In this document: positions 1-64,000 of the stretch, one piece after another
Position numbering within the stretch: the stretch's first letter is position 1
Layout of the letters: the number at the start of each line of letters is the position of its first letter
From: Ginsengibacter hankyongi
GTDB lineage: Bacteria; Bacteroidota; Bacteroidia; Chitinophagales; Chitinophagaceae
Assembly: GCF_008710285.1 (NCBI RefSeq)
Contig: NZ_VYQF01000001.1
Location: 1,373,501 to 1,437,500, forward strand
DNA: 64,000 nucleotides
Reading direction: 5' to 3'
Program-made: the position numbers and the translations under genes
Notes under the pieces: model-generated
Seen by the model: only the letters and a program-made list of their open reading frames with translations
Databases searched by the model: none
Told to the model about the DNA's origin: nothing

Positions 1-1120
1 TACTGATGTCGACTGCATTTAAATTAACCGCTTCAAAAGGCAAAACGAGATGGCCGGACTTAGGAAGTATATTTCCCCTGCCCTGTATCTTTACGGAGGG
101 CAACCGGTTTTCAAAAAATACGTTTGCAGCATAACCTTTCTGCAAGGTATCGCCCCAGGTATTTTTTATTCCCGGGTTTACGCTAATGTTATAATCTCCA
201 TTGAAATTATCGCCGGTATATAGCTTTACTTCGCTTCCATTTATCGTATAAGTTATTTCCGGTTGATTACTTATCGTTATTAGGCCAGTAAGCTCCTGGC
301 CGGTTGCAATGGGATCGCTAAACTGAACGGAGGCATATTGCTCAGCATCGTTCATTGCCATAATATTCAGCACCTTAAAATCTCCGACAGCAGGTACTTC
401 TAAAGATTTGCTGTTTACGTTATCAATGCCTAATGGCTTGCCATTCCAGCTAAGCTGCATTTGTTGCGCCGTAGTTTCCCGTTGTATTGAAGTAACGGTA
501 AAATTATGCGTCTTGGCGGCAGCGTTATGTTGCCAGCTAATTTGTAAATTCTTATCATTTTCTGTAGCGGTCAATATTTTTTCAACCAATGAATTGTCTT
601 CAATATCTGCGGTTTCAATTTCACCTAACAACATCATTTTATCTTTCTGGTCATTACTTCTTAAGCCAAAACCCTGTACGGTAAATGCAGGTTTAATGGT
701 CTTAATATTAAAATTAAATTCTTCGTACTTAGCAGGAACCTTGGTTACTTTACCAAGATTAAAAGTTACCTGGTATAATTTATCAGGAACCAGGTTTCCA
801 TCGGGCTTAAATTCAATCGTTCGTGCATCGAGCCAAATTGCTTTTCCTTTTACAGAGGGTGAAAAACTAAAAAGATCTTTATCAATTGGCTCTCCAACAG
901 TGTGCGTGGTGGAAGCGTCCGCGGCCAGTTTAATTCTTATTAAAGTTGTTTTAGAAACAATTCCTGAGGTGTAAGCGTCAATGTATTGGCTGAAGGATGG
1001 ATCAACCTCTACCAGTTTATTTTTTTTATTGCAAGAAATAAATATTGTAAAAAGAGAAATGAAGCAGAAAAAAATAAGGGAACGATTTTTCTTATTGACA
1101 ATAAAGAAAAGGACTTTCAT
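1..1120 (-). CDS. Alpha-2-macroglobulin family lipoprotein, N-terminal part (cut by window edge)
   Basis: Translating the minus strand from the ATG at 1120 gives an open frame of 373 codons that runs off the left edge without a stop. The N-terminus is a hydrophobic stretch ending in FTIFISC followed by Asn-Lys-Lys, a lipobox with Cys near residue 33, so the product is probably an outer-membrane or periplasmic lipoprotein. The rest reads as repeated beta-sandwich (macroglobulin-like) segments, with typical phrases such as EPIDKDLFSFSPSVKGKAIW and SLVEKILT, as in the large bacterial alpha-2-macroglobulins that trap proteases by a thioester. The thioester domain would lie outside the window and cannot be checked. 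A second, complete family member lies at 43705. Family assignment is by overall character, not by a single diagnostic motif, hence moderate confidence. Confidence 0.7.
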   Translation of the reverse strand, partial: MKVLFFIVNKKNRSLIFFCFISLFTIFISCNKKNKLVEVDPSFSQYIDAYTSGIVSKTTLIRIKLAADASTTHTVGEPIDKDLFSFSPSVKGKAIWLDARTIEFKPDGNLVPDKLYQVTFNLGKVTKVPAKYEEFNFNIKTIKPAFTVQGFGLRSNDQKDKMMLLGEIETADIEDNSLVEKILTATENDKNLQISWQHNAAAKTHNFTVTSIQRETTAQQMQLSWNGKPLGIDNVNSKSLEVPAVGDFKVLNIMAMNDAEQYASVQFSDPIATGQELTGLITISNQPEITYTINGSEVKLYTGDNFNGDYNISVNPGIKNTWGDTLQKGYAANVFFENRLPSVKIQGRGNILPKSGHLVLPFEAVNLNAVDIS

Positions 1121-1239
1121 TAGCAAGATGATTTATGATAAAAGTCGCAAATTTTTATCAGGTAAACCAATTGCTTTAATATGAATTGAAAGAATTTAAC
1201 CAGGCCGGAATATTAAAAATGAAATATGCCGCTATAGAT

Positions 1240-1608
1240 TTAGTTTTTGCTTAAGCCAAGCTGGTGTTTTACCTTTTGGAGCAAATTGGTTACATCAAAT
1301 GGTTTGGCAATAAAATCATCTGCGCCATATTCCGCAATAGTGGCAGCGGCACCAGGATGGGCAGAAAACATAATTATAGGAATGTGTTTTGTTTCATTAT
1401 CTGATTTCAATTTCCTGCAAATATTTCGTCCGTCATGACCTGAAATGAGTACATCCAGCAGAATAAGGTCCGGCTTAAATGTTTCAATTTTTGGAAAGGT
1501 ATTCTCGCCTTTTGTGGTAACTTCTACTTCAAAACCTTTCATTGTTAGAAGTATTTCCATCACCGAAAGGATATCAGTATCATCATCAACAACAAGAATT
1601 TTGGACAT
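1240..1608 (-). CDS. Single-domain response regulator (CheY-like receiver)
   Basis: This 122-residue protein is one receiver domain and nothing else. The acidic cluster is VVDDD (residues 6-10), the phospho-acceptor Asp is D52 in LILLD, the switch Ser is S82 in IIMFSAH, and the conserved Lys is K102 in AKPF. There is no output domain, so it must act by protein contact or as a phosphate shuttle, like CheY or Spo0F. No histidine kinase is adjacent, so its partner is unknown. It lies between the alpha-2-macroglobulin gene downstream and an isocitrate dehydrogenase gene upstream, with 390 bases free upstream, and looks like its own transcription unit. Confidence 0.9.
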   Translation of the reverse strand: MSKILVVDDDTDILSVMEILLTMKGFEVEVTTKGENTFPKIETFKPDLILLDVLISGHDGRNICRKLKSDNETKHIPIIMFSAHPGAAATIAEYGADDFIAKPFDVTNLLQKVKHQLGLSKN

Positions 1609-1998
1609 AATAATTTTTTATCTAATTGCAGTGGTGAGAATATGAAAATTGATAGTTAATTATTGACATTTTGTTTTTAAGCAAAATTCTCTTCATTTTT
1701 ATAATAAAAGTTTTTTGCGATAGAATAGTTATAAATTCTTCTACTAATAATTCATTAACGCTTTTTCTCTAAAATTTGTTATATCGAACCAACAAAATGA
1801 TTTAAAAAGCACTTAATATATATTAAATTATTTCATTAAAAAATGAACAGTATGACGAGCCAAGTTTATTAAAAATAGAAGTCAAAAATTATAAGTATGC
1901 CCATTTTTAAATCAGCAGTTTCAATTTTTGATTATTAATCAACCTCAAAATTTATTCCGAAAAAAACATTTACCAACAGATTTCTTAAAATGACAAAA
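1609..1998. other. AT-rich intergenic stretch
   Basis: These 390 bases lie upstream of the response regulator and downstream of the isocitrate dehydrogenase, both on minus. The sequence is very AT-rich with many A and T runs. I see no open frame of coding character, no tRNA, no strong hairpin and no clear TAnnTTTG element on the minus strand. It presumably holds the response-regulator promoter. Confidence 0.5.
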
Positions 1999-3228
1999 CT
2001 ATTTCAATTTATTTTGAAGATTTTCGTTAATCGCTTCCAAAAATTCTTCTGTATATAAATAATCTGTACCGTGCGAAACCCTGCTACCACTAATGCACAC
2101 AGCAAGGTCCTTTGTCATTTTCCCGCTTTCAACCGTTTCAATACATACTGCTTCAAGCGTATTGCAGAAATTAATTAGCTCATCATTATTATCTAATTTA
2201 CCTCTAAAAGCAAGGCCTCTTGTCCATGCAAAAATTGAAGCGATGGGATTAGTTGAGGTGGGATTTCCCTTCTGGTATTCCCGAAAATGCCTGGTTACAG
2301 TTCCATGAGCGGCCTCGGCTTCCATAGTTTTACCGTCAGGGGTAATTAAAACTGATGTCATTAAGCCCAATGAGCCAAAGCCTTGTGCAATCGTATCGCT
2401 TTGCACATCGCCATCATAATTTTTACAGGCCCACACAAAATTTCCATTCCATTTTAAAGCGCTGGCAACCATGTCATCAATCAGGCGATGCTCATAGGTA
2501 ATTCCTGCTTCATCAAATTTTGTTTTGAATTCCTCTTGATAGATTTCTTCAAAAATATCTTTGAACCTGCCATCGTATTTTTTAAGAATTGTATTTTTTG
2601 TAGAAAGATATAAAGGCCATTTTTTACTGAGCGCCATATTGAAACAACTTCTTGCAAACCCTTGTATGCTTTCATCTGTATTATACATACAAAGCGCTAC
2701 ACCATCTCCTTTAAAATTATATACATCAAAAGTCTGCGTTTCGCCGCCACCTTCCGGTGTAAAACTCATAGTGAGCTTACCTTTCCCCTTTATAACGGTA
2801 TCGGTTGCACGATATTGATCGCCAAATGCGTGACGGCCAACAATAATGGGCGCCGTCCAGTTTGGAACCAACCTCGGGATATTTTTTATTACAATTGGCT
2901 CACGAAAAACAGTCCCATCCAATATATTCCTGATGGTGCCATTCGGGCTCTTCCACATTTGTTTAAGCTTAAATTCTTTCACTCTTAATTCATCAGGAGT
3001 AATTGTAGCGCATTTAATTCCAACACCACATTCTTTGATGGCGTTAGCAGCGTCTATAGTTACCTGGTCATTGGTTTCGTCGCGGTGCTCCATACCAAGA
3101 TCAAAATATTTTATATTAAGATCGAGGTAAGGCAATATCAATTTGTCCTTAATAAATTTCCAGATGATTCTTGTCATTTCATCTCCATCAAGTTCCACTA
3201 CAGGATTAGCGACTTTAATTTTTGTCAT
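1999..3228 (-). CDS. NADP-dependent isocitrate dehydrogenase, eukaryotic-type (dimeric IDH1/2-like)
   Basis: Oxidative decarboxylation of isocitrate to 2-oxoglutarate in the TCA cycle. The 409-residue protein matches the IDH1/IDH2 subfamily over its full length: [16 protein letters not shown] at the start, the substrate loop [10 protein letters not shown], the substrate Arg in [14 protein letters not shown] (equivalent to human IDH1 Arg132), and [13 protein letters not shown], where the Arg-His pair corresponds to the NADP 2'-phosphate contacts of human IDH1. NADP use is therefore well supported. The next gene upstream encodes a second isocitrate dehydrogenase of the unrelated bacterial subfamily, 64 bases away in the same direction. 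Usual family length is about 400-415 residues, so the gene is intact. Confidence 0.95.
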
Positions 3229-3292
3229 TTAATTCAAGGTTTTGTTTATTAAAAATGTCTGTAAAATTTAAAAATAATATCATGCAAATTAA

Positions 3293-4558
3293 CTACAGAT
3301 TTTTTATTACTTCATCAGCAAACTCACTTGTTTTAAGAAGTGTTGCATCTTTCATCAGGTTATAAAAATCAATAGTTACTTTCCTGTTTTTTATCGTTTT
3401 ACCTATACCGTTAGTTATCAATTCGCCTGCCTCTTTCCAGTTCATATAATCCAGTAGCATCACTCCGCTTAATATTACCGAAGAAGGATTCATGGTATTG
3501 GTATTCGCAAATCTCGGAGCTGTTCCATGTGTGGCTTCAAACACAGCATGGCCGGTTAAAAAATTAATATTTGCACCTGGTGCAATTCCTATTCCACCCA
3601 CCTGGGCGGCCAGTGCATCACTTATGTAATCTCCATTTAAATTCAGCGTAGCAATGACTGAATAATTTTGCGGAGCCAATAAAGCCTGTTGTAAAAAATT
3701 ATCAGCAATGGCATCTTTAATAATTATTTTTCCGCCAATCTGTGCAATTCTCATTTCTTCATTGGCAACTGCTTCGCCGCTTTCTTTTTTGGTAGCTTCC
3801 CATTGATTCCACGTATAAACTTCGTTTGGAAATTCGCGAACAGCTAGCTCATATCCCCAGTTCTTAAATGCGCCTTCCGTAAATTTCATAATGTTTCCTT
3901 TATGAACAAATGTAACAGAAGGCAATTTGTTGACAATGGCATATTCTATTGCAGATCGTATCAATCTTTCAGAACCCTCCTTACTAACCGGCTTTATACC
4001 AAAAGAACTTGTTTGCGGAAAGCGGATTTTTTTCACATTCAATTCTTCCTGCAGAAACTTCAGTAATTTTTTTGCCTCAGGTGTACCGGTCATAAATTCT
4101 ATTCCTGCATAAATATCTTCGGTATTCTCCCTGAAAATAACCATATTAACTTTCTCGGGCTGCCACATAGGAGACGGAACTCCTTCAAAATATCTTACGG
4201 GCCTTAAATTAACGAAGAGATCAAGCTCCTGTCTTAAAGCCACGTTCAGACTGCGTATTCCTCCGCCAACTGGCGTTGTGAGTGGACCTTTTATAGCTAA
4301 TAAGTATTCCCTGAAGGCTTCCATGGTTGCAGCAGGCATCCACTCACCTGTAAGGTTAAACGCCTTTTCGCCGGCCAGCACTTCCATCCATTCTATTTTT
4401 CTCTTACCCTCATAAGCCTTTGCAACGGCCGCATCAAAAACACGGACACTTGCTTTCCAGATATCAGGCCCAATTCCATCTCCTTCAATAAATGGTATTA
4501 CAGGATTATCAGGAACAATCAGCAAACCATCACCTCCCATTCTAATTTTTTTGGACAT
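3293..4558 (-). CDS. icd: Isocitrate dehydrogenase, bacterial (E. coli Icd) type, with altered cofactor-site residues
   Basis: This 421-residue protein follows E. coli Icd end to end: [12 protein letters not shown], the substrate and regulatory loop [16 protein letters not shown] (Ser103, equivalent to the AceK-phosphorylated Ser113), the substrate segment [13 protein letters not shown], and [13 protein letters not shown]. At the NADP site, aligned to E. coli with a constant offset of +5, Lys344 is Arg349, Tyr345 is Phe350, Val351 is Met356, Tyr391 is Ile396 and Arg395 is Asn400. Three of the classic 2'-phosphate ligands are thus missing, so cofactor preference cannot be assumed to be NADP. 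The gene is 9 bases downstream of a GNAT gene and 64 bases upstream of the eukaryotic-type paralogue, suggesting one transcript. That the product is an isocitrate dehydrogenase is secure; cofactor use is open. Confidence 0.92.
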
Positions 4559-4567
4559 TATTTTATT

Positions 4568-5020
4568 TTAAAAATTTATAGCGCAATTCACCCAGCTGTC
4601 GTCGAATTTTACCCCTTTGTATTTTTTATAGAAATTAATCGCCGACTCATTCCAATCAAGTACCTGCCAAGCAATGCCACTCAATTTTCTGTCTTCCGCT
4701 TCTTCTAATAATTTATCAAATAATAACTTACCGATTCCTTTGCCCCTAAACTCTTCGCTCACTAAAATATCTTCAAGATACATACGCTGCCCCTTCCACG
4801 TAGAATAACGAATATAATATAAAGCAAAGGCTTCAACTTTGCCGTCCACTTCAGCCACAAATGCCCACCACACAGGATTTTGTCCAAAGCCGCTTTCTTC
4901 AAAATGTTCTAATGAAACGGTCATTTCCTGTGGTGCCTTTTCAAAAACCGCGAGCTCATATATCAGTTCCATCAGCCTTTTACAATCTTTTCTTTCTGCT
5001 TTTCTTATTGAAATATTCAT
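4568..5020 (-). CDS. GNAT-family N-acetyltransferase, diamine (SSAT-like) acetyltransferase type
   Basis: A 150-residue single-domain GNAT enzyme, expected to transfer acetyl from acetyl-CoA to a small amine. The acetyl-CoA loop is EEFRGKGIGKLLF, preceded by MYLEDILV (strand beta4), and the C-terminal part NESAINFYKKYKG is typical. The N-terminal IRKAERKDCKRLMELIYELA and the phrase FEKAPQEMTV resemble spermidine/spermine or diamine acetyltransferases (SAT family), so a polyamine or similar amine substrate is likely but not proven. It sits 6 bases after the PLP-enzyme gene and 9 bases before icd, in one minus-strand run. Confidence 0.85.
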   Translation of the reverse strand: MNISIRKAERKDCKRLMELIYELAVFEKAPQEMTVSLEHFEESGFGQNPVWWAFVAEVDGKVEAFALYYIRYSTWKGQRMYLEDILVSEEFRGKGIGKLLFDKLLEEAEDRKLSGIAWQVLDWNESAINFYKKYKGVKFDDSWVNCAINF

Positions 5021-5026
5021 CCATAA

Positions 5027-6250
5027 TTATTTAAGAGCCTGGTCTAAATCGTTTAAAATGTCTTCTACATTTTCAATTCCGACGCTCATTCTTATAAGTC
5101 CATCGGTGATTCCATATTTTTCTCTCTTTTCTTTTGGTACTCCAAAATGAGTCATTGATGCAGGATGCGACAGAAGCGTATCGCATGTTCCCAAAGAAAC
5201 GGCTCTTACGCACATTTGTAATTTATCTATAAACTTTTTTCCTGCAAGCAGTCCATCTTTTAATTCAAAGCTTAACATAGCTCCCGGATGTTTCATCTGT
5301 TTATTTGCTGTTGAATAATCAGGATGAGAAGTAAGACCAAGATAATTCACTTTTGCAATTGAATTATTTTGTTGCAAAAACTTAGCTACCTGCATGGCAT
5401 TGTTACAATGACGTTCCATTCTTACTTCCAGCGTTTTCATTCCCTGGGTTAATAGAAATGCATCAAATGAGTTGGAGTTGCCTCCCAATAAACGATGCAC
5501 TTTTTCCATACGGCCGTTCATAAACTCAAGATCCTTACCAACAATTACTCCCCCAATAGCGGTACCATGGCCATTTAAAAATTTGGTTGTAGAATGAAAC
5601 ACAAAATCAACATCATATTTAAAAGGTTGTTGCAGGTAAGGGGTGGCAAAAGTATTATCTACAGCCACTATTAAATTATTTCTTTTAGCCAGCTTCGTTA
5701 GTTCATCAATATCTACGCATTGAATGGTAGGATTAGCAGGAGTTTCCAGGTATAGCAATTTTATCCTGTCATCATTTTTTAACACCTCTTCGGCTTTATT
5801 TAAATCCCGCAGGTCAACTATTACCGTTTCTATTCCTAATTGCGGCAGCACTTTATCCATTAATTCCTGAGTGCCACCGTATAAGGAAAAATGGGATAAA
5901 ATTTTATCACCACTTTTTAAAACACCCAACAGCAGAGCACTTATAGCGGCCATACCACTGGAATGCAGGATTGATTTTAATTGAAGTGGCTCGCCATTTT
6001 TAGTAATACCAAAACTTTCCAAAGCCGAAATTTTTTGTTCCGCCTCTGTCATTGTAGGATTGCCCCAACGGCTGTATATATAACCTTTCTCTTCACCATT
6101 AAAACGCCGCATGCCCTGGTCCGCAGTATCAAAAACATAGGTGCTGCTTGCATAAATAGGTGTAAGGTGAGCGTTATTACCATCGGCTTCGTGACCACTA
6201 TGAATAGCTACCGAACCAAATCCCTTGAGAAAATCTTTTTGTGAAGGCAT
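5027..6250 (-). CDS. Cys/Met metabolism PLP-dependent enzyme (cystathionine gamma-synthase / methionine gamma-lyase family)
   Basis: A fold-type I PLP enzyme of trans-sulfuration. Taking the ATG at 6250 gives 407 residues, the usual family length; an upstream in-frame ATG at 6334 would overlap the divergent DinB gene and adds a hydrophobic tail foreign to the family, so I reject it. Visible motifs: GYIYSRWGNPT (PLP phosphate and substrate region of the neighbouring subunit), YGGTQELM, ETPANPTIQCVD, AVDNTFATPYLQQP, and the Schiff-base lysine K223 in HSTTKFLNGHG. Members do gamma-synthase, gamma-lyase, beta-lyase or O-acetylhomoserine sulfhydrylase chemistry, and sequence alone does not settle which. 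First gene of the minus-strand run that includes the GNAT and isocitrate dehydrogenase genes. Confidence 0.88.
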   Translation of the reverse strand: MPSQKDFLKGFGSVAIHSGHEADGNNAHLTPIYASSTYVFDTADQGMRRFNGEEKGYIYSRWGNPTMTEAEQKISALESFGITKNGEPLQLKSILHSSGMAAISALLLGVLKSGDKILSHFSLYGGTQELMDKVLPQLGIETVIVDLRDLNKAEEVLKNDDRIKLLYLETPANPTIQCVDIDELTKLAKRNNLIVAVDNTFATPYLQQPFKYDVDFVFHSTTKFLNGHGTAIGGVIVGKDLEFMNGRMEKVHRLLGGNSNSFDAFLLTQGMKTLEVRMERHCNNAMQVAKFLQQNNSIAKVNYLGLTSHPDYSTANKQMKHPGAMLSFELKDGLLAGKKFIDKLQMCVRAVSLGTCDTLLSHPASMTHFGVPKEKREKYGITDGLIRMSVGIENVEDILNDLDQALK

Positions 6251-6288
6251 GTGTATAATTAATAAGCCAAAATAAAAAAATGAATATT

Positions 6289-6296
6289 TAAGTTTG
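6289..6296 (+). promoter_or_regulatory. Putative -7 element for the DinB gene
   Basis: The word TAAGTTTG fits the Bacteroidota -7 consensus TAnnTTTG and ends 18 bases before the DinB start codon at 6314. No clear TTTG at -33. It lies one base from an opposite-facing -7 word (6298-6305), so the two promoters would be back to back. Confidence 0.4.
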
Positions 6297-6297
6297 G

Positions 6298-6305
6298 CAA
6301 AAGTA
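6298..6305 (-). promoter_or_regulatory. Putative -7 element for the PLP-enzyme operon
   Basis: On the minus strand this reads TACTTTTG, matching TAnnTTTG, about 48 bases upstream of the ATG at 6250. This supports the short start chosen for that gene. A TTG lies about 23 bases further upstream on the minus strand (6329-6331), at the long end of the allowed spacing. Confidence 0.4.
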
Positions 6306-6313
6306 GTAAAAAC

Positions 6314-6805
6314 ATGAAGCAACTTTTGCAACAATATGCTGCATACAATCTTTGGGCAAATAAAACACTTATGGAAAGAATTGCTCAGTTACCGGAAGAT
6401 ATTATTTATAAAGAAACGAAAAGCAGCTTTTCAAGTATTTATAAAACGGTTATACATTTAATGGATGTAGAAAGTATTTGGTGGCAACGCTTAAAACTCC
6501 AGGAACATGTGGAGTGGCCCGGCGTAAATTTTAAGGGAAATTTTGAAGAACTTTCTAAAGAACTTTTATCCCTTTCCAAACAGTGGAGTGACTGGATATC
6601 CAATTCAAATGAAATTAATCTTACCCATGTTTTTGCTTATCACAATTCAAAAAAAGAATATTTTAAACAGCCAGTATTTGAAATGCTGGTTCATTTATTT
6701 AATCACCAGACTTTTCATCGCGGGCAATTAGTGACAATGATGCGGCAAAATGGAATTGAAAAAATTCCGGCAACAGACTTCATTGTCTTTTGCAGGAAGA
6801 AATAA
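6314..6805 (+). CDS. DinB-family four-helix-bundle protein
   Basis: A 163-residue cytoplasmic protein of the DinB/YfiT-like superfamily. Such proteins bind a metal through three histidines; here the candidates are the His of VIHLMDVESIWWQR in the second helix and the two of HLFNHQTFHRGQL near the C-terminus, which is the hallmark segment. Some relatives are thiol (bacillithiol or mycothiol) S-transferases, others have no known activity. The start codon lies 63 bases from the divergent PLP-enzyme start; the stop is 3 bases from the end of a convergent small gene. Confidence 0.88.
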   Translation: MKQLLQQYAAYNLWANKTLMERIAQLPEDIIYKETKSSFSSIYKTVIHLMDVESIWWQRLKLQEHVEWPGVNFKGNFEELSKELLSLSKQWSDWISNSNEINLTHVFAYHNSKKEYFKQPVFEMLVHLFNHQTFHRGQLVTMMRQNGIEKIPATDFIVFCRKK

Positions 6806-6808
6806 TTG

Positions 6809-7087
6809 TCACTTTGCTTCAGGTAATACTTCATCCAGCTTATTATCCTTAATGAATTTATCTTTTACTTCAGCAAATTCTGCCTGCAGTTTTATAGCCG
6901 CATTAAGAGCATCATCTGTTTTAGAATGAATTTCGGGAAGTTGTTTTTCGAGTAACCCGTTTCCAAGATTTATGTTTTCTGCTTCGAGCTGGGCAACTTT
7001 TTTCAGTAGTGAAGTTTGGCTGTTAGCCACGTCATCCAACTCACGAAGTATCTTTTCCATCAGGTGTAATTTTTCAGTTTTGTCCAT
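6809..7087 (-). CDS. Small coiled-coil protein of unknown function
   Basis: A 92-residue acidic and lysine-rich protein with no signal peptide and no membrane segment. Residues 1-50 show a heptad-like pattern (LHLMEKILRELDDVANS, then LLKKVAQLEAEN), and the second half is another amphipathic helix (AAIKLQAEFAEVKDKF), so it is probably all helical and oligomeric. I do not recognise a family. It stands alone, convergent with DinB on one side and 142 bases from the fabH stop on the other. That it is translated is supported by codon composition and lack of a better frame. Confidence 0.65.
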   Translation of the reverse strand: MDKTEKLHLMEKILRELDDVANSQTSLLKKVAQLEAENINLGNGLLEKQLPEIHSKTDDALNAAIKLQAEFAEVKDKFIKDNKLDEVLPEAK

Positions 7088-7229
7088 GGTAATTTCTTTT
7101 TATTAAAAAATATTGATTAATAGATTCTATCTAATATGGTGCCATTGTATCGTTCTCAACGTATTTTAACTAAAGAAGACTTACAAAATTGATTTATTCA
7201 ATAGCTGTGTGACAGAAACTGCGCATCTC

Positions 7230-8237
7230 TTATGAATTTGGAGTATCATACGCCCACTTCACCAGTGTTGCGCCCCACGTAAAGCCTCCGCCAAAAGCAG
7301 CCAATACAATAAGGTCGCCTTTCTTCAACTGGTTTTCCCACTCCCACAAACACAAAGGTATTGTTGCAGAAGTTGTGTTGCCATACCGTTGAATATTAAT
7401 CATCACCTTATCCATACTTAATCCCATACGGTTGGCGGTTGCATCAATTATCCTTTTATTGGCCTGGTGAGGAACCAGCCATGCAATATCATCGCCCGTT
7501 AAATGATTTCTTTCCAACAATTCGTAGGATACATCTGCCATTCCTTTTACAGCAAACTTGAACACTGACGGTCCTTCCTGGAAGATATAATGTTCTTTTG
7601 CTAATACTGTCTCTACTGAAGCCGGCTTAGCAGAGCCACCGGCAACCATCTTAAGATATTCAGCACCGCTTCCGTCAGTTTTTAAAAGACTATCAAGTAT
7701 TCCATATCCGTCTTCATTCGGTTCTAATAAAATAGCACCTGCGGCATCTCCAAAAAGTACACAGGTTTTACGATCGCTGTAATCTACAATGCCGCTCATT
7801 TTATCGGTACCAACCACCACCACTTTTTTATAACGGCCACTTTCAATTAAAGATGCTCCTGTTGTTACTCCAAATAAAAACCCGGAACAGGCTGCTGAAA
7901 GATCGAATCCAAATGCATTAACAGCCCCAATTTTATAAGTTATAATATTTGCGGTTGCAGGAAACGTCATATCAGGCGTAACAGTGCAGCAAATAAGACA
8001 ATCAATTTCCACAGGATCTATTCCTCTTTTTTTACAAAGCTCCAACACCGCGGGAATTGCCATCTCTGAAACCCCTTTATTTTCTCCTTTAAGAATTCTT
8101 CTTTCTTCAACACCCGTTCTCGATTTTATCCATTCATCATTGGTGTCAACCATCGTTTCAAGCTCAGCATTAGTAAGTCGGTAATCGGGAACATAGCCTC
8201 CAACGGCTGTAATCGCGGCTGTAATTTTTTTATCCAT
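7230..8237 (-). CDS. fabH: 3-oxoacyl-[acyl-carrier-protein] synthase III
   Basis: Starts fatty acid synthesis by condensing an acyl-CoA with malonyl-ACP. The 335-residue protein has the full FabH catalytic triad: Cys117 in DLSAACSGF, His257 in [10 protein letters not shown] and Asn287 in [10 protein letters not shown]. The C-terminal glycine-rich segment [15 protein letters not shown] is also canonical. Length is normal (about 320-340). It is transcribed alone here, divergent from ruvA; no fab or plsX neighbour is seen, so it may be one of several FabH paralogues, which are common in this phylum. Confidence 0.95.
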
Positions 8238-8347
8238 TTATTCAATCAGTCTTTTTTGAGGGGATAAAAATACAACATACTTTATTATCAGCTTCGATTG
8301 TGAAGTAAGGCGAATATTTTTATATGGCATCATTACAGTGAATTACT

Positions 8348-8355
8348 TATTTTTG
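8348..8355 (+). promoter_or_regulatory. Putative -7 element for ruvA-sprA
   Basis: TATTTTTG matches TAnnTTTG and ends 17 bases before the ruvA start codon. The region is AT-rich, and no TTTG is seen at -33, so this is only suggestive. Confidence 0.35.
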
Positions 8356-8372
8356 GCACTCTTAAAAAATGT

Positions 8373-8957
8373 ATGATAGCATATTTATCAGGCAAATTCT
8401 TGTATAAAACTCCAACCGTTGTTTATGTGGATGTGCAAGGTTTAGGGTATGAAGTAAATATTAGTTTAAACACCTATTCTCACATTCAAAAATTAAACGA
8501 AGGAAAACTATATACTTACATGCAGGTAAAGGAAGATGCGCATACTTTGTATGGATTTTTTGATTCAATGGAAAAAGAAATGTTTGTAATGTTGATAAGT
8601 GTTTCCGGCGTGGGTGCAGCAACGGCAAGAATGATGTTGTCTCATTTAAAGCCTGAAGAAATCAGTAAAGCAATCCTGCAAAACAATGCTTCTTTATTGG
8701 AGAGCGTGAAAGGTATCGGTAGAAAAACAGCCGAACGACTCGTTCTTGAACTTAGAGATAAAATGTCAAAATTATCATCAACTGAACCTTTAAATACAAC
8801 TGTTGGCAATACTTTGCACCAGGATGCGTTAAATGCATTGGTGGCCCTTGGAATCGGAAAGCCAGTTGCCGAACAATCAATTAAAAAAATCGTAATTTCC
8901 AACCCAACAATAAACAACCTTGAAGAATTAATAAAAAAAGCCCTAAAAGCTATTTGA
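8373..8957 (+). CDS. ruvA: Holliday junction branch migration complex subunit RuvA
   Basis: RuvA tetramers bind the four-way junction and load the RuvB helicase. The 194-residue protein has the N-terminal OB fold (MIAYLSGKFLYKTPTVVYVD, then GYEVNISL), the two helix-hairpin-helix motifs (SVSGVGAATARMML and SVKGIGRKTAERLVLEL), and the C-terminal RuvB-contacting domain (ALNALVALGIGKPVAEQSI). Length is normal. sprA starts only 27 bases after the stop, so the two are probably co-transcribed although functionally unrelated. Confidence 0.97.
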   Translation: MIAYLSGKFLYKTPTVVYVDVQGLGYEVNISLNTYSHIQKLNEGKLYTYMQVKEDAHTLYGFFDSMEKEMFVMLISVSGVGAATARMMLSHLKPEEISKAILQNNASLLESVKGIGRKTAERLVLELRDKMSKLSSTEPLNTTVGNTLHQDALNALVALGIGKPVAEQSIKKIVISNPTINNLEELIKKALKAI

Positions 8958-8984
8958 CAGAAATCTACCTTAATTAATCGTGGG

Positions 8985-11900
8985 ATGTTGTTTAAAAAAG
9001 ACCTGGCTCCAAATTTTTTTGGGTTGTTAATGGCTTGTGTATGCGGGATGGTATTTTCATTTACAGGAATCAATCGTGCAACGGCACAGGATACCACCAG
9101 GCTTTATACAAACGATTCGTTGCCTTATCCTATTCATGATACAAGAGGAGATTTCTTTTCCAATCAAAGAAACACTTTTGACCTGGCCAATCCTTCTAAT
9201 ATTACCGACTCCATCGCTTACGATCCAGCCACAAAAAAATATACTGTTTATGAAAAAATCGGCAACAAATATTACAGAACTCCTACTTCTTATACATTCG
9301 ATGAATTTATGCAAATGCAAGCCCACAAGGCTGAAACGGATTATTTTAGAAAGAGAGCAAATACCTTAAATATACTTAACCGGGGCCAGGTAAAACCAAA
9401 ACTAAGCATCTACGACAATCTATTCAACCGGTTATTTGGAAACGGTAAAATAGATATTCAACCGCAGGGAAATGTAGATATTACTGCAGGATACCAGGGA
9501 CAAAATACCAAAAATCCCACGCTGGCTGAAAGGGCGAGGAAAAATGGCGGACTCGATTTTAATATGGCAACACAATTAAATGTAAATGCCAATATAGGGG
9601 ATAAATTAAAATTTCCAATTAGTTATAATACACTTGCCAATTTCGATTTTACAAACCAGCTTAAACTTGATTATACCGGGAAGGATGATGAAATCTTAAA
9701 GCGTTTTGAAGCAGGTAATGTTTCTTTTCCTTCAAGGAGCACATTGATTCCGGGCGCACAATCTTTGTTTGGAATAAAAACTCAATTACAATTTGGGAAG
9801 CTTTTTGTAACAGCTATTTTAGCTAATCAAAAATCACAAAGACAGTCAGTAAACCTGCAGGGCGGAAGCGCGGCACAGCAATTTGAATTTAAAGCTGATG
9901 ATTATGAAGAGAACAGGCACTTTTTACTGGGCCAGTATTTTAAAAACAATTACAATAAAGCGATGAGCAATTTACCGGCGATAACAACCCCGGTAAATAT
10001 TTTAAGAATGGAAGTATGGGTAACCAATAAAAATGGATCTACTACCAATGCAAGAGAAATTGTTGGGCTGATGGATTTAGGAGAAAATAATCCCTACCAT
10101 CCTTTTACTGTTACAGGAAATTTACCTGATAATAATGCCAACTCAGAATACCGGGATATTACCAGCAATCCTAATAGCCGAAACCCTGCACTGATTACAA
10201 ATCAATTGCAAACTACATTGGGATTAAGTCCTGTTCAGGATTTTGAAAAAACATTTGCAAGAAAACTGGATTCTACTCAATATATATACAATGCTAAAGT
10301 TGGTTTTTTATCATTGAGTCAGCCATTACAGGCTGATGAAGTGCTTGCAGTTGCTTATCAATATTCCTATAACGGAAGAATTTACCAGGTGGGTGAGTTT
10401 TCACAGGATATTCCGCCAGATTCAACATCAGCAAATCAAAAAGTTTTGTTTCTTAAATTATTGAAAGCGACATCTCAAAGGCCCAATCTTCCTATATGGC
10501 AATTGATGATGAAGAACGTTTACAGCGTGGGTTTTGGAACACTCGACCAACAGGATTTTAACCTGAATGTATTATATGAACAACCGGGACTGGGCGCAAA
10601 AAGATACCTTCCCTTTGGCAACCTTAATTTGGGTACACCTATTTTAACCTTAGTAAATCTTGACAGGCTGAATAATCAAAACGATCCTCAACCCGATGGG
10701 GTTTTTGATTTCGTGCAAGGTTATACTGTTCTTCCGCAATACAGTAGGGTTATATTTCCATTATTGCAGCCCTTCGGCCGCGATCTTGCGCCCAAAGTTT
10801 TTACAGATACAACAATTGCGAGAGATAGTTTATATTATCCATTATACGATTCAATAAAAGTGATCGCCCAACAGCAATTTCCAAACCTGGACCGGTTTGT
10901 AATAAAAGGCTCGGCAAAATCATCCTCTTCCTCTGATATAAGTATCGGCTATAATATTCCGCCAGGCTCGGTAACCGTTAGTGCCGGCGGCCAAAGGCTA
11001 AGTGAAAACATAGACTACACCATCAATTATGACCTTGGTACAATTAAGGTAATTAACCAGGCGATTATTAACGCCGGCGTACCGGTGCAGGTTAACTTTG
11101 AAAACAACGCCACCTTTGGTCTACAGCAGAAAAGCTATTTAGGTTTAAGATTGGATTACCAGGTTAAAAATACGGCCAAAGAACAACTTACCATTGGTGG
11201 TACAATGGTTAGGTTAAGTGAAAGACCCTTCTTTACAAAAGTTGATTATGGCGAAGATCCTATCCGCAATACCATGTATGGGTTGGATGTGAATTACCAC
11301 AAAGACGTTCCGAGGTTAACAAAGTTATTGGATAAGCTTCCATTTTATACCACCACAGCACCATCAGCTATAAACGCTTACGCCGAAGCGGCTTATTTAA
11401 AACCCGGCCATGCACCACAAATAGGTAAAGGCAGCAACGGCGTTGTTTACATTGATGATTTTGAAGGAAGCAAAAGCGACATTGATCTTCGCTTCCCTCC
11501 TATCAGTTGGGCGTTGGCTTCCACTCCTTACGGGGCTACAGATTCCAGCGGAAACACGCTTCTATTTCCCGAAGCAGCCAACAACGACAATTTAGACTAT
11601 GGCAAAAACAGGGCAAAAATTGCGTGGTATCAAATTGAACCCACTTTACAGGACCCTAAAAATATAAATAATCCCTTGCGGGGAAATAAAACGGCTCTTT
11701 CCGATGCCAGGGTGCGTGCAATTTCACAGACTGAAATTTTTCCGCAGATCACCACCGACTTTGGCCAAAACCAGTTGGTTACTTTTGATCTTGCTTATTA
11801 CCCAACGGATCGCGGACCCTATAATTATGATGCATCTGCGGCGGACGTTTCACCCTCTGGTAAATTACTTAATCCGTCCAAACGGTGGGGCGGCTTAATG

Positions 11901-14900
11901 AGAAGCATTGACCAGACTGACTTTGAAACGGCAAATGTGGAATACATTGAATGCTGGGTTCAGGATCCTTTTATAAATAACCCCGCAAGTAACGGAGGGA
12001 AATTTTTTATAAACCTTGGAAACATTTCAGAAGATGTACTGAAAGATTCCCGGAGATTTTATGAAAATGGCCTTCCTACTCCAAATCTTCCCGCACAGGT
12101 CGATACATCGATTTGGGGCGTAGTACCGCGTAATCCGACGCAGGTAACTAATGCATTTAGCAATGATCCTAACGACAGGCCTTACCAGGATGTTGGTTTT
12201 GACGGATTGACTGATAGTGCTGAAATAACAAAACGCAGAACCGATTATTTAAATGTACTTGCCGCCAATTTTGGTACGGGCTCACAGGCATACAAAAATG
12301 CATTGGCAGACCCTTCTTCAGATAACTACCATTATTATCGCGGGAGCGATCTCGACAAGCTAAATGCGGATATACTTACACGTTATAAGAACTTCAACAG
12401 CCCGCAAGGTAATTCACCGATTGCTGATAATAATTCGCAATATTCTTCTGCCGCAACGCTTTATCCCGACCAGGAAGATTTGAACCGCGATAATACGCTC
12501 AATGAAACCGAAGAATATTTTCAATACACGGTGGACCTGAAACCTCCTACCAGCCCGGAGATGAATATCGGTCAAAATTTTATCGTGGATAAAAAAGTAG
12601 TTAATGTAAAACTTGTTGATGGTACATCGAGGCCTGAAACGTGGTACCAGTTAAGAATCCCGATTGAAAATTATAATAAAAAAATCGGCAACATTCCTGA
12701 TTTTAAATCCATACGATTTATAAGAATGTTTCTAACTGGTTTTGATGACAGCGTTGTTGTGCGGTTTGGAAAGCTGGCTCTCGTAAGAAATACCTGGAGA
12801 AAATTTCAATATAAAATAGATACCACTGGCAATTATAGTCCTGAGGTTACCAACGATTTTAATGTAGGAGCTGTAAATATTGAAGAAAATGATAAGAGAT
12901 CACCTTTGCCTTATCGCACTCCGGCGGACATACAAAGAGTGCAAACCCTGAGTAACAATGGCGTAAATCTTTTACAAAACGAACAATCACTTACGCTGCA
13001 ATTTTGCGGGCTTAATAAAAATGATGGTAAAGCCGTTTTTCAAACTTTTGCTAACAGGGATTTAAGGCAGTTTCGTAAACTGCAAATGTATATTCATGCA
13101 GAAAAAACTTTACAGACCCAACTCAACGACGATGACCTCGTAGCCGTTGTTAGAATAGGAAGTGACTTTGTTTCCAATTATTACGAAGTAAAAATTCCAT
13201 TAAAACTTACGCCTTTAAATACAGGTCTTAATCCCGATAGCAGGGAATATAATGATACGCTATGGATACAACGAAACAATCTTGACCTGGACCTTGATGT
13301 GCTTACTAAAATTAAAAACTTAAGAAATTTATCCACCGCTCCTATCAATGCCCTGTACTCGCAATTACAGTCTAACGGTCAAACTTACTCGATAATAGGA
13401 AATCCGAATTTGGGCCAGGTAACCGGTATTTTAATGGGTGTAAAAACTGTGAACGGTGGATCGGCTTGCGGAGAACTTTGGTTTAATGAATTGCGCCTGT
13501 CTTCTCTCGACGAAAAGGGAGGCTGGGCATCATTGGCCCGTGTGGATGCCAATCTCGCTGACCTTGGAACAATTTCCCTTTCTGCCAACACACATAGCCA
13601 TGGCTTTGGCACACTTGAGCAACGGGTGGGTGAAAGATATAAAGATTATTTTTTACAGCTTGATGCCGCAGCCAACCTTGAACTTGGTAAATTGTTGCCA
13701 AAGAAAGCTGCATTATCGATTCCTTTTTATGCAAGTTATTCAAAAGCGGTAAGCACCCCCCAATATGACCCGTTAGACCAGGATATTACCTTAAAACAAA
13801 AGCTTAGCCAGGCGCCAAAACGGGAAAGAGATTCTATAAGAAGCGATGCGGTGGATTTTACTTCCACGAAAACCATCAGCTTTACAAACGTTCATAAAAA
13901 CAGAACCAGCAATAAAAAACCGAAACCATGGGACATCGAAAATGTTGACCTTAGTTATTCTTATACAAAAACTGAAGCGCATAATCCGCTGATTGAATAT
14001 GATAATGTAACTAAGCAAAGAGCCGGAGTTGGGTACAATTTTACTCCCCAGCCAAAATATTTTGAACCTTTTAAAAAGTTATTCAAGAAAACTAAAACAC
14101 ATTGGTTCGACCTTATAAAAGATTTTAATATTAATCCACTTCCTTCACAGTTTAGTTTCAGAGCGGATATATTCAGGCAATTTGGTGTAATAAAACCAAG
14201 AAGTATCGGGGGAGAAAAATATGTAATTCCTGAAACGTTTGATAAGTATTTTACTTTCGACAGAAATTATATTGTAAGATGGGATATTACCCATTCTTTC
14301 AACATTGATTATTCCGCCCTTAATAATGCAAGAATTGATGAGCCGTATGGCAGACTGAATACAAAAGCAAAGCAGGATACGGTAAGGAGAAACTTCTTTG
14401 CCGGTGGTCGCAATACTGTATTTACCCAGACAATTAATTTTTCTTATAACGTACCACTCAATAAATTTCCATTAACGGATTGGACTACTTTACGCCTGGG
14501 CTATACAGCCAATTATCAATGGATTGGAGCATCAAGGCTTGCAGTAAATCTTGGTAATTTTTTAGAAAACGGGCAACAGGAAGAAGCAAATCTCCAGCTC
14601 GATTTTACAAGACTTTACAGCAAATCGAAATGGTTAAGAGCAATTGACCAACCCAGGCAGAAGACAGAAAGAGATACATCTGCCTCAAAAAAACCTAATC
14701 CAAAAACCCAGTTGGCACCTAAGCCAAATAACAATACCTTACCTGAAGTAAATGGCCCAGCAAGAGTTTTAGGCAAATTATTGACCAGTATAAAATCAAT
14801 TAATGCAACAGTTTCTCAAAATAGTCATACAAGATTACCGGGCTATACAGACAGTACACAAATTTTAGGTGAAAATTTCAGAAGTATGGCGCCAGGATTT

Positions 14901-16199
14901 GATTTCATTTTGGGAAGACAACCTGATACCAACTGGCTGAACAAAGCTGCCCGAAAGGGATTGATTACAAGAGATTCTACTTTTAACGATTTATTTGTTC
15001 AGAGTTTTGATCAAAAAATTTCAGCTTCCGCACAGCTTGAGCCGGTAAGGGATTTGACTATAGATGTAAATATTGATAAAACATTTTCAAAAAATTTCTC
15101 AGAGACATTTAAGGATACAACCGGAACGGGTAACCATTTTTCTCACCTAAGTCCTTACGTACAGGGCGGATTTAGCGTTAGTTATATTGCGTTTAATACA
15201 CTTTTTGGGAAATATGATCCTAACCAAATATCTTCCACTTTTCTAAAGTTCCAGGATTACCGGCAGATATTATCAAAACGGTTGGGTCAGCAAAATACCT
15301 ATAATAAATTAGCAGGTAACCCCATCTCCAATGATGGATATGCATTGGGCTATGGACGGTATGCAGTAGATGTATTAGTTCCTTCATTTATTGCTGCTTA
15401 TACTGGCCAGGATCCTTTAAAAGTTTCGTTAGTAAGACAAAATAATTCCAATATAAAATCCAATCCTTTCAGGGATATTTTGCCCAAACCTAACTGGAGA
15501 ATTACTTTTAACGGCTTAAGCCGCGTACCCGGACTGGACAAAATATTTACTAATTTCTCCTTAACGCATGCTTATAATGCAAGCCTTGGCATGAATAGTT
15601 TTACTTCGGCACTCTACTACCAGGACGTTTCGAGATATGGTTATCCTTCATTTATTGATACCACTGCTGGTAATAATAACTACATACCATTCTTTTTAAT
15701 TCCAAATATCACCATACAGGAACAGTTTGCTCCTTTACTGGGTATTGATATGACTTTTACCAACCAACTCAGCCTGAAATTTGAATATCTAAAACAGCGG
15801 CAACTGAGTCTCAGTCTTATTGACTACCAGTTGAGCGAAGTACGCTCTACTCAATATACTTTTGGCGGTGGATTCCGTAAGAAAGGTTTGAAACTTCCTT
15901 TTAAAGTACCGTTTGCGAAAAAAGACAGTAAGAAGCTGGACAACGAGATGAACTTCAGGCTAGATTTTTCTGTAAGAGATAATGTCACTTCTAATAGCCG
16001 GCTCGACCAGAACAGTGCTTTTGCAACGAATGGTAGTAAAGAAATTACTATCAGTCCGACCATAGATTATTATATCAGCAACCGCATAAATGTAAAATTA
16101 TATTTTGATCAGCGTCGGGTAAATCCATATATCTCATCATCGCCTCCAACGGTTGATACACGGGCCGGAGTCCAGGTAAGAATTTCGCTAAGTCAATAG
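8985..16199 (+). CDS. sprA: Type IX secretion / gliding outer-membrane translocon SprA (Sov)
   Basis: SprA is the giant outer-membrane beta-barrel through which T9SS cargo leaves the cell; it is needed for secretion and, in gliders, for surface adhesin export. The protein has 2404 residues, in the usual range of about 2300-2500. A signal peptide ends near residue 35 (GINRATAQ), followed by periplasmic repeats including the conserved phrases NPTLAERARKNGG, DGVFDFVQGYT (around residue 567), and VYIDDFEGSKSDIDLRFP (around 822). The C-terminus ends in strand-like sequence (GVQVRISLSQ) suited to barrel assembly. No frameshift is seen over 7.2 kb. It follows ruvA by 27 bases and is closed by a hairpin at 16320. 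The gldKLM genes are at the right end of the window, so the T9SS genes are dispersed. Confidence 0.97.
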   Translation: MLFKKDLAPNFFGLLMACVCGMVFSFTGINRATAQDTTRLYTNDSLPYPIHDTRGDFFSNQRNTFDLANPSNITDSIAYDPATKKYTVYEKIGNKYYRTPTSYTFDEFMQMQAHKAETDYFRKRANTLNILNRGQVKPKLSIYDNLFNRLFGNGKIDIQPQGNVDITAGYQGQNTKNPTLAERARKNGGLDFNMATQLNVNANIGDKLKFPISYNTLANFDFTNQLKLDYTGKDDEILKRFEAGNVSFPSRSTLIPGAQSLFGIKTQLQFGKLFVTAILANQKSQRQSVNLQGGSAAQQFEFKADDYEENRHFLLGQYFKNNYNKAMSNLPAITTPVNILRMEVWVTNKNGSTTNAREIVGLMDLGENNPYHPFTVTGNLPDNNANSEYRDITSNPNSRNPALITNQLQTTLGLSPVQDFEKTFARKLDSTQYIYNAKVGFLSLSQPLQADEVLAVAYQYSYNGRIYQVGEFSQDIPPDSTSANQKVLFLKLLKATSQRPNLPIWQLMMKNVYSVGFGTLDQQDFNLNVLYEQPGLGAKRYLPFGNLNLGTPILTLVNLDRLNNQNDPQPDGVFDFVQGYTVLPQYSRVIFPLLQPFGRDLAPKVFTDTTIARDSLYYPLYDSIKVIAQQQFPNLDRFVIKGSAKSSSSSDISIGYNIPPGSVTVSAGGQRLSENIDYTINYDLGTIKVINQAIINAGVPVQVNFENNATFGLQQKSYLGLRLDYQVKNTAKEQLTIGGTMVRLSERPFFTKVDYGEDPIRNTMYGLDVNYHKDVPRLTKLLDKLPFYTTTAPSAINAYAEAAYLKPGHAPQIGKGSNGVVYIDDFEGSKSDIDLRFPPISWALASTPYGATDSSGNTLLFPEAANNDNLDYGKNRAKIAWYQIEPTLQDPKNINNPLRGNKTALSDARVRAISQTEIFPQITTDFGQNQLVTFDLAYYPTDRGPYNYDASAADVSPSGKLLNPSKRWGGLMRSIDQTDFETANVEYIECWVQDPFINNPASNGGKFFINLGNISEDVLKDSRRFYENGLPTPNLPAQVDTSIWGVVPRNPTQVTNAFSNDPNDRPYQDVGFDGLTDSAEITKRRTDYLNVLAANFGTGSQAYKNALADPSSDNYHYYRGSDLDKLNADILTRYKNFNSPQGNSPIADNNSQYSSAATLYPDQEDLNRDNTLNETEEYFQYTVDLKPPTSPEMNIGQNFIVDKKVVNVKLVDGTSRPETWYQLRIPIENYNKKIGNIPDFKSIRFIRMFLTGFDDSVVVRFGKLALVRNTWRKFQYKIDTTGNYSPEVTNDFNVGAVNIEENDKRSPLPYRTPADIQRVQTLSNNGVNLLQNEQSLTLQFCGLNKNDGKAVFQTFANRDLRQFRKLQMYIHAEKTLQTQLNDDDLVAVVRIGSDFVSNYYEVKIPLKLTPLNTGLNPDSREYNDTLWIQRNNLDLDLDVLTKIKNLRNLSTAPINALYSQLQSNGQTYSIIGNPNLGQVTGILMGVKTVNGGSACGELWFNELRLSSLDEKGGWASLARVDANLADLGTISLSANTHSHGFGTLEQRVGERYKDYFLQLDAAANLELGKLLPKKAALSIPFYASYSKAVSTPQYDPLDQDITLKQKLSQAPKRERDSIRSDAVDFTSTKTISFTNVHKNRTSNKKPKPWDIENVDLSYSYTKTEAHNPLIEYDNVTKQRAGVGYNFTPQPKYFEPFKKLFKKTKTHWFDLIKDFNINPLPSQFSFRADIFRQFGVIKPRSIGGEKYVIPETFDKYFTFDRNYIVRWDITHSFNIDYSALNNARIDEPYGRLNTKAKQDTVRRNFFAGGRNTVFTQTINFSYNVPLNKFPLTDWTTLRLGYTANYQWIGASRLAVNLGNFLENGQQEEANLQLDFTRLYSKSKWLRAIDQPRQKTERDTSASKKPNPKTQLAPKPNNNTLPEVNGPARVLGKLLTSIKSINATVSQNSHTRLPGYTDSTQILGENFRSMAPGFDFILGRQPDTNWLNKAARKGLITRDSTFNDLFVQSFDQKISASAQLEPVRDLTIDVNIDKTFSKNFSETFKDTTGTGNHFSHLSPYVQGGFSVSYIAFNTLFGKYDPNQISSTFLKFQDYRQILSKRLGQQNTYNKLAGNPISNDGYALGYGRYAVDVLVPSFIAAYTGQDPLKVSLVRQNNSNIKSNPFRDILPKPNWRITFNGLSRVPGLDKIFTNFSLTHAYNASLGMNSFTSALYYQDVSRYGYPSFIDTTAGNNNYIPFFLIPNITIQEQFAPLLGIDMTFTNQLSLKFEYLKQRQLSLSLIDYQLSEVRSTQYTFGGGFRKKGLKLPFKVPFAKKDSKKLDNEMNFRLDFSVRDNVTSNSRLDQNSAFATNGSKEITISPTIDYYISNRINVKLYFDQRRVNPYISSSPPTVDTRAGVQVRISLSQ

Positions 16200-16319
16200 A
16201 TTAATCATTTGTTCTTATTCAGGTAATCATTCGTTCGGCGTAAGAGTAATAAGCCGTTGCGATAAACAAGATCTTTAATGCCTTTTCGCCTTTGAAACAT
16301 TTGAAGTATCTGCATAAAA

Positions 16320-16346
16320 AACCCGGAGTTAATCACGCTCCGGGTT
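16320..16346. terminator. Hairpin terminator between sprA and a convergent gene
   Basis: A perfect 9-base inverted repeat, AACCCGGAG and CTCCGGGTT, with a 9-base loop. An A run precedes it (useful to the minus strand as a T run), while the plus side is followed by AAGTTATC, so it fits best as terminator for the minus-strand gene at 16373 and possibly for sprA too. Confidence 0.7.
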
Positions 16347-16372
16347 AAGTTATCAACAAGCATACAAAAAAA

Positions 16373-16852
16373 CTATTTTACTTTCTTCAGCATCATAATA
16401 TATCCGCACACATTTTTCTTTTTTAATTTGTTTACCTGCACCGGTTTTATCATGTGGTATTCTGTAAATTTAGGAATATAAGAGTAACTTATAATGTTGG
16501 CCATCTTATCCTGCGCATAATGTTTTACATATACTACCTGTTTTTCATTGTAGTCGTACATTCTTACTTCATATAATTTTGAACTAAGATCGCCAATAAA
16601 AACAAACTGGTACCAGCTTCCCTGCGTTAATGGTACGATCACGGGCATTTCGTATTCGCTTTCCATCATCATCGTTGCTTCTTTAACTACTATAAATCCC
16701 TGTTTATAAAAACTTTCTTTTAAGCTATCCGCTTCTTTTTTAAGTGTAGAGTCGAAACAGGAAACCTGCCGGATAACATCCTGACTATAAACTGAAAATT
16801 GAAATGCCAAACATACCAAAATTAATACGTGAATTTTCAAAAGGTTTTTCAT
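16373..16852 (-). CDS. Exported protein of unknown function
   Basis: Starting at the ATG at 16852 gives 159 residues with a clear signal peptide (MKNLLKIHVLILVCLAFQFS, cleavage after VYSQ). A longer in-frame start 27 bases upstream would put a Cys-rich stub before the signal peptide and is rejected. The mature part has one Cys (SCFDSTLK), then an alternating pattern suggesting a small beta-rich fold (GSWYQFVFIGDLSSKLYEV, VRMYDYNEKQVVYVKHY). I recognise no family. It is a lone gene, convergent with sprA, and ends next to the hairpin at 16320. Confidence 0.75.
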   Translation of the reverse strand: MKNLLKIHVLILVCLAFQFSVYSQDVIRQVSCFDSTLKKEADSLKESFYKQGFIVVKEATMMMESEYEMPVIVPLTQGSWYQFVFIGDLSSKLYEVRMYDYNEKQVVYVKHYAQDKMANIISYSYIPKFTEYHMIKPVQVNKLKKKNVCGYIMMLKKVK

Positions 16853-17007
16853 GCAGGTACAAGGAGATTGAATGAACAATGTTACAAAAAATAGCTGGCT
16901 TTTTAAAGTGAACAGCCTCTTTTCTTAGCTTAAAAAGAAGTGAATTGTCTACTTTTTAACCTAATCTTCCCTTTCTTAACGATTTAGTAGAAAATTTGTT
17001 GCAGTAA

Positions 17008-17769
17008 CTACAAATTCTTAAGTAAAAAAATACCATTTGCCTGCGCCACGGGTGTAATCTCCAGTTCGTTAATACAAACATTTGCAGGAAGAGAAGCGCA
17101 GTAAAAGATAGCTTGTGCAATATCGGTTCCGGTTAGCGGGGTAAATCCTTCATAAACTTTTGCAGCTTTGGCCGAATCGCCATTAAACCGCACCGTACTA
17201 AACTCAGTTTCTACAGCACCCGGCTTAATATTAGTTACCTTAATAGAATGTTGTAACAGGTCAATTCTCATGGCCCTGCTAATTACTTCCACCGCGGTTT
17301 TACTGGCGCAATAGACATTTCCCTTTTCATACACATCATCCCCTGCAACAGATCCAAGATTAATTATGTGCCCCTGGTTTCGCGCAACCATAAATGGTAA
17401 AATTGCTTTACTCACATACAGTAAACCATTTACATTGGTTTGTAACATCGTATCCCAATCATCGAGTGATGCTTCGTCAAAGAAATCTCTGCCAAGCGCC
17501 AGCCCTGCATTATTAATCAAGATATCAACACTTTTCCATTTGTCGGGAAAAGAATTGATGCAGTCAAAAACTTCTTTTTTGCTTTGCACATCAAAAGCGG
17601 CTATCAGAACTTCAATTTTATATTGACTCTCCAACGATAATTTTAATTCAATCAACCGCTCTTCCCTTCGTCCGTTTATAATAATGTTATCTCCCGCCGC
17701 TGCAAATTTTTCGGCACATGCTTTACCGATTCCTGAAGTAGTTCCTGTAATAAAAACAACACGATTCAT
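17008..17769 (-). CDS. Short-chain dehydrogenase/reductase (YdfG-like)
   Basis: A classical SDR of 253 residues. The NAD(P) loop is FITGTTSGIGKACAEKF (TGxxxGIG), followed by NGRREERL, where the Arg pair favours NADP. The NNAG motif is ILINNAGLALG, the catalytic Ser is in INLGSVAG and the Tyr-Lys pair in YCASKTAVEV. Overall it most resembles the YdfG subgroup (3-hydroxy acid or serine dehydrogenases, malonic semialdehyde reductase), but the substrate cannot be read from sequence. It is followed upstream by the LOG-family gene in the same direction, 67 bases away. Confidence 0.92.
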   Translation of the reverse strand: MNRVVFITGTTSGIGKACAEKFAAAGDNIIINGRREERLIELKLSLESQYKIEVLIAAFDVQSKKEVFDCINSFPDKWKSVDILINNAGLALGRDFFDEASLDDWDTMLQTNVNGLLYVSKAILPFMVARNQGHIINLGSVAGDDVYEKGNVYCASKTAVEVISRAMRIDLLQHSIKVTNIKPGAVETEFSTVRFNGDSAKAAKVYEGFTPLTGTDIAQAIFYCASLPANVCINELEITPVAQANGIFLLKNL

Positions 17770-17836
17770 TAAATATGTTTAAGGTTAATTCACTAAAATT
17801 ATTTAAAAATATTTTGCGTAGGAAAATGAAAACCTG

Positions 17837-18370
17837 TTAAATTAAAATTAGCTCCTGGGGAGAAGATATAATTGTCAACTGTTCTGTGATTTTTTTATAT
17901 AAAAAGTTTTCCTGTTCCATCATTTTAAAATGGGCAATAAGATGGTTGTAAAATCCCGCGGAGTTAAGAATAAAAATTTTTTTATCATGAATATTCAGTT
18001 GATTCCAGGTAAGCATTTCAAAAAGTTCATCCATCGTTCCATATCCGCCGGGCAAAACCAATGCCGCGTCTGCTTTTGCATACAGCATTTTTTTTCTTTC
18101 ATGCATATCTTCTGTTTCATGCATTTCAGAAATTCCGGCATGGCTATGTTCAATACCATTTAAAAGTTTTGGAATTACTCCTATTACTCTCCCTCCTTTT
18201 TCGAGAACACCATTGGCAACGGCGCCCATAATTCCTTTATTACTTCCGCCATAAATCAGTGTAATATTTTTTTGAGCGAGCAGGTACCCTAATTCCTTTG
18301 CATGCTCACAAAACAACGGATTATTTCCTTCTTTTGAACCACAAAAAACGGCCAAAGATGTTATTGCCAT
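17837..18370 (-). CDS. LOG-family protein (nucleoside 5'-monophosphate phosphoribohydrolase)
   Basis: A 177-residue Rossmann-fold protein of the LOG/TIGR00730 family, which cleaves N6-modified AMP (cytokinin nucleotides) or related nucleotides to the free base and ribose 5-phosphate. The diagnostic motif PGGYGTMDELFEMLTW is present, as is the N-terminal LAVFCGSKEG and YGGSNKGIMGAVA. Length is normal for the small single-domain type. Whether it makes a cytokinin-like signal or simply salvages nucleotides is unknown. The adjacent SDR downstream may share its transcript. Confidence 0.92.
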   Translation of the reverse strand: MAITSLAVFCGSKEGNNPLFCEHAKELGYLLAQKNITLIYGGSNKGIMGAVANGVLEKGGRVIGVIPKLLNGIEHSHAGISEMHETEDMHERKKMLYAKADAALVLPGGYGTMDELFEMLTWNQLNIHDKKIFILNSAGFYNHLIAHFKMMEQENFLYKKITEQLTIISSPQELILI

Positions 18371-18441
18371 ATTTTTATTTATCTTGAATAAATTTCAAAA
18401 TAAAAACTTTTAAAACCTAATTTTCTTTTATATAAAAACTC

Positions 18442-18455
18442 CTGCCTGTCGGCAG
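18442..18455. repeat. Small palindrome resembling a dispersed CCTGCC-type element
   Basis: CTGCC TGTC GGCAG: a perfect 5-base stem with a 4-base loop in the 101-base gap between two divergent genes, starting 17 bases before the symporter start codon. It resembles the left part of CCTGCC/GGCAGG palindromes that recur in Bacteroidota intergenic DNA (from memory). Only one copy is seen in this window. Confidence 0.4.
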
Positions 18456-18471
18456 ACTTTCAATCACGCTT

Positions 18472-19968
18472 ATGTCTCCTGTTGTTTTACTTTCTTTCAT
18501 CATCGGCTATTTTTTAATGCTTATTGTAGTCTCTTATCTCACGTCCAGAAAATCATCGGATAACGCTACTTTTTTTATTGCGAACCGTTCTTCCAGATGG
18601 TATCTTGTTGCGTTTGGAATGATAGGTACCGCACTGAGTGGCGTAACTTTTATTTCTGTTCCCGGCGAGGTTGGAAACCTTGCTGGTTCGCAGTTCAGGT
18701 ACTTCCAATTTGTATTAGGTAACGCCGTTGGCTACTTTGTTGTTGCAGGAATTTTATTACCTCTTTATTATAAAATGCACCTGATTTCAATTTACGAAGT
18801 AATAGAACGAACCTTAGGAAAAGTGAGCCATAAAACTGCGGCAGCAATTTTTTTGATTTCAAGAACTATTGGTTCAGCATTCAGGCTCTATTTGGTGGCA
18901 ATAGTTTTGCAGCGTTTTATTTTCGATGAAATGGGCGTTCCATTTTGGTTAACAATTGTTATCTGTTTATTGCTAATATGGGGATATACTTTCAGAGGCG
19001 GATTAAAAACAATTATCATTACTGATTCACTTCAAACTTTTTTCTTAGTAACCTCAGTGTTTCTTTCCATTTATTTTATTTGCAACAGTTTGCATTTAAA
19101 CATTGGCGAGGCATTTAAAACGGTTAAAGAAAGCAACTATTCAAAAATATTTTTTACTGAGCATTTTTCTACAAACAAATTCCATTTCACCAAGCAATTT
19201 TTAGGAGGAATATTTGTAACGATCGGAATGTTTGGCCTCGACCAGGACTTGATGCAAAAGAACCTGAGTTGCAAGAACTTAAAAGAATCGCAGAAGAATA
19301 TGCTCACATTTACTTTTGTATTTGTGCTCATCAACTTGTTTTTTTTAAGTGTGGGAGCTTTACTATATATCTATGCGAAGAAAATGGGAATTGCCATTCC
19401 TTTGGACACTGTTACCCACCAGCCAAGGACAGATTATTTATTTCCTGAAATTGCTTTAAATCATTTTAAAGGAGTACCCGCCGTTGTATTTATGCTGGGG
19501 CTTACCGCTGCAACCTTTGCCACCACTGACTCCGGGCTTACTGCCTTAACTACTTCTTTTTGTATTGATTTTTTGAATTTTGATAAAAATAAAAATCAAA
19601 GTGAAAAACAAATGGTTAGAAAAAGAACTTATGTGCATGTATTTTTTTCTATACTTATATTACTTGTTATCTTATTATTTAATGCCGTAAATGACGCCTC
19701 AGTTGTAAGTGCAATTTTTAAAGTGGCTACTTATACTTACGGGCCTCTTATTGGTTTATTTGCTTTTTCGTTGTATGCCAAAAAAAGAAACGTACTGGAT
19801 AAAGCAACCCCTGTTATATGTATTTTAGCTCCGTTAGCATGTTTTTTTATTGATAAATATTCAACTGTTTTATTTAACGGGTATGTATTTGCCGAAGAAC
19901 TGATTATTGTAAATGGATTGCTTACTTTCCTGGGGCTTTTATTAATTTCTAAAAAGAAGGCATTGTAA
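18472..19968 (+). CDS. Sodium:solute symporter (SSS family)
   Basis: An inner-membrane secondary transporter of 498 residues with about 13 hydrophobic segments. Family marks: the first helix followed by RKSSDNATFFIANRSSRW, then the conserved VAFGMIGTALSGVTFISVPG, the helix GNAVGYFVVAGILLPLYY, and the sodium-site region AATFATTDSGLTALTTSFCID. Bacteroidota members of this subgroup are usually annotated only as sodium:solute symporters; substrates include sugars, sialic acid and carboxylates, and cannot be told here. The O-methyltransferase gene starts 14 bases after its stop, opening a tight plus-strand run up to 24210. Confidence 0.92.
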   Translation: MSPVVLLSFIIGYFLMLIVVSYLTSRKSSDNATFFIANRSSRWYLVAFGMIGTALSGVTFISVPGEVGNLAGSQFRYFQFVLGNAVGYFVVAGILLPLYYKMHLISIYEVIERTLGKVSHKTAAAIFLISRTIGSAFRLYLVAIVLQRFIFDEMGVPFWLTIVICLLLIWGYTFRGGLKTIIITDSLQTFFLVTSVFLSIYFICNSLHLNIGEAFKTVKESNYSKIFFTEHFSTNKFHFTKQFLGGIFVTIGMFGLDQDLMQKNLSCKNLKESQKNMLTFTFVFVLINLFFLSVGALLYIYAKKMGIAIPLDTVTHQPRTDYLFPEIALNHFKGVPAVVFMLGLTAATFATTDSGLTALTTSFCIDFLNFDKNKNQSEKQMVRKRTYVHVFFSILILLVILLFNAVNDASVVSAIFKVATYTYGPLIGLFAFSLYAKKRNVLDKATPVICILAPLACFFIDKYSTVLFNGYVFAEELIIVNGLLTFLGLLLISKKKAL

Positions 19969-19982
19969 AATTCTCAGACAGA

Positions 19983-20621
19983 ATGGAAATAATAAATACC
20001 GAAGCTGAAGATTACGCAGCAAGATTTACAACACCTACAGATAGTTTATTGCAGGAGATTGAAAAATATACAATAAAAAATCATCCTCACGCAAACATGC
20101 TGAGCGGGCCCATACAAGGGAAACTGCTTGAAATGATGAGCATGATGATTAAGCCAAAAAGAATTTTGGAAATAGGCACATTCATGGGTTACAGCGCTTT
20201 ATGCCTTGTAAAAGGACTTTCTGCCGATGGCCAATTACATACAATTGATATAAGAAAAGAAGACGCCGATATTGCCCGAAATTATTTTAGCAAATCGTTA
20301 TATACCAAACAAATAATTTTACACGTAGGAAATGCGTTGGATATAATTCCAACCTTAAATGAAACCTGGGACTTAATATTTATTGATGCTGACAAGGTAA
20401 ATTATATTAATTATTACGAATTAACTTTGCCGTTGCTGAAAAAAGAAGGATTTATATTGGCTGATAATGTGTTGTTTCATGGAGAAGTGCTCGAAGAAAA
20501 TATTACCGGGAAAAATGCAAAGGCCATTCACGCTTTTAACGAGCACGTGGAAAAAGATAACAGAATACAGCATGTACTGTTGACCGTTAGAGATGGACTG
20601 ATGCTTATTCAGAAAAAGTAA
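19983..20621 (+). CDS. Class I SAM-dependent O-methyltransferase (COMT/CCoAMT type)
   Basis: A 212-residue enzyme of methyltransferase family 3. The SAM-binding motif is RILEIGTFMGYSALCLVKGL, the acidic residue at the end of strand 2 is in LHTIDIRKED, and the metal-binding Asp region is DLIFIDADKVNYINYYEL with LADNVLFHGEV. These are the residues that hold the divalent cation and catechol-like substrate in caffeoyl-CoA/catechol O-methyltransferases, so an aromatic diol substrate is plausible but unproven. Length is normal. It is 14 bases downstream of the symporter gene and 50 bases upstream of the glucosaminidase start. Confidence 0.92.
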   Translation: MEIINTEAEDYAARFTTPTDSLLQEIEKYTIKNHPHANMLSGPIQGKLLEMMSMMIKPKRILEIGTFMGYSALCLVKGLSADGQLHTIDIRKEDADIARNYFSKSLYTKQIILHVGNALDIIPTLNETWDLIFIDADKVNYINYYELTLPLLKKEGFILADNVLFHGEVLEENITGKNAKAIHAFNEHVEKDNRIQHVLLTVRDGLMLIQKK

Positions 20622-20671
20622 AATAAATTTGGTTGTCTTTAATTAAAAGACAATCCTCATCACATTTTTTA

Positions 20672-21838
20672 ATGAAAAAATTAATCTTATTACTAATAAT
20701 TTCCTTTTCCCTTTCGCAAATACTTTGTGCGCAATACATGACGGTGGCTGAATATGTTGCAACCTATAAGGATATTGCTATAAGCGAAATGAAACGCATG
20801 GGCGTACCAGCCGCTATTTCACTGGCGCAGGGAATTTTAGAAACGGAAAACGGCAACAGCGATCTGGTAAAGAAATCAAATAATCATTTTGGTATTAAGT
20901 GCAAAAGCACCTGGACTGCAGAAACCGTTAGTCATGATGATGATGCGCCCGGCGAATGTTTCAGGGCTTATAAAAATGCAGAAGATTCTTACCGGGACCA
21001 TTCCAATTTTTTAAGAAGCAGCGACAGGTACGCCTTTCTTTTTAAGTTTGATCCCCGCGATTATAAAGCGTGGGCTTATGGATTACGGAAAGCTGGTTAT
21101 GCAACCAATCCTAAGTATCCACAAATTCTTATAAAAAATATTGAAGACAATAATTTAGAGCAATACACTTTGGAAGGAATTGGTGAAGTTCCTGTTTTCG
21201 ATGCATCAAAATATAACAATGACCCGGAAGATAAGAGTGTAAATGATGTATTAAAATCAACGGGGCAAAATGATGCTGAGGATAATCTTTCAGAACCTAC
21301 TAAACTCACCATAAATGGAAGCAAGGCTTTGTTTGTTCCCAAAGGAACTTCATTACTTGCCATCGCCTCTCAGAATAATATCAATCTAAGTCGCTTACTC
21401 GAAATAAATGATTTACAAAAAGACGGTTTGCTCGATAAGGATCAATATATTTTTCTTGAAAAAAAACAAAAAGAAGGCGACCGGGATTATTACATAGCCC
21501 AGCAAAATGAGACCTTGTATGATATAGCACAAAAAAACGGGATCATCCTACAAAACCTTTATAATTATAATAATATTACGTCCGCAGATAATATTTATCC
21601 AGGCACTAAAATTCTGCTTCGGCCACCGTTAGTAACGGAAGATTTAAATAAGAATAAGTCAGAAACAAATGCGTCTCCTCCTTCATTAACCGAATCGAGA
21701 ACCCACGAAGTGCAACCGAAAGAAAGCCTTTACGCCATTTCAAAAAAATATGGCGTGTCGGTAACCCAACTTAAAGAATGGAATAATTTAAAAGATAATA
21801 ATCTCCAAGCCGGACAGCAACTCATCATTTCAAAATAA
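20672..21838 (+). CDS. Exported glucosaminidase with three LysM domains
   Basis: A peptidoglycan hydrolase. The ATG at 20672 gives 388 residues with a signal peptide (KKLILLLIISFSLSQILCAQ); the open frame extends 39 bases further but that part lacks signal character. Residues 20-165 are a mannosyl-glycoprotein endo-beta-N-acetylglucosaminidase (FlgJ-like) domain: AISLAQGILETENGNS with the catalytic Glu, SNNHFGIKCK, and YRDHSNFLRSSDRY. Three LysM domains follow, roughly at 219-271, 272-319 and 343-388 (for example HEVQPKESLYAISKKYGVS), which bind glycan strands. It likely acts in the periplasm in cell division or wall remodelling. The hpt gene starts 3 bases after the stop. Confidence 0.93.
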   Translation: MKKLILLLIISFSLSQILCAQYMTVAEYVATYKDIAISEMKRMGVPAAISLAQGILETENGNSDLVKKSNNHFGIKCKSTWTAETVSHDDDAPGECFRAYKNAEDSYRDHSNFLRSSDRYAFLFKFDPRDYKAWAYGLRKAGYATNPKYPQILIKNIEDNNLEQYTLEGIGEVPVFDASKYNNDPEDKSVNDVLKSTGQNDAEDNLSEPTKLTINGSKALFVPKGTSLLAIASQNNINLSRLLEINDLQKDGLLDKDQYIFLEKKQKEGDRDYYIAQQNETLYDIAQKNGIILQNLYNYNNITSADNIYPGTKILLRPPLVTEDLNKNKSETNASPPSLTESRTHEVQPKESLYAISKKYGVSVTQLKEWNNLKDNNLQAGQQLIISK

Positions 21839-21841
21839 CTT

Positions 21842-22378
21842 ATGCCTTTTATTAAAGTACATGATAAAGAATTTATACCTTATTTAAGCGCAGACGAAAT
21901 TGAGCAACAGGTTAAAAGAGTTGCCTCGGAAATTAACCGGGATTATGAGGGAAAGAAACCTTTGTTTATCGCCATTTTAAATGGCGCTTTTATTTTTGCA
22001 GCTGATCTTTTTAAACATATTACTATTGAAGCTGAAATAAGTTTTATAAAACTTGCTTCTTATAAAGGAATAAAAACTTCAGGTCATGTTATCACCGCTA
22101 TAGGCCTTGATGCTGACCTTCATAAAAGAGAAGTAATTATTATTGAAGATATTGTTGATACCGGCAAAACATTATATCACTTTTTGCCTCAATTAGAACA
22201 TCAAAACCCAACCTCTTTAAAAATTGCTTCACTTTTGCATAAGCCTGATGCTTTACAACATCCATTGAAAATCGATTATTTGGGCTTTAATATCCCCAAT
22301 AAATTCGTGATAGGTTATGGATTGGACTATGATGGTTTGGGGCGAAATATTAAAGAGATATACCAATTAGTTGAATAG
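21842..22378 (+). CDS. hpt: Hypoxanthine phosphoribosyltransferase
   Basis: Purine salvage: transfers phosphoribose from PRPP to hypoxanthine or guanine. The 178-residue protein has the PRPP-binding loop VIIIEDIVDTGKT at residues 98-110, the flexible loop region LASYKGIKTSGHV, the N-terminal PPi-binding LFIAILNGAFIFAADL, and the base-contact segment NKFVIGYGLDYDGLGRN near the C-terminus. All are canonical. It begins 3 bases after the glucosaminidase stop, so it is almost certainly translated from the same message. Confidence 0.95.
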   Translation: MPFIKVHDKEFIPYLSADEIEQQVKRVASEINRDYEGKKPLFIAILNGAFIFAADLFKHITIEAEISFIKLASYKGIKTSGHVITAIGLDADLHKREVIIIEDIVDTGKTLYHFLPQLEHQNPTSLKIASLLHKPDALQHPLKIDYLGFNIPNKFVIGYGLDYDGLGRNIKEIYQLVE

Positions 22379-22452
22379 AATTTAACGTTCATTTTTTTAG
22401 AAGATTTTGCGGCTTTGATGATAAGCATATATCTTACAAAATAAACAACCCT

Positions 22453-24210
22453 TTGCCAAAAGTAATTTTTACTTTTTTCTTTTTAGCCCTGGTTTGCCAC
22501 ACTACTGCACAACATTATATCAGGGGCGATGTAAAGGATGAAAAAAATCAGCCATTACAGAATGTAAAAATTTATATGCCGGCCACCCGCTCATTATTTT
22601 ATAGTGGTATTACCGGTGGTTTTGGTATTCCCAGTTCGCGTTTATACGACTCCCTTATTTTTTCTGCAGAAGGCTATGAAACAAGAGCATTAAAAATTAG
22701 AACCGATGCATACCAGGAGATAACATTGAAAATGCTGACAACCTCCGTTAGTACGCAAAAACAAAAGCTGGTTTCTCTCACAATCGGCTCCGAAGGACAC
22801 TTGTACCCTACTGCATATTATGATAATGAAAGCTACAGCAGCATTATTGAAAATGATTTTATAAAAGCAGGCAATAACCATACTACTGCTTTTGCGATGC
22901 GTATTGATAAGGCATCTTACAGCAACGTACGAAGATTTATTAACCAGGATAGCAAAGTTCCGCCGGATGCAGTTCGCATAGACGAAATGCTCAATTACTT
23001 TAATTTTAATTATAAAGAACCGGATGGTAAAAATGTTTTCCGGATAGAATCGCAGGTAACCGATTGCCCGTGGAACAACCAGCATCAACTTTTATTTCTC
23101 AATCTTTCAGGCAGGAAACTCAATCTCGATAAAGTTCCCCCTTCTAATCTTGTTTTTTTGATAGATGTTTCTGGTAGTATGGATCTTCCAAACCGGTTGC
23201 CTTTATTAAAAGAAGCGTTTCGGTTACTGGTAAATAATCTCAGGCAAAAAGATACGGTTTCAATTGTAACGTATGGGGGAACGGTAGGTGTATTGTTACA
23301 ACCAACAAGTGGCGATCAAAAAGAAAAAATTACCAAAGCAATTGAACAGCTTGTTGCCTCTGGCGATACACCGGGAGAAGCTGCCATACGTTCGGCCTAT
23401 AAACTTGCTGAGTCTACATTTATAAAAGGCGGAAACAATCGCATTATCCTTGCAACAGATGGAGATTTTAATATTGGGCAAACGACTGAAAAAGAATTGG
23501 AGGAATTAATAACTAAAGAACGACAGACGGGAGTTTACCTCACTTGCCTTGGCGTGGGAATGGGAAATTATAAAGATTCAAAAATTGAAATATTGGCCAA
23601 AAAAGGAAATGGAAACTTTGCCTATTTAGATGATATAAGGGAGGCTGAAAAAGTATTGGTTACTGAATTTACACAAACGCTTTATTCAATTGCTAACGAT
23701 GTGCACCTAACGGTAAATTTTAATGCTGATGTGGTAAAAGAATACAGGCTCATTGGGTATGATAACAAACGGAATGTACTTGCCGAAAAAGGCGATGAAC
23801 TAGAGGGTGGTGAAATAGGAGCAGGCACAGGCAATACAGCCGTATTTGAAATAGTGCCTGAAAATAAGGACAGCATTAAACCCCTTAAACCGTATTTTGC
23901 AAATGTTACCTTGCATTACAGGTTACCTGCAGATACCACAGGAGTCTTCATTACGCATATCTGTTCACAAAATTATCTGCCTTTTGATTCAATATCGAAC
24001 AGCCTTAAATTTGCATCCGCCGTTACCATGTTTGGATTAAAATTGCGTGAATCGCAATACATACCCGACATTGAATGGGATGATATCAAAAATATTGCCG
24101 TGTCATCGGCCAAGCCCGGCGATTATCTTGAAAATGAACTTACCAGTTTAATCGATAAATGCAAAGTGATTTATTACGAGAAGAAAAAGAAGAGAAAGCG
24201 AAAGGAATAA
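22453..24210 (+). CDS. Exported von Willebrand factor A protein (YfbK-like) with N-terminal carboxypeptidase-regulatory-like domain
   Basis: A 585-residue protein. The start is a TTG at 22453; it is chosen because it yields a normal signal peptide (VIFTFFFLALVCHTTAQ), and no ATG does. Residues 20-85 look like a CarboxypepD_reg beta-sandwich (GDVKDEKNQPLQNVKIYMPA). Then comes the YfbK-type N-terminal segment (TAFAMRIDKASYSNVRRFI), a vWA domain with an intact metal site (DVSGSM at 238-243, later LATDGDFNIG) and the C-terminal DUF3520-like part. The very C-terminus is basic (EKKKKRKRKE). E. coli YfbK is a lipoprotein of unknown role; the function here is equally unknown, probably protein binding in the periplasm or on the surface. 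Convergent with dnaJ, 5 bases apart. Confidence 0.9.
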   Translation: MPKVIFTFFFLALVCHTTAQHYIRGDVKDEKNQPLQNVKIYMPATRSLFYSGITGGFGIPSSRLYDSLIFSAEGYETRALKIRTDAYQEITLKMLTTSVSTQKQKLVSLTIGSEGHLYPTAYYDNESYSSIIENDFIKAGNNHTTAFAMRIDKASYSNVRRFINQDSKVPPDAVRIDEMLNYFNFNYKEPDGKNVFRIESQVTDCPWNNQHQLLFLNLSGRKLNLDKVPPSNLVFLIDVSGSMDLPNRLPLLKEAFRLLVNNLRQKDTVSIVTYGGTVGVLLQPTSGDQKEKITKAIEQLVASGDTPGEAAIRSAYKLAESTFIKGGNNRIILATDGDFNIGQTTEKELEELITKERQTGVYLTCLGVGMGNYKDSKIEILAKKGNGNFAYLDDIREAEKVLVTEFTQTLYSIANDVHLTVNFNADVVKEYRLIGYDNKRNVLAEKGDELEGGEIGAGTGNTAVFEIVPENKDSIKPLKPYFANVTLHYRLPADTTGVFITHICSQNYLPFDSISNSLKFASAVTMFGLKLRESQYIPDIEWDDIKNIAVSSAKPGDYLENELTSLIDKCKVIYYEKKKKRKRKE

Positions 24211-24215
24211 TTTTT

Positions 24216-25391
24216 TTAGCTAAATGTTTCTCTTATTTTTTCCCAGAAACTTTTATCATTTTTATCTGGCTTGGGTTTGAAATTTTCGCTTTGCATCATT
24301 TTATCCAGCGATTGCTTTTCTTCGGCCGAAACAACTTGTGGCGTCCATACATTAACGTGAATAAGCTGGTCGCCTTTTTCATGCGAATTTATTGAGGGAA
24401 AACCCTTGCCTTTAAGGCGGAAAATTTTTCCGCTCTGTGTGCCGGGAGGAATTTTAATCTTTGCCCTTCCATCTATAGTCGGCACTTCTGCATTGGTTCC
24501 AAAAACCGCATCGGGAAATGAAATATATAAATCGAAAGCCACATTCAGCCCTTCTTTGTGCAACTGGGGATGTGCTTCTTCTTCTATCAAAATAATAAGG
24601 TCGCCCGGGCCGCCACCGCGCTCACCCATGTTTCCCTTTCCGCTCATGCTTAGCTGCATGCCTTCCTGGACACCAGCAGGAATTTCTAACGTAACAGTTT
24701 CTTCACCATACATTCTTCCTTCCCCTTTGCAGGTAGTGCATTTGCTGGTAATTACAGAGCCTTCGCCATTGCAGGTAGGGCAGGTAGTTACCGTTTGCAT
24801 TTGTCCTAAAAAAGTATTTTGCACCCGGCGCACCTGGCCATTTCCACCACAGGTACTGCAGGTTTGCATACTATTCTTATCCTTTGCCCCGGAACCGCCG
24901 CAGGTGTTGCAGGCAATGTATTTTTTCACTTTTATAGTTTTGCTGGCACCCTTGGCTATCTCTTCATAATTCACTTTAATTTTTACCCTCAGGTTGCTTC
25001 CCCTCGTTCCTTTGCTTCTGCCTCCTGAGCGACCGCTGCTCCTGCCGCCCCCGCCAAAAAAACCACCAAAAACATCTTCGCCAAAGATATCACCGAATTG
25101 GCTGAAGATATCGTCCATGTTCATGCCTTGCCCTGAAAAGCCGCCACCACCGCCACGACCGGAGCTGAAGGCGCTGTGGCCAAACCTGTCATATTGTGCT
25201 CTTTTATCAGGATCGCTCAATACTTCATAGGCTTCCGCAGCTTCTTTAAATTTATCTTCAGCGGTATGATCACCGGGGTTCCTGTCCGGGTGATGTTGCA
25301 TAGCCACTTTGCGATAAGCTTTTTTAATTTCATCCGCTGCGGCGGATTTGCTTACGCCTAGAATTTCGTAGTAATCTCTTTTTGAAGCCAT
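24216..25391 (-). CDS. dnaJ: Chaperone protein DnaJ
   Basis: The Hsp40 co-chaperone that delivers unfolded proteins to DnaK and stimulates its ATPase. The ATG at 25391 gives 391 residues starting [15 protein letters not shown]; a start 12 bases upstream is possible but unusual for the family. Domains in order: J domain with HPD ([10 protein letters not shown]), Gly-rich linker with [12 protein letters not shown] and [13 protein letters not shown], four zinc-finger repeats [32 protein letters not shown], then the substrate-binding C-terminal domains. It is downstream of grpE in the same direction, 90 bases away, with a hairpin in the gap. Confidence 0.97.
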
Positions 25392-25423
25392 TGAACTTAC
25401 CATACAATTTATTGTGAACTGCT

Positions 25424-25464
25424 TAAAACAAAACCATCAACCGTTGCAGTTACCGGCTGATGGT
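25424..25464 (-). terminator. Hairpin in the grpE-dnaJ gap (terminator or attenuator)
   Basis: On the minus strand ACCATCA and TGATGGT (25433-25464) form a 7-base stem, extended after one mismatch by CCG/CGG, with a 10-base loop, followed by TTTTGTTTT. That is the form of an intrinsic terminator placed between two co-directional chaperone genes, so it may reduce dnaJ relative to grpE or mark separate units. Confidence 0.6.
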
Positions 25465-25481
25465 GCTTTAGTCAGGAACTT

Positions 25482-26057
25482 TTATTTTCCTATAACGACT
25501 TTGGCAAATCGTATCAATTTATCATTGAGGTAATACCCTTTCTCAATTTCATCAACCACCTTACCTTTTAAATTTTTATCATCAACAGGTATCTCTGTAA
25601 TAGCTTCGTGTTTTTCCACATCAAAATCGGTATGAAGACTTTCCATTGCTTTAAGGCCTTGCGCCTGCAAAGTTTTCCTAAGCTTATTAAATACTAATTG
25701 TACACCCTCCTTAATTTGCTCCGCATCATCTGTTTGCTGCAATTGCTTTTCAGCACGGTCGCAATCATCTAACACCTGCAGCATTGAAACGATCACTTCT
25801 CTTCCCGCCGTTTGAATCAATTCAATACGTTCTTTAGAAGTACGTCTTTTATAATTATCAAACTCAGCAAATAAGCGCACGTATTTATCTTTCTGCTCTT
25901 CCAGTTCTTCCCTGAGTTTTTGTTTTGTTTCATCGGGAACCAGGGGTTCAGCAACATCTTCCAGATCAATATTATTATTTTCATCTGTCGAAAAATCCTG
26001 TGCTTCTACCTGATTTTCCATTTCAGTGTTTTCTTTATGCTTTTTATTTTTGTCCAT
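25482..26057 (-). CDS. grpE: Nucleotide exchange factor GrpE
   Basis: Exchanges ADP for ATP on DnaK. The 191-residue protein has an acidic disordered N-terminus, a long coiled coil (KQKLREELEEQKDKYVRLFA, EFDNYKRRTSKERIEL) and the C-terminal beta domain (GLKAMESLHTDFDVEKHEAI, then GYYLNDKLIRFAKVVIGK), which carries the GrpE signature. Length is normal. It is preceded by a well-formed promoter at 26075-26104 and followed by dnaJ. dnaK is not in the window. Confidence 0.96.
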   Translation of the reverse strand: MDKNKKHKENTEMENQVEAQDFSTDENNNIDLEDVAEPLVPDETKQKLREELEEQKDKYVRLFAEFDNYKRRTSKERIELIQTAGREVIVSMLQVLDDCDRAEKQLQQTDDAEQIKEGVQLVFNKLRKTLQAQGLKAMESLHTDFDVEKHEAITEIPVDDKNLKGKVVDEIEKGYYLNDKLIRFAKVVIGK

Positions 26058-26074
26058 TTTTTAAAAATTGGCTG

Positions 26075-26104
26075 CAAAGGTAGCATTGTCAAACTTTTTG
26101 CCAA
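26075..26104 (-). promoter_or_regulatory. Promoter of grpE-dnaJ
   Basis: On the minus strand TTGG (from 26104) is followed after 19 bases by TACCTTTG (26082 to 26075), the best match in the window to the Bacteroidota promoter TTTG-N19-TAnnTTTG. Transcription would start near 26068, about 10 bases before the grpE ATG. No CIRCE-type inverted repeat was seen nearby. Confidence 0.65.
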
Positions 26105-26258
26105 TAATAAATATTAGACAAATTGACACAGGAACTCTTAAAGAAAAGAAAAAATTGCTGTTATTCGAGTCGATATGCAGCGAAAAATTTTTAAGCGTAC
26201 CTTATTATTTATAATATTCTTTTTATAAAGTTTGGTAATTTTAGTAACGATTTATTAT

Positions 26259-27542
26259 ATGGAAACTTACGGTAAAATATTACTGATTGCTATGCCTGTT
26301 TTCCTGGCTTTGGTTCTACTAGAAAAATGGTATGGCTGGTACAAGGGGAAAGATACCGTGCGGCAAATGGATATGATTTCCAGCCTCAGTTCCGGCATTA
26401 CCAATGTAACCAAAGATGTACTGGGCCTCAGCGTAGTAATTATTAGTTACGAATGGCTCGTTAATAAAATTGCAGTCATTCATCTTACGCCTGTCGTTTG
26501 GGTATATGTCGCTGCTTTTATTGCCTTAGATTTTGCGGGCTATTGGGTACATCGCATTGAACACCGATTCAATATTTTCTGGAACTTACATATTATTCAC
26601 CACAGCAGCGAGGAGTTTAACCTTGCCTGTGCACTTAGGCAAAGCATTGCTGAAATAGTGAAAGTATTTACCGTTTTTTTAATTCCCGCTGCATTACTGG
26701 GCGTTCCAGCAAAAGTAATTGCAATTGTGGCGCCCATCCAGTTATTTGCACAGTTCTGGTATCATACCCAACATATAAATAAGATGGGCTGGCTGGAAAA
26801 GGTTATTGTAACTCCATCGCATCATCGGGTACACCATGCAATAAATAAAGAATATATTGATAAAAATTTTTCCCAGATTTTTATTATATGGGATAAATTA
26901 TTTGGCACCTTCCAGCAGGAATTACAAGGTGTCCCACCAGTGTACGGTATTACACGGCCTGCAAGAACATGGAATCCGATAAAAATAAATTTCATTCATG
27001 CATGGCTTTTAATAAAAGATGCGTGGCATACAAAAGGATGGAAGGATAAGTTTAAAATTTGGCTGATGCCAACCGGTTGGAGGCCCGCTGACGTTGCTGA
27101 AAAATTTCCTGTTTATAAAATCGACAATGTTTACCATTTCGAAAAATATGCTCCCGAATCTTCAAATGAGTTGGTAGTTTGGTCGTGGACACAATTAACG
27201 ATATTGCTGATTGCAACGAGTTATCTTTTTGCAAATATTGCCGCCATCGGTTCACCGGGATTCTTCGTGTACGGCCTTTTTATTTTCCTGAGTGTTTATT
27301 CATTTACAGAACTTATGGACCGCAAGCGATTTGCACTTTTATGGGAAATTTTAAAAAATATCCTGGGTGTCTTTATTATTTATAAAACAGGTGGATGGTT
27401 TTCAAATTCTCCATCCGTTATACAACTTAATATACCCATTTTATCTTGGCTGCTATTATCCACCTTCATAACTGCATGGTTTGTTTTTATTGAATTTAAA
27501 CCAGCAAAAGCTCCGCGTTTTTTTATCACTCAAAACGATTAG
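26259..27542 (+). CDS. Sterol desaturase / fatty acid hydroxylase family membrane protein
   Basis: A 427-residue integral membrane di-iron oxygenase-family protein. The ATG at 26259 is preferred; the frame opens 27 bases earlier at a GTG-like position without added conserved sequence. The histidine boxes are HRIEHRFN, HIIHHSSEEFN, and HHRVHH with a further His in WYHTQHINKMG, matching the 8-His pattern of the fatty acid hydroxylase superfamily. Several hydrophobic helices flank them, and an extra C-terminal membrane part of about 120 residues (WTQLTILLIATSYLFANIAA and on) is present, as in alkylglycerol monooxygenase-like relatives. Substrate is a lipid of unknown kind. Lone gene. Confidence 0.9.
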   Translation: METYGKILLIAMPVFLALVLLEKWYGWYKGKDTVRQMDMISSLSSGITNVTKDVLGLSVVIISYEWLVNKIAVIHLTPVVWVYVAAFIALDFAGYWVHRIEHRFNIFWNLHIIHHSSEEFNLACALRQSIAEIVKVFTVFLIPAALLGVPAKVIAIVAPIQLFAQFWYHTQHINKMGWLEKVIVTPSHHRVHHAINKEYIDKNFSQIFIIWDKLFGTFQQELQGVPPVYGITRPARTWNPIKINFIHAWLLIKDAWHTKGWKDKFKIWLMPTGWRPADVAEKFPVYKIDNVYHFEKYAPESSNELVVWSWTQLTILLIATSYLFANIAAIGSPGFFVYGLFIFLSVYSFTELMDRKRFALLWEILKNILGVFIIYKTGGWFSNSPSVIQLNIPILSWLLLSTFITAWFVFIEFKPAKAPRFFITQND

Positions 27543-27627
27543 TTAAAGAATAGTTATAAGTAAATTATCCCTTTCACTTTCATACTTTTTGACGTCTAAT
27601 AAAAAGAAAATAAAAAACACTTTTAGT

Positions 27628-28095
27628 ATGAAAACATTATTAATATTATTAGTATCAACTGGCCTTGCATTTGGCGCTTCTGCGCAGGTAAGAGTTGATC
27701 ATGATCGTGACGGTTATCATCATAGCTACAGGCCAGGAACAAGAATAATTGTTTCACCTTCAGTTGGATTCGGCTGGGGTTACGGCGCTCCGTATCCGTA
27801 TTATGGTTATCCCGGCTACGGCTACCCGTTTGGTTATCCCTATGATTATCCCGCCCCGTATGAGTATAGAGGAACGCCTTACAAATTAGCTTTGCAAATT
27901 CAATCTATTAAGCTTGACTATAAAAATCAAATAAGAGACGCAAGGCACAATAAAAGTATGAGCCATACGCAAAGAAGAGAAGAAATTCGCAGGCTCAAAA
28001 CTGAGCGGGACCAGGCAATCATTAGTGCCCAACAAAATTTCAGGTATGGGAACAGTAATAACCGTAACTATGACCGAAATAATAACCAGGAATAA
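27628..28095 (+). CDS. Small exported protein with Tyr/Gly/Pro-rich segment, unknown function
   Basis: The ATG at 27628 gives 155 residues with a signal peptide (KTLLILLVSTGLAFGASAQ). The mature protein starts with a His/Asp-rich stretch (VDHDRDGYHHSYRPG), then a low-complexity Tyr-Gly-Pro repeat (GWGYGAPYPYYGYPGYGYPF), then a charged helical part (DYKNQIRDARHNKSMSHTQR, REEIRRLKTERDQAII) and an Asn/Arg-rich tail. This build is common among Bacteroidota periplasmic or envelope proteins of unknown role, some metal or stress linked; no function can be assigned. A strong terminator follows the stop. Confidence 0.75.
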   Translation: MKTLLILLVSTGLAFGASAQVRVDHDRDGYHHSYRPGTRIIVSPSVGFGWGYGAPYPYYGYPGYGYPFGYPYDYPAPYEYRGTPYKLALQIQSIKLDYKNQIRDARHNKSMSHTQRREEIRRLKTERDQAIISAQQNFRYGNSNNRNYDRNNNQE

Positions 28096-28143
28096 AATAC
28101 AATTGCCACATAAAGGCCAGTAATGATTGAAAGAGTAAATACA

Positions 28144-28186
28144 AGTAAACATGCATGCGATTGCCTATGCGTGTTTACTTTTTTTA
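28144..28186 (+). terminator. Intrinsic terminator after the Tyr/Gly-rich protein gene
   Basis: AGTAAACATGCAT (28144-28156) pairs with ATGCGTGTTTACT (28167-28179), 13 base pairs with one G-U, a 10-base loop and a run of seven T. The T run touches the stop end of convergent lysA. Confidence 0.85.
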
Positions 28187-29392
28187 TAACAGTTGGTTTT
28201 GTAAAAGATCCTCAAAAGAATCTCTCCGCCGGATGAGCGTTGCTTTCCCTTCCTTAATTAAAACCTCACCCGGCTTAAAACGTGAGTTAAAATTGGATGA
28301 CATTTCAAATCCATAGGCACCTGCATTATAAAAAACGAGGTAATCACCTTCTGTTATTTCGCTGATTTTTCTATCCCAGGCAAATGTATCTGTTTCACAA
28401 ATATTACCTACGATTGAATATTTTTTTTCAGGTCCGTTTTCATTACTTATGTTTTCAATTCGATGATAGGAATTGTAAAACATTGGACGTATTAAATGAT
28501 TGAATCCACTGTTGACGCTTGCAAAAGTTGTGGCTGAGGTTTTTTTAATTACGTTTACTTGGGTAACTAAATATCCTGAAGCGCTTACCAAAAATTTTCC
28601 CGGCTCAAACCATACCTGCAAATGTCTATTACCAGGATTAGGATGGTTAGCAAACGCTTCACTTACCTTTTGTGCAAGTGCATTAATATCTGTTTCAGTA
28701 TCACCTTCTTTATAAGGCACTTTAAAACCTCCGCCCAAATCAACAAATTCCAGTTCTTTAAAATGAGGAATTATATCAAACAAAACTTCTATGCCTTTTA
28801 CAAACACATCCACATCGTCAATGTCGCTCCCGGTATGTATTTGCAAACCACGGATAAATAAATTATACTTATGAACAACCGACAATATTTGTTCAATCTG
28901 GTCTACCGGGATACCGAATTTGCTTTTATCATGCCCTGTGGAGATCTTTAAATTTCCACCTGCTAAAATATTAGGCCGAAGGCGAATACCTACCGGGTAA
29001 GCATGCCCGTATTTTTCACCGAACTTTTCAAGATTGGAAAGACTATCGATATTGATATTTACACCCAGACTTTTAGCTTCATCAATTTCGTCGAATGCAA
29101 TACCATTGGAGGTATATAAAATTCTTTCGGGTGTAAAACCTGCATACAAGGCCAGTTTCACTTCATTAATTGAACTACAGTCAATATTGGCGCCTATAGA
29201 TTTTATGTATCGCAGAATATTAATATTGGTTAATGCTTTGCAGGCATAAAAAAATTTTACATCTGTATTCTTAAATGCATTTATAAGCTTTGAATACTGC
29301 TCAGCAATTTTTTCTGCATGATAAACATATACGGGAGTCCCAAATTCTTCAGCTATAGATAAAAGTTGTTTATGAGATAAAACCTGCGGCAT
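28184..29392 (-). CDS. lysA: Diaminopimelate decarboxylase
   Basis: Last step of lysine synthesis: meso-diaminopimelate to L-lysine and CO2. A PLP enzyme of the alanine-racemase fold, 402 residues. The PLP lysine is K52 in FFYACKALTN; the glycine-rich phosphate loop is LEFVDLGGGFKVPY; HTGSDIDDVDVF, WFEPGKFLVSASG and the active-site Cys of VGNICETDTFAWDR are all present, as is the tyrosine motif YNAGAYGFEMSSNFN. Together these separate it from the related ornithine/arginine decarboxylases. Aspartate kinase, the first enzyme of the pathway, is at 40109. Confidence 0.95.
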   Translation of the reverse strand: MPQVLSHKQLLSIAEEFGTPVYVYHAEKIAEQYSKLINAFKNTDVKFFYACKALTNINILRYIKSIGANIDCSSINEVKLALYAGFTPERILYTSNGIAFDEIDEAKSLGVNINIDSLSNLEKFGEKYGHAYPVGIRLRPNILAGGNLKISTGHDKSKFGIPVDQIEQILSVVHKYNLFIRGLQIHTGSDIDDVDVFVKGIEVLFDIIPHFKELEFVDLGGGFKVPYKEGDTETDINALAQKVSEAFANHPNPGNRHLQVWFEPGKFLVSASGYLVTQVNVIKKTSATTFASVNSGFNHLIRPMFYNSYHRIENISNENGPEKKYSIVGNICETDTFAWDRKISEITEGDYLVFYNAGAYGFEMSSNFNSRFKPGEVLIKEGKATLIRRRDSFEDLLQNQLL

Positions 29393-29455
29393 AATGGTAA
29401 TGTGATGTTGTGTTAATCAGCCAATGAACTAATTAAACAATTATTTTATTAATAT

Positions 29456-30136
29456 TTATTCAGGAATGGTATCGTTGATATCCACCACTTCACTTGTTTC
29501 CTCTTCAGCCTGTAAAAATTCTTCCGGGTTTTCTTGTGAGGATATTTCAAATTGTATCTCTTCAACTTTTGTTGCTTCAATAATTTCCTGGTTAAGTACC
29601 TCTTTTATTTTGGGAAGATCTTCCGGGCTGTTAATGCCAAAATAATCCATAAAGGATTTGGAAGTAGCATATATTAAGGGCTTCCCGGGAGAGTTTTCAT
29701 TTCTTCCTACAATAACAATTAAATCTTTTTCAAGCAGTTTTTGTATAGCATAATCACAATTAACGCCCCGTATTATTTCTATTTCCGACTTGGTAACGGG
29801 TTGCTTATAGGCAACAATAGAGAGCGTTTCAAGAGATGCAACTGATAATTTCTTTAGAAATCTATCCCCGTTAAGTTGGGCAATCGTTTTATGAAATTCC
29901 TTTTTAGTTAAAAACTGGAAACCGCCACCGCTTTCTACCACTTCAAAAGGATAGAATTCTGATTCATATTTTTCTTTAATGGCTTTTATCGCGGCTTCAA
30001 CCTGGTCTGGCGTTGCGCGGTCTTCAATAAAACCAAGTGCATTATTTATGTGCTCCACCAATTCATTTACGGGCAAAGGTTTTTCGCTTGCAAATATCAG
30101 TGCTTCAATATGTGGGATTATTACACTTAGATCCAT
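29456..30136 (-). CDS. scpB: Segregation and condensation protein ScpB
   Basis: Part of the SMC-ScpAB condensin that compacts and segregates the chromosome. The 226-residue protein has the two winged-helix domains of ScpB: EALIFASEKPLPVNELVEHI at the start and LSVASLETLSIVAYKQPVT with KSEIEIIRGVNCDYAIQKLL in the second half, then LIVIVGRNENSPGKPLIYAT and YFGINSPEDLPKI. The C-terminal 35 residues are acidic and probably disordered. It lies 74 bases downstream of atpG. scpA and smc are not in the window. Confidence 0.93.
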   Translation of the reverse strand: MDLSVIIPHIEALIFASEKPLPVNELVEHINNALGFIEDRATPDQVEAAIKAIKEKYESEFYPFEVVESGGGFQFLTKKEFHKTIAQLNGDRFLKKLSVASLETLSIVAYKQPVTKSEIEIIRGVNCDYAIQKLLEKDLIVIVGRNENSPGKPLIYATSKSFMDYFGINSPEDLPKIKEVLNQEIIEATKVEEIQFEISSQENPEEFLQAEEETSEVVDINDTIPE

Positions 30137-30183
30137 ACCCCAAACCCGATAGGGCTATATTTTTTCAATTTAAAATTCCCAAT

Positions 30184-30202
30184 CCCGCGCCTGCGGCGAG
30201 GG
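30184..30202. repeat. GC-rich hairpin in the atpG-scpB gap
   Basis: CCC-g-CGCC, loop TGC, GGCG-a-GGG: seven base pairs with one G-A mismatch. It is conspicuous in AT-rich surroundings and lacks a following T run on either strand, so it is more like a dispersed palindromic element or mRNA processing stem than a terminator. Confidence 0.45.
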
Positions 30203-30210
30203 TTAGGCGT

Positions 30211-31092
30211 TTATCCTTGCAATGCGGCTGCGCCACTTACTATTTCAGTAAGTTCTGTTGTAATGGCAGCCTGTCTTGCCCTATTGTAGCTTATTTTTAA
30301 ATTCTTTAATAGTTCTTCTGCATTTTCTGTTGCCTTGTCCATAGCAGTCATACGTGCGCCATGCTCGCTGGCGTGTGCATCTAATATGGCTTTATACAAC
30401 TGTGTATTCAATATTTTAGGCATCAGTTCCCTAATCAAAATATCTTTACCCGGCTCAAAAATGAAATCTGCTTTTGCTTCGCCTTTTTTCTTTTCAGATT
30501 TTTTTACCGGTAAAAATTGTTCAACAATAAACTTTTGTGTGGCGGCATTCTTAAATTCGCTATAAACAAGTTCAACTGCGTCTACCTCTCCTTTTTCAAA
30601 GGCATCCATTGCAAATTTTGCAACAGCAGCTACATGATCAAAATTTAGTTCAGCAAAAATGTGCCAATAATTATCAATAACTTTAAATTTATTCTTGGTA
30701 AAATGCTCATATCCCTTTTTGCCTAAGGGCAACATTTCGGCATTTCCCTGTGCGGCTAAATTTGCATATTTATCTTTTATAACCTGCTTCGCAAGCTTAA
30801 TAAGATTGCTGTTGTAACCTCCGCATAATCCTCTGTCGCTTGTTATTACAATCACTAAAACCTTTTGAACCGGTCTTTCCACGGCAAGTGCCATGTTCAC
30901 ATCCCCTTCGGCGCTGCTAACGATATTGGAAAGCATTTCCTGCAATTTTTGGGCGTAAGGCCTCATTTGTATAATTGCATCCTGCGCCCTGCGCAATTTG
31001 GCAGCGCTGACCATTTTCATAGCTTTGGTTATCTGCTGGGTGCTCTTTACACTTTGAATACGGTTCCTAACTTCTTTTAATGCGCCACTCAT
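30211..31092 (-). CDS. atpG: ATP synthase F1 gamma subunit
   Basis: The central rotor shaft of F1. The 293-residue protein has the paired signature ends: KEVRNRIQSVKSTQQITKAM near the N-terminus with KMVSAAKLRRAQ, and RMTAMDKATENAEELLKNL with YNRARQAAITTELTEIVSGA at the C-terminus; the middle has ITSDRGLCGGYNSN. The gene stands alone: upstream on the same strand is an AraC regulator after a 370-base gap, downstream is scpB. Other atp genes must be elsewhere. It has its own candidate promoter at 31112. Confidence 0.97.
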   Translation of the reverse strand: MSGALKEVRNRIQSVKSTQQITKAMKMVSAAKLRRAQDAIIQMRPYAQKLQEMLSNIVSSAEGDVNMALAVERPVQKVLVIVITSDRGLCGGYNSNLIKLAKQVIKDKYANLAAQGNAEMLPLGKKGYEHFTKNKFKVIDNYWHIFAELNFDHVAAVAKFAMDAFEKGEVDAVELVYSEFKNAATQKFIVEQFLPVKKSEKKKGEAKADFIFEPGKDILIRELMPKILNTQLYKAILDAHASEHGARMTAMDKATENAEELLKNLKISYNRARQAAITTELTEIVSGAAALQG

Positions 31093-31111
31093 ATTTTTTG
31101 ATTATGGGGTG

Positions 31112-31119
31112 CAAAGTTA
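31112..31119 (-). promoter_or_regulatory. Putative -7 element for atpG
   Basis: On the minus strand TAACTTTG matches TAnnTTTG, 19 bases before the atpG ATG. No firm -33 element. Confidence 0.45.
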
Positions 31120-31254
31120 AGTGAATGACTGTATAAAACCATGTGCAGCTTTATAGATTAATTAGCCATTGAAAAGAACGGTAATTTTAGATAATAATCC
31201 GTCTTTAACTAAAAAGCGCAAGTTCTTTACCTATAAAAAATAATTTTGAACACC

Positions 31255-31277
31255 AAAAAAGCCTCCGTAGAGGAGGC
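31255..31277 (-). terminator. Intrinsic terminator of the AraC-regulator gene
   Basis: On the minus strand GCCTCC, loop TCTAC, GGAGGC, followed by six T. It lies about 190 bases beyond the AraC stop codon and upstream of atpG, isolating the two units. Confidence 0.75.
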
Positions 31278-31461
31278 CGGTTTCTTGTGCTTTGCGTAGA
31301 AAATTTATTCCAGGCAAGTGTAGTGTGTGGTCTTATCAGCTAGATAATTTAAGAAGATGGATTAGGGAACTTTATAAAATTATTGTTATGCAATGGATAA
31401 TATTAGCCGTAAACGGCATGTCAATAACCGTAAAAGATTTTTTTTGGCGCGGATTGTCGTT

Positions 31462-32466
31462 TTAACCTATTTTATTGCACTCTCTGGGCAAATGGCCGAA
31501 TTCCTTCTTAAAAGCGCTTGAAAAATTACTCAGGTTCTGATATCCTATCATTACGCCTACTTCAGATACTGAATATTTCTTCATATTGAGGAGTTCTTTG
31601 GCCTTATGCATGCGGTTTTTCTGATAGTATTCGAATAACCCCATTCCATATGCTTTTTTAAAAGCATTTTTAAGTTTAGTCTCACTCATTAATGCTATTC
31701 GTGCAAGATTTTCAATTTTAGGAAAATCGGATGTATAATTTTCAAGAAGAATCCTTTCAATTTTTGCTACACTTTGAAAGTCTTTGATCGTGAGTGTTTT
31801 TGAAAAATCTGAAAGGTTTACCCGTAGCATATTTTCAAGAAACCCTTCTAAAAGGCGTAACACACGGGTATTCGTATATAGTAAAGGAGTAAAAGATTGA
31901 GAGCCACCGGCAAAAATTTCATTTAGCAACTTTTGCTCTTTTGCATTTAATAAATCCTTGAAAACATTTTGCTTCCTGAATAATTTGTAATTAGAACTAT
32001 CGGTCTCCTGTATTTTTTCTCTTAACCAGTCCGCTGACAGCTGAAGGGTTAGGCCTTTTACTTTTGTGCCTTTACTCAATTCAACTTTCTGAGAAGTAAA
32101 GCTATTCGTCATTATTACTGCGCTAAATGTACTTTCATCTTCAATAGTTATTATCTCATCATCAATTGAAATAAAAAGTCTTTCAACATTAGTGTATTTA
32201 TAAAAGTAAATTATAAGAGAGAATTTACTGACCGGCTGACGGTTAAGAATAAAATCAGTATTTAGATCATAATCAACTATGCGATAAGTAAGACCTGGCT
32301 CAATATTATGAACCTTAGCAAATCCGGAAGCAAAATTTTCAGGATATTCAATTTTATTATCGTCAGGTTTTATTTTTAAATGCCGGGAAAAGCCATTAAG
32401 CCACTCAATAAGGCCAGATGGTGAGGAAGAGTAATTTAAAGGAATATAATTTTTATCAAAGTTCAT
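31462..32466 (-). CDS. AraC-family transcriptional regulator
   Basis: A 334-residue regulator taking the ATG at 32466; a longer frame (to 32541) would add a hydrophobic Cys-rich stretch and cross a candidate promoter at 32499-32506. The C-terminal third is the double helix-turn-helix: first helix unit KIENLARIALMSETKLKNAF with KKAYGMGLFEYYQKNRMHKA, second unit YSVSEVGVMIGYQNLSNFSS followed by AFKKEFGHLPRE. The N-terminal part is a ligand-binding region of no recognised kind, as in PchR-like or FecI-unlinked Bacteroidota AraC proteins that sense siderophores or small molecules. Targets unknown; neighbours (atpG, ccmC) give no clue. Confidence 0.9.
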   Translation of the reverse strand: MNFDKNYIPLNYSSSPSGLIEWLNGFSRHLKIKPDDNKIEYPENFASGFAKVHNIEPGLTYRIVDYDLNTDFILNRQPVSKFSLIIYFYKYTNVERLFISIDDEIITIEDESTFSAVIMTNSFTSQKVELSKGTKVKGLTLQLSADWLREKIQETDSSNYKLFRKQNVFKDLLNAKEQKLLNEIFAGGSQSFTPLLYTNTRVLRLLEGFLENMLRVNLSDFSKTLTIKDFQSVAKIERILLENYTSDFPKIENLARIALMSETKLKNAFKKAYGMGLFEYYQKNRMHKAKELLNMKKYSVSEVGVMIGYQNLSNFSSAFKKEFGHLPRECNKIG

Positions 32467-32498
32467 TCTACAGGTAGTACAATGCAAAAGCAAAAAAA

Positions 32499-32506
32499 CA
32501 AATTTA
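32499..32506 (-). promoter_or_regulatory. Putative -7 element for the AraC-regulator gene
   Basis: Minus-strand TAAATTTG matches TAnnTTTG, 32 bases before the ATG at 32466. It would make the longer start at 32541 untranscribed. Confidence 0.4.
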
Positions 32507-32664
32507 CAAAAACCTGTCAATAAATATCTTCCATAACTCAATCGCCAGCATCACTATTTACCCATACTCGTATTTAAACAATTAAAGTCTGCACCTCCGA
32601 ATTGGATCCATGTTAATTGCAATAATAATCTTCGGCCAAAACAAGAATGACAAAAGTTTTATCA

Positions 32665-32672
32665 TAATTTTG
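32665..32672 (+). promoter_or_regulatory. Putative -7 element for the ccmC/ccmD-like pair
   Basis: TAATTTTG matches TAnnTTTG, 41 bases before the ATG at 32714. No clear -33 TTTG. Confidence 0.4.
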
Positions 32673-32713
32673 CCGCATTCAAATGCGATTGCATAAAAGA
32701 AAATATTTTATTG

Positions 32714-33391
32714 ATGAAATTTAAGTGGTGGAAAATATTGTGTATCCTGTTATTATTTTTCACATTTACCTGGGGATTTTTAGTACCTGTACCGATTATT
32801 GGAAACTTACACCAAAGTATACGCAATTTTTTCTTCCATGTGCCCATGTGGTTTGGTCAAATCGTTCTATTATCTCTTTCGTTAAGCTATTCCATTGCGT
32901 ACCTGCGTACCCAGAATCTTAAACACGATATTTATGCAGCCGAGTTTGCAAAAACAGGAATTGTTTTTGGTATTTTGGGCCTTGCTACAGGTTCCATTTG
33001 GGCGACGTATACATGGGGAGAGCCCTGGAGCAACGATCCAAAACAAATAGCTGCAGCAATAGCAGTATTAATCTATCTCGCCTACATGGTGTTGCGTAGC
33101 TCCATGAATGATATTGATAAGAGATCCCGCATCAGTGCAGTATATAACATTTTTGCTTACTTCATTTATATACCATTAATAATGATTTTACCGAGACTTG
33201 TTCAATCACTGCATCCCGGCGGAATGGAAGGAGCGAAAGGCGGTGGTAACCCGGCTCTTGGCGGGGATAACCTTACGCCGGAAATGGAAATGGTATTCTG
33301 GCCTGCAGTTATTGGCTGGGTGTTATTAGGAATATGGATCAGCAATCTTAAAATAAGATTGAACCTGCTTATAAATAAAAATTTAATTTGA
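32714..33391 (+). CDS. ccmC: Cytochrome c biogenesis membrane protein, CcmC/CcsA type
   Basis: A 225-residue integral membrane protein with six hydrophobic helices, of the heme-handling family that passes heme towards CcmE or apocytochrome c. The tryptophan-rich motif is TWGEPWSNDPKQIAAAIAVL, the counterpart of the WWD/WGTWWVWD segment, between helices 3 and 4; flanking histidines that could ligate heme are in NLHQSIRNFFFHVPMWFG and near the fourth loop (VQSLHPGG). The start is ATG at 32714 right after a TTG. Its stop overlaps the next start (TGATG). Only C- and D-like genes are here; ccmA, B, E, F are absent from the window. Confidence 0.85.
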   Translation: MKFKWWKILCILLLFFTFTWGFLVPVPIIGNLHQSIRNFFFHVPMWFGQIVLLSLSLSYSIAYLRTQNLKHDIYAAEFAKTGIVFGILGLATGSIWATYTWGEPWSNDPKQIAAAIAVLIYLAYMVLRSSMNDIDKRSRISAVYNIFAYFIYIPLIMILPRLVQSLHPGGMEGAKGGGNPALGGDNLTPEMEMVFWPAVIGWVLLGIWISNLKIRLNLLINKNLI

Positions 33392-33627
33392 TGATCAAAC
33401 CGCATTTATTTAAGCGTTTAAGCCTTTCCGTTATATTCTCATTTTTAGCCTGCCTGCTATTCGCACAATCCTCCACGGGATCCACAGCAAAAGATATGGA
33501 TACAATGATGAGGAGTCATGATAAAATATACGTTGTAATGGCTGTGTGTATTATCATTCTTACTGTTCTTTTTTTATACCTTATAAGAATTGACATTAAA
33601 GTTTCGAAAAAAGAAAAGATTTTATAA
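33391..33627 (+). CDS. CcmD-like small membrane protein
   Basis: A 78-residue protein starting at the ATG that overlaps the ccmC stop by one base (TGATG), so it is translationally coupled. It has an N-terminal signal-like helix (LSLSVIFSFLACLLFAQS), a short loop (AKDMDTMMRSHDKIYVVM), then a single membrane helix (AVCIIILTVLFLYLIRID) and a lysine-rich tail, the plan of Bacteroidota CcmD-family proteins. CcmD holds CcmC and CcmE together in heme delivery. Identity rests on size, topology and position; sequence similarity of such small proteins is low. Confidence 0.7.
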   Translation: MIKPHLFKRLSLSVIFSFLACLLFAQSSTGSTAKDMDTMMRSHDKIYVVMAVCIIILTVLFLYLIRIDIKVSKKEKIL

Positions 33628-33676
33628 TTCCCATTGAATAATTATAAAACTTAGAATCGATAAAAAAATAATATTT

Positions 33677-33684
33677 TAAGTTTG
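33677..33684 (+). promoter_or_regulatory. Putative -7 element for glutamate dehydrogenase
   Basis: TAAGTTTG matches TAnnTTTG, 28 bases before the ATG at 33713, in the 85-base gap after the CcmD-like gene. Confidence 0.45.
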
Positions 33685-33712
33685 ATTCATTAATAAATTC
33701 TAAAAACATTTT

Positions 33713-35134
33713 ATGTCATCTCCAGCAGGCTATAGTTTTTTTGAAAGCGTTGAAAGAAGTTTTGACAAAGCAGCCGTTTTTACTGATTGGGACCCCGGAA
33801 TTTTGGAACAAATAAAACAATGCAATAGTGTTTATCAAATGCGTTTCCCTATAAAAAGAGAAAATGGAGACATAGTAACTATTGAAGCATATAGGGTTCA
33901 ACATTCACATCATAAAACCCCATGCAAAGGCGGTATTCGTTTTAGTCTTGCAGTAAACCAGGATGAAGTAATGGCGCTTGCTGCACTTATGACCTATAAA
34001 TGCGCAATTGTGAACGTACCTTTTGGCGGAGCTAAGGGTGGAATAAAAATTAATCCCCGTGGATATACACCATATGAGTTGGAAAAAATTACGCGCCGCT
34101 ATACTGCCGAATTAATAAAGAAAAATTTCATTGGGCCAGGGACAGATGTTCCGGCTCCCGATTACGGAACCGGCGAGAGAGAAATGGCATGGATACTCGA
34201 TACATATGTTGCAATGCATCCGGGAGAGATAGACGCAGCAGGATGCGTAACGGGGAAACCTGTAACTCAGGGCGGTGTAAGAGGAAGAAAAGAGGCCACC
34301 GGCCTCGGTGTATTTTATGGACTCAGCGAAGTATGTAATATGCCTTCAGTTATGGCTAAACTGGATTTGCCTATAGGAGTAAAAGGAAAACGCGTATGTG
34401 TGCAGGGGTTAGGCAATGTAGGTTATCATACAGCCTTGTTTTTTCAACAGGCGGGAGCCATAATTGTTGGCCTTGCAGAATACGAAGGCTCCATTTGGAA
34501 TAATGATGGACTTGATGTGAACAAGGTTTTGACTCATCGTACAAAAACCGGTTCGATTCTCGATTTTCCGGGCTCTCAAAATTTTACGAAGAATACTGAA
34601 GCACTTGAAATGGAATGCGACATATTAATTCCTGCTGCGTTAGAAAATGTTATTAATGGTGAGAATGCCGCAAGAATAAAAGCGAAAATAATTGGAGAAG
34701 CAGCTAACGGTCCTCTCACTCCCGAAGCCGATGAAATTCTAAATTTGAAAGGAATTCTGGTTGTGCCTGACATGTACCTGAATGCCGGTGGTGTTACCGT
34801 TAGTTATTTTGAATGGCTTAAGAATTTGAGCCATGTCCGTTACGGTAGGCTTGAAAAAAGATTTACTGAAAATATGAATCATCATATACTTGGCCAACTT
34901 GAAGAACTAACGGGTAAAACGGTTACTTCGTTAGAAAGAGATTTTATTATGCATGGTGCAGATGAAATAGACCTTGTAAGAAGCGGGCTGGAAGAAACAA
35001 TGATAACTGCAACCCGGGAAATTGTTGATATCTGGCAGAAAACTCCTGCTATCCCTGACATGCGAACAGCGGCTTATGTTTGTGCCATTAATAAAGTGGC
35101 AACATCTTACGCCGAATTAGGAATTTTCCCATAG
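33713..35134 (+). CDS. Glu/Leu/Phe/Val-family dehydrogenase (glutamate dehydrogenase)
   Basis: Interconverts glutamate and 2-oxoglutarate plus ammonia. The 473-residue protein has the family signature VPFGGAKGGIKINPRG, preceded by the substrate-binding HKTPCKGGIRFSLAVNQDEV with its Lys, and GPGTDVPAPDYGTGEREMAW. The nucleotide fold follows: VCVQGLGNVGYHTALFFQQA, then EYEGSIWNNDGLDV. The ~470-residue length and the C-terminal extension (LSHVRYGRLEKRF to the end) are those of the mitochondrial/Bacteroidota group rather than the 450-residue E. coli GdhA group. Cofactor not determined here. Convergent with the small nuclease-fold gene at 35156. Confidence 0.93.
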   Translation: MSSPAGYSFFESVERSFDKAAVFTDWDPGILEQIKQCNSVYQMRFPIKRENGDIVTIEAYRVQHSHHKTPCKGGIRFSLAVNQDEVMALAALMTYKCAIVNVPFGGAKGGIKINPRGYTPYELEKITRRYTAELIKKNFIGPGTDVPAPDYGTGEREMAWILDTYVAMHPGEIDAAGCVTGKPVTQGGVRGRKEATGLGVFYGLSEVCNMPSVMAKLDLPIGVKGKRVCVQGLGNVGYHTALFFQQAGAIIVGLAEYEGSIWNNDGLDVNKVLTHRTKTGSILDFPGSQNFTKNTEALEMECDILIPAALENVINGENAARIKAKIIGEAANGPLTPEADEILNLKGILVVPDMYLNAGGVTVSYFEWLKNLSHVRYGRLEKRFTENMNHHILGQLEELTGKTVTSLERDFIMHGADEIDLVRSGLEETMITATREIVDIWQKTPAIPDMRTAAYVCAINKVATSYAELGIFP

Positions 35135-35155
35135 ATCGTTTACAGTTTTTAAATT

Positions 35156-35599
35156 TTAAGGTTCAATTTCATAATCAGGAAATTCATTTATTTGAAAAAA
35201 CTGGCTACCAGTTTTTTCAAATCCAAGGCAGTAGCTCCCATTTGTTATTATCAAATATTTAGCAGGCAGTGTAATATGATACCTGAGAACCTGGTTTAAT
35301 GTCTTGTCAGAAAGAGCCACCTTCATTTCTTTGCATTCAATTATCATGAATGGCTTAGCACTTCTACTATAGATAACAATATCGCAACGTTTTGATAATT
35401 CTCCCAGTTTGATTTCTTTTTCAACTGCTATTAATGATGCAGGATATTTTTTAGCTAACAGGTAATGTATCATGTTTTGGCGTACCCATTCTTCCGGGGT
35501 AAATTGCAACCATTTTTTTCTTATTACATCAAAAACTTCGTTTAGCCCTTCCCGTTGCCTTAATGTAACCCGTTGTTTTGGAAATTCAATTTTTATCAT
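35156..35599 (-). CDS. HsdR_N-like protein with PD-(D/E)XK nuclease fold
   Basis: A 147-residue protein matching the type I restriction enzyme R-protein N-terminal domain family (HSDR_N_2), here as a free-standing protein. A plausible PD-(D/E)XK set is visible: Glu60, Asp73 in KRCDIVIYS and Glu88-x-Lys90 in MIIECKEM, followed by LNQVLRYHITLPAKYLIITN. No helicase, specificity or methylase gene is near, so it is not a complete restriction system. Such stand-alone proteins are widespread in Bacteroidota and usually sit in housekeeping context; function unknown. Lone gene, convergent with glutamate dehydrogenase. Confidence 0.85.
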   Translation of the reverse strand: MIKIEFPKQRVTLRQREGLNEVFDVIRKKWLQFTPEEWVRQNMIHYLLAKKYPASLIAVEKEIKLGELSKRCDIVIYSRSAKPFMIIECKEMKVALSDKTLNQVLRYHITLPAKYLIITNGSYCLGFEKTGSQFFQINEFPDYEIEP

Positions 35600-35746
35600 G
35601 CTGAGTTTTCGTTTCCTGCAAAATGATTACCGGTTTACCTGTAATCACCCGACGGAAATTGGCAAATTATATTTACAAATCTAAATCATCAATCTAAAAT
35701 TGTATTTTTATTAATAGCAATAAACAACAAGCGGATTAAAAGAAAT

Positions 35747-36517
35747 ATGAAGACAAAAAAAGAAATTGTAAACAACTGGCTTCCCAGGTATACCGGCGAA
35801 AAACTGGAAAATTTTGGGGAATATATTCTTCTTACCAACTTTAGCAACTATGTAAAAATGTTTGCCGATATACATAAAGTAAAAATTGTAGGCACAGATA
35901 AGGCAATGCAATGCGCAACTGCAGACGATATTACCATTATTAATTTTGGCATGGGAAGCCCGGGTGCTGCTACTATTATGGATTTACTAAGTGCCATTAA
36001 TCCCAAAGCAGTTTTATTTTTAGGCAAATGTGGCGGGTTAAAAAAGAGAAATAAAATAGGCGATCTCATTTTGCCGATTGCCGCGATAAGAGGAGAAGGA
36101 ACCTCCAACGATTATTTTCCACCTGAAGTTCCGGCACTTCCGGCCTTTGCTTTGCAAAAGGCAATTTCAACAACTATTCGTGATCATGCTTTCGACTACT
36201 GGACCGGTACCGTTTATACCACTAACCGGAGAGTTTGGGAGCATGATGACGAACTTAAAGCCTACCTGGAAAAAATAAGGGCCTACGCTATTGACATGGA
36301 AACTGCAACCATTTTCACTGTTGGATTTTTTAATAAAATTCCAACTGGCGCCTTATTATTAGTTAGTGATTCGCCAATGGTTCCGGAGGGTGTGAAAACT
36401 GTAGAAAGTGATGCAAGTGTTACCGCACAATTTGTGGAACGACATTTAAAAATTGGAATTGATTCTCTGAAACAATTAATTAATGACGGCCTTACTGTGC
36501 GACACTTAAAGTTTTAA
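35747..36517 (+). CDS. amn: AMP nucleosidase (short Bacteroidota type)
   Basis: Hydrolyses AMP to adenine and ribose 5-phosphate. The 256-residue protein is a purine-nucleoside-phosphorylase-fold enzyme: INFGMGSPGAATIMDLL (phosphate side), FLGKCGGLKKRNKIGDLILP, the base-recognising region with VYTTNRRVWEHD and the ribose/catalytic segment YAIDMETATIFTVGFFN with LLVSDSPMVPEG. It lacks the ~200-residue N-terminal regulatory domain of E. coli Amn, as is usual in Bacteroidota. Lone gene. Confidence 0.9.
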   Translation: MKTKKEIVNNWLPRYTGEKLENFGEYILLTNFSNYVKMFADIHKVKIVGTDKAMQCATADDITIINFGMGSPGAATIMDLLSAINPKAVLFLGKCGGLKKRNKIGDLILPIAAIRGEGTSNDYFPPEVPALPAFALQKAISTTIRDHAFDYWTGTVYTTNRRVWEHDDELKAYLEKIRAYAIDMETATIFTVGFFNKIPTGALLLVSDSPMVPEGVKTVESDASVTAQFVERHLKIGIDSLKQLINDGLTVRHLKF

Positions 36518-36598
36518 TTATTCAGTATTTTTTTCAACATCCATTTCGCAGAATATTATTTCTTTAAAAGTTTAAAGTCTTGTGTATAATTTACTTTA

Positions 36599-38305
36599 AT
36601 GACTTACCCACTTCTTGAGATAAAAAATTTAAGTATTGATTTTGTCACCGGCAATGAAAGCTTTTCCGCAGTAAAAAATATATCGTTTACTCTAAATAAA
36701 GGTGAAACTATTGCAATTGTTGGTGAATCAGGTTCAGGCAAGACCGTTAGTTCTTTATCCATATTACAGCTGCTGCCGTCCCCACCGGCTCAATATAAAA
36801 ATGGAGCAATTCTTTTTTCAGAAGATGATAGGCAAGTTAATCTGCTTGACCTTGACGAAAAATATCTGCGAAAAATAAGAGGCAATAAAATTTCCATGAT
36901 TTTCCAGGAACCAATGACGTCGCTCAACCCTGTTCAAACATGTGGCGGCCAGGTTATGGAAGCATTAATGCTACACGAACAGCTAAAACCAGGCGAAGCA
37001 AAGACTAGAACCATTGAACTTTTTAACCAGGTTAAATTACCAGATCCTGCGGGTATGCTTCATCGTTATCCTCATCAAATAAGTGGCGGGCAAAAGCAAA
37101 GAGTAATGATTGCTATGGCAATGAGTTGTAATCCTTCGGTACTTATTGCTGATGAACCAACCACTGCACTGGACGTAACTGTTCAAAAAACAATTTTACA
37201 ACTTATTAAAGAGTTGCAGCAAAAGCACCAAATGGGTGTAATCTATATTACTCATGATCTTGCGCTTGTTTCTGAAATTGCAGATATGGTAATTGTAATG
37301 TATAAGGGAGAAATTGTTGAAACCAATACTACAAAAGAAATTTTTACAAACCCTAAACATCCCTATACAAAGGCATTAATAAATTGCAGGCCGTCCCCCG
37401 CCTCAAAAGGAAAAAGGCTTCCTGTCATAAGTGATTTCCTAAGTGAGTCATTTAAGCCGGATCAATTAAAAATAATTCATAAAGAAAATAAAAAGGAAGA
37501 TTTTGAACCTGCAACCGACCTTTTGAAAGTTGAAAACCTTAAAGTCTATTTCCCGGTAAAAAAAAGTTTTACAGGTAAAATTCTTAAGGAATTTAAAGCC
37601 GTTGACGATGTTAGTTTTTCAATAAGAAAAGGGGAAATATTAGGATTGGTTGGCGAAAGCGGCTGCGGAAAAACTACTTTAGGAAGAGCATTAATAAGAT
37701 TGATTGAACCGACATCAGGCAATATTTTTCTCAATAAAAAAAATATAGCGCACATACCTAAAGATGAACTAAGAAGGATGAGAAAAGATATTCAAATCAT
37801 TTTCCAGGATCCGTATGGCTCACTGAATCCACGTATTACAATCGGTCAGGCCATTAATGAGCCGATGAAAATTCATGATATACTGCCAACTGAAAAACAA
37901 CGCAAAGAAAAAATTATGGATCTGCTTAAAAAAGTGGATTTAAAGCCGGAGCACTTTAACCGTTATCCGCATGAATTCAGTGGCGGCCAGCGCCAACGCA
38001 TTTGTATTGCAAGAGCTCTTGGCCTTAACCCTGAATTTATTATTTGTGATGAAAGTGTTTCAGCTCTTGACGTAAGTGTACAGGCCCAGGTGCTTAATTT
38101 ATTAAATGACCTGAAAGAAGAACTTGGCTTTACCTGCATTTTTATTTCTCATGATCTTGGCGTGGTACATTATATAAGTAACCGGATTATGGTTATGAAT
38201 AAAGGAAAGATTGAGGAAATTGGAGAGGCCGATGCAATATATTACCATCCTAAAAATGTGTATACCAAAAATTTAATTGCCTCGGTTCCCAAATTAAATT
38301 TTTAA
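36599..38305 (+). CDS. Fused dual-ATPase subunit of a peptide/nickel-type ABC transporter (DppD-DppF fusion)
   Basis: A 568-residue protein with two complete ABC ATPase domains. Domain 1 (about 1-270) has Walker A GESGSGKT, signature ISGGQKQRV and Walker B VLIADEPTTALD; domain 2 (about 300-568) has Walker A GESGCGKTT, signature FSGGQRQRI and Walker B FIICDESVSALD. Each is followed by the oligopeptide-type C-terminal extension (NPKHPYTKALINCRPSP; HPKNVYTKNLIASVP). This is the YejF/GsiA layout, energising uptake of oligopeptides or related solutes. No permease or solute-binding gene is adjacent, so its membrane partners are encoded elsewhere. Confidence 0.93.
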   Translation: MTYPLLEIKNLSIDFVTGNESFSAVKNISFTLNKGETIAIVGESGSGKTVSSLSILQLLPSPPAQYKNGAILFSEDDRQVNLLDLDEKYLRKIRGNKISMIFQEPMTSLNPVQTCGGQVMEALMLHEQLKPGEAKTRTIELFNQVKLPDPAGMLHRYPHQISGGQKQRVMIAMAMSCNPSVLIADEPTTALDVTVQKTILQLIKELQQKHQMGVIYITHDLALVSEIADMVIVMYKGEIVETNTTKEIFTNPKHPYTKALINCRPSPASKGKRLPVISDFLSESFKPDQLKIIHKENKKEDFEPATDLLKVENLKVYFPVKKSFTGKILKEFKAVDDVSFSIRKGEILGLVGESGCGKTTLGRALIRLIEPTSGNIFLNKKNIAHIPKDELRRMRKDIQIIFQDPYGSLNPRITIGQAINEPMKIHDILPTEKQRKEKIMDLLKKVDLKPEHFNRYPHEFSGGQRQRICIARALGLNPEFIICDESVSALDVSVQAQVLNLLNDLKEELGFTCIFISHDLGVVHYISNRIMVMNKGKIEEIGEADAIYYHPKNVYTKNLIASVPKLNF

Positions 38306-38334
38306 AAATTAATTTCTATTTTATAAAAAAGTAC

Positions 38335-38342
38335 TACCTTTG
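38335..38342 (+). promoter_or_regulatory. Putative -7 element for queA
   Basis: TACCTTTG is an exact TAnnTTTG word of the same form as the grpE one. Transcription from it would begin near 38348, leaving a leader of about 105 bases before queA. Confidence 0.55.
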
Positions 38343-38354
38343 CGCACTTAAAAA

Positions 38355-38425
38355 ATCATGCCGTAACATGATAAGTGGCCAGAATAAATTGGCACGTATC
38401 TCTGTAACAACAGTAATGGCATGTG
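38355..38425 (+). promoter_or_regulatory. Structured leader of queA with two competing hairpins
   Basis: Hairpin A: ATCATG (38355-38360) with CATGAT (38367-38372), loop CCGTAA. Alternative stem B: CATGCCGT (38357-38364) with ATGGCATG (38416-38423), eight pairs with one G-U, enclosing two small stems GCCA/TGGC (38378-38393) and CTGT/ACAG (38402-38413). A and B share the bases CATG and cannot form together. This is a possible regulatory RNA; it matches no riboswitch class I can recall, including the preQ1 classes. Confidence 0.35.
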
Positions 38426-38453
38426 ACAATTAACTTTAAAATAATAATTGCAC

Positions 38454-39503
38454 ATGAAACTTAGTCAATTCAAATTTGACCTTCCTTTAAATCTTATTGC
38501 GCAAAATCCTACTAAACGAAGAGAAGATAGCAGGATGATGGTGATTGAAAGAAAAACAGGAAAAATTGAAAATAAACATTTCAGAGACATCCTGGATTAT
38601 TTTGATGATAAAGATGTTTTTGTCGTAAACAACACGAAAGTTTTCCCCGCCCGCATGTACGGCCGTAAAGAAAAAACCGGCGCAAAAATCGAAGTCTTTC
38701 TTTTGAGAGAATTACATAAGCAGAACCGCCTATGGGATGTAATAGTTGATCCTGCAAGAAAAATCCGCGTTGGTAATAAATTATATTTTGGCGAAAGTGA
38801 TGAACTGGTAGCAGAAGTAATTGACAATACTACCAGCCGCGGAAGAACGATACGTTTTTTATGGGATGGACCTGAGGATGAATTTAGAAAAATGCTCTAT
38901 TTCATGGGTGAAACTCCTTTGCCGAAATACATCAAGCGTAAACCTGATGAAGAAGATAAAGAAAGGTACCAAACAGTTTATGCAAAGCATGAAGGAGCTG
39001 TAGCAGCGCCAACAGCCGGGCTTCATTTTAGCCCCGAGCTGATTAAACGCCTGGAAATAAAAGGGGTTCGTTTTGCCGAAGTTACCTTACATACAGGCTT
39101 AGGAACTTTCCGCCCCATTGAAGTGGAAGACCTAAGTAAGCATAAAATGGATGCGGAATATTATAACATAGACGAAGAAGCGTGCCGCATTGTGAACAAA
39201 GCAAAAGAAACCGGCAAGAGAATTTGTTCAATTGGAACTACAACAATGCGTGCTATGGAAACCTCTTTCACTGCACAAAAATTATTAAAGCCTTCTGAAG
39301 GATGGACAAACCATTTTATTCATCCTCCCTATACATTTAATATTGCAGATTCGTTAGTTACAAATTTTCATTTGCCTAAAACAAGCCTGCTCATTATGAC
39401 ATGCGCTTTTGCAGGTTATGATCTTATAATGGATGCTTACAAAAAAGCTATAAAAGATAAATACCGCTTCTTCAGTTATGGTGATGCGATGCTAATAATT
39501 TAG
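38454..39503 (+). CDS. queA: tRNA preQ1(34) S-adenosylmethionine ribosyltransferase-isomerase
   Basis: Second-last step of queuosine synthesis: moves the ribosyl part of SAM onto 7-aminomethyl-7-deazaguanine in the tRNA wobble position. The ATG at 38454 gives 349 residues ([20 protein letters not shown]), two codons shorter than a TTG alternative. Family marks: [78 protein letters not shown] and [20 protein letters not shown]. Length is normal. Preceded by a structured leader and closed by a strong terminator. Confidence 0.96.
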
Positions 39504-39527
39504 GTTCGTTATTATCTTTACATTTTT

Positions 39528-39559
39528 AAAAAGCTTTCTGCAAAAACAGGAAGCTTTTT
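39528..39559. terminator. Terminator after queA
   Basis: AAAAAGCTTTCTG (39528-39540) pairs with CAGGAAGCTTTTT (39547-39559), 13 pairs with one G-U, loop of 6. The A and T runs make it usable in both directions. Confidence 0.85.
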
Positions 39560-39639
39560 ATATGCAAAAAATTAAATTGAATTTTTGCCGGATTATCGCA
39601 ATTCATCTTTTTGAAATAAATTAGAGGAAACGATTTGCA

Positions 39640-40107
39640 ATGAGAACAATTCATCAATGGCTGAATGAATATGGTGAAAGCCATACCAATGAAACCAATA
39701 AATTGATTCACTGGATATGTGTACCTGCAATTTTTTTCTCCATAACAGGTTTGTTGTATTGCATTAAACTCCCTTTATTTATCAGGGAAGGTTTGCAACT
39801 GAATGTTGCAATGATTGTACTATTATTAACTACAATTTACTATTTATCCCTTTCAATTAAGATTGGTATCGGCATGTTATTATTTGGTATTTTTTGCCTT
39901 GGATTATGTTATGCAGTTGAAACATTTTTGCCTTTTTCTTTATGGCTTTTCTGTATTATAATTTTTGTCCTCGCCTGGATTGGCCAATTCTATGGCCATA
40001 AAGTTGAAGGCAAAAAACCTTCTTTTTTTAAAGACATTCAGTTTTTATTGATAGGCCCGATGTGGCTGATGAGCTTTGTGTATAGAAAACTCGGGATATC
40101 TTTTTGA
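39640..40107 (+). CDS. Mpo1-like (DUF962) membrane protein
   Basis: A 155-residue protein with three to four membrane helices. The N-terminal segment ESHTNETNKLIHWICVPAIF and the C-terminal GQFYGHKVEGKKPSFFKD with QFLLIGPMWLMSFVYRKLG are hallmarks of the Mpo1/YGL010w family. Yeast Mpo1 is an iron-dependent dioxygenase in alpha-oxidation of 2-hydroxy fatty acids, with the paired histidines (H37-like HWICVP and GHKVE) essential; both are present here. A role in 2-hydroxy fatty acid or sphingolipid turnover is plausible, but the bacterial substrate is unknown. Convergent with aspartate kinase, one base apart. Confidence 0.88.
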   Translation: MRTIHQWLNEYGESHTNETNKLIHWICVPAIFFSITGLLYCIKLPLFIREGLQLNVAMIVLLLTTIYYLSLSIKIGIGMLLFGIFCLGLCYAVETFLPFSLWLFCIIIFVLAWIGQFYGHKVEGKKPSFFKDIQFLLIGPMWLMSFVYRKLGISF

Positions 40108-40108
40108 T

Positions 40109-41428
40109 TTACATATCAAACAACCCTTTATTCAAAAGCTGTAATGTTTTTTCTTTATGCTCTCGTGAAATAAGAATTGAAATATTATGCTGACTACCGC
40201 CATAACTTACCATCCGGACAGGAATGCCAGATAATGTTGTAAATATCTTTGCAATCACATCTTTTGTTTGTGTGATCTGATTACCAACGATAGAAACGAT
40301 TGTCTGGTCTGCATCAACTTCTACTGTTCCAAACAATTCCAGTTCTTTAATAATCTCACTTAAATATGCATCGTTATCAATAGTAAGAGAGACCGCAACT
40401 TCAGAAGTTGTTACCATGTCAATTGGAGTTTGATATTTCTCAAATACTTCAAAAACTTTCCGGAGAAAACCATAAGCCAACAACATTCTGCTGCTTTTAA
40501 TTTTTATTGCAGTAATAAAATCTTTCGCTGCAATTGCTTTCACACCAACACTTCCGGCTTCACTTTCTATTAAAGTTCCCGGTGCTTCCGGCTGCATTGT
40601 GTTTAGTAATTTAACGGGAAAATTAAAATATTGGGCTGGCCATATACTTGCAGGATGTAAAATTTTAGCGCCAAAATAAGCAAGCTCGGCAGCTTCATCA
40701 AAACTCAGGCGGCTGATAGGTTTTGTGTTTTTAACAATCCTTGGATCGTTATTATGCATGCCATCAATATCAGTCCAGATTTCACAAACCGATGCGCCAA
40801 TAGCTCCTGCAATTAAGGAGGCAGAATAATCACTCCCCCCTCTTTTAAGATTATCAACTTCGCCTTTTGCGTTGCGGCAAATGTAACCTTGCGTAATAAA
40901 AAGTGTATGGTCTTTATGCTTTTGCAGAATCTGAGACAGCTTCACCTTAATACTGCCTACCTGCGGCTCAGCGCTGGAATCTATCGTCATGAAATCAAGA
41001 GCCGGTAATAATACATGCTTTATATTTTTTTCTTCAAGGCAAATGCTAAAAAGCTTTGTGCTTAGTAATTCCCCCTGTGCCAGAATATCTTTATTTAAAG
41101 CTTCACTGAAAGAAATTTTCAATATAATATTCAGGAATTCAAAATGCTCTGCTAAAACTGATTTTGCTTTATTGTAGGTGTCCTCTTTTTTTACAAGCTG
41201 AAGAATAAAATTCTGATAATGCTGTTCCAAGGCATCAATGCGTTGCTTGGCTGCTACCCTGTCGCCTTTAGCAAGGCTATTACTTATTTCTGTAAGTGAA
41301 TTGGTGGTGCCGCTTAATGCACTCAAGACTACAACTTTTGGTTCGGTGTCTTTGGTGATTAGCTTCGCGATCTCAAACATTCTTTCAGGCTTTCCAACAC
41401 TGGTGCCTCCAAACTTCATTACTTTCAT
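40109..41428 (-). CDS. lysC: Aspartate kinase (monofunctional)
   Basis: First step of the lysine, threonine and methionine pathway: phosphorylates aspartate. The 439-residue protein has the kinase signature VMKFGGTSVGKPERM at the start, RGGSDYSASLIAGAIGASVC and EIWTDIDGMHNNDPRIV, and two C-terminal ACT domains (about 300-439) that bind feedback inhibitors, with VTTSEVAVSLTIDN and VSIVGNQITQTKDVIAKIF. There is no fused homoserine dehydrogenase. Length and ACT layout fit the lysine-sensitive LysC group, but the effector cannot be read from sequence. The leader shows a hairpin just after the candidate transcription start. Confidence 0.93.
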   Translation of the reverse strand: MKVMKFGGTSVGKPERMFEIAKLITKDTEPKVVVLSALSGTTNSLTEISNSLAKGDRVAAKQRIDALEQHYQNFILQLVKKEDTYNKAKSVLAEHFEFLNIILKISFSEALNKDILAQGELLSTKLFSICLEEKNIKHVLLPALDFMTIDSSAEPQVGSIKVKLSQILQKHKDHTLFITQGYICRNAKGEVDNLKRGGSDYSASLIAGAIGASVCEIWTDIDGMHNNDPRIVKNTKPISRLSFDEAAELAYFGAKILHPASIWPAQYFNFPVKLLNTMQPEAPGTLIESEAGSVGVKAIAAKDFITAIKIKSSRMLLAYGFLRKVFEVFEKYQTPIDMVTTSEVAVSLTIDNDAYLSEIIKELELFGTVEVDADQTIVSIVGNQITQTKDVIAKIFTTLSGIPVRMVSYGGSQHNISILISREHKEKTLQLLNKGLFDM

Positions 41429-41436
41429 TTCCTTTG

Positions 41437-41470
41437 CCCGGAATTTTTATTGAACCGGGTTGCAAATGTA
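41437..41470 (-). promoter_or_regulatory. Promoter word and leader hairpin of lysC
   Basis: On the minus strand TACATTTG (41470-41463) matches TAnnTTTG, 35 bases before the ATG. Directly downstream CCCGG (41459-41455) and CCGGG (41441-41437) can pair over a 13-base loop, placing a stem at the very 5' end of the mRNA, ending 9 bases from the start codon. I see no lysine-riboswitch features. Confidence 0.4.
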
Positions 41471-41518
41471 CTATTTACCAACAATTTTTTACAGCAATCA
41501 TTGGCGGCGGCTCATTTT

Positions 41519-42595
41519 TTACAATTCCATTCCAAATTTATTACCAACCCTTTTCAAATCTTCAACAACGGATTCTAATAAAGGAATGCCATTTTTTCTT
41601 CTTTCGTTTTCAAATTCAACTTCAGGTTCACCGGGAATAATTACCTTCTTTTGCCCTTCAACAGTCTTTGAGGAACTGAATGCCCTAATCCATTTATCCA
41701 TGTGCAATTTGAATTCTTCAGCCGGGCGAAAAGCATCAATGCGCATGGCACCAAAAAAATGGCCAATCCCTTCTCCGGGCATATTTTCAGGCATGGGAAC
41801 ATAAGCAGGAAAAGGAGGAACCCATGGACCATAATTTGCCCCGCTTAACACTGCGGAAAAAATATCAACGATAGAACCCAAGGCATAGCCTTTATGGCTT
41901 CCATGTTCCTTATCGCCGCCCAGTGGTAATAATGCACCGCCATTTTTAAGTTCGCTTGCATTTGTAGATGGCTCACCGGTTTTCGTTTGTACCCAACCGC
42001 TAGGAACGTCTTCATTTTTGCGCTGCGATATTTCCAGTTTTCCGTTAGCCGCTGTTGTTGTTGCAAAGTCAGCTACAAAAGGTTGTTCATTTCCTGCAGG
42101 TATTGCAACTGCAATTGGATTAGTTCCCAGCATTCGTTCCGTAGAAAATGTTGGTGCAACTAAAGCCGACGCATTAGTCATGGCAATACCAATCATGTCA
42201 CTTTTTAATGCCATCATCGCATGTGAGCCTGCTATGCCAAAGTGATTGCTGTTCTTTACGCTCACCCAGCCTGTACCAACATTTTTTGCTTTATCAATGG
42301 CCACCTGCATGGCAAACGGGGCCACCACCAAGCCTAACCCCGCATCGCCATCAACAACAGCAGTTGAAGGTGTTTCATGAACAATTTTTATTTGAGGCAC
42401 AGTATTAATTCTTTTGGCTTCCCATAAACGAACATAACCTGAAAGCCTTGCCACACCATGACTATCAACGCCTCGGAGATCCGCAATTAGTAAAGAATCA
42501 GCAGCAATTGTCGCGTCTTCATTGCTGCACCCAATTTTTAAAAATATATTTTGCGCAAAAGAATGTAAAGTTGAATAACTATAAATTTTATACAT
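41519..42595 (-). CDS. Malate/L-lactate dehydrogenase family oxidoreductase (Ldh2/ureidoglycolate dehydrogenase type)
   Basis: An NAD(P)-dependent 2-hydroxyacid dehydrogenase of the PF02615 fold, unrelated to classical Rossmann malate or lactate dehydrogenases. The 358-residue protein shows LRGVDSHGVARLSGYVRLW, VSVKNSNHFGIAGSHAMMAL (catalytic His and Asn region), TNASALVAPTFSTERMLGTN with PIAVAIPAGNEQPFVADFAT and GGDKEHGSHKGYALGSIVDI, all typical. Members use malate, lactate, sulfolactate, ureidoglycolate or pyrroline carboxylates, so the substrate is not assigned. Divergent from yebC. Confidence 0.92.
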   Translation of the reverse strand: MYKIYSYSTLHSFAQNIFLKIGCSNEDATIAADSLLIADLRGVDSHGVARLSGYVRLWEAKRINTVPQIKIVHETPSTAVVDGDAGLGLVVAPFAMQVAIDKAKNVGTGWVSVKNSNHFGIAGSHAMMALKSDMIGIAMTNASALVAPTFSTERMLGTNPIAVAIPAGNEQPFVADFATTTAANGKLEISQRKNEDVPSGWVQTKTGEPSTNASELKNGGALLPLGGDKEHGSHKGYALGSIVDIFSAVLSGANYGPWVPPFPAYVPMPENMPGEGIGHFFGAMRIDAFRPAEEFKLHMDKWIRAFSSSKTVEGQKKVIIPGEPEVEFENERRKNGIPLLESVVEDLKRVGNKFGMEL

Positions 42596-42599
42596 GTGA

Positions 42600-42607
42600 C
42601 AAAAGTA
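42600..42607 (-). promoter_or_regulatory. Putative -7 element at the very start of the Ldh2-type gene
   Basis: Minus-strand TACTTTTG matches TAnnTTTG but ends only 4 bases before the ATG at 42595, so a transcript from it would be leaderless or nearly so. Confidence 0.3.
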
Positions 42608-42644
42608 AATGATATGATTTTAGATTTTAAATTTAAGGCTTTAG

Positions 42645-42656
42645 ATTTGCGCAAAT
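42645..42656. promoter_or_regulatory. Perfect 12-base palindrome between divergent genes (possible operator)
   Basis: ATTTGCGCAAAT reads the same on both strands. It lies in the 115-base gap between the Ldh2-type gene and yebC, 55 bases before the yebC start, where a dimeric regulator could control either gene. Confidence 0.4.
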
Positions 42657-42710
42657 TGTGATGCAGAGATTATTTAGTATTTGCAAATTGACAATTGATT
42701 ATTATTTATT

Positions 42711-43421
42711 ATGGGAAGAATATTTGAAGTAAGAAAATCGACCATGTTTGCCCGTTGGGATAAAATGGCGAAGCAATTCACACGCATCGGGAAGGAAATA
42801 GATATTGCTGTAAAACAAGGTGGGCCTGACCCTAATAATAATTCTGCTTTGCGGCGCTGCATTATAAATGCCAAAGCGGTGAACATGCCCAAAGATCGTG
42901 TGGAAGCGGCAATAAAACGTGCGATGGGTAAAGACAAAACCGACTACCATGAAATGTTGTATGAGGGATATGCGCCGCATGGAGTTGCGTTGCTTGTGGA
43001 AACTGCAACTGATAATCCTACACGTACCGTTGCTAATGTAAGGATGCATTTTAATAAAGCGCATGGCTCGCTTGGCACAAGCGGAAGCGTTGCTTTTACG
43101 TTTAACCATGTGGGTGAGTTTAAAATAAAAAATAACAAGCTCGATATTGAAGAACTCGAACTGGAACTAATTGATTTTGGCCTGGAAGAAATTGGCGAGG
43201 ATATTGAAGGAAATATAGTTATCCGCACGCCTTTCAATGAATTCGGGCACATGAGTAAAGCATTGGAAGATAAAGGAATTGAAGTTATAACGGCAGAGCT
43301 TACCCGAATTCCTGTGAACACCATTGAACTTTCCGAAGACCAGGCCAACGAAGTTTTAAAGCTTGTAGATAACCTGGAGCAGGATGATGATGTACAAAAG
43401 GTATATCACAATCTTAAATAA
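42711..43421 (+). CDS. YebC/PmpR-family protein (TACO1-like)
   Basis: A 236-residue protein of the YebC family, reported as DNA-binding regulator (PmpR) or, more recently, as a translation factor relieving ribosome stalling at proline runs, like mitochondrial TACO1. Family marks: KSTMFARWDKMAKQFTRIGK, GGPDPNNNSALRRCI, NMPKDRVEAAIKRAMGKD, YEGYAPHGVALLVETATDN and KAHGSLGTSGSVAFTFN. The N-terminal MGRIFEVRK differs from the usual MAGHSKW, as in the Bacteroidota subgroup. Length is normal. A hairpin terminator follows. Confidence 0.93.
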   Translation: MGRIFEVRKSTMFARWDKMAKQFTRIGKEIDIAVKQGGPDPNNNSALRRCIINAKAVNMPKDRVEAAIKRAMGKDKTDYHEMLYEGYAPHGVALLVETATDNPTRTVANVRMHFNKAHGSLGTSGSVAFTFNHVGEFKIKNNKLDIEELELELIDFGLEEIGEDIEGNIVIRTPFNEFGHMSKALEDKGIEVITAELTRIPVNTIELSEDQANEVLKLVDNLEQDDDVQKVYHNLK

Positions 43422-43442
43422 AGCTTGCAACATAATAAAAAA

Positions 43443-43476
43443 CCGCCCCAATCCAATTGGCGGCGGCTCTATTTTT
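43443..43476 (+). terminator. Terminator after yebC
   Basis: CCGCC-c-CAAT (43443-43452) pairs with ATTG-GCGG ending at 43463 with one bulged C, followed by CGGCTCT and ATTTTT. The stem is solid; the T run is short and set back. Confidence 0.6.
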
Positions 43477-43704
43477 GATTATGGCCCCAAATTATTAAAT
43501 CCACTATTGTTTATTTTTCTTTGTCGGAATTACTTCCGCTATAAAAAACCTAAGGTGAGACTTCATTATGTTTCCATAGTTTAATACTCACAAAAAAAAT
43601 TTATAAATTTTTTTGAATTATGAATTTTTAAGGGAATCTGCATCTAACTAAGTGGTAATACAACCAGTTGGTATAGTTTTCTATCTTTAAATAAATTCAT
43701 TTAC

Positions 43705-46700
43705 ATGCATTTTAAAAATTATTTAATCCGTGGCCTATCGCTTGTCGTCATTGTCTCTTTTGGTTTTTCAGCTTTATATGCTCAACAACCGTCAGGCAAT
43801 TATGCAAGTCAATGGAAAAAAATTGATGACCTTGTAGGCAAAGGACTTACTAAATCTGCATTGGCAGAAGTTAATAAGATATACAGTCTCTCTAAAAAAG
43901 CCAGTAATGAACCCCAGGTTATAAAAGCCCTGCTATATAAAATAACACTGCAACAAAATATTGAAGAAGATGCCACAGTAAAAAGTATTGATACTTTTGA
44001 GCTTGAAATTGCTTCATCTAAAGAACCCGCCAGGTCTATATTAGAAAGTATTACAGCAGAAATGTATTGGAATTTTTTTCAGCAACAAAGATGGAAGATT
44101 TACAACAGAACCAAAACACAGGGTTTTAAAAAAGACGATATTTTAACATGGACCGCCAATGATTTTCATGAAAAAATAGCCAAGCTCTACCAGGCATCAA
44201 TTAAAGAAGAAAAACTTTTACAGCAAACAACATTAGAGCCTTTTGATGCGATAATTATAAAAGGCAATGCCCGATATTCAAGGCCTACACTCTACGATCT
44301 CCTGGCACACCGTGCTTTGGATTATTTTAAAAGTGATGAGAACAATATTACCAGGCCGGCCTACGCTTTTGAAATAAAAGATGAAAAAGCTTTTGCACCG
44401 GCATCAGAGTTTGTAATGCACAAATTTGAAAATAAAGATTCTGCTTCCCTGCACTTTAAGGCGTTACTTATTTTCCAGCACCTATTATCTTTTCATGCAA
44501 GTGATTCCAAGCCCGATGCCTTAATTGATGCAGATATTGAACGCATCAATTTTGTTAAGCAATATGGAATAATGAACAATAAAGATGAATTGTACATTGT
44601 GGCTTTACAAAATATTTCAAACACATTTTCAAATAATGCAGCAAGTGCGCAGGCAGGTTATTTAATTGCCCAACAAATTTTTGAAAAAGCAAATGCTAAT
44701 CAAAAAAATACCGATACTTCCCGTTACACAGTTAAGAAAGCAAAACAAATTGCTGAAGCTATAGCCAATAAATTTCCCGGCAGCGAAGGCGGTATCAATG
44801 CAAAAAATTTACTAAACCAAATTTTGCATAAAGATGTAAGTCTTACTTCTGAAAAAGTAAATATTCCCAGCGAACCTTTTAGAACGTTGGTCACTTATAA
44901 AAATTTCTCTTCTCTTAACTTCAGGATAATCGAGATGACTCCGAAGTTTAAAAAGCTCATTGAAAGAAATGACGATAACGATCAGCTTTGGAAAAAACTT
45001 ACTACACAAACATTTATACGAAGCTGGAAGCAGAACCTACTAGCAACAGATGATTACCTGAGTCATTCTGTTGAAATAAAAGTAGATGGTTTACCTGTGG
45101 GCCAGTATGCTTTACTGGCAAGCGTCGCGGGAGATTTTGATTTGGATAAAAATCCATTGGCGGTTCAATATTTTCATGTATCGAACATTAGTTATATTAA
45201 TAACGGACTTGAATATTTTATCCTGGATCGTAAAACAGGTCAGCCTTTAGACGGCGCAAAAGTGCAGGTATGGAAGCAGAAATATGATTATAGCACTCAA
45301 AAAAACACGGTGGAAAGAAAAGAGTTTTTAACTGCTGACGAACACGGCTACCTAAAAATTTCAGGAAACAAAAAAGATGAGAACAACTCATTTCGATTGG
45401 AAATATTTTACCAGAAAGATCATTTGTTTTTAGATGAATACCAATACAGCTATAATTATGATAATGAGACAGATGACGATTATGATAATCAACAAGAATA
45501 TGATGAAGACAAAGCGAAAATATTTTTATTCACTGACAGAAGCATTTATCGCCCCGGGCAATTGGTTTATTTTAAAGGCATCGGTGTAACCCAGGATTAT
45601 AAAACCAAAAAGAATAAACTTTTACAAAACAAAGATTCTATAAAAATATATTTGAACGATGCTAATTCACAAAAGGTAGATTCATTAAAACTTTTATTGA
45701 ATGAATACGGCTCTTTCAATGGAAAATTCCATTTGCCGGAAAACAAACTCAACGGGGAATTCAGTATTGAAGTTGATGATTATGAAAATTCATCAATTGA
45801 TTTTTCTGTTGAAGAATATAAGCGGCCAAAATTTTATACAGAATTTGAAAAAGTAAAAGGCACCTATCGTGTAGGCGATTCAGTTAGTATAACCGGATTT
45901 GCCAAAGCTTATGCCGGAAATAATATTGATGACGCTAATGTAACGTATCGTGTAACAAGAGTTGCACGGTTTTTATATCCCTGGATGTTCTGGCGTTGGC
46001 CTCAACCCGTATCACAACCTTTGGAAATTACCAACGGTGAAACAACAACAGATGCTAATGGAAAATTCACATTAAATTTTGCGGCTATTCCGGATTTAAG
46101 TATTGATAAAAATACTGATCCTGTTTTTGATTATAAGGTGGAAGCGAATGTAACCGATATTAATGGCGAAACAAGAAGTACTAATGCAATTGTTCCAGCT
46201 GGATACAAAGCCTTGAATCTGCAGCTTACATTACCATCGGAAGATGCAATACCTGTTGATAGCCTGAAATACATTTTTGTAAGCACAAAAAATTTAAGCG
46301 GCGAATTTGAACCTTCGAAAGTTGAAGTAAAGATTTATAAACTTCAGCCACCGCAAAGACTTATCCGCAGCCGCTATTGGCCGCAACCTGATGAATTTAT
46401 TATGACCAGGGAAGAGTTCTTAAAATATTTCCCTAACGATGAATACCAGGATGAAAATAAAAAAGAAAGCTGGCCAAAAGGTGAAATGGTTTTCTCAAAA
46501 ACAGATAGCACCAAGCCAATAGGCAATTGGCAATTGGCAGATGCTAAATTTTCTCAGGGTTGGTATGTAGCTGAAGCCACATCAAAAGATAAATATGGAC
46601 AGGATGTAAAAGATGTAAAATATTTTCAATTGTACGATATGAACGCGGCATCATTGCCTGCACCTTCATACGCATGGAACACAACAATAAAAAATGTGGT

Positions 46701-49700
46701 TGAACCGGGCGAGAACGCAGAATTTATTTCAGGAACTTCTGCCAAGGATGTTTTCGTCATTCAACAAATTGATAAAGAACAAACAGGCAAAGGGCAAAAG
46801 CCAATAGGCAATTATGAATTTTATTCTCTTAGTAATGAAAAGAAGAATTTTGGATTTAAAGCCGCTGAAGATGATCGCGGAGGCTTTGGTGTTTCGCAAT
46901 TCTTTGTAAAAGACAATCGTATTTATTTTAGATGCTTCAATATTTTAGTTCCATGGAGTAATAAAGATTTGAATATTTCTTTTGATACCTATCGTGATAA
47001 AACATTACCCGGCAGTGAAGAAAAATGGAAAGTAAAAATTAGCGGCCATAAGGGACAGAAAGTTGCAGCGGAAATGCTGGCAAGTATGTATGATGCATCA
47101 CTTGACCAGTTTAAACCGCACAGTTGGAATGCTTTGAATATATGGCCTACACACTATGGCTATCAAAGTTGGAACGGTTCTCAAAATTTTAGTTCAGTTC
47201 AATCAACGGAAAAATATTGGAATGAAAAATATATTGAGCAGACCGGAAAAAGCTATGATGCATTGAATTATATTCCTGTTAATAATTATTTGCAAGGAAA
47301 AGTTTCAGGTATTCGAATAAGAGGGAATGCAATTGCATATGATAAAGCAGCTGCCCCAGCAGAAATGAATAAAGCAGATTTAAGTGGAGTTCTTGTTACC
47401 GGATATGGTTTAAAAAAAATAGGGGAAACAAAAGAATTAATGAGTGCCACTGTAAATATTAAGAATGATAAAAATTCCGAGAACTTAGATCAATCTCAAA
47501 TTCAAATCCGAAAAAATTTCAACGAAACAGCTTTCTTCTATCCTGAACTTAGAACCGATAAAGATGGCAATATTGAATTCAGTTTTACCATGCCTGAAGC
47601 ATTGACCCAATGGAAACTGATGACATTGGCACATACGAAAGACCTTGCGACCGGTTATGCAGAAAACACGATCGTTACACAAAAAGATTTAATGGTGCAA
47701 CCCAATGCACCAAGGTTTTTAAGAGAAGGTGACCACATGGAATTCACAGCAAAAATTGTAAACCTTGGCGATAAAGAAGTAAGCGGGCAGGCAGAGCTTC
47801 ATTTATTAAATGCATCCACGATGAACCCCGTTGATGAGTGGTTTAAAAATAATATCCCTGCACAAAATTTTACAGCGAAAGCAGGGCAAAGCACTTTGGT
47901 AAAATTTAACATTGAAATCCCCGCAAATTTTAATGACGCTGTGGTATATAGAATTGTTGCAAAAGCAGGCGACGTAAGTGATGGTGAAGAACTCGCCATT
48001 CCTGTTGTAACCAACCGAATGTTGGTAACGGAAACTATGCCCTTACCCATGAGAGGCGATGGAGCAAAAGATTTTAAATTTGAAAAATTAATTAATTCCA
48101 AATCTTCGTCTACACTAAGCAGTTATGGCTTAACAATAGAATATACAACCAATCCTGCATGGTATGCCATACAGGCTTTGCCTTATTTAATGGAATATCC
48201 TTATGAATGTGCAGAGCAAACCTTTAACCGTTACTATGCCAATGCAATTGCAACAAAAATTGTAAACTCATCACCCAAAATAAAAGCCATTTTTGAAAAA
48301 TGGAAAACAACAGACACAACTGCTTTGCTAAGCAATCTTCAAAAAAATGAAGAATTAAAATCAGTGTTGCTCGAAGAAACCCCTTGGGTATTGCAAGCAC
48401 AAAATGAACAAAAGCAGAAGAAAAATATTGCTTTGCTTTTTGATATGGTTAAAATGAGTCTCCAACTAGAATCAGCACTGCAAAAATTAAGTGAAATGCA
48501 ATCATCCAATGGTGGATTTGTTTGGTTCAAAGGCGGGCCTGATAACCGTTATATGACACAATACATCGTAACAGGAATCGGGCATCTTAAAAAATTGAAT
48601 GCCTATCCTTCTTTCCAGCAGAATGAATTAAAAACCATTTTGGATAAAGCAATTCCGTACTTAGATAAAATGCTGAAGAAAGATTATGATGATTTGATAA
48701 AATCCAAATCAAACCTTAAAGGAAATCATCTTTCAACAATAGCGATTCAATATTTATATATGCGAAGTTTCTTCCCCGAATATTCAATTGCAAAAGAAAC
48801 ACAAACTGCGTTTAACTATTACCGTAAGCAATCTAAAAAATACTGGCTCAACCAAAGTAAATATATGCAGGCAATGATCGCTTTATCTATTAACAGAACA
48901 AACGATAACGCAATAGCAAAGAACATTATTAAATCATTAAAAGAAAATTCAATTGATAATGAAGAGTTGGGAATGTATTGGAAAGACTGGAACAATGGCG
49001 GCTATTGGTGGTACCAGGCCCCGATAGAATCCCAGTCAATGATGATAGAAGCATTTTCTGAAATTGAAAAAGATCCAAAAACAATTGACGATCTTAAAAC
49101 ATGGTTATTAAAAAATAAACAAACCAATAACTGGAAAACTACCAAAGCCACAGCAGAGGCCTGCTACGCTTTTTTATTACAGGGAACAGACTGGCTTTCG
49201 CAGGAAAAAATCGTTAGCATAAAACTCGGCAATACTATCATCAATAATAAAAATGAAAAACAGGAAGCCGGAACCGGTTATTTTAAAAGAAAGATCGATG
49301 GTGATAAAGTAAATCCTGAAATGGGAAATATATCAGTAACCGTCTCTTCACCAGTTAACCAATCAACCAATGAACCAATTAACCAGTCTGCTTCATGGGG
49401 TTCTGTCTATTGGCAATATTTTGAAAATCTTGATAAAATTACTTTTTCAGAAACGCCGTTAAAACTTTCTAAAAAATTATTTATTGAAAAAAATTCTGTT
49501 AAAGGCCCTGGGCTTGTGCCTGTTAATGATGGAGATAAAATTCGTATCGGCGATAAAATAAAAGTACGCATTGAACTTCGTGTAGATCGTGATATGGAAT
49601 ACGTTCACATGAAAGATATGAGGGCATCCTGCATGGAACCAACTAATGTTATAAGCGCATATAAATACCAGGATGGTTTGGGCTATTATGAAACAACAAA

Positions 49701-49878
49701 AGACGTAAGCACTAATTTTTTCTTCGGTTATTTAAACAAGGGCACTTACGTTTTCGAATACCCGATGTTTGTAACACATAGCGGAAATTTCAGCAATGGC
49801 ATTACAACCATTCAATCTATGTATGCGCCGGAATTTACTGCGCATAGCGAGGGAGTAAGGGTGAGTGTTGGTGAGTAA
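43705..49878 (+). CDS. Thioester-containing alpha-2-macroglobulin family protein with embedded plug-like segment
   Basis: A 2057-residue exported protein. The signal peptide (LIRGLSLVVIVSFGFSALYA) has no lipobox. The N-terminal ~380 residues are helical and family-specific. From about 604 an MG2-type sandwich begins (FLFTDRSIYRPGQLVYFKGI), followed by more macroglobulin domains. The thioester motif is intact: Cys1502-Ala-Glu-Gln1505 in YPYECAEQTFNRYYAN, at the start of an alpha/alpha-toroid (about 1490-1790). Such proteins cross-link attacking proteases after cleavage of a bait region. Odd feature: residues about 1188-1250 contain VNNYLQGKVSGIRI and LSGVLVTGYGLKKIG, resembling SusC/RagA plug and TonB-box-like sequence inserted before the bait/thioester part. 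A degenerate 8-base tandem repeat lies near the 3' end. Confidence 0.93.
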   Translation: MHFKNYLIRGLSLVVIVSFGFSALYAQQPSGNYASQWKKIDDLVGKGLTKSALAEVNKIYSLSKKASNEPQVIKALLYKITLQQNIEEDATVKSIDTFELEIASSKEPARSILESITAEMYWNFFQQQRWKIYNRTKTQGFKKDDILTWTANDFHEKIAKLYQASIKEEKLLQQTTLEPFDAIIIKGNARYSRPTLYDLLAHRALDYFKSDENNITRPAYAFEIKDEKAFAPASEFVMHKFENKDSASLHFKALLIFQHLLSFHASDSKPDALIDADIERINFVKQYGIMNNKDELYIVALQNISNTFSNNAASAQAGYLIAQQIFEKANANQKNTDTSRYTVKKAKQIAEAIANKFPGSEGGINAKNLLNQILHKDVSLTSEKVNIPSEPFRTLVTYKNFSSLNFRIIEMTPKFKKLIERNDDNDQLWKKLTTQTFIRSWKQNLLATDDYLSHSVEIKVDGLPVGQYALLASVAGDFDLDKNPLAVQYFHVSNISYINNGLEYFILDRKTGQPLDGAKVQVWKQKYDYSTQKNTVERKEFLTADEHGYLKISGNKKDENNSFRLEIFYQKDHLFLDEYQYSYNYDNETDDDYDNQQEYDEDKAKIFLFTDRSIYRPGQLVYFKGIGVTQDYKTKKNKLLQNKDSIKIYLNDANSQKVDSLKLLLNEYGSFNGKFHLPENKLNGEFSIEVDDYENSSIDFSVEEYKRPKFYTEFEKVKGTYRVGDSVSITGFAKAYAGNNIDDANVTYRVTRVARFLYPWMFWRWPQPVSQPLEITNGETTTDANGKFTLNFAAIPDLSIDKNTDPVFDYKVEANVTDINGETRSTNAIVPAGYKALNLQLTLPSEDAIPVDSLKYIFVSTKNLSGEFEPSKVEVKIYKLQPPQRLIRSRYWPQPDEFIMTREEFLKYFPNDEYQDENKKESWPKGEMVFSKTDSTKPIGNWQLADAKFSQGWYVAEATSKDKYGQDVKDVKYFQLYDMNAASLPAPSYAWNTTIKNVVEPGENAEFISGTSAKDVFVIQQIDKEQTGKGQKPIGNYEFYSLSNEKKNFGFKAAEDDRGGFGVSQFFVKDNRIYFRCFNILVPWSNKDLNISFDTYRDKTLPGSEEKWKVKISGHKGQKVAAEMLASMYDASLDQFKPHSWNALNIWPTHYGYQSWNGSQNFSSVQSTEKYWNEKYIEQTGKSYDALNYIPVNNYLQGKVSGIRIRGNAIAYDKAAAPAEMNKADLSGVLVTGYGLKKIGETKELMSATVNIKNDKNSENLDQSQIQIRKNFNETAFFYPELRTDKDGNIEFSFTMPEALTQWKLMTLAHTKDLATGYAENTIVTQKDLMVQPNAPRFLREGDHMEFTAKIVNLGDKEVSGQAELHLLNASTMNPVDEWFKNNIPAQNFTAKAGQSTLVKFNIEIPANFNDAVVYRIVAKAGDVSDGEELAIPVVTNRMLVTETMPLPMRGDGAKDFKFEKLINSKSSSTLSSYGLTIEYTTNPAWYAIQALPYLMEYPYECAEQTFNRYYANAIATKIVNSSPKIKAIFEKWKTTDTTALLSNLQKNEELKSVLLEETPWVLQAQNEQKQKKNIALLFDMVKMSLQLESALQKLSEMQSSNGGFVWFKGGPDNRYMTQYIVTGIGHLKKLNAYPSFQQNELKTILDKAIPYLDKMLKKDYDDLIKSKSNLKGNHLSTIAIQYLYMRSFFPEYSIAKETQTAFNYYRKQSKKYWLNQSKYMQAMIALSINRTNDNAIAKNIIKSLKENSIDNEELGMYWKDWNNGGYWWYQAPIESQSMMIEAFSEIEKDPKTIDDLKTWLLKNKQTNNWKTTKATAEACYAFLLQGTDWLSQEKIVSIKLGNTIINNKNEKQEAGTGYFKRKIDGDKVNPEMGNISVTVSSPVNQSTNEPINQSASWGSVYWQYFENLDKITFSETPLKLSKKLFIEKNSVKGPGLVPVNDGDKIRIGDKIKVRIELRVDRDMEYVHMKDMRASCMEPTNVISAYKYQDGLGYYETTKDVSTNFFFGYLNKGTYVFEYPMFVTHSGNFSNGITTIQSMYAPEFTAHSEGVRVSVGE
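49352..49391 (+). repeat. Degenerate 8-base tandem repeat inside the alpha-2-macroglobulin gene
   Basis: Four units in a row: CAGTTAAC, CAATCAAC, CAATGAAC, CAATTAAC, followed by a decayed CAGTCTGC. It codes for a Val-Asn-Gln-Ser-Thr-Asn-Glu-Pro-Ile-Asn-Gln-Ser linker. A change of one unit would shift the frame. Confidence 0.7.
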
Positions 49879-49997
49879 AGAACTGCAAACGAGGAAGGTT
49901 TATCCGAACTCTTAGATATTTAACTAATTCTATAAAACTTTCCTGGTTTTCTGCCGGATCCTGGCTCGTTTTTTATACTGTGAAAAAGGATAAGCCA

Positions 49998-50005
49998 TAT
50001 CTTTG
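49998..50005 (+). promoter_or_regulatory. Putative -7 element for aspS
   Basis: TATCTTTG matches TAnnTTTG, 29 bases before the ATG. A T-rich stretch (49969-49975) lies at about the -33 distance. Confidence 0.5.
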
Positions 50006-50034
50006 CAGCCGTTTAAAAAGAAACAGCAAATAAA

Positions 50035-51843
50035 ATGTACAGAACACACACATGTGGTGAATTAAAAATAACAGACGTAAATAAAGAAGTAACTCTTGCA
50101 GGATGGGTGCAAACAATTCGCAAATTTGGCAGCATAACTTTTATTGACCTTAGAGACAGGTATGGCATCACACAATTATTATTTAATGAAAAGCTTACCG
50201 AACAGCTCGATAAAAATCCATTAGGAAGGGAATTTGTTTTACAGGTAAGCGGAACCGTTAGTGAGCGTAGCAATAAAAATAAGAATATTCCAACGGGAGA
50301 TATTGAAATTTTGATTTCAGAATTTAAAGTATTAAATAAGTCTGCTGTGCCTCCATTTACCATACAGGACGATACTGATGGTGGTGATGATATAAGAATG
50401 AAATATCGCTTTCTTGACTTAAGAAGAAATGCAGTTAAAAAAAATATTGAACTGCGCTATGCGGTAAACCGTGCTGCAAGAAATTATTTACACCAGCATA
50501 ATTTTATTGATATTGAAACTCCGTTTTTAATTAAGTCAACACCTGAAGGAGCAAGAGATTTTGTAGTTCCAAGCAGGATGAACGCTGGGGAGTTTTATGC
50601 TTTGCCTCAATCACCGCAAACGTTTAAGCAATTATTGATGGTGAGTGGTTACGATCGATATTACCAAATAGTAAAATGCTTTCGTGATGAAGACCTGCGT
50701 GCGGACAGGCAGCCGGAGTTTACACAGATTGATTGCGAGATGGCTTTCGTTGAACAGGATGATATTCTGCAGATGTTTGAAGGGATGATAAAATTTATTT
50801 TTAAAGAAGTAAAAAATATCGACTACGCTGCACCGGTAGAACGAATGACCTGGGAAGACGCCATGTGGAATTACGGAAATGACAAACCGGATATCAGATT
50901 TGAAATGAAGATTGCCAATTTAAAAGTGGAAGGCAAAAATTATTTTGAAGGATTAAACAAAACAGAGTTTGCTGTTTTTAATAATGCCGAAACTATTGTT
51001 GCGATTTCCGTTCCTGCCTGCAGCGATTATTCAAGGAAACAAACAGACGAATTAATTGATTGGGTAAAGCGTCCGCAAATTGGAATGGGCGGATTAGCTT
51101 TTGTAAAAGTTAATACGGACGGCTCATTAAAAAGCAGTTTTGATAAATTCTTTAATGAACAGCAATTAAAAGAATTAGCGCAATATTGCAAAGCAAATCC
51201 TGGTGATCTGATTTTAATTCTTGCAGGTAAAGAAGAAAGGACCAGGAAAGCCATCAGCGAACTGCGGTTATATATGGGCGGTAGATTAGGTCTGCGCAAG
51301 CCCGAAGAATTTAAATTATTGTGGGTTACCGATTTTCCTTTGTTTGAATATGATGAAGAAGGCAATCGCTGGGTTGCCCGTCATCATCCGTTTACTTCGC
51401 CTAAACCGGAAGATATAGCAGTGATGATCAACAACAATCCAATTATTGAAAATGCTGATAAATATTTGGAGCATCCTTATTCCAAAATTAAAGCCAATGC
51501 CTATGATATGGTTTTAAATGGAAATGAAATTGGCGGAGGATCTATCAGAATTTATCAAAGAGAATTACAGGAAAAAATGTTTGCTGCATTAGGCATGAGC
51601 AAAGAAGAATCGCAATATAAATTTGGATTTTTATTAGGAGCATTTGAATATGGCGCTCCGCCGCACGGCGGCATTGCATTTGGCTTTGACAGGCTTTGCG
51701 CTATCCTGGGAGGAAGCGAATCAATCCGCGATTTTATTGCATTTCCAAAAAATAATTCAGGAAGAGATGTTATGATAGATGCCCCATCGACTATTGATGA
51801 AAAACAATTGGAAGAGTTGCAGATAAAATTGAATTTGAAATAA
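50035..51843 (+). CDS. aspS: Aspartyl-tRNA synthetase
   Basis: Charges tRNA-Asp. The 602-residue class II synthetase has the N-terminal anticodon-binding OB fold ([20 protein letters not shown]), motif 2 with [20 protein letters not shown], the bacterial GAD insertion (around 290-400, with [18 protein letters not shown]) and motif 3 [20 protein letters not shown] with [16 protein letters not shown]. The GAD domain and length mark the bacterial type. Whether it is discriminating or also charges tRNA-Asn cannot be judged here. The Mrr-like gene begins 4 bases after its stop. Confidence 0.97.
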
Positions 51844-51847
51844 ATTT

Positions 51848-52771
51848 ATGATACCAGACTATCAAACATTAATGCTTCCTCTGCTTAAGTTAACTGCCGA
51901 TGGAAAGGAATACAGAGTAAATGATCTTATAGAAATTCTTGCAAATAAATTTAATTTGACTGACGAAGAAAAAGCAGAATTACTCCCAAGTGGTCAAAGC
52001 TTCCTTTTTAATAATAGAGTTGGTTGGGCAAGAACTTATCTCAAGAAATCAGGATTAATTGATGCACCAAAAAGAGGAACTATTATTATTACACCAAGAG
52101 GAAAACAGGTTTTAGATGAAAATCCAAATGAAATAGACGTAAAATTTTTAAGAAGATTTTCGGAGTTTACGGAGTTTATAAATACAAAAAAGGAAGATAG
52201 TCATGAGATCTCATTTAGTTCAAGCCAGCCGGCTATCGATGATCTTTTTAAAGAAACTCCAGAAGAACAAATTGAAGTAGGTTACAGAAAAATTAGAAAT
52301 GGTTTAGAACAAGAAATACTATCAAAACTTAAGTCAGTTCATCCATCTTTTTTTGAAAAAATTGTTGTTGAACTTTTAGTAAAAATGGGTTATGGCGGCT
52401 CCATACAAGATGCAGGAAAAGCAATCGGCAAAAGTGGAGACGAGGGAATCGATGGAATTATTAAAGAAGATAAACTCGGGCTTGATGTTATTTATGTTCA
52501 AGCTAAAAGATGGGAAGGAATAGTTGGACGGCCAGAACTACATAAATTTGTTGGAGCTCTAGCTGGACAAGGTGCTAAAAAAGGAATTTTTATTACTACT
52601 TCTTCTTTTACTAAAGAAGCAAAAGATTACACACCAAAAAATGAAACAAAAATTGTATTGATAGATGGAGAAAAATTAGCTCAATATATGATAGACTATA
52701 ATCTTGGAGTTTCTATTCAAAATATTTATGAAATAAAAAAAATAGATTTAGATTATTTTGGAGAAGAGTAA
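51848..52771 (+). CDS. Mrr-type restriction endonuclease
   Basis: A 307-residue protein with an N-terminal winged-helix domain of the Mrr_N type (residues 1-95, IPDYQTLMLPLLKLTADGK and LFNNRVGWARTYLKKSGLI with ITPRGKQVL) and a C-terminal Mrr-type PD-(D/E)XK catalytic domain (about 165-285): FFEKIVVELLVKMGYGG, Asp202 in GDEGIDGII, and Gln218-x-Lys220 in VIYVQAKRW. Family members are type IV enzymes cutting modified DNA, or stress nucleases. No methylase is nearby, which fits type IV. It starts 4 bases after aspS and its stop is one base before the next start, so it rides in a housekeeping transcript. Its codons look more AT-rich than those of aspS, hinting at transfer (impression only). Confidence 0.92.
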   Translation: MIPDYQTLMLPLLKLTADGKEYRVNDLIEILANKFNLTDEEKAELLPSGQSFLFNNRVGWARTYLKKSGLIDAPKRGTIIITPRGKQVLDENPNEIDVKFLRRFSEFTEFINTKKEDSHEISFSSSQPAIDDLFKETPEEQIEVGYRKIRNGLEQEILSKLKSVHPSFFEKIVVELLVKMGYGGSIQDAGKAIGKSGDEGIDGIIKEDKLGLDVIYVQAKRWEGIVGRPELHKFVGALAGQGAKKGIFITTSSFTKEAKDYTPKNETKIVLIDGEKLAQYMIDYNLGVSIQNIYEIKKIDLDYFGEE

Positions 52772-52772
52772 A

Positions 52773-54062
52773 ATGTTACAGAAAATCATATTGAATAAAT
52801 ATTTTTTCCTTTTATTACTTTTTGTATTTACAACTACCGTACTCTTTGCCCAATACGATGCGCCTCTTTATACGTCTTACACAACTGCTGTTGAACGGGC
52901 TAAATTGCATGACAGGCTCATAAGATATTCCATCAATAAAAGTTTATCTTCTGCATTAAATGATTCAACAGAAGAAAATTGGGAGGACGCCTTTGATGCA
53001 TTGGAAGTGTTGTTGTATAAATCTCCATTAGTTGATGCAAAAGTTCATAAAGCATTCGACGAAGTTGAGACGAGGAGTTTAGATTTTCAAAAAGCGCTAC
53101 TCGGAATTGCTTACACAAATTATCCTGGTATTTTTTTTCAGCAGGTAAAAAAATTACTTAGCAGCACTGATGATCCAAAGGTATTTGCATTGTGCGCTGA
53201 GTATCTGCTGCAGCAAAAAAAAGATCCTCTAATAATTAATACGATCAGTAAATTAATTGAAACAAAATTTGGCGACGAGGGAATTATCAATCCGATTTTA
53301 TATATGTTGCAGGTGCATATATCGGAACAAAAAACCAAGGGAACTTTTTTATCAAATAAATTACTTACCGAACTTTTCAGCAGCAAATTTTTACCTGGCC
53401 AAACCATAGCCTATAGCATTCAAAGAAAAAACCGTAATTACCCGGGGTTAATGATTGTAAGGCGTTACGATGGGAAATTTATAACAGACAGTAATGGTAT
53501 AATTTTCAATATCCCGCAGCTTGCAAGGAGCATTACTAATCTTCCTTTTTATCTGCGGGGCGGAAATACGCCGCAGGGAATATTTTTCATGAATGGTTTC
53601 GGTGTTTCTATGAGTAGCTTTATTGGCCCTACAGCTAACATTCAATTATCAATGCCCGTTGAAGAAAACATTAAAGCGTTTATGCGTGACAGTAGTATAA
53701 CAGATACGACCTGGAACATTGATTATTATAAAAAATTAATACCTGCAGATTTGCAAAACTATTTGCCTTTATTCTATTCCTATTATGCCGGGCTGGCAGG
53801 CCGCACAGAAATTATTGCTCATGGCACAACGATAGACCCTGCTATTTATTCAAAACAACCATATTACCCATTAACGCCAACATCAGGATGTTTATGCACA
53901 AAAGAAATATGGAATGGAAAACGATTAGAAAGCGATCAGCAAAAACTTGTAAATGCATTGTTAAAAGCAGGCGGTGCAAATGGTTACTGCCTGGTTATTG
54001 AATTGGATGATAAACAAGCACCCGTCACTCTTAACGATATAATTCCTTATTTATTTAATTGA
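52773..54062 (+). CDS. Exported protein with L,D-transpeptidase-like motif, otherwise unrecognised
   Basis: A 429-residue protein; ATG at 52773, one base after the Mrr stop. It has a signal peptide (KYFFLLLLFVFTTTVLFAQ). Residues 20-190 are mostly helical, with repeat-like phrases (DAFDALEVLLYKSP, EVETRSLDFQKALLG). The C-terminal half contains IPQLARSITNLPFYLRGGNT, FFMNGFGVSMSSFIGP and then IIAHGTTIDPAIY followed by PLTPTSGCLCTKEIW. His350 and the Ser371-Gly-Cys373 pair resemble the YkuD catalytic His...(S/T)xGC pattern, although the His-Cys spacing (23) is a little longer than usual and the HGChN form is not exact. A divergent peptidoglycan cross-linking enzyme is therefore a hypothesis. Followed by rarA with its own candidate promoter. 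Confidence 0.7.
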   Translation: MLQKIILNKYFFLLLLFVFTTTVLFAQYDAPLYTSYTTAVERAKLHDRLIRYSINKSLSSALNDSTEENWEDAFDALEVLLYKSPLVDAKVHKAFDEVETRSLDFQKALLGIAYTNYPGIFFQQVKKLLSSTDDPKVFALCAEYLLQQKKDPLIINTISKLIETKFGDEGIINPILYMLQVHISEQKTKGTFLSNKLLTELFSSKFLPGQTIAYSIQRKNRNYPGLMIVRRYDGKFITDSNGIIFNIPQLARSITNLPFYLRGGNTPQGIFFMNGFGVSMSSFIGPTANIQLSMPVEENIKAFMRDSSITDTTWNIDYYKKLIPADLQNYLPLFYSYYAGLAGRTEIIAHGTTIDPAIYSKQPYYPLTPTSGCLCTKEIWNGKRLESDQQKLVNALLKAGGANGYCLVIELDDKQAPVTLNDIIPYLFN

Positions 54063-54110
54063 CTTTAAAAGAGCTCAATAAATATCTTTTCACGGGGAAA
54101 AATGATATTC

Positions 54111-54118
54111 TAATTTTG
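54111..54118 (+). promoter_or_regulatory. Putative -7 element for rarA
   Basis: TAATTTTG matches TAnnTTTG, 37 bases before the ATG at 54156. Confidence 0.4.
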
Positions 54119-54155
54119 GATTCATTTTCAATCTTTACTTTTTAATTTTCAATTA

Positions 54156-55433
54156 ATGAATCCACCATTAGCAGAAAGGCTTCGTCCCAGAAAATTAAAT
54201 GACCTTATTGGCCAGGAACACCTTACAGGTAAGGGAAGTGTTTTGCGCAATTCAATAGAGAATGGAAAAATTCCTTCAATGATTTTGTGGGGACCGCCAG
54301 GAGTTGGCAAAACCACCATAGCTAATATTATTGCAAAAACTTTAGACTTCCCTTTTTATACATTAAGTGCAATTTCTTCGGGGGTAAAAGAAGTGCGTGA
54401 AGTAATTGAAGAATCAAAAAAAATTGATAATGCAATTCTTTTCATTGATGAAATTCATCGTTTTAATAAAGGACAACAGGACGCATTGTTGGGGGCAGTT
54501 GAAAAGGGGATTATTACTTTAATAGGCGCAACTACCGAGAATCCTTCATTTGAAGTAAACAGCGCTTTGCTAAGCCGTTGCCAGGTTTATATTTTAAAGC
54601 CATTGGAAAAAGCATCACTTATTAAATTATTACAGCATGCAATAAAAGATGATAAAATTCTTTCGCAAAAAAATATTGAATTAAAAGAAACAGAAGCATT
54701 AATTAATTTATCAGGAGGCGATGCAAGAAAGTTATTAAATCTGCTTGAGTTGGTATTTAATCAGCAACTTTTGGAGAGTGAAGAACTTTCAAAAAATTTA
54801 GTAATAACTGACGAACTGGTGATTAATGTCGCCCAGCAAAAAGTTGCCTTATACGACAAGAAAGGCGAGCAGCATTATGATATCATTTCGGCATTTATCA
54901 AATCAATTCGCGGTAGCGACCCTAACGCTGCTGTATATTGGCTGGCACGTATGATTGAAGGTGGTGAAGACGTAAAATTTATTGCGAGGCGTTTGGTAAT
55001 TCTCGCCAGCGAAGATATTGGCAATGCAAATCCGAATGCACTTTTGCTGGCCACAAATACTTTCCAGGCTGTGAATATGATTGGTTATCCGGAATCAAGT
55101 ATTATCTTATCTCAATGTGTAACTTATCTTGCATCATCGCCAAAAAGCAATGCCACTGTGGAAGCTATCGGTAAAGCACAAACGCTGGTGCAGAAATATG
55201 GAGATTTACCTGTGCCACTTGCAATCCGCAATGCACCAACCAGACTTATGAAAAATCTGGATTATGGAAAAGATTATAAATACGCACACAGCTATGAAAA
55301 TAATTTTGTCGCGATGGAATTTCTTCCTGAAGAAATAAAAAATACGCTGATTTATAATCCAGGCAAAAATTCAAGAGAAGAAGAATTGAGAAGATTTTTG
55401 AAAGAACGCTGGAAAGGCAAGTATGGATATTGA
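54156..55433 (+). CDS. rarA: Replication-associated recombination protein A (MgsA/RarA, Mgs1/WRNIP1 family)
   Basis: A AAA+ ATPase acting at stalled replication forks with RecA and SSB. The 425-residue protein begins PLAERLRPRKLNDLIGQEHL as usual, with Walker A WGPPGVGKTTIAN, Walker B AILFIDEIHRFNKGQQDALL, sensor 1 LIGATTENPSFEVNSALLSR, and the C-terminal tetramerisation domain (HYDIISAFIKSIRGSDPNAA, then ARRLVILASEDIGNANP). Length is normal. The ElaA-type acetyltransferase gene follows 26 bases later. Confidence 0.96.
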   Translation: MNPPLAERLRPRKLNDLIGQEHLTGKGSVLRNSIENGKIPSMILWGPPGVGKTTIANIIAKTLDFPFYTLSAISSGVKEVREVIEESKKIDNAILFIDEIHRFNKGQQDALLGAVEKGIITLIGATTENPSFEVNSALLSRCQVYILKPLEKASLIKLLQHAIKDDKILSQKNIELKETEALINLSGGDARKLLNLLELVFNQQLLESEELSKNLVITDELVINVAQQKVALYDKKGEQHYDIISAFIKSIRGSDPNAAVYWLARMIEGGEDVKFIARRLVILASEDIGNANPNALLLATNTFQAVNMIGYPESSIILSQCVTYLASSPKSNATVEAIGKAQTLVQKYGDLPVPLAIRNAPTRLMKNLDYGKDYKYAHSYENNFVAMEFLPEEIKNTLIYNPGKNSREEELRRFLKERWKGKYGY

Positions 55434-55459
55434 AATATTAAAAATTAAGTGGAGATTTT

Positions 55460-55909
55460 ATGATAACGTGGCAATGCAAATCTTTCAATGAATTAACCAA
55501 TCAAGAATTATACAAGATTCTTCAATTAAGGATTGAAGTTTTTGCAGTAGAACAAAATGTTGTTTACCAGGATTGTGATAATAAAGATTTTAAATCGTAT
55601 CATTTTACGGCCATAGAAAATGATCTCCTGGTAGCCTATAGCCGAATTATCCCGCCGGGTATATCTTATAATAAAGCGGCATCCATCGGCCGTGTTGTGA
55701 CGTCTCCGGTTGTTCGGGGGCAATCTTTAGGAAAACAATTGTTTGAAAAATCACTTGAACAACTTTACCTTTTATTTGGCCGCATCCCGGTAATAATAAG
55801 CGCCCAGGTGTACTTAATTAAATTTTACGAAAATTTTTCTTTCGTAGCTAATGGTAATATTTATATGGAAGATAGCATCCCGCATATTTCCATGATAAAG
55901 GATATTTAG
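55460..55909 (+). CDS. ElaA-type GNAT acetyltransferase
   Basis: A 149-residue protein of the ElaA branch of the GNAT superfamily: LTNQELYKILQLRIEVFAVE with QNVVYQDCDNKDF at the start is typical of ElaA, as is the acetyl-CoA loop IGRVVTSPVVRGQSLGKQLF. The substrate is unknown. It follows rarA by 26 bases and probably shares its transcript. Confidence 0.9.
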   Translation: MITWQCKSFNELTNQELYKILQLRIEVFAVEQNVVYQDCDNKDFKSYHFTAIENDLLVAYSRIIPPGISYNKAASIGRVVTSPVVRGQSLGKQLFEKSLEQLYLLFGRIPVIISAQVYLIKFYENFSFVANGNIYMEDSIPHISMIKDI

Positions 55910-56021
55910 TTCCTTGCAGGTACAATAATAAATTCCTTCTTTCCGTTATCAATATATTATCCTTAACGGGGTAAAAAATAAATCCATTATAGCTTGTAAA
56001 ATAAAAAAATCTGACCGTCTT

Positions 56022-57023
56022 ATGAAAAAACGTTTACCTACCTTTCGGCTTACGTGTTTCATATTAGCAACACTAAGTTTCCTTTTCTCTGCAAAAAGTT
56101 ATTCCCAATCATTAATATTCGGCAATGAAAAAGCAAGAGTTGAGGTAGGAATAAATGTTGGTCCATTATTTTTCCTGGGAGATTTAGGAGGGCATCACGG
56201 AAAGGGAACCACTTTTCTTAAAGACCTGAACTTACCGTTAACCAAAATAATGAAAGGGGTTTTCTTAACCGCCTATCCAAACGAATGGCTTGGAATACGC
56301 GCCGCTGCAGATATAGGAAAAATTGACGGCTTCGATAACATTATTAATACCAAAGGTGTAAATGAATTGTGGCGAAAGCAGCGTAATCTCGATTTCAGGT
56401 CAAACATTTCTGAAGCATATATTGCTACCGAAATTTTTCCATTAATGCTTTTATATAGCGGTGAAGAAAGTTATAAGCCTCGCCTCAGGCCCTATGGAGT
56501 AATAGGCGTAGGAGTTTTTCATTTCAACCCACAAGGCTCTTTAACGGATGCAAATGGGAATATGACTTGGTATTACTTACAACCACTTCACACAGAAGGG
56601 GAAGGATTTGCTGAATATCCCCAAAGAAAAAATTATGCATTAACACAGGTTAATATTCCGATGGGGCTTGGAGCAAAATACTACCTGTCTGATCGGGTAA
56701 ATCTAAGCCTTGAAGTATTAGAAAGAAAAACGTTTACTGATTATATAGATGATGTAAGTACGGACTATATTGATCCCAATTTATTCAACAAATATTTAAC
56801 GCCGCAAAATGCAAGCATTGCAAGGGCAATATTTGATAAAACCAACTCTATTTATGTAGCAGGAGCTTCACGGTTTTCTCCCGGCTCACAGAGAGGTAAT
56901 CCAAATCAAACCGATGCTTATTTTTCAATATCACTAAAATTAGCCGTTCGCCTCGGAGCTATATTCGACAATATTTACGACAGGAATGTTGCAAGTCACA
57001 TGAAATGTCCTAAAAGATTTTAA
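56022..57023 (+). CDS. Outer-membrane beta-barrel protein, DUF6089/PorG-like
   Basis: A 333-residue protein with a signal peptide (cleaved after SAKSYSQ). The mature part is a run of amphipathic strands: VEVGINVGPLFFLGDLGGHH at the start, then NEWLGIRAAADIGKIDGF, RNLDFRSNISEAYIATEIFP, LRPYGVIGVGVFHFNPQG, VNIPMGLGAKYYLSDRVNLS and a final SISLKLAVRLG. GDLGG, RSNISE and the VGVFHFNP phrase recall the DUF6089 family that includes PorG, an outer-membrane partner of the T9SS PorK/N (GldK/N) ring. Membership is from memory and not confirmed by alignment; a simple porin-like barrel is the alternative. Lone gene between elaA and convergent uvrA. Confidence 0.7.
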   Translation: MKKRLPTFRLTCFILATLSFLFSAKSYSQSLIFGNEKARVEVGINVGPLFFLGDLGGHHGKGTTFLKDLNLPLTKIMKGVFLTAYPNEWLGIRAAADIGKIDGFDNIINTKGVNELWRKQRNLDFRSNISEAYIATEIFPLMLLYSGEESYKPRLRPYGVIGVGVFHFNPQGSLTDANGNMTWYYLQPLHTEGEGFAEYPQRKNYALTQVNIPMGLGAKYYLSDRVNLSLEVLERKTFTDYIDDVSTDYIDPNLFNKYLTPQNASIARAIFDKTNSIYVAGASRFSPGSQRGNPNQTDAYFSISLKLAVRLGAIFDNIYDRNVASHMKCPKRF

Positions 57024-57162
57024 AAAAAATTTGCTCAACAAATTGGCTGGCAATATTGGCAAAGTATATAATAAAAGTTACCCATTAAACAATGCATTTT
57101 AAATGCGATGTAACCTCTGAAACTATAATTTTCCAACTTTGTTACTATGCTTTGCCATTTTT

Positions 57163-60042
57163 TTATCTCTTGTATTTTGCAAGTTCTTCCTTTATAAAAA
57201 CGGCGGTAAAACTTTCTTTATTTTTAGAAAGTTCTTCCGGTGTTCCTTCAAATAAAATTCTACCTCCACCCTGCCCTCCTTCCGGGCCTAGATCAATAAT
57301 GTAATCTGCAATTTTAATGATATCTATATTGTGTTCTATAACAAGAACCGTATTACCGCGATCAACTAATTTATTTAAAACATCTACCAGGTGTTGAATG
57401 TCCTGGAAATGTAGCCCGGTGGTGGGCTCATCCAAAATATAAAATGTTTTACCCGTATCCCGCTTGCTTAATTCGGTTGACAGCTTTACGCGTTGGGCTT
57501 CGCCGCCACTTAATGTTACTGCACTTTGCCCAAGTGTAATGTATCCCAGCCCTACTTCCTGCAAAACTTTTATTTTACGATATATATAAGGAACATTTTG
57601 AAAAAATTCCACGGCTTCATCAACCGTCATATCGAGCACATCGCTGATCGATTTGCCCTTATACCTTATTTCCAACGTTTCGCGGTTGTATCTTCTCCCA
57701 TTACATTTTTCACAATGAACATACACGTCAGGCAAAAAATTCATTTCGATTACTCTCATTCCGCCACCTTCGCATACATCACATCGCCCGCTCTTTACAT
57801 TGAAAGAAAACCGGCCGGCTTTATAACCTCTTATTTTTGCTTCTGGTACAGATGCAAATAATGTGCGTATATCCGTAAAAAAGCCACAATAAGTTGCGGG
57901 GTTGCTTCTTGGTGTTCTGCCAATGGGTGATTGATCTATCTCTACCACCTTATCAATGTACTCCAGTCCTTTTATGTTCTTATAAGAAAGAGGAGTCATT
58001 TTACTCTTATAAGCATGAACACTTAAAAGAGGATATAATGTTTCATTAATGAGGGTTGATTTTCCACTGCCACTTACACCGGTCACACAAATAAATTTAC
58101 CAAGAGGAAATTCGGCATTAATATTTTTCAAGTTATTTCCCGAAGCACCATTCAAGTGAAGTGTATGGCCATTCCCTTTTCTTCTTTCCGATGGAACCCG
58201 AATCTGCATTTTTCCATTGAGATATGAAGAAGTTACTGTATCTAATTTTAATAAATCTTTTGGAATGCCGCTCGCCACTACTTCTCCTCCGTGCTTGCCC
58301 GCCTGCGGACCAATATCGATAAGATAATCGGCAGCCATCATTATATCTTTATCATGTTCAACTACCAGCACACTATTACCAATATTTCTTAGGTTTTTAA
58401 GCGCCTCGATAAGCCGTTGATTATCTCTTTGATGAAGACCAATACTTGGCTCATCGAGAATGTAGGTAATTCCCTGCAATTGAGAACCTATTTGGGTAGC
58501 AAGCCGTATACGCTGAGACTCCCCGCCGCTGAGGCTTTTAGACGGGCGATTGAGGGAAAGATAATTTAGACCAACATTTAATAAAAATTGGACTCTTTCT
58601 CTTATCTCTTTTAAAATATCTTTTGCAATTACATTTTGTCTTTTTTCTAATCTTGATTCAATACCTGAAAACCAATCCAACAATTTTTCAAGATCCAAAT
58701 CGCTTAATTCAGAAATATCTTTATCATCAACTTTAAACCAAAGGCTTTCTTTCTTTAACCGTTTTCCGTTACAGGCATTGCAGGTTTTTAGTTGCATGAA
58801 CTTTTCTACCCATCCTCTTAATGCTTCTGTACTATACGATGAAGAAAACCATCTTTTCAGCATCGGAATTATTCCTTCATAATTTCCTGTATATGTATCA
58901 GGGATTGTTTCATCATTTACATCTACTTCGAAGCTTGTATTAGCAATTCCATCACCATATAAAAGCAGGTTGAGTTGTGCTTCAGGTAAATCTTTTATAG
59001 AGATATCTAAATTAATTTTATGCTTTTTAGAAAATCCAACGATTTGTTGAAACACGCTCGCATCACGCTCTTCGCCCAATGGCACAATGCCACCTTCATT
59101 TATGCTTTTGCTTTTATCAGGTAAAACTTCATCTATGCTAATTGTATACACATTACCTAGTCCTTTACAAATCGGGCAGGCGCCATAAGGAGAGTTAAAG
59201 GAAAAAGTATTGGGTGAAGGTTCTTCATAACTTATCCCCGTGTCTTCACACATTAGCTGGCGGCTGTATTGAACAAGTTCACCACTATCATTTAATAATA
59301 AAAAAAGTAAGCCATTTCCTAATTGAAGTGATTTCTGTAAGCTTTGGCTTAGTCGCACTTTTTGATCGGGAGTAACCTGCAGCCTGTCAACCACTAACTC
59401 TATATCATGAATTTTATACCTGTCTACCTGCATTTTTGGAACGAGGTCTTTTATATCTCCATCAATTCTTACTTTTAAAAATCCTTTTTTTCTTACATCT
59501 TCAAATAGTTCCCGATAATGACCTTTACGCCCTCTGACCAACGGAGCAAGCAAGCTGATTTTCTTAGTGGAAAATTTTAAAAAAATATTATCGAGGATTT
59601 CATCTTCACTCCACTTAACCATCTTCTTGCCGGTATTATAACTATAGGCTTCTCCTATTCTTGCAAAAAGTAATCTCAAAAAATCATAAACTTCAGTAAC
59701 TGTTCCAACAGTACTCCTTGGATTTTTATTGGTAGTTTTTTGTTCAATAGAAATAACAGGCGAGAGGCCCGTGATTTTATCAACATCCGGCCTTTCCATA
59801 TCGCCCATAAACTGGCGTGCATAGGCAGAAAAACTTTCCATGTAACGACGTTGGCCCTCCGCATAGATAGTATCGAAAGCCAGCGACGACTTACCACTGC
59901 CACTAATACCGGTGATTACAACAAGCTTGTTTTTGGGAATGGAAATATCGATGTTTTTCAGGTTATGTTCCCGTGCGCCAAATACTTCAATTGTTTCTTC
60001 CACACCACTTAATTCTAAGTTCTCCTTCTTTCCTTTTGCCAT
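57163..60042 (-). CDS. uvrA: UvrABC excision repair ATPase subunit A
   Basis: Damage recognition in nucleotide excision repair. The 959-residue protein has both ABC modules: Walker A GISGSGKSSLAFDTI near residue 50 and GVSGSGKSTLINETLYP around 650; signatures LSLNRPSKSLSGGESQRIRL and GQSAVTLSGGEAQRVKL; Walker B ITYILDEPSIGLH and FYILDEPTTGLH. Zinc-binding groups are CPICKGLG, CNACNGKRL and the pair CDVCEGGG with CEKCNGRRY. The start MAKGKKENLELSGVEETIEV is a little longer than typical (about 940 residues). Minus-strand word TAAATTTG lies 12 bases ahead of the ATG at 60054-60061. Confidence 0.97.
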   Translation of the reverse strand: MAKGKKENLELSGVEETIEVFGAREHNLKNIDISIPKNKLVVITGISGSGKSSLAFDTIYAEGQRRYMESFSAYARQFMGDMERPDVDKITGLSPVISIEQKTTNKNPRSTVGTVTEVYDFLRLLFARIGEAYSYNTGKKMVKWSEDEILDNIFLKFSTKKISLLAPLVRGRKGHYRELFEDVRKKGFLKVRIDGDIKDLVPKMQVDRYKIHDIELVVDRLQVTPDQKVRLSQSLQKSLQLGNGLLFLLLNDSGELVQYSRQLMCEDTGISYEEPSPNTFSFNSPYGACPICKGLGNVYTISIDEVLPDKSKSINEGGIVPLGEERDASVFQQIVGFSKKHKINLDISIKDLPEAQLNLLLYGDGIANTSFEVDVNDETIPDTYTGNYEGIIPMLKRWFSSSYSTEALRGWVEKFMQLKTCNACNGKRLKKESLWFKVDDKDISELSDLDLEKLLDWFSGIESRLEKRQNVIAKDILKEIRERVQFLLNVGLNYLSLNRPSKSLSGGESQRIRLATQIGSQLQGITYILDEPSIGLHQRDNQRLIEALKNLRNIGNSVLVVEHDKDIMMAADYLIDIGPQAGKHGGEVVASGIPKDLLKLDTVTSSYLNGKMQIRVPSERRKGNGHTLHLNGASGNNLKNINAEFPLGKFICVTGVSGSGKSTLINETLYPLLSVHAYKSKMTPLSYKNIKGLEYIDKVVEIDQSPIGRTPRSNPATYCGFFTDIRTLFASVPEAKIRGYKAGRFSFNVKSGRCDVCEGGGMRVIEMNFLPDVYVHCEKCNGRRYNRETLEIRYKGKSISDVLDMTVDEAVEFFQNVPYIYRKIKVLQEVGLGYITLGQSAVTLSGGEAQRVKLSTELSKRDTGKTFYILDEPTTGLHFQDIQHLVDVLNKLVDRGNTVLVIEHNIDIIKIADYIIDLGPEGGQGGGRILFEGTPEELSKNKESFTAVFIKEELAKYKR

Positions 60043-60497
60043 AATAAAGTATACAAATTTACTATTAAATGTTTGATGATTACATTTTACGCAAGTGCTA
60101 GATTATGAACAAAATTGAAAAGATAAGGCTGAATTTATGGTGAGATTTATAAACCATTTGCAGAATTGAGAGATAAAAACCAACTTTTTTTAGTAAAAAA
60201 TAAAAATGTGAATATCTTTAACGCAGTTTTTTAAAAAAAACTTTTTTAGAAGCATCTTTATATTCGGGTTTTATCGTAGCTTTAATTTCACGTTAATCCC
60301 TTGAAAATTTCTGCGCATTTTTTGTACACAAATCGAAAATATTTGAATACTTTTTTACAATAATTAAAATATTTAGCCGTTTCATAAAGTTAATGATCGG
60401 GAAATGTTTATTTCAAATTCAGCATTCGATAATAGAGCATCATGTATTTAAATCAAATTAATTATTACATTTGTCCTTACCCTCAAAGTAAAAAGCA
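60043..60497. other. AT-rich divergent intergenic region between uvrA and gldK
   Basis: 455 bases, very AT-rich, including an A-run/T-run palindrome near 60225-60247. It holds a weak -7 word for uvrA (60054-60061, minus) and one for gldK (60466-60473, plus). No open frame of coding character, tRNA or strong GC hairpin is seen. Confidence 0.5.
60466..60473 (+). promoter_or_regulatory. Putative -7 element for gldKLM
   Basis: TACATTTG matches TAnnTTTG, 24 bases before the gldK ATG, followed by GTCCTTACCC. No clear TTTG at -33. Confidence 0.45.
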
Positions 60498-61787
60498 ATG
60501 AAAACCAAATTGTTCACCGCAATAGCTGTATTGGCTATTTTTATCTTAACTGGTTGTGGCAAATCCGGCAAGTCAAAAGGCCTTCCTAATGATGGCCAGT
60601 TACATGGCGTAGCTCCTGCAAGCCGTTATATTTTGCCAAAACCTCCGGGAATGGTTTATATTCCACCGGGCACTTTCCACATGGGGCCTAGTGATGAAGA
60701 TGTAAACTATGCTTTTACAGCTCGTAACAAACAGGTTTCTATAAGTGGCTTTTGGATGGATGCCACTGAAATTACCAATAACGAATATCGCCAGTTTACA
60801 GATTGGGTTAGAGATTCTATTGCAGGCAAACTTCTTGGATATGTAAAGCAGGGAGCTGACGGCAATGAATATCTTGACTGGAAAAAAGTTTCAACCATCA
60901 AATGGAACGACAAAGCAACTATGGAAAAAATAGATGCTATGATTGTAACGCCTGATAATAGGATTTTTGGCAGAAAAGAAATTGACCCCCAGAAAATAAT
61001 GTATCACTCAGAGGTTTTCGATTTTAAAGAAGCTGCTAAAAGAGAAAATGCAAATGTTCCGCGTGGAAAGTTTATTGTTCGGTATGATATCCCTGTATAT
61101 CCCGATACATTAGTGTGGGTTAGAGATTTTGCTTACTCATATAACGAACCAATGGCAAAACAATATTATAGTCACCCGGCTTTCGGTAATTATCCTGTAG
61201 TGGGAGTTAACTGGAAACAGGCTACTGCTTTTTGCGAATGGCGTACTCATTTGCTTAATTCATTCTTATTAAATAAAAACAGGAATACCGAATCTCCTTT
61301 CCGTCTTCCAACCGAGGCGCAATGGGAATATGCAGCAAGAGGCGGAAGATCACAATCTCCTTACCCTTGGGGCGGTCCGTACCTGAGAAACAGGAAAGGA
61401 TGTTTACTTGCCAACTTTAAACCAGGCAGGGGTAATTACCCTGAAGATGGAGGTTTCTATACCGTTCGTGCAGATGCTTATTGGCCAAACGATTTCGGTT
61501 TATACAATATGGCCGGAAACGTAGCTGAATGGACATCTTCATTATACTATGAAGGCGGTTATAATTTTCAACACGACATGAACCCTGATATTCGCTGGAA
61601 TGCTACAGACCAGGATCCCCCACGTATGAAACGTAAAGTAATCCGCGGTGGTAGCTGGAAAGATGTTGGATACTTTTTACAAACAAGTACAAGATCTTAC
61701 GAATACCAGGATACATCCAAATCTTACATCGGTTTCCGTTGTGTTATCGACTTACCTCCAGTTACCAGTAAAAAAGGTAGAAAATAA
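60498..61787 (+). CDS. gldK: Gliding motility / type IX secretion lipoprotein GldK
   Basis: GldK (PorK) is an outer-membrane-anchored lipoprotein that forms the large periplasmic ring of the T9SS with GldN. The 429-residue protein has a lipoprotein signal ending FILTGC (Cys20), then a formylglycine-generating-enzyme (SUMF1) fold: PGMVYIPPGTFHMGPSDED, WMDATEITNNEYRQF, FRLPTEAQWEYAARGG, GLYNMAGNVAEWTSS and KVIRGGSWKDVGYFLQ with FRCVIDLP at the end. The catalytic cysteine pair of true sulfatase-activating enzymes is not expected in GldK, which is structural. gldL follows after 114 bases, then gldM. Confidence 0.96.
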   Translation: MKTKLFTAIAVLAIFILTGCGKSGKSKGLPNDGQLHGVAPASRYILPKPPGMVYIPPGTFHMGPSDEDVNYAFTARNKQVSISGFWMDATEITNNEYRQFTDWVRDSIAGKLLGYVKQGADGNEYLDWKKVSTIKWNDKATMEKIDAMIVTPDNRIFGRKEIDPQKIMYHSEVFDFKEAAKRENANVPRGKFIVRYDIPVYPDTLVWVRDFAYSYNEPMAKQYYSHPAFGNYPVVGVNWKQATAFCEWRTHLLNSFLLNKNRNTESPFRLPTEAQWEYAARGGRSQSPYPWGGPYLRNRKGCLLANFKPGRGNYPEDGGFYTVRADAYWPNDFGLYNMAGNVAEWTSSLYYEGGYNFQHDMNPDIRWNATDQDPPRMKRKVIRGGSWKDVGYFLQTSTRSYEYQDTSKSYIGFRCVIDLPPVTSKKGRK

Positions 61788-61901
61788 ATATTATTCCATA
61801 GAAAAAAAATTTAGCAAAAATCTTACTGGCCTGTATTAGTAATTTAATATGGGCTTTGTATTTTATAAACCCAACTAAATCAAAATTAAAATCTAATCAT
61901 C

Positions 61902-62657
61902 ATGGCCCAACCTAAAAGAACCTTTCTAACCCTTATCGACGTATTAGTAAGCGCCGGAGCAGCTGTAGTTATATTTGCTGCCTGGGCAAAATTAACCCAC
62001 CAGGCTTATGCAGACACTTTACTTGGTGTAGGTATGTTTACCGAAACCGGAATATTCCTGGTTTATGCAGCTATTGAGTGGGTAAAACCTCAAAGACATG
62101 ATCATGCACCAGCAGCAGTAGAAACAGTAAAAGGTAATCCGGCTTTAGCATCAATGGATAAGATGCTGATGGAAGCCGATATTACCCCTGCAAATATGAA
62201 AAAACTGGGTGATAATTTCCAAAAATTAGGTACTACCGTTTCCCATCTTGGAGAGGTTGGCGACGTTGTAAAATCAACAGGAGACTTTTCCGCCAAAACC
62301 AAGGAAGCAACTTCTGCTCTTGGAATGATGAAAGATGCCTATGTAAATTCGGCAAATACTATGAGCAGTTTTAATAGCGCCGCTGATAGTGCTAAAGGAT
62401 TCCACGATCAGGTTCAGGTACTTACTAAGAACCTTGGCTCATTAAATACTATTTATGAACTGGAGTTAAATGAAAGTAATAATCACCTGAAAACTTTAAA
62501 CAGTTTCTATGGCAGAATGGCCCAGGCTAGTGAAGTAATGGTTTCAACCGTAGAAGATGCTCAATCTACAAAAGAACAAATAAGTGCGCTGGCAAATAAC
62601 CTTCAAAAACTTAATAATGTTTATGGTAACATGTTAAGTGCAATGCAGGGTAGATAA
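61902..62657 (+). CDS. gldL: Gliding motility / type IX secretion motor protein GldL
   Basis: GldL (PorL) is the inner-membrane stator-like half of the proton-driven GldLM motor. The 251-residue protein has two N-terminal membrane helices, FLTLIDVLVSAGAAVVIFAAWAKL cut here to residues 8-31, and about 39-60 with Glu48 inside the second (GMFTETGIFLVYAAIEW). A membrane Glu at this place is the proton-carrying residue of the family (Glu49 in Flavobacterium). The cytoplasmic rest is helical, starting with PALASMDKMLMEADITPANM. gldM starts 47 bases after the stop. Confidence 0.95.
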   Translation: MAQPKRTFLTLIDVLVSAGAAVVIFAAWAKLTHQAYADTLLGVGMFTETGIFLVYAAIEWVKPQRHDHAPAAVETVKGNPALASMDKMLMEADITPANMKKLGDNFQKLGTTVSHLGEVGDVVKSTGDFSAKTKEATSALGMMKDAYVNSANTMSSFNSAADSAKGFHDQVQVLTKNLGSLNTIYELELNESNNHLKTLNSFYGRMAQASEVMVSTVEDAQSTKEQISALANNLQKLNNVYGNMLSAMQGR

Positions 62658-62704
62658 TTAATAATAATCCAATTTCAAAAAACCCAAAGTAAAAATTAAA
62701 TACC

Positions 62705-64000
62705 ATGGCATTACCCAGAGAACCGCGGCAAAAGATGATCAACGTTATGTACTTAGTACTTACGGCGATTCTCGCCCTGAATGTATCTAACGAGGTAATT
62801 AATGCATTTAAAGTTGTGAATACAAGTTTAATGACTTCTAATGCTAATATTACAACTTCAAACAATACACTATATAAATCTCTTGAAGAAAAATTGAGTA
62901 AGCCTGAATCGCATGACAAAGCTGTAATTTGGGAGCCTAAGGCAATGAAGGCCAAGCAACTTTCAGGTGATATGATGACTTATATTGATAGTTTAAAAAC
63001 TGCTTTATTGAACGCAGCAGACCTTAGGATGAAATGGGATGATAAATTAAAAGATAGCGTGCAGGATTATCGGGCTGACAATCTTGATGCCTCTACCCGT
63101 TTATTTGAAACCAAAGGTAAAGGGCCGGAATTAAAAGCGCGGCTTGATCAATATAAAGATGAAATGTTGAACATTGACCCTTCTATAAAAAAAGAATTTG
63201 AGAATATTTTTCCTGTAAATACCGTACCTCCAAAATCACAGGAAGGAAAAAACAAAGATTTTACCCAGACTTTCTTTCACATGACCCCAACGGTTGCAGC
63301 ATTAACTATACTTAGTAAATTTCAGAATAATATTAAGAATGCTGAAAATATGGTAGTTACTTATTGCCATAATCAAATTGGCGCTGTTGAGGTTCACATG
63401 GATAAAACAGGTGTTCTGGTAGGGACGAATTCAACTTACCTGATGCCGGGCCAACAGTTGGAAATTACGGCAGGTGTAGGTGCTTATAGTTCTGCTGCAG
63501 CTCCAACCATATCTATTAATGGTAGTAATGTGCCTGTAACAAATGGCCAGGGTAAATACACTACTGCTGTTAGCGGAGCTGGCGAACATACCGTGAACGT
63601 GAACGTTTCTTACAGGGATGAAAATAATAAAATTCAAACACAATCAGTACCGGTTAAATATGTGGTAGGTACTCCTGGCGGAGCAGCAGTTATGCTTGAT
63701 AAAATGAATGTATTTTATATAGGGGTTCCTAATCCTGTAACAATTAATTCGGGAACAGGTTGGGATAAAACACATGTATCTATATCTTCCGGTAGTTTGA
63801 CTCCTTCAGGTACTCCCGGTAAGTTCACAGTTAATGTAAAAGAAGTAGGAAAAACAACAATTAATATAAATGCTGATGGAAAAAACAGTTCTTATGATTT
63901 CAGGATAAAAAGAATTCCTGATCCCATACTTAAAGTTGGCCCAAATGCTGGCGGAAGAATGCAATCAGTGGTTTTTAAAAATCAACAATTTTGCAGGGCT
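62705..64000 (+). CDS. gldM: Gliding motility / type IX secretion motor protein GldM (cut by window edge)
   Basis: GldM (PorM) is the periplasm-spanning rotor of the motor, linking GldL to the GldK/N ring. The frame is open for 432 codons to the window end, out of about 515 for the family. It starts MALPREPRQKMINVMYLVLT with a single membrane helix (residues 11-26), then long helices of domain D1 (SLKTALLNAADLRMKWDDKL; VTYCHNQIGAVEVHMDK), and beta domains D2-D4 (SYRDENNKIQTQSVPVKYVV, MNVFYIGVPNPVTINSGTGW), with VGPNAGGRM near the cut. gldN would be expected next beyond the window. Confidence 0.95.
   Translation, partial: MALPREPRQKMINVMYLVLTAILALNVSNEVINAFKVVNTSLMTSNANITTSNNTLYKSLEEKLSKPESHDKAVIWEPKAMKAKQLSGDMMTYIDSLKTALLNAADLRMKWDDKLKDSVQDYRADNLDASTRLFETKGKGPELKARLDQYKDEMLNIDPSIKKEFENIFPVNTVPPKSQEGKNKDFTQTFFHMTPTVAALTILSKFQNNIKNAENMVVTYCHNQIGAVEVHMDKTGVLVGTNSTYLMPGQQLEITAGVGAYSSAAAPTISINGSNVPVTNGQGKYTTAVSGAGEHTVNVNVSYRDENNKIQTQSVPVKYVVGTPGGAAVMLDKMNVFYIGVPNPVTINSGTGWDKTHVSISSGSLTPSGTPGKFTVNVKEVGKTTININADGKNSSYDFRIKRIPDPILKVGPNAGGRMQSVVFKNQQFCRA

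What the first reader, a model, noticed from the sequence alone, without database searches (positions are those of the whole stretch)
52773..54062. Possible divergent L,D-transpeptidase in an unrecognised exported protein
The C-terminal half has AHGTTIDP and, 20 residues later, TPTSGCLCT, which resembles the His and (S/T)xGC catalytic pattern of YkuD enzymes, preceded by a signal peptide and a long helical N-terminal half I cannot place. A second Cys two residues after the first is unusual. If real it is a new cell-wall cross-linking subfamily.
Basis: inference. Interest (0 to 1): 0.5.

Follow-up and report, generated by a model that had tools for sequence, protein, structure and literature searches.

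The report
Unrecognised YkuD-like cell-wall enzyme family
An exported protein that standard family databases do not recognise appears to be a very divergent cousin of the cysteine enzymes that trim or link bacterial cell-wall peptides, and belongs to a family found in several Bacteroidota lineages.

Summary
In detail: window 52773-54062 (+) encodes a 429-aa protein with an export signal and with H350 and C373 in AHGTTIDP...TPTSGCLCT. The query matches no Pfam family and no NCBIfam family usefully. It belongs to a Bacteroidota family: 76 distinct members aligned, with H350, G351, G372, C373 and R344 in 76 of 76. Three imperfect lines point to a YkuD (L,D-transpeptidase) fold. In a second-look comparison of the catalytic-domain model, the first 39 of 50 rows are YkuD-fold entries (Z 6.8-4.6; ten proteins, 26 rows are LdtMt2), then unrelated rows from Z 2.5. 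Pfam YkuD matches 8 of 75 scanned members, all below cut-off. The family profile beats 100 of 100 column shuffles against YkuD_2. Against: Foldseek alone found nothing, and the active-site loop is modelled with low confidence. The second Cys is not conserved (35 of 76). No member has the Arg two residues after Cys that many cross-linkers have, and the predicted loops resemble L,D-carboxypeptidases and DpaA. I favour a periplasmic cysteine L,D-peptidase that trims or exchanges over a cross-linker. Activity is untested.

The parts
52773..54062 (+). Gene for the 429-aa exported YkuD-like protein (a TTG at 52758 is an alternative start)
52773..52850 (+). Signal peptide, residues 1-26 (...LLLLFVFTTTVLFA|Q)
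   Evidence: sequence reading, no predictor run; some relatives instead show a lipobox-like Cys (regex count 12 of 76, at least 2 of them doubtful)
52887..53327 (+). N-terminal helical (HEAT/ARM-like) domain, residues 39-185
   Evidence: AF2 model; VIA-align rows are mostly helical-repeat and other helical proteins, Z up to 12.1, within what helical models reach by common arrangement
53388..54059 (+). C-terminal YkuD-like catalytic domain, residues 206-429
53562..53579 (+). GNTPQG, residues 264-269, aligned with the TPxG stretch of YkuD domains
   Evidence: G264 and G269 in 76 of 76, P267 in 73 of 76; profile alignment
53802..53804 (+). R344, invariant, six residues before the predicted catalytic His; candidate carboxylate-binding residue
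   Evidence: 76 of 76; same spacing as R115-H121 of Tlde1a (passages); role inferred
53820..53825 (+). H350-G351, predicted catalytic His and the triad's small residue
   Evidence: 76 of 76 each
53880..53891 (+). T370-S371-G372-C373, (S/T)xGC with the predicted catalytic Cys
   Evidence: G372 and C373 76 of 76, S/T at 370 75 of 76
53895..53897 (+). C375, second Cys; not conserved
   Evidence: Cys in 35 of 76, never Arg

Best explanation
[quoted passage not shown] C373 is the nucleophile, H350 the base, and the carbonyl of G351 orients the His, as in known YkuD enzymes. It most likely attacks the L,D bond after the diamino acid of a peptidoglycan stem peptide to form a thioester. It then more likely passes the acyl group to water or a free D-amino acid (carboxypeptidase or exchange activity) than to a second stem (cross-linking). 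R344 may hold the carboxylate of a D-amino acid. Shown here: the family, its invariant residues, and fold similarity by a second-look structural aligner, with weak but consistent sequence similarity. Inferred: export, the chemistry, the substrate, the preference for trimming, the role of R344, and a docking role for the N-terminal domain.
For: Conservation of H350, G351, G372, C373 and R344 in 76 of 76 and constant H to C spacing. Catalytic-domain model: the first 39 of 50 listed VIA-align rows are YkuD-fold entries, among them Pgp2 6xj6 Z 6.8, LdtMt1 5e51 6.7, Csd6 4xzz 6.5, YkuD 1y7m 6.4; the remaining 11 rows are unrelated, at Z 2.5 or less. Pfam YkuD matched 8 of 75 scanned members at E 0.0055-0.54, all over profile positions 32-39 to 123-126; in the five whose Cys I placed, the match ends 0-3 residues after it. 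Family profile against 30 YkuD_2 domains: 24.05, column shuffles 14.88 sd 2.87, 0 of 100 reaching it; against 73 Bacteroidota YkuD domains 18.95, 2 of 100 reaching it. For trimming: Arg at Cys+2 in 0 of 76, whereas 31 of 33 high-scoring Bacteroidota PF03734 domains have it. Section 9 of the DpaA paper says the Arg of many LD-TPases is Ala in DpaA, and that LD-CPases and DpaA have long loops 1 and 3, a helix in loop 3 and a short loop 2. The models place about 55 residues with three helices between strand 287-293 and the His, and 7 residues between strands 269-279 and 287-293.
Against: Foldseek alone found no match at E 0.001 or better, and no LDT is in the 50 rows shown. The best Z of 6.8 is below the 7-8 that the tool calls typical for models without a clear match, the rows come from a second look and not a full search, and 26 of the 39 rows are one protein, LdtMt2. 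Residues 338-381 have pLDDT under 50; the helical loop before the His is at about 62-68. The query has no Pfam hit, and 0 of the 31 members of A1 match YkuD. The Pfam hits are all below the 23.4-bit cut-off, and 7 of the 8 lie in one clade. Of three family consensus sequences one hit YkuD, at E 0.44. In profile tests the N-terminal half scored as well as the catalytic half against the high-scoring YkuD set (15.7 and 16.1), 6 of 200 shuffles reached the score against the 40 other YkuD domains, and YkuD_2 scored much higher than the query family against those 40 (31.1 against 18.9). Absence of Arg at Cys+2 is not diagnostic: 16 of 34 of those other YkuD domains lack it. H to C spacing exceeds the published ranges.
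Confidence: 0.6

Rival explanations
1. It is a cross-linking L,D-transpeptidase: the same fold and acyl-enzyme, with a second stem peptide as acceptor, giving 3-3 (or 1-3) cross-links.
For: Same predicted fold as LdtMt1, LdtMt2 and B. subtilis YkuD (rows tied within 1 Z with the carboxypeptidases). LdtGo shows that divergent YkuD enzymes can cross-link (passages of PMC10864386).
Against: Arg at Cys+2 in 0 of 76; long helical loop before His and short loop 2, as in hydrolytic members. The genome already has five PF03734 matches and one YkuD_2 match, so it need not depend on this protein for cross-links.
Confidence: 0.2
2. It attaches a protein partner to peptidoglycan, or detaches it (like LdtA/B/C or DpaA), with the helical domain recognising that protein.
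For: Long helical N-terminal domain; some relatives look like lipoproteins; the loop features resemble DpaA as well as LD-CPases.
Against: No neighbour gene is shared across lineages in the 28 neighbourhoods compared. No candidate acceptor was identified.
Confidence: 0.12
3. The His and Cys motifs sit in an unrelated fold, for example a non-YkuD cysteine hydrolase.
For: Query itself has no family match; Foldseek finds nothing; low local model confidence; profile tests are weak.
Against: Sequence and structure comparisons converge on YkuD over the same region.
Confidence: 0.07

Closest known systems
YkuD family, Pfam PF03734 (L,D-transpeptidases)
   Same: His-Gly and (S/T)xGC motifs, TPxG stretch, predicted fold
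   Different: Below the family cut-off (best 17.7 of 23.4 bits), no Arg at Cys+2, longer H to C loop, long helical insertion before His, extra helical N-terminal domain
YkuD_2, Pfam PF13645
   Same: Highest profile score of the YkuD-type sets compared (24.05; 0 of 100 shuffles reach it); Ala, not Arg, at Cys+2 in 30 of 30, and an Arg just before the His, at H-5 in 28 of 30
   Different: No hmmscan match to PF13645; the query Arg sits at H-6; query H to C spacing 23
Csd6 / Pgp2 L,D-carboxypeptidases
   Same: Among the top structure rows (Z 6.5 and 6.8, tied with the others); short loop 2 and helical loop 3 (passages)
   Different: No C-terminal NTF2-like domain; loop 3 much longer in the query
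Tlde1a (L,D-carboxypeptidase/exchange enzyme)
   Same: An Arg exactly six residues before the catalytic His (R115/H121; passages); one relative matches Pfam Tlde1_dom at E 0.04
   Different: The neighbourhoods seen hold no secretion-system gene that I recognised; the equivalence of R344 and R115 rests on spacing alone
LdtGo (1,3-cross-linking YkuD-like enzymes)
   Same: Also a very divergent YkuD-domain enzyme with catalytic His and Cys (passages)
   Different: Described from Alpha- and Betaproteobacteria; no direct sequence comparison made here
DpaA
   Same: Hydrolytic YkuD-fold enzyme without the Arg at Cys+2 (section 9)
   Different: Not compared by sequence; a helical N-terminal domain is not mentioned in the passages read

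Membership tests
YkuD, PF03734 | Profile score at or above the curated cut-off (23.4 bits) | tested here: not met
   Query: no match. 8 of 75 members match, best 17.7 bits
YkuD, PF03734 | Catalytic His-Gly and (S/T)xGC | tested here: met
   H350, G351, G372, C373 76 of 76; S/T at 370 75 of 76
YkuD, PF03734 | phi-R-(M/L) after the Cys (motif quoted in PMC12729407) | tested here: not met
   Arg at Cys+2 in 0 of 76
YkuD, PF03734 | H to C spacing within published motifs: H(S/G/D)X14-19C or HXX14-17(S/T)HGC | tested here: not met
   HG-X21-C in the query; H to C spacing 23 in 76 of 76
YkuD, PF03734 | YkuD beta-sandwich fold | tested here: met
   First 39 of 50 VIA-align rows are YkuD-fold entries (ten proteins), Z 4.6-6.8. 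Caution: low-confidence model, Z under 8, and Foldseek alone listed none
YkuD, PF03734 | L,D-transpeptidase activity or carbapenem acylation | not testable with these tools
   needs protein
YkuD_2, PF13645 | Match to the family model | tested here: not met
   PF13645 is not among the matches listed at E 10 for the 75 members scanned, though the profile comparison beats 100 of 100 shuffles
L,D-carboxypeptidase of the Csd6/Pgp2 type | Short loop 2, long loop 3 with a helix | tested here: inconclusive
   Predicted in both models, at pLDDT about 62-68 in the helical loop; the two models share most of their alignment
L,D-carboxypeptidase of the Csd6/Pgp2 type | C-terminal NTF2-like domain | tested here: not met
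   The protein ends one short helix after the last predicted strand
Tlde1 | Conserved Arg that binds the D-amino acid carboxylate, near the His | tested here: inconclusive
   R344 76 of 76 at H-6, as R115 in Tlde1a; not superposed
VanW-type L,D-transpeptidases | Match to the VanW model | tested here: not met
   VanW is not among the matches listed at E 10 for the 75 members scanned

The most novel reading that the evidence does not exclude
A Bacteroidota lineage of YkuD-fold enzymes that neither Pfam nor NCBIfam models detect at their cut-offs, with a helical-repeat docking domain and an invariant Arg pocket, trims or exchanges D-amino acids on stem peptides. In sequence terms it is a further L,D-peptidase lineage beside YkuD, YkuD_2, Tlde1 and LdtGo.
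Probability: 0.35. Interest if true: 0.6.

Novelty: new variant of a known kind. Interest (0 to 1): 0.42.

Why it matters
L,D-transpeptidases and their hydrolytic relatives influence wall cross-linking, cell shape and outer-membrane tethering, and carbapenems act on many of them (review passages). Surveys at the PF03734 cut-off would miss this family: 0 of 75 members scanned reach it. My paper searches listed nothing that I recognised as describing it; they cover open-licence papers only, used broad terms, and for most papers I saw the listing alone. The alignment names invariant residues to mutate, so the activity question is directly testable.

Tried and rejected
Cross-linking as the default reading: set aside because of the missing Arg and the loop lengths, not excluded. 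The second Cys as a catalytic or redox feature: rejected, Cys in 35 of 76. Functional partner from gene context: none. In its own lineage the gene lies directly before rarA in 10 of 11 loci (in L012 rarA lies upstream), with aspS within the stretch in 8 of 11 and a putative beta-barrel gene and uvrA in 10 of 11 each; elsewhere the neighbours differ by lineage. rarA rests on Pfam MgsA_C and the barrel on a match below cut-off; aspS and uvrA are named from recall of their sequences.

Sequence search of PDB with the query and two family profiles gave only matches that I take as chance. Foldseek on both models: no LDT in the 50 rows shown of either. VIA-align on the full-length model covered residues 31-189 and showed helical proteins only, which says nothing on the catalytic domain. 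NCBIfam on the query and 54 other members: nothing meaningful (the 20 members of A5 were not scanned there). Viral contigs, two scans: no relative. Phage records: none. Plasmid records: one, Persicobacter sp. JZB09, no gene listed there. PHROGs, PADLOC, CDD and InterPro were not searched.

Profile comparison with home-made alignments is a weak instrument. High-scoring YkuD against YkuD_2 gave only E 0.13, while YkuD_2 against the 40 other YkuD domains gave E 0.0002 and the query family E 0.036, so the query family is the more distant. Against the high-scoring set the N-terminal half scored like the catalytic half. The set of 40 was first extracted badly (29 of 40 obtained, some in wrong frames) and then gave the query a higher score, 25.2, than after correction, 18.9; I use the corrected one. 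Earlier extractions also failed: one search read minus-strand loci on the wrong strand (redone), and one search found 7 of 34 YkuD proteins because its pattern asked for HG where many have HD (redone). Consensus sequences did not improve the Pfam score.

Rows dropped: duplicates between collections and short pieces; L032 was in the 76 but not scanned by Pfam; L080 was left out of the 33-member YkuD set; 6 of 40 other YkuD domains without a Cys motif by my pattern were left out of the Cys+2 count. Genome tallies are lower bounds, because only 4 or 10 first-look candidates per genome were scored. The tree is a quick tree; the careful one was not finished.

Full report
What is there. Window 52773-54062 (+) is an open gene of 429 codons; one base separates its ATG from the stop of the upstream gene. 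The window is a piece of a 5.5 Mb genome. The named relatives found are Chitinophagaceae, several of them Ferruginibacter. The protein begins with a hydrophobic export signal (my reading), followed by a helical half and a mixed C-terminal half. Pfam, NCBIfam and PDB sequences gave no usable match to the query, even at E 10.

A family. Searches found members in 25 of 99 genomes around the query, itself included, in 24 of 395 genomes drawn across the phylum, in 60 of 164 genomes of one other order of the phylum, and on one Persicobacter megaplasmid; none in phage records or viral contigs. One search added ten loci with public records. After removal of duplicates and short pieces, 76 distinct sequences were aligned. 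Invariant in 76 of 76: R221, G225, P258, G264, G269, G285, Y319, P324, R344, I347, H350, G351, P366, P369, G372, C373, E378, W380, G382, S387 and Q389. Residue 370 is Ser or Thr in 75 of 76. The spacing from H350 to C373 is 23 in 76 of 76. The most divergent member, from Persicobacter, is 21-29% identical to the 19 others in A5. C375 is Cys in 35 of 76 and otherwise T, S, A or V.

Is it a YkuD fold? Three tests. (1) Structure. Two AlphaFold models were made from 11 sequences. The full-length model has mean pLDDT 69; the catalytic part (191-429) has 64, with residues 338-381 under 50. Foldseek found nothing for that part. VIA-align 2, a second look at 842 of Foldseek's best chains, put YkuD-fold entries in its first 39 of 50 rows: Pgp2 Z 6.8 rmsd 4.0 over 119 residues, LdtMt1 Z 6.7 rmsd 2.5 over 94, Csd6 Z 6.5 rmsd 3.5 over 121, B. 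subtilis YkuD Z 6.4 rmsd 3.3 over 98, and others down to Z 4.6. These are ten proteins, and 26 rows are LdtMt2; that Bd1075 (7o21) has this fold is recalled, not stated in its row. The next rows, unrelated proteins, start at Z 2.5. Rows within 1 Z are tied, so no single enzyme is the nearest, and Z under 8 alone can mean a common arrangement; the run of one fold and the drop after it are the argument. (2) Family models. Of 75 members scanned singly against Pfam at E 10, 8 match PF03734 (YkuD): L063 E 0.0055, L070 0.016, L212 0.021, L209 0.027, L200 0.081, L064 0.09, L073 0.14, L203 0.54. All cover profile positions 32-39 to 123-126. In the five whose Cys I placed, the match ends 0-3 residues after it. 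No other family matched more than two members in any of the three alignment scans. All 8 are below cut-off. None of the 31 members of A1, which includes the query, matches. Seven of the 8 lie in one clade of 13 rows; L212 is outside it. (3) Profiles. The family's catalytic half scored 24.05 against 30 YkuD_2 domains, with 0 of 100 column shuffles reaching it (mean 14.88, sd 2.87, highest 23.13), and 18.95 against 73 YkuD domains, with 2 of 100 reaching it. An earlier version gave 6 of 200, and against the 33 high-scoring YkuD domains alone the N-terminal half did as well as the catalytic half. No single test is decisive; together they make a YkuD fold likely.

What does it do? In YkuD enzymes the His activates the Cys, with a small residue after the His, and the Cys attacks the L,D bond of a stem peptide (passages of PMC12729407, and PMC4599014). 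H350-G351 and C373 fit. Three features argue against plain cross-linking. First, the Arg that follows many transpeptidase cysteines (GC-phi-R) is found in 0 of 76, against 31 of 33 high-scoring Bacteroidota PF03734 domains (most from proteins of about 500-650 residues), 18 of 34 others, and 0 of 30 YkuD_2, which all have Ala. Section 9 of the DpaA paper (PMC10653827) notes that the residue in DpaA is Ala. Second, the same section describes a short loop 2 and a long helical loop 3 in L,D-carboxypeptidases and DpaA. The two models here place 7 residues in loop 2 and about 55, with three helices, in loop 3, at modest confidence. Third, R344 stands six residues before the His in 76 of 76. In Tlde1a, R115 stands six before H121, forms a salt bridge to the carboxylate of D-Ala or D-Met, and its Ala variant has low activity (passages of PMC9638812). 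The equivalence rests on spacing only. One relative also matched Pfam Tlde1_dom at E 0.04. I therefore favour trimming or D-amino acid exchange over cross-linking, at moderate confidence. The absence of Arg is not diagnostic, and LdtGo shows that odd YkuD enzymes can still cross-link (passages of PMC10864386).

Context. In 11 loci of its own lineage (window plus L006-L015) the gene lies directly before rarA in 10, with aspS in 8 and a putative beta-barrel gene and uvrA in 10 each; in L012 the order is changed. In 17 other neighbourhoods the neighbours differ by lineage. This looks like an inherited single gene without a fixed partner. The host genome also has five PF03734 matches and one YkuD_2 match, so the family adds to ordinary LDTs.

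The N-terminal domain. Residues 39-185 form helices in the model. VIA-align rows are HEAT/ARM, designed repeat and other helical proteins up to Z 12.1, which helical models reach without relationship. A docking role is a guess.

Verdict. A real, conserved family that Pfam and NCBIfam do not recognise, most likely a divergent YkuD-fold cysteine L,D-peptidase. It is a new variant of a known kind. Membership in PF03734 as defined fails on score, on the Arg and on spacing, while the catalytic residues and the predicted fold fit.

Noticed in passing
L159, L160, L162, L164, L174-L180 (unnamed family f37, 11 genomes): The 11 PF03734 proteins translated, one from each of 11 genomes, all have Ser in place of the catalytic Cys (NWT[ND]GS[IV]A), and L176 has also lost the His, although they score above the YkuD cut-off. 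Further PF03734 matches of G130 and G175 were not translated. Four of the 11 genomes (G145, G159, G163, G208) carry one or two copies of the query family, with His and Cys intact.
   Followed up: partly
window 51848-52771 (+): Mrr-type restriction endonuclease gene (Mrr_N and Mrr_cat) between aspS and the query gene; no homologue in the 27 other neighbourhoods compared, so probably an insertion in this lineage.
   Followed up: partly
L169 (G195): A YkuD protein with SNGCIGTKE after the His motif, close to the query's SGCLCTKE; possible bridge between the families.
   Followed up: no
L156, L167, L168, L170-L173: YkuD domains with SHSC, SHAC or SHMC instead of SHGC.
   Followed up: no
G159, G163, G433, G441, G473, G550, G573: Two copies of the query family per genome; in G159, G163, G433, G441 and G473 the copies fall in different places of the quick tree, and some copies look like lipoproteins.
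   Followed up: partly
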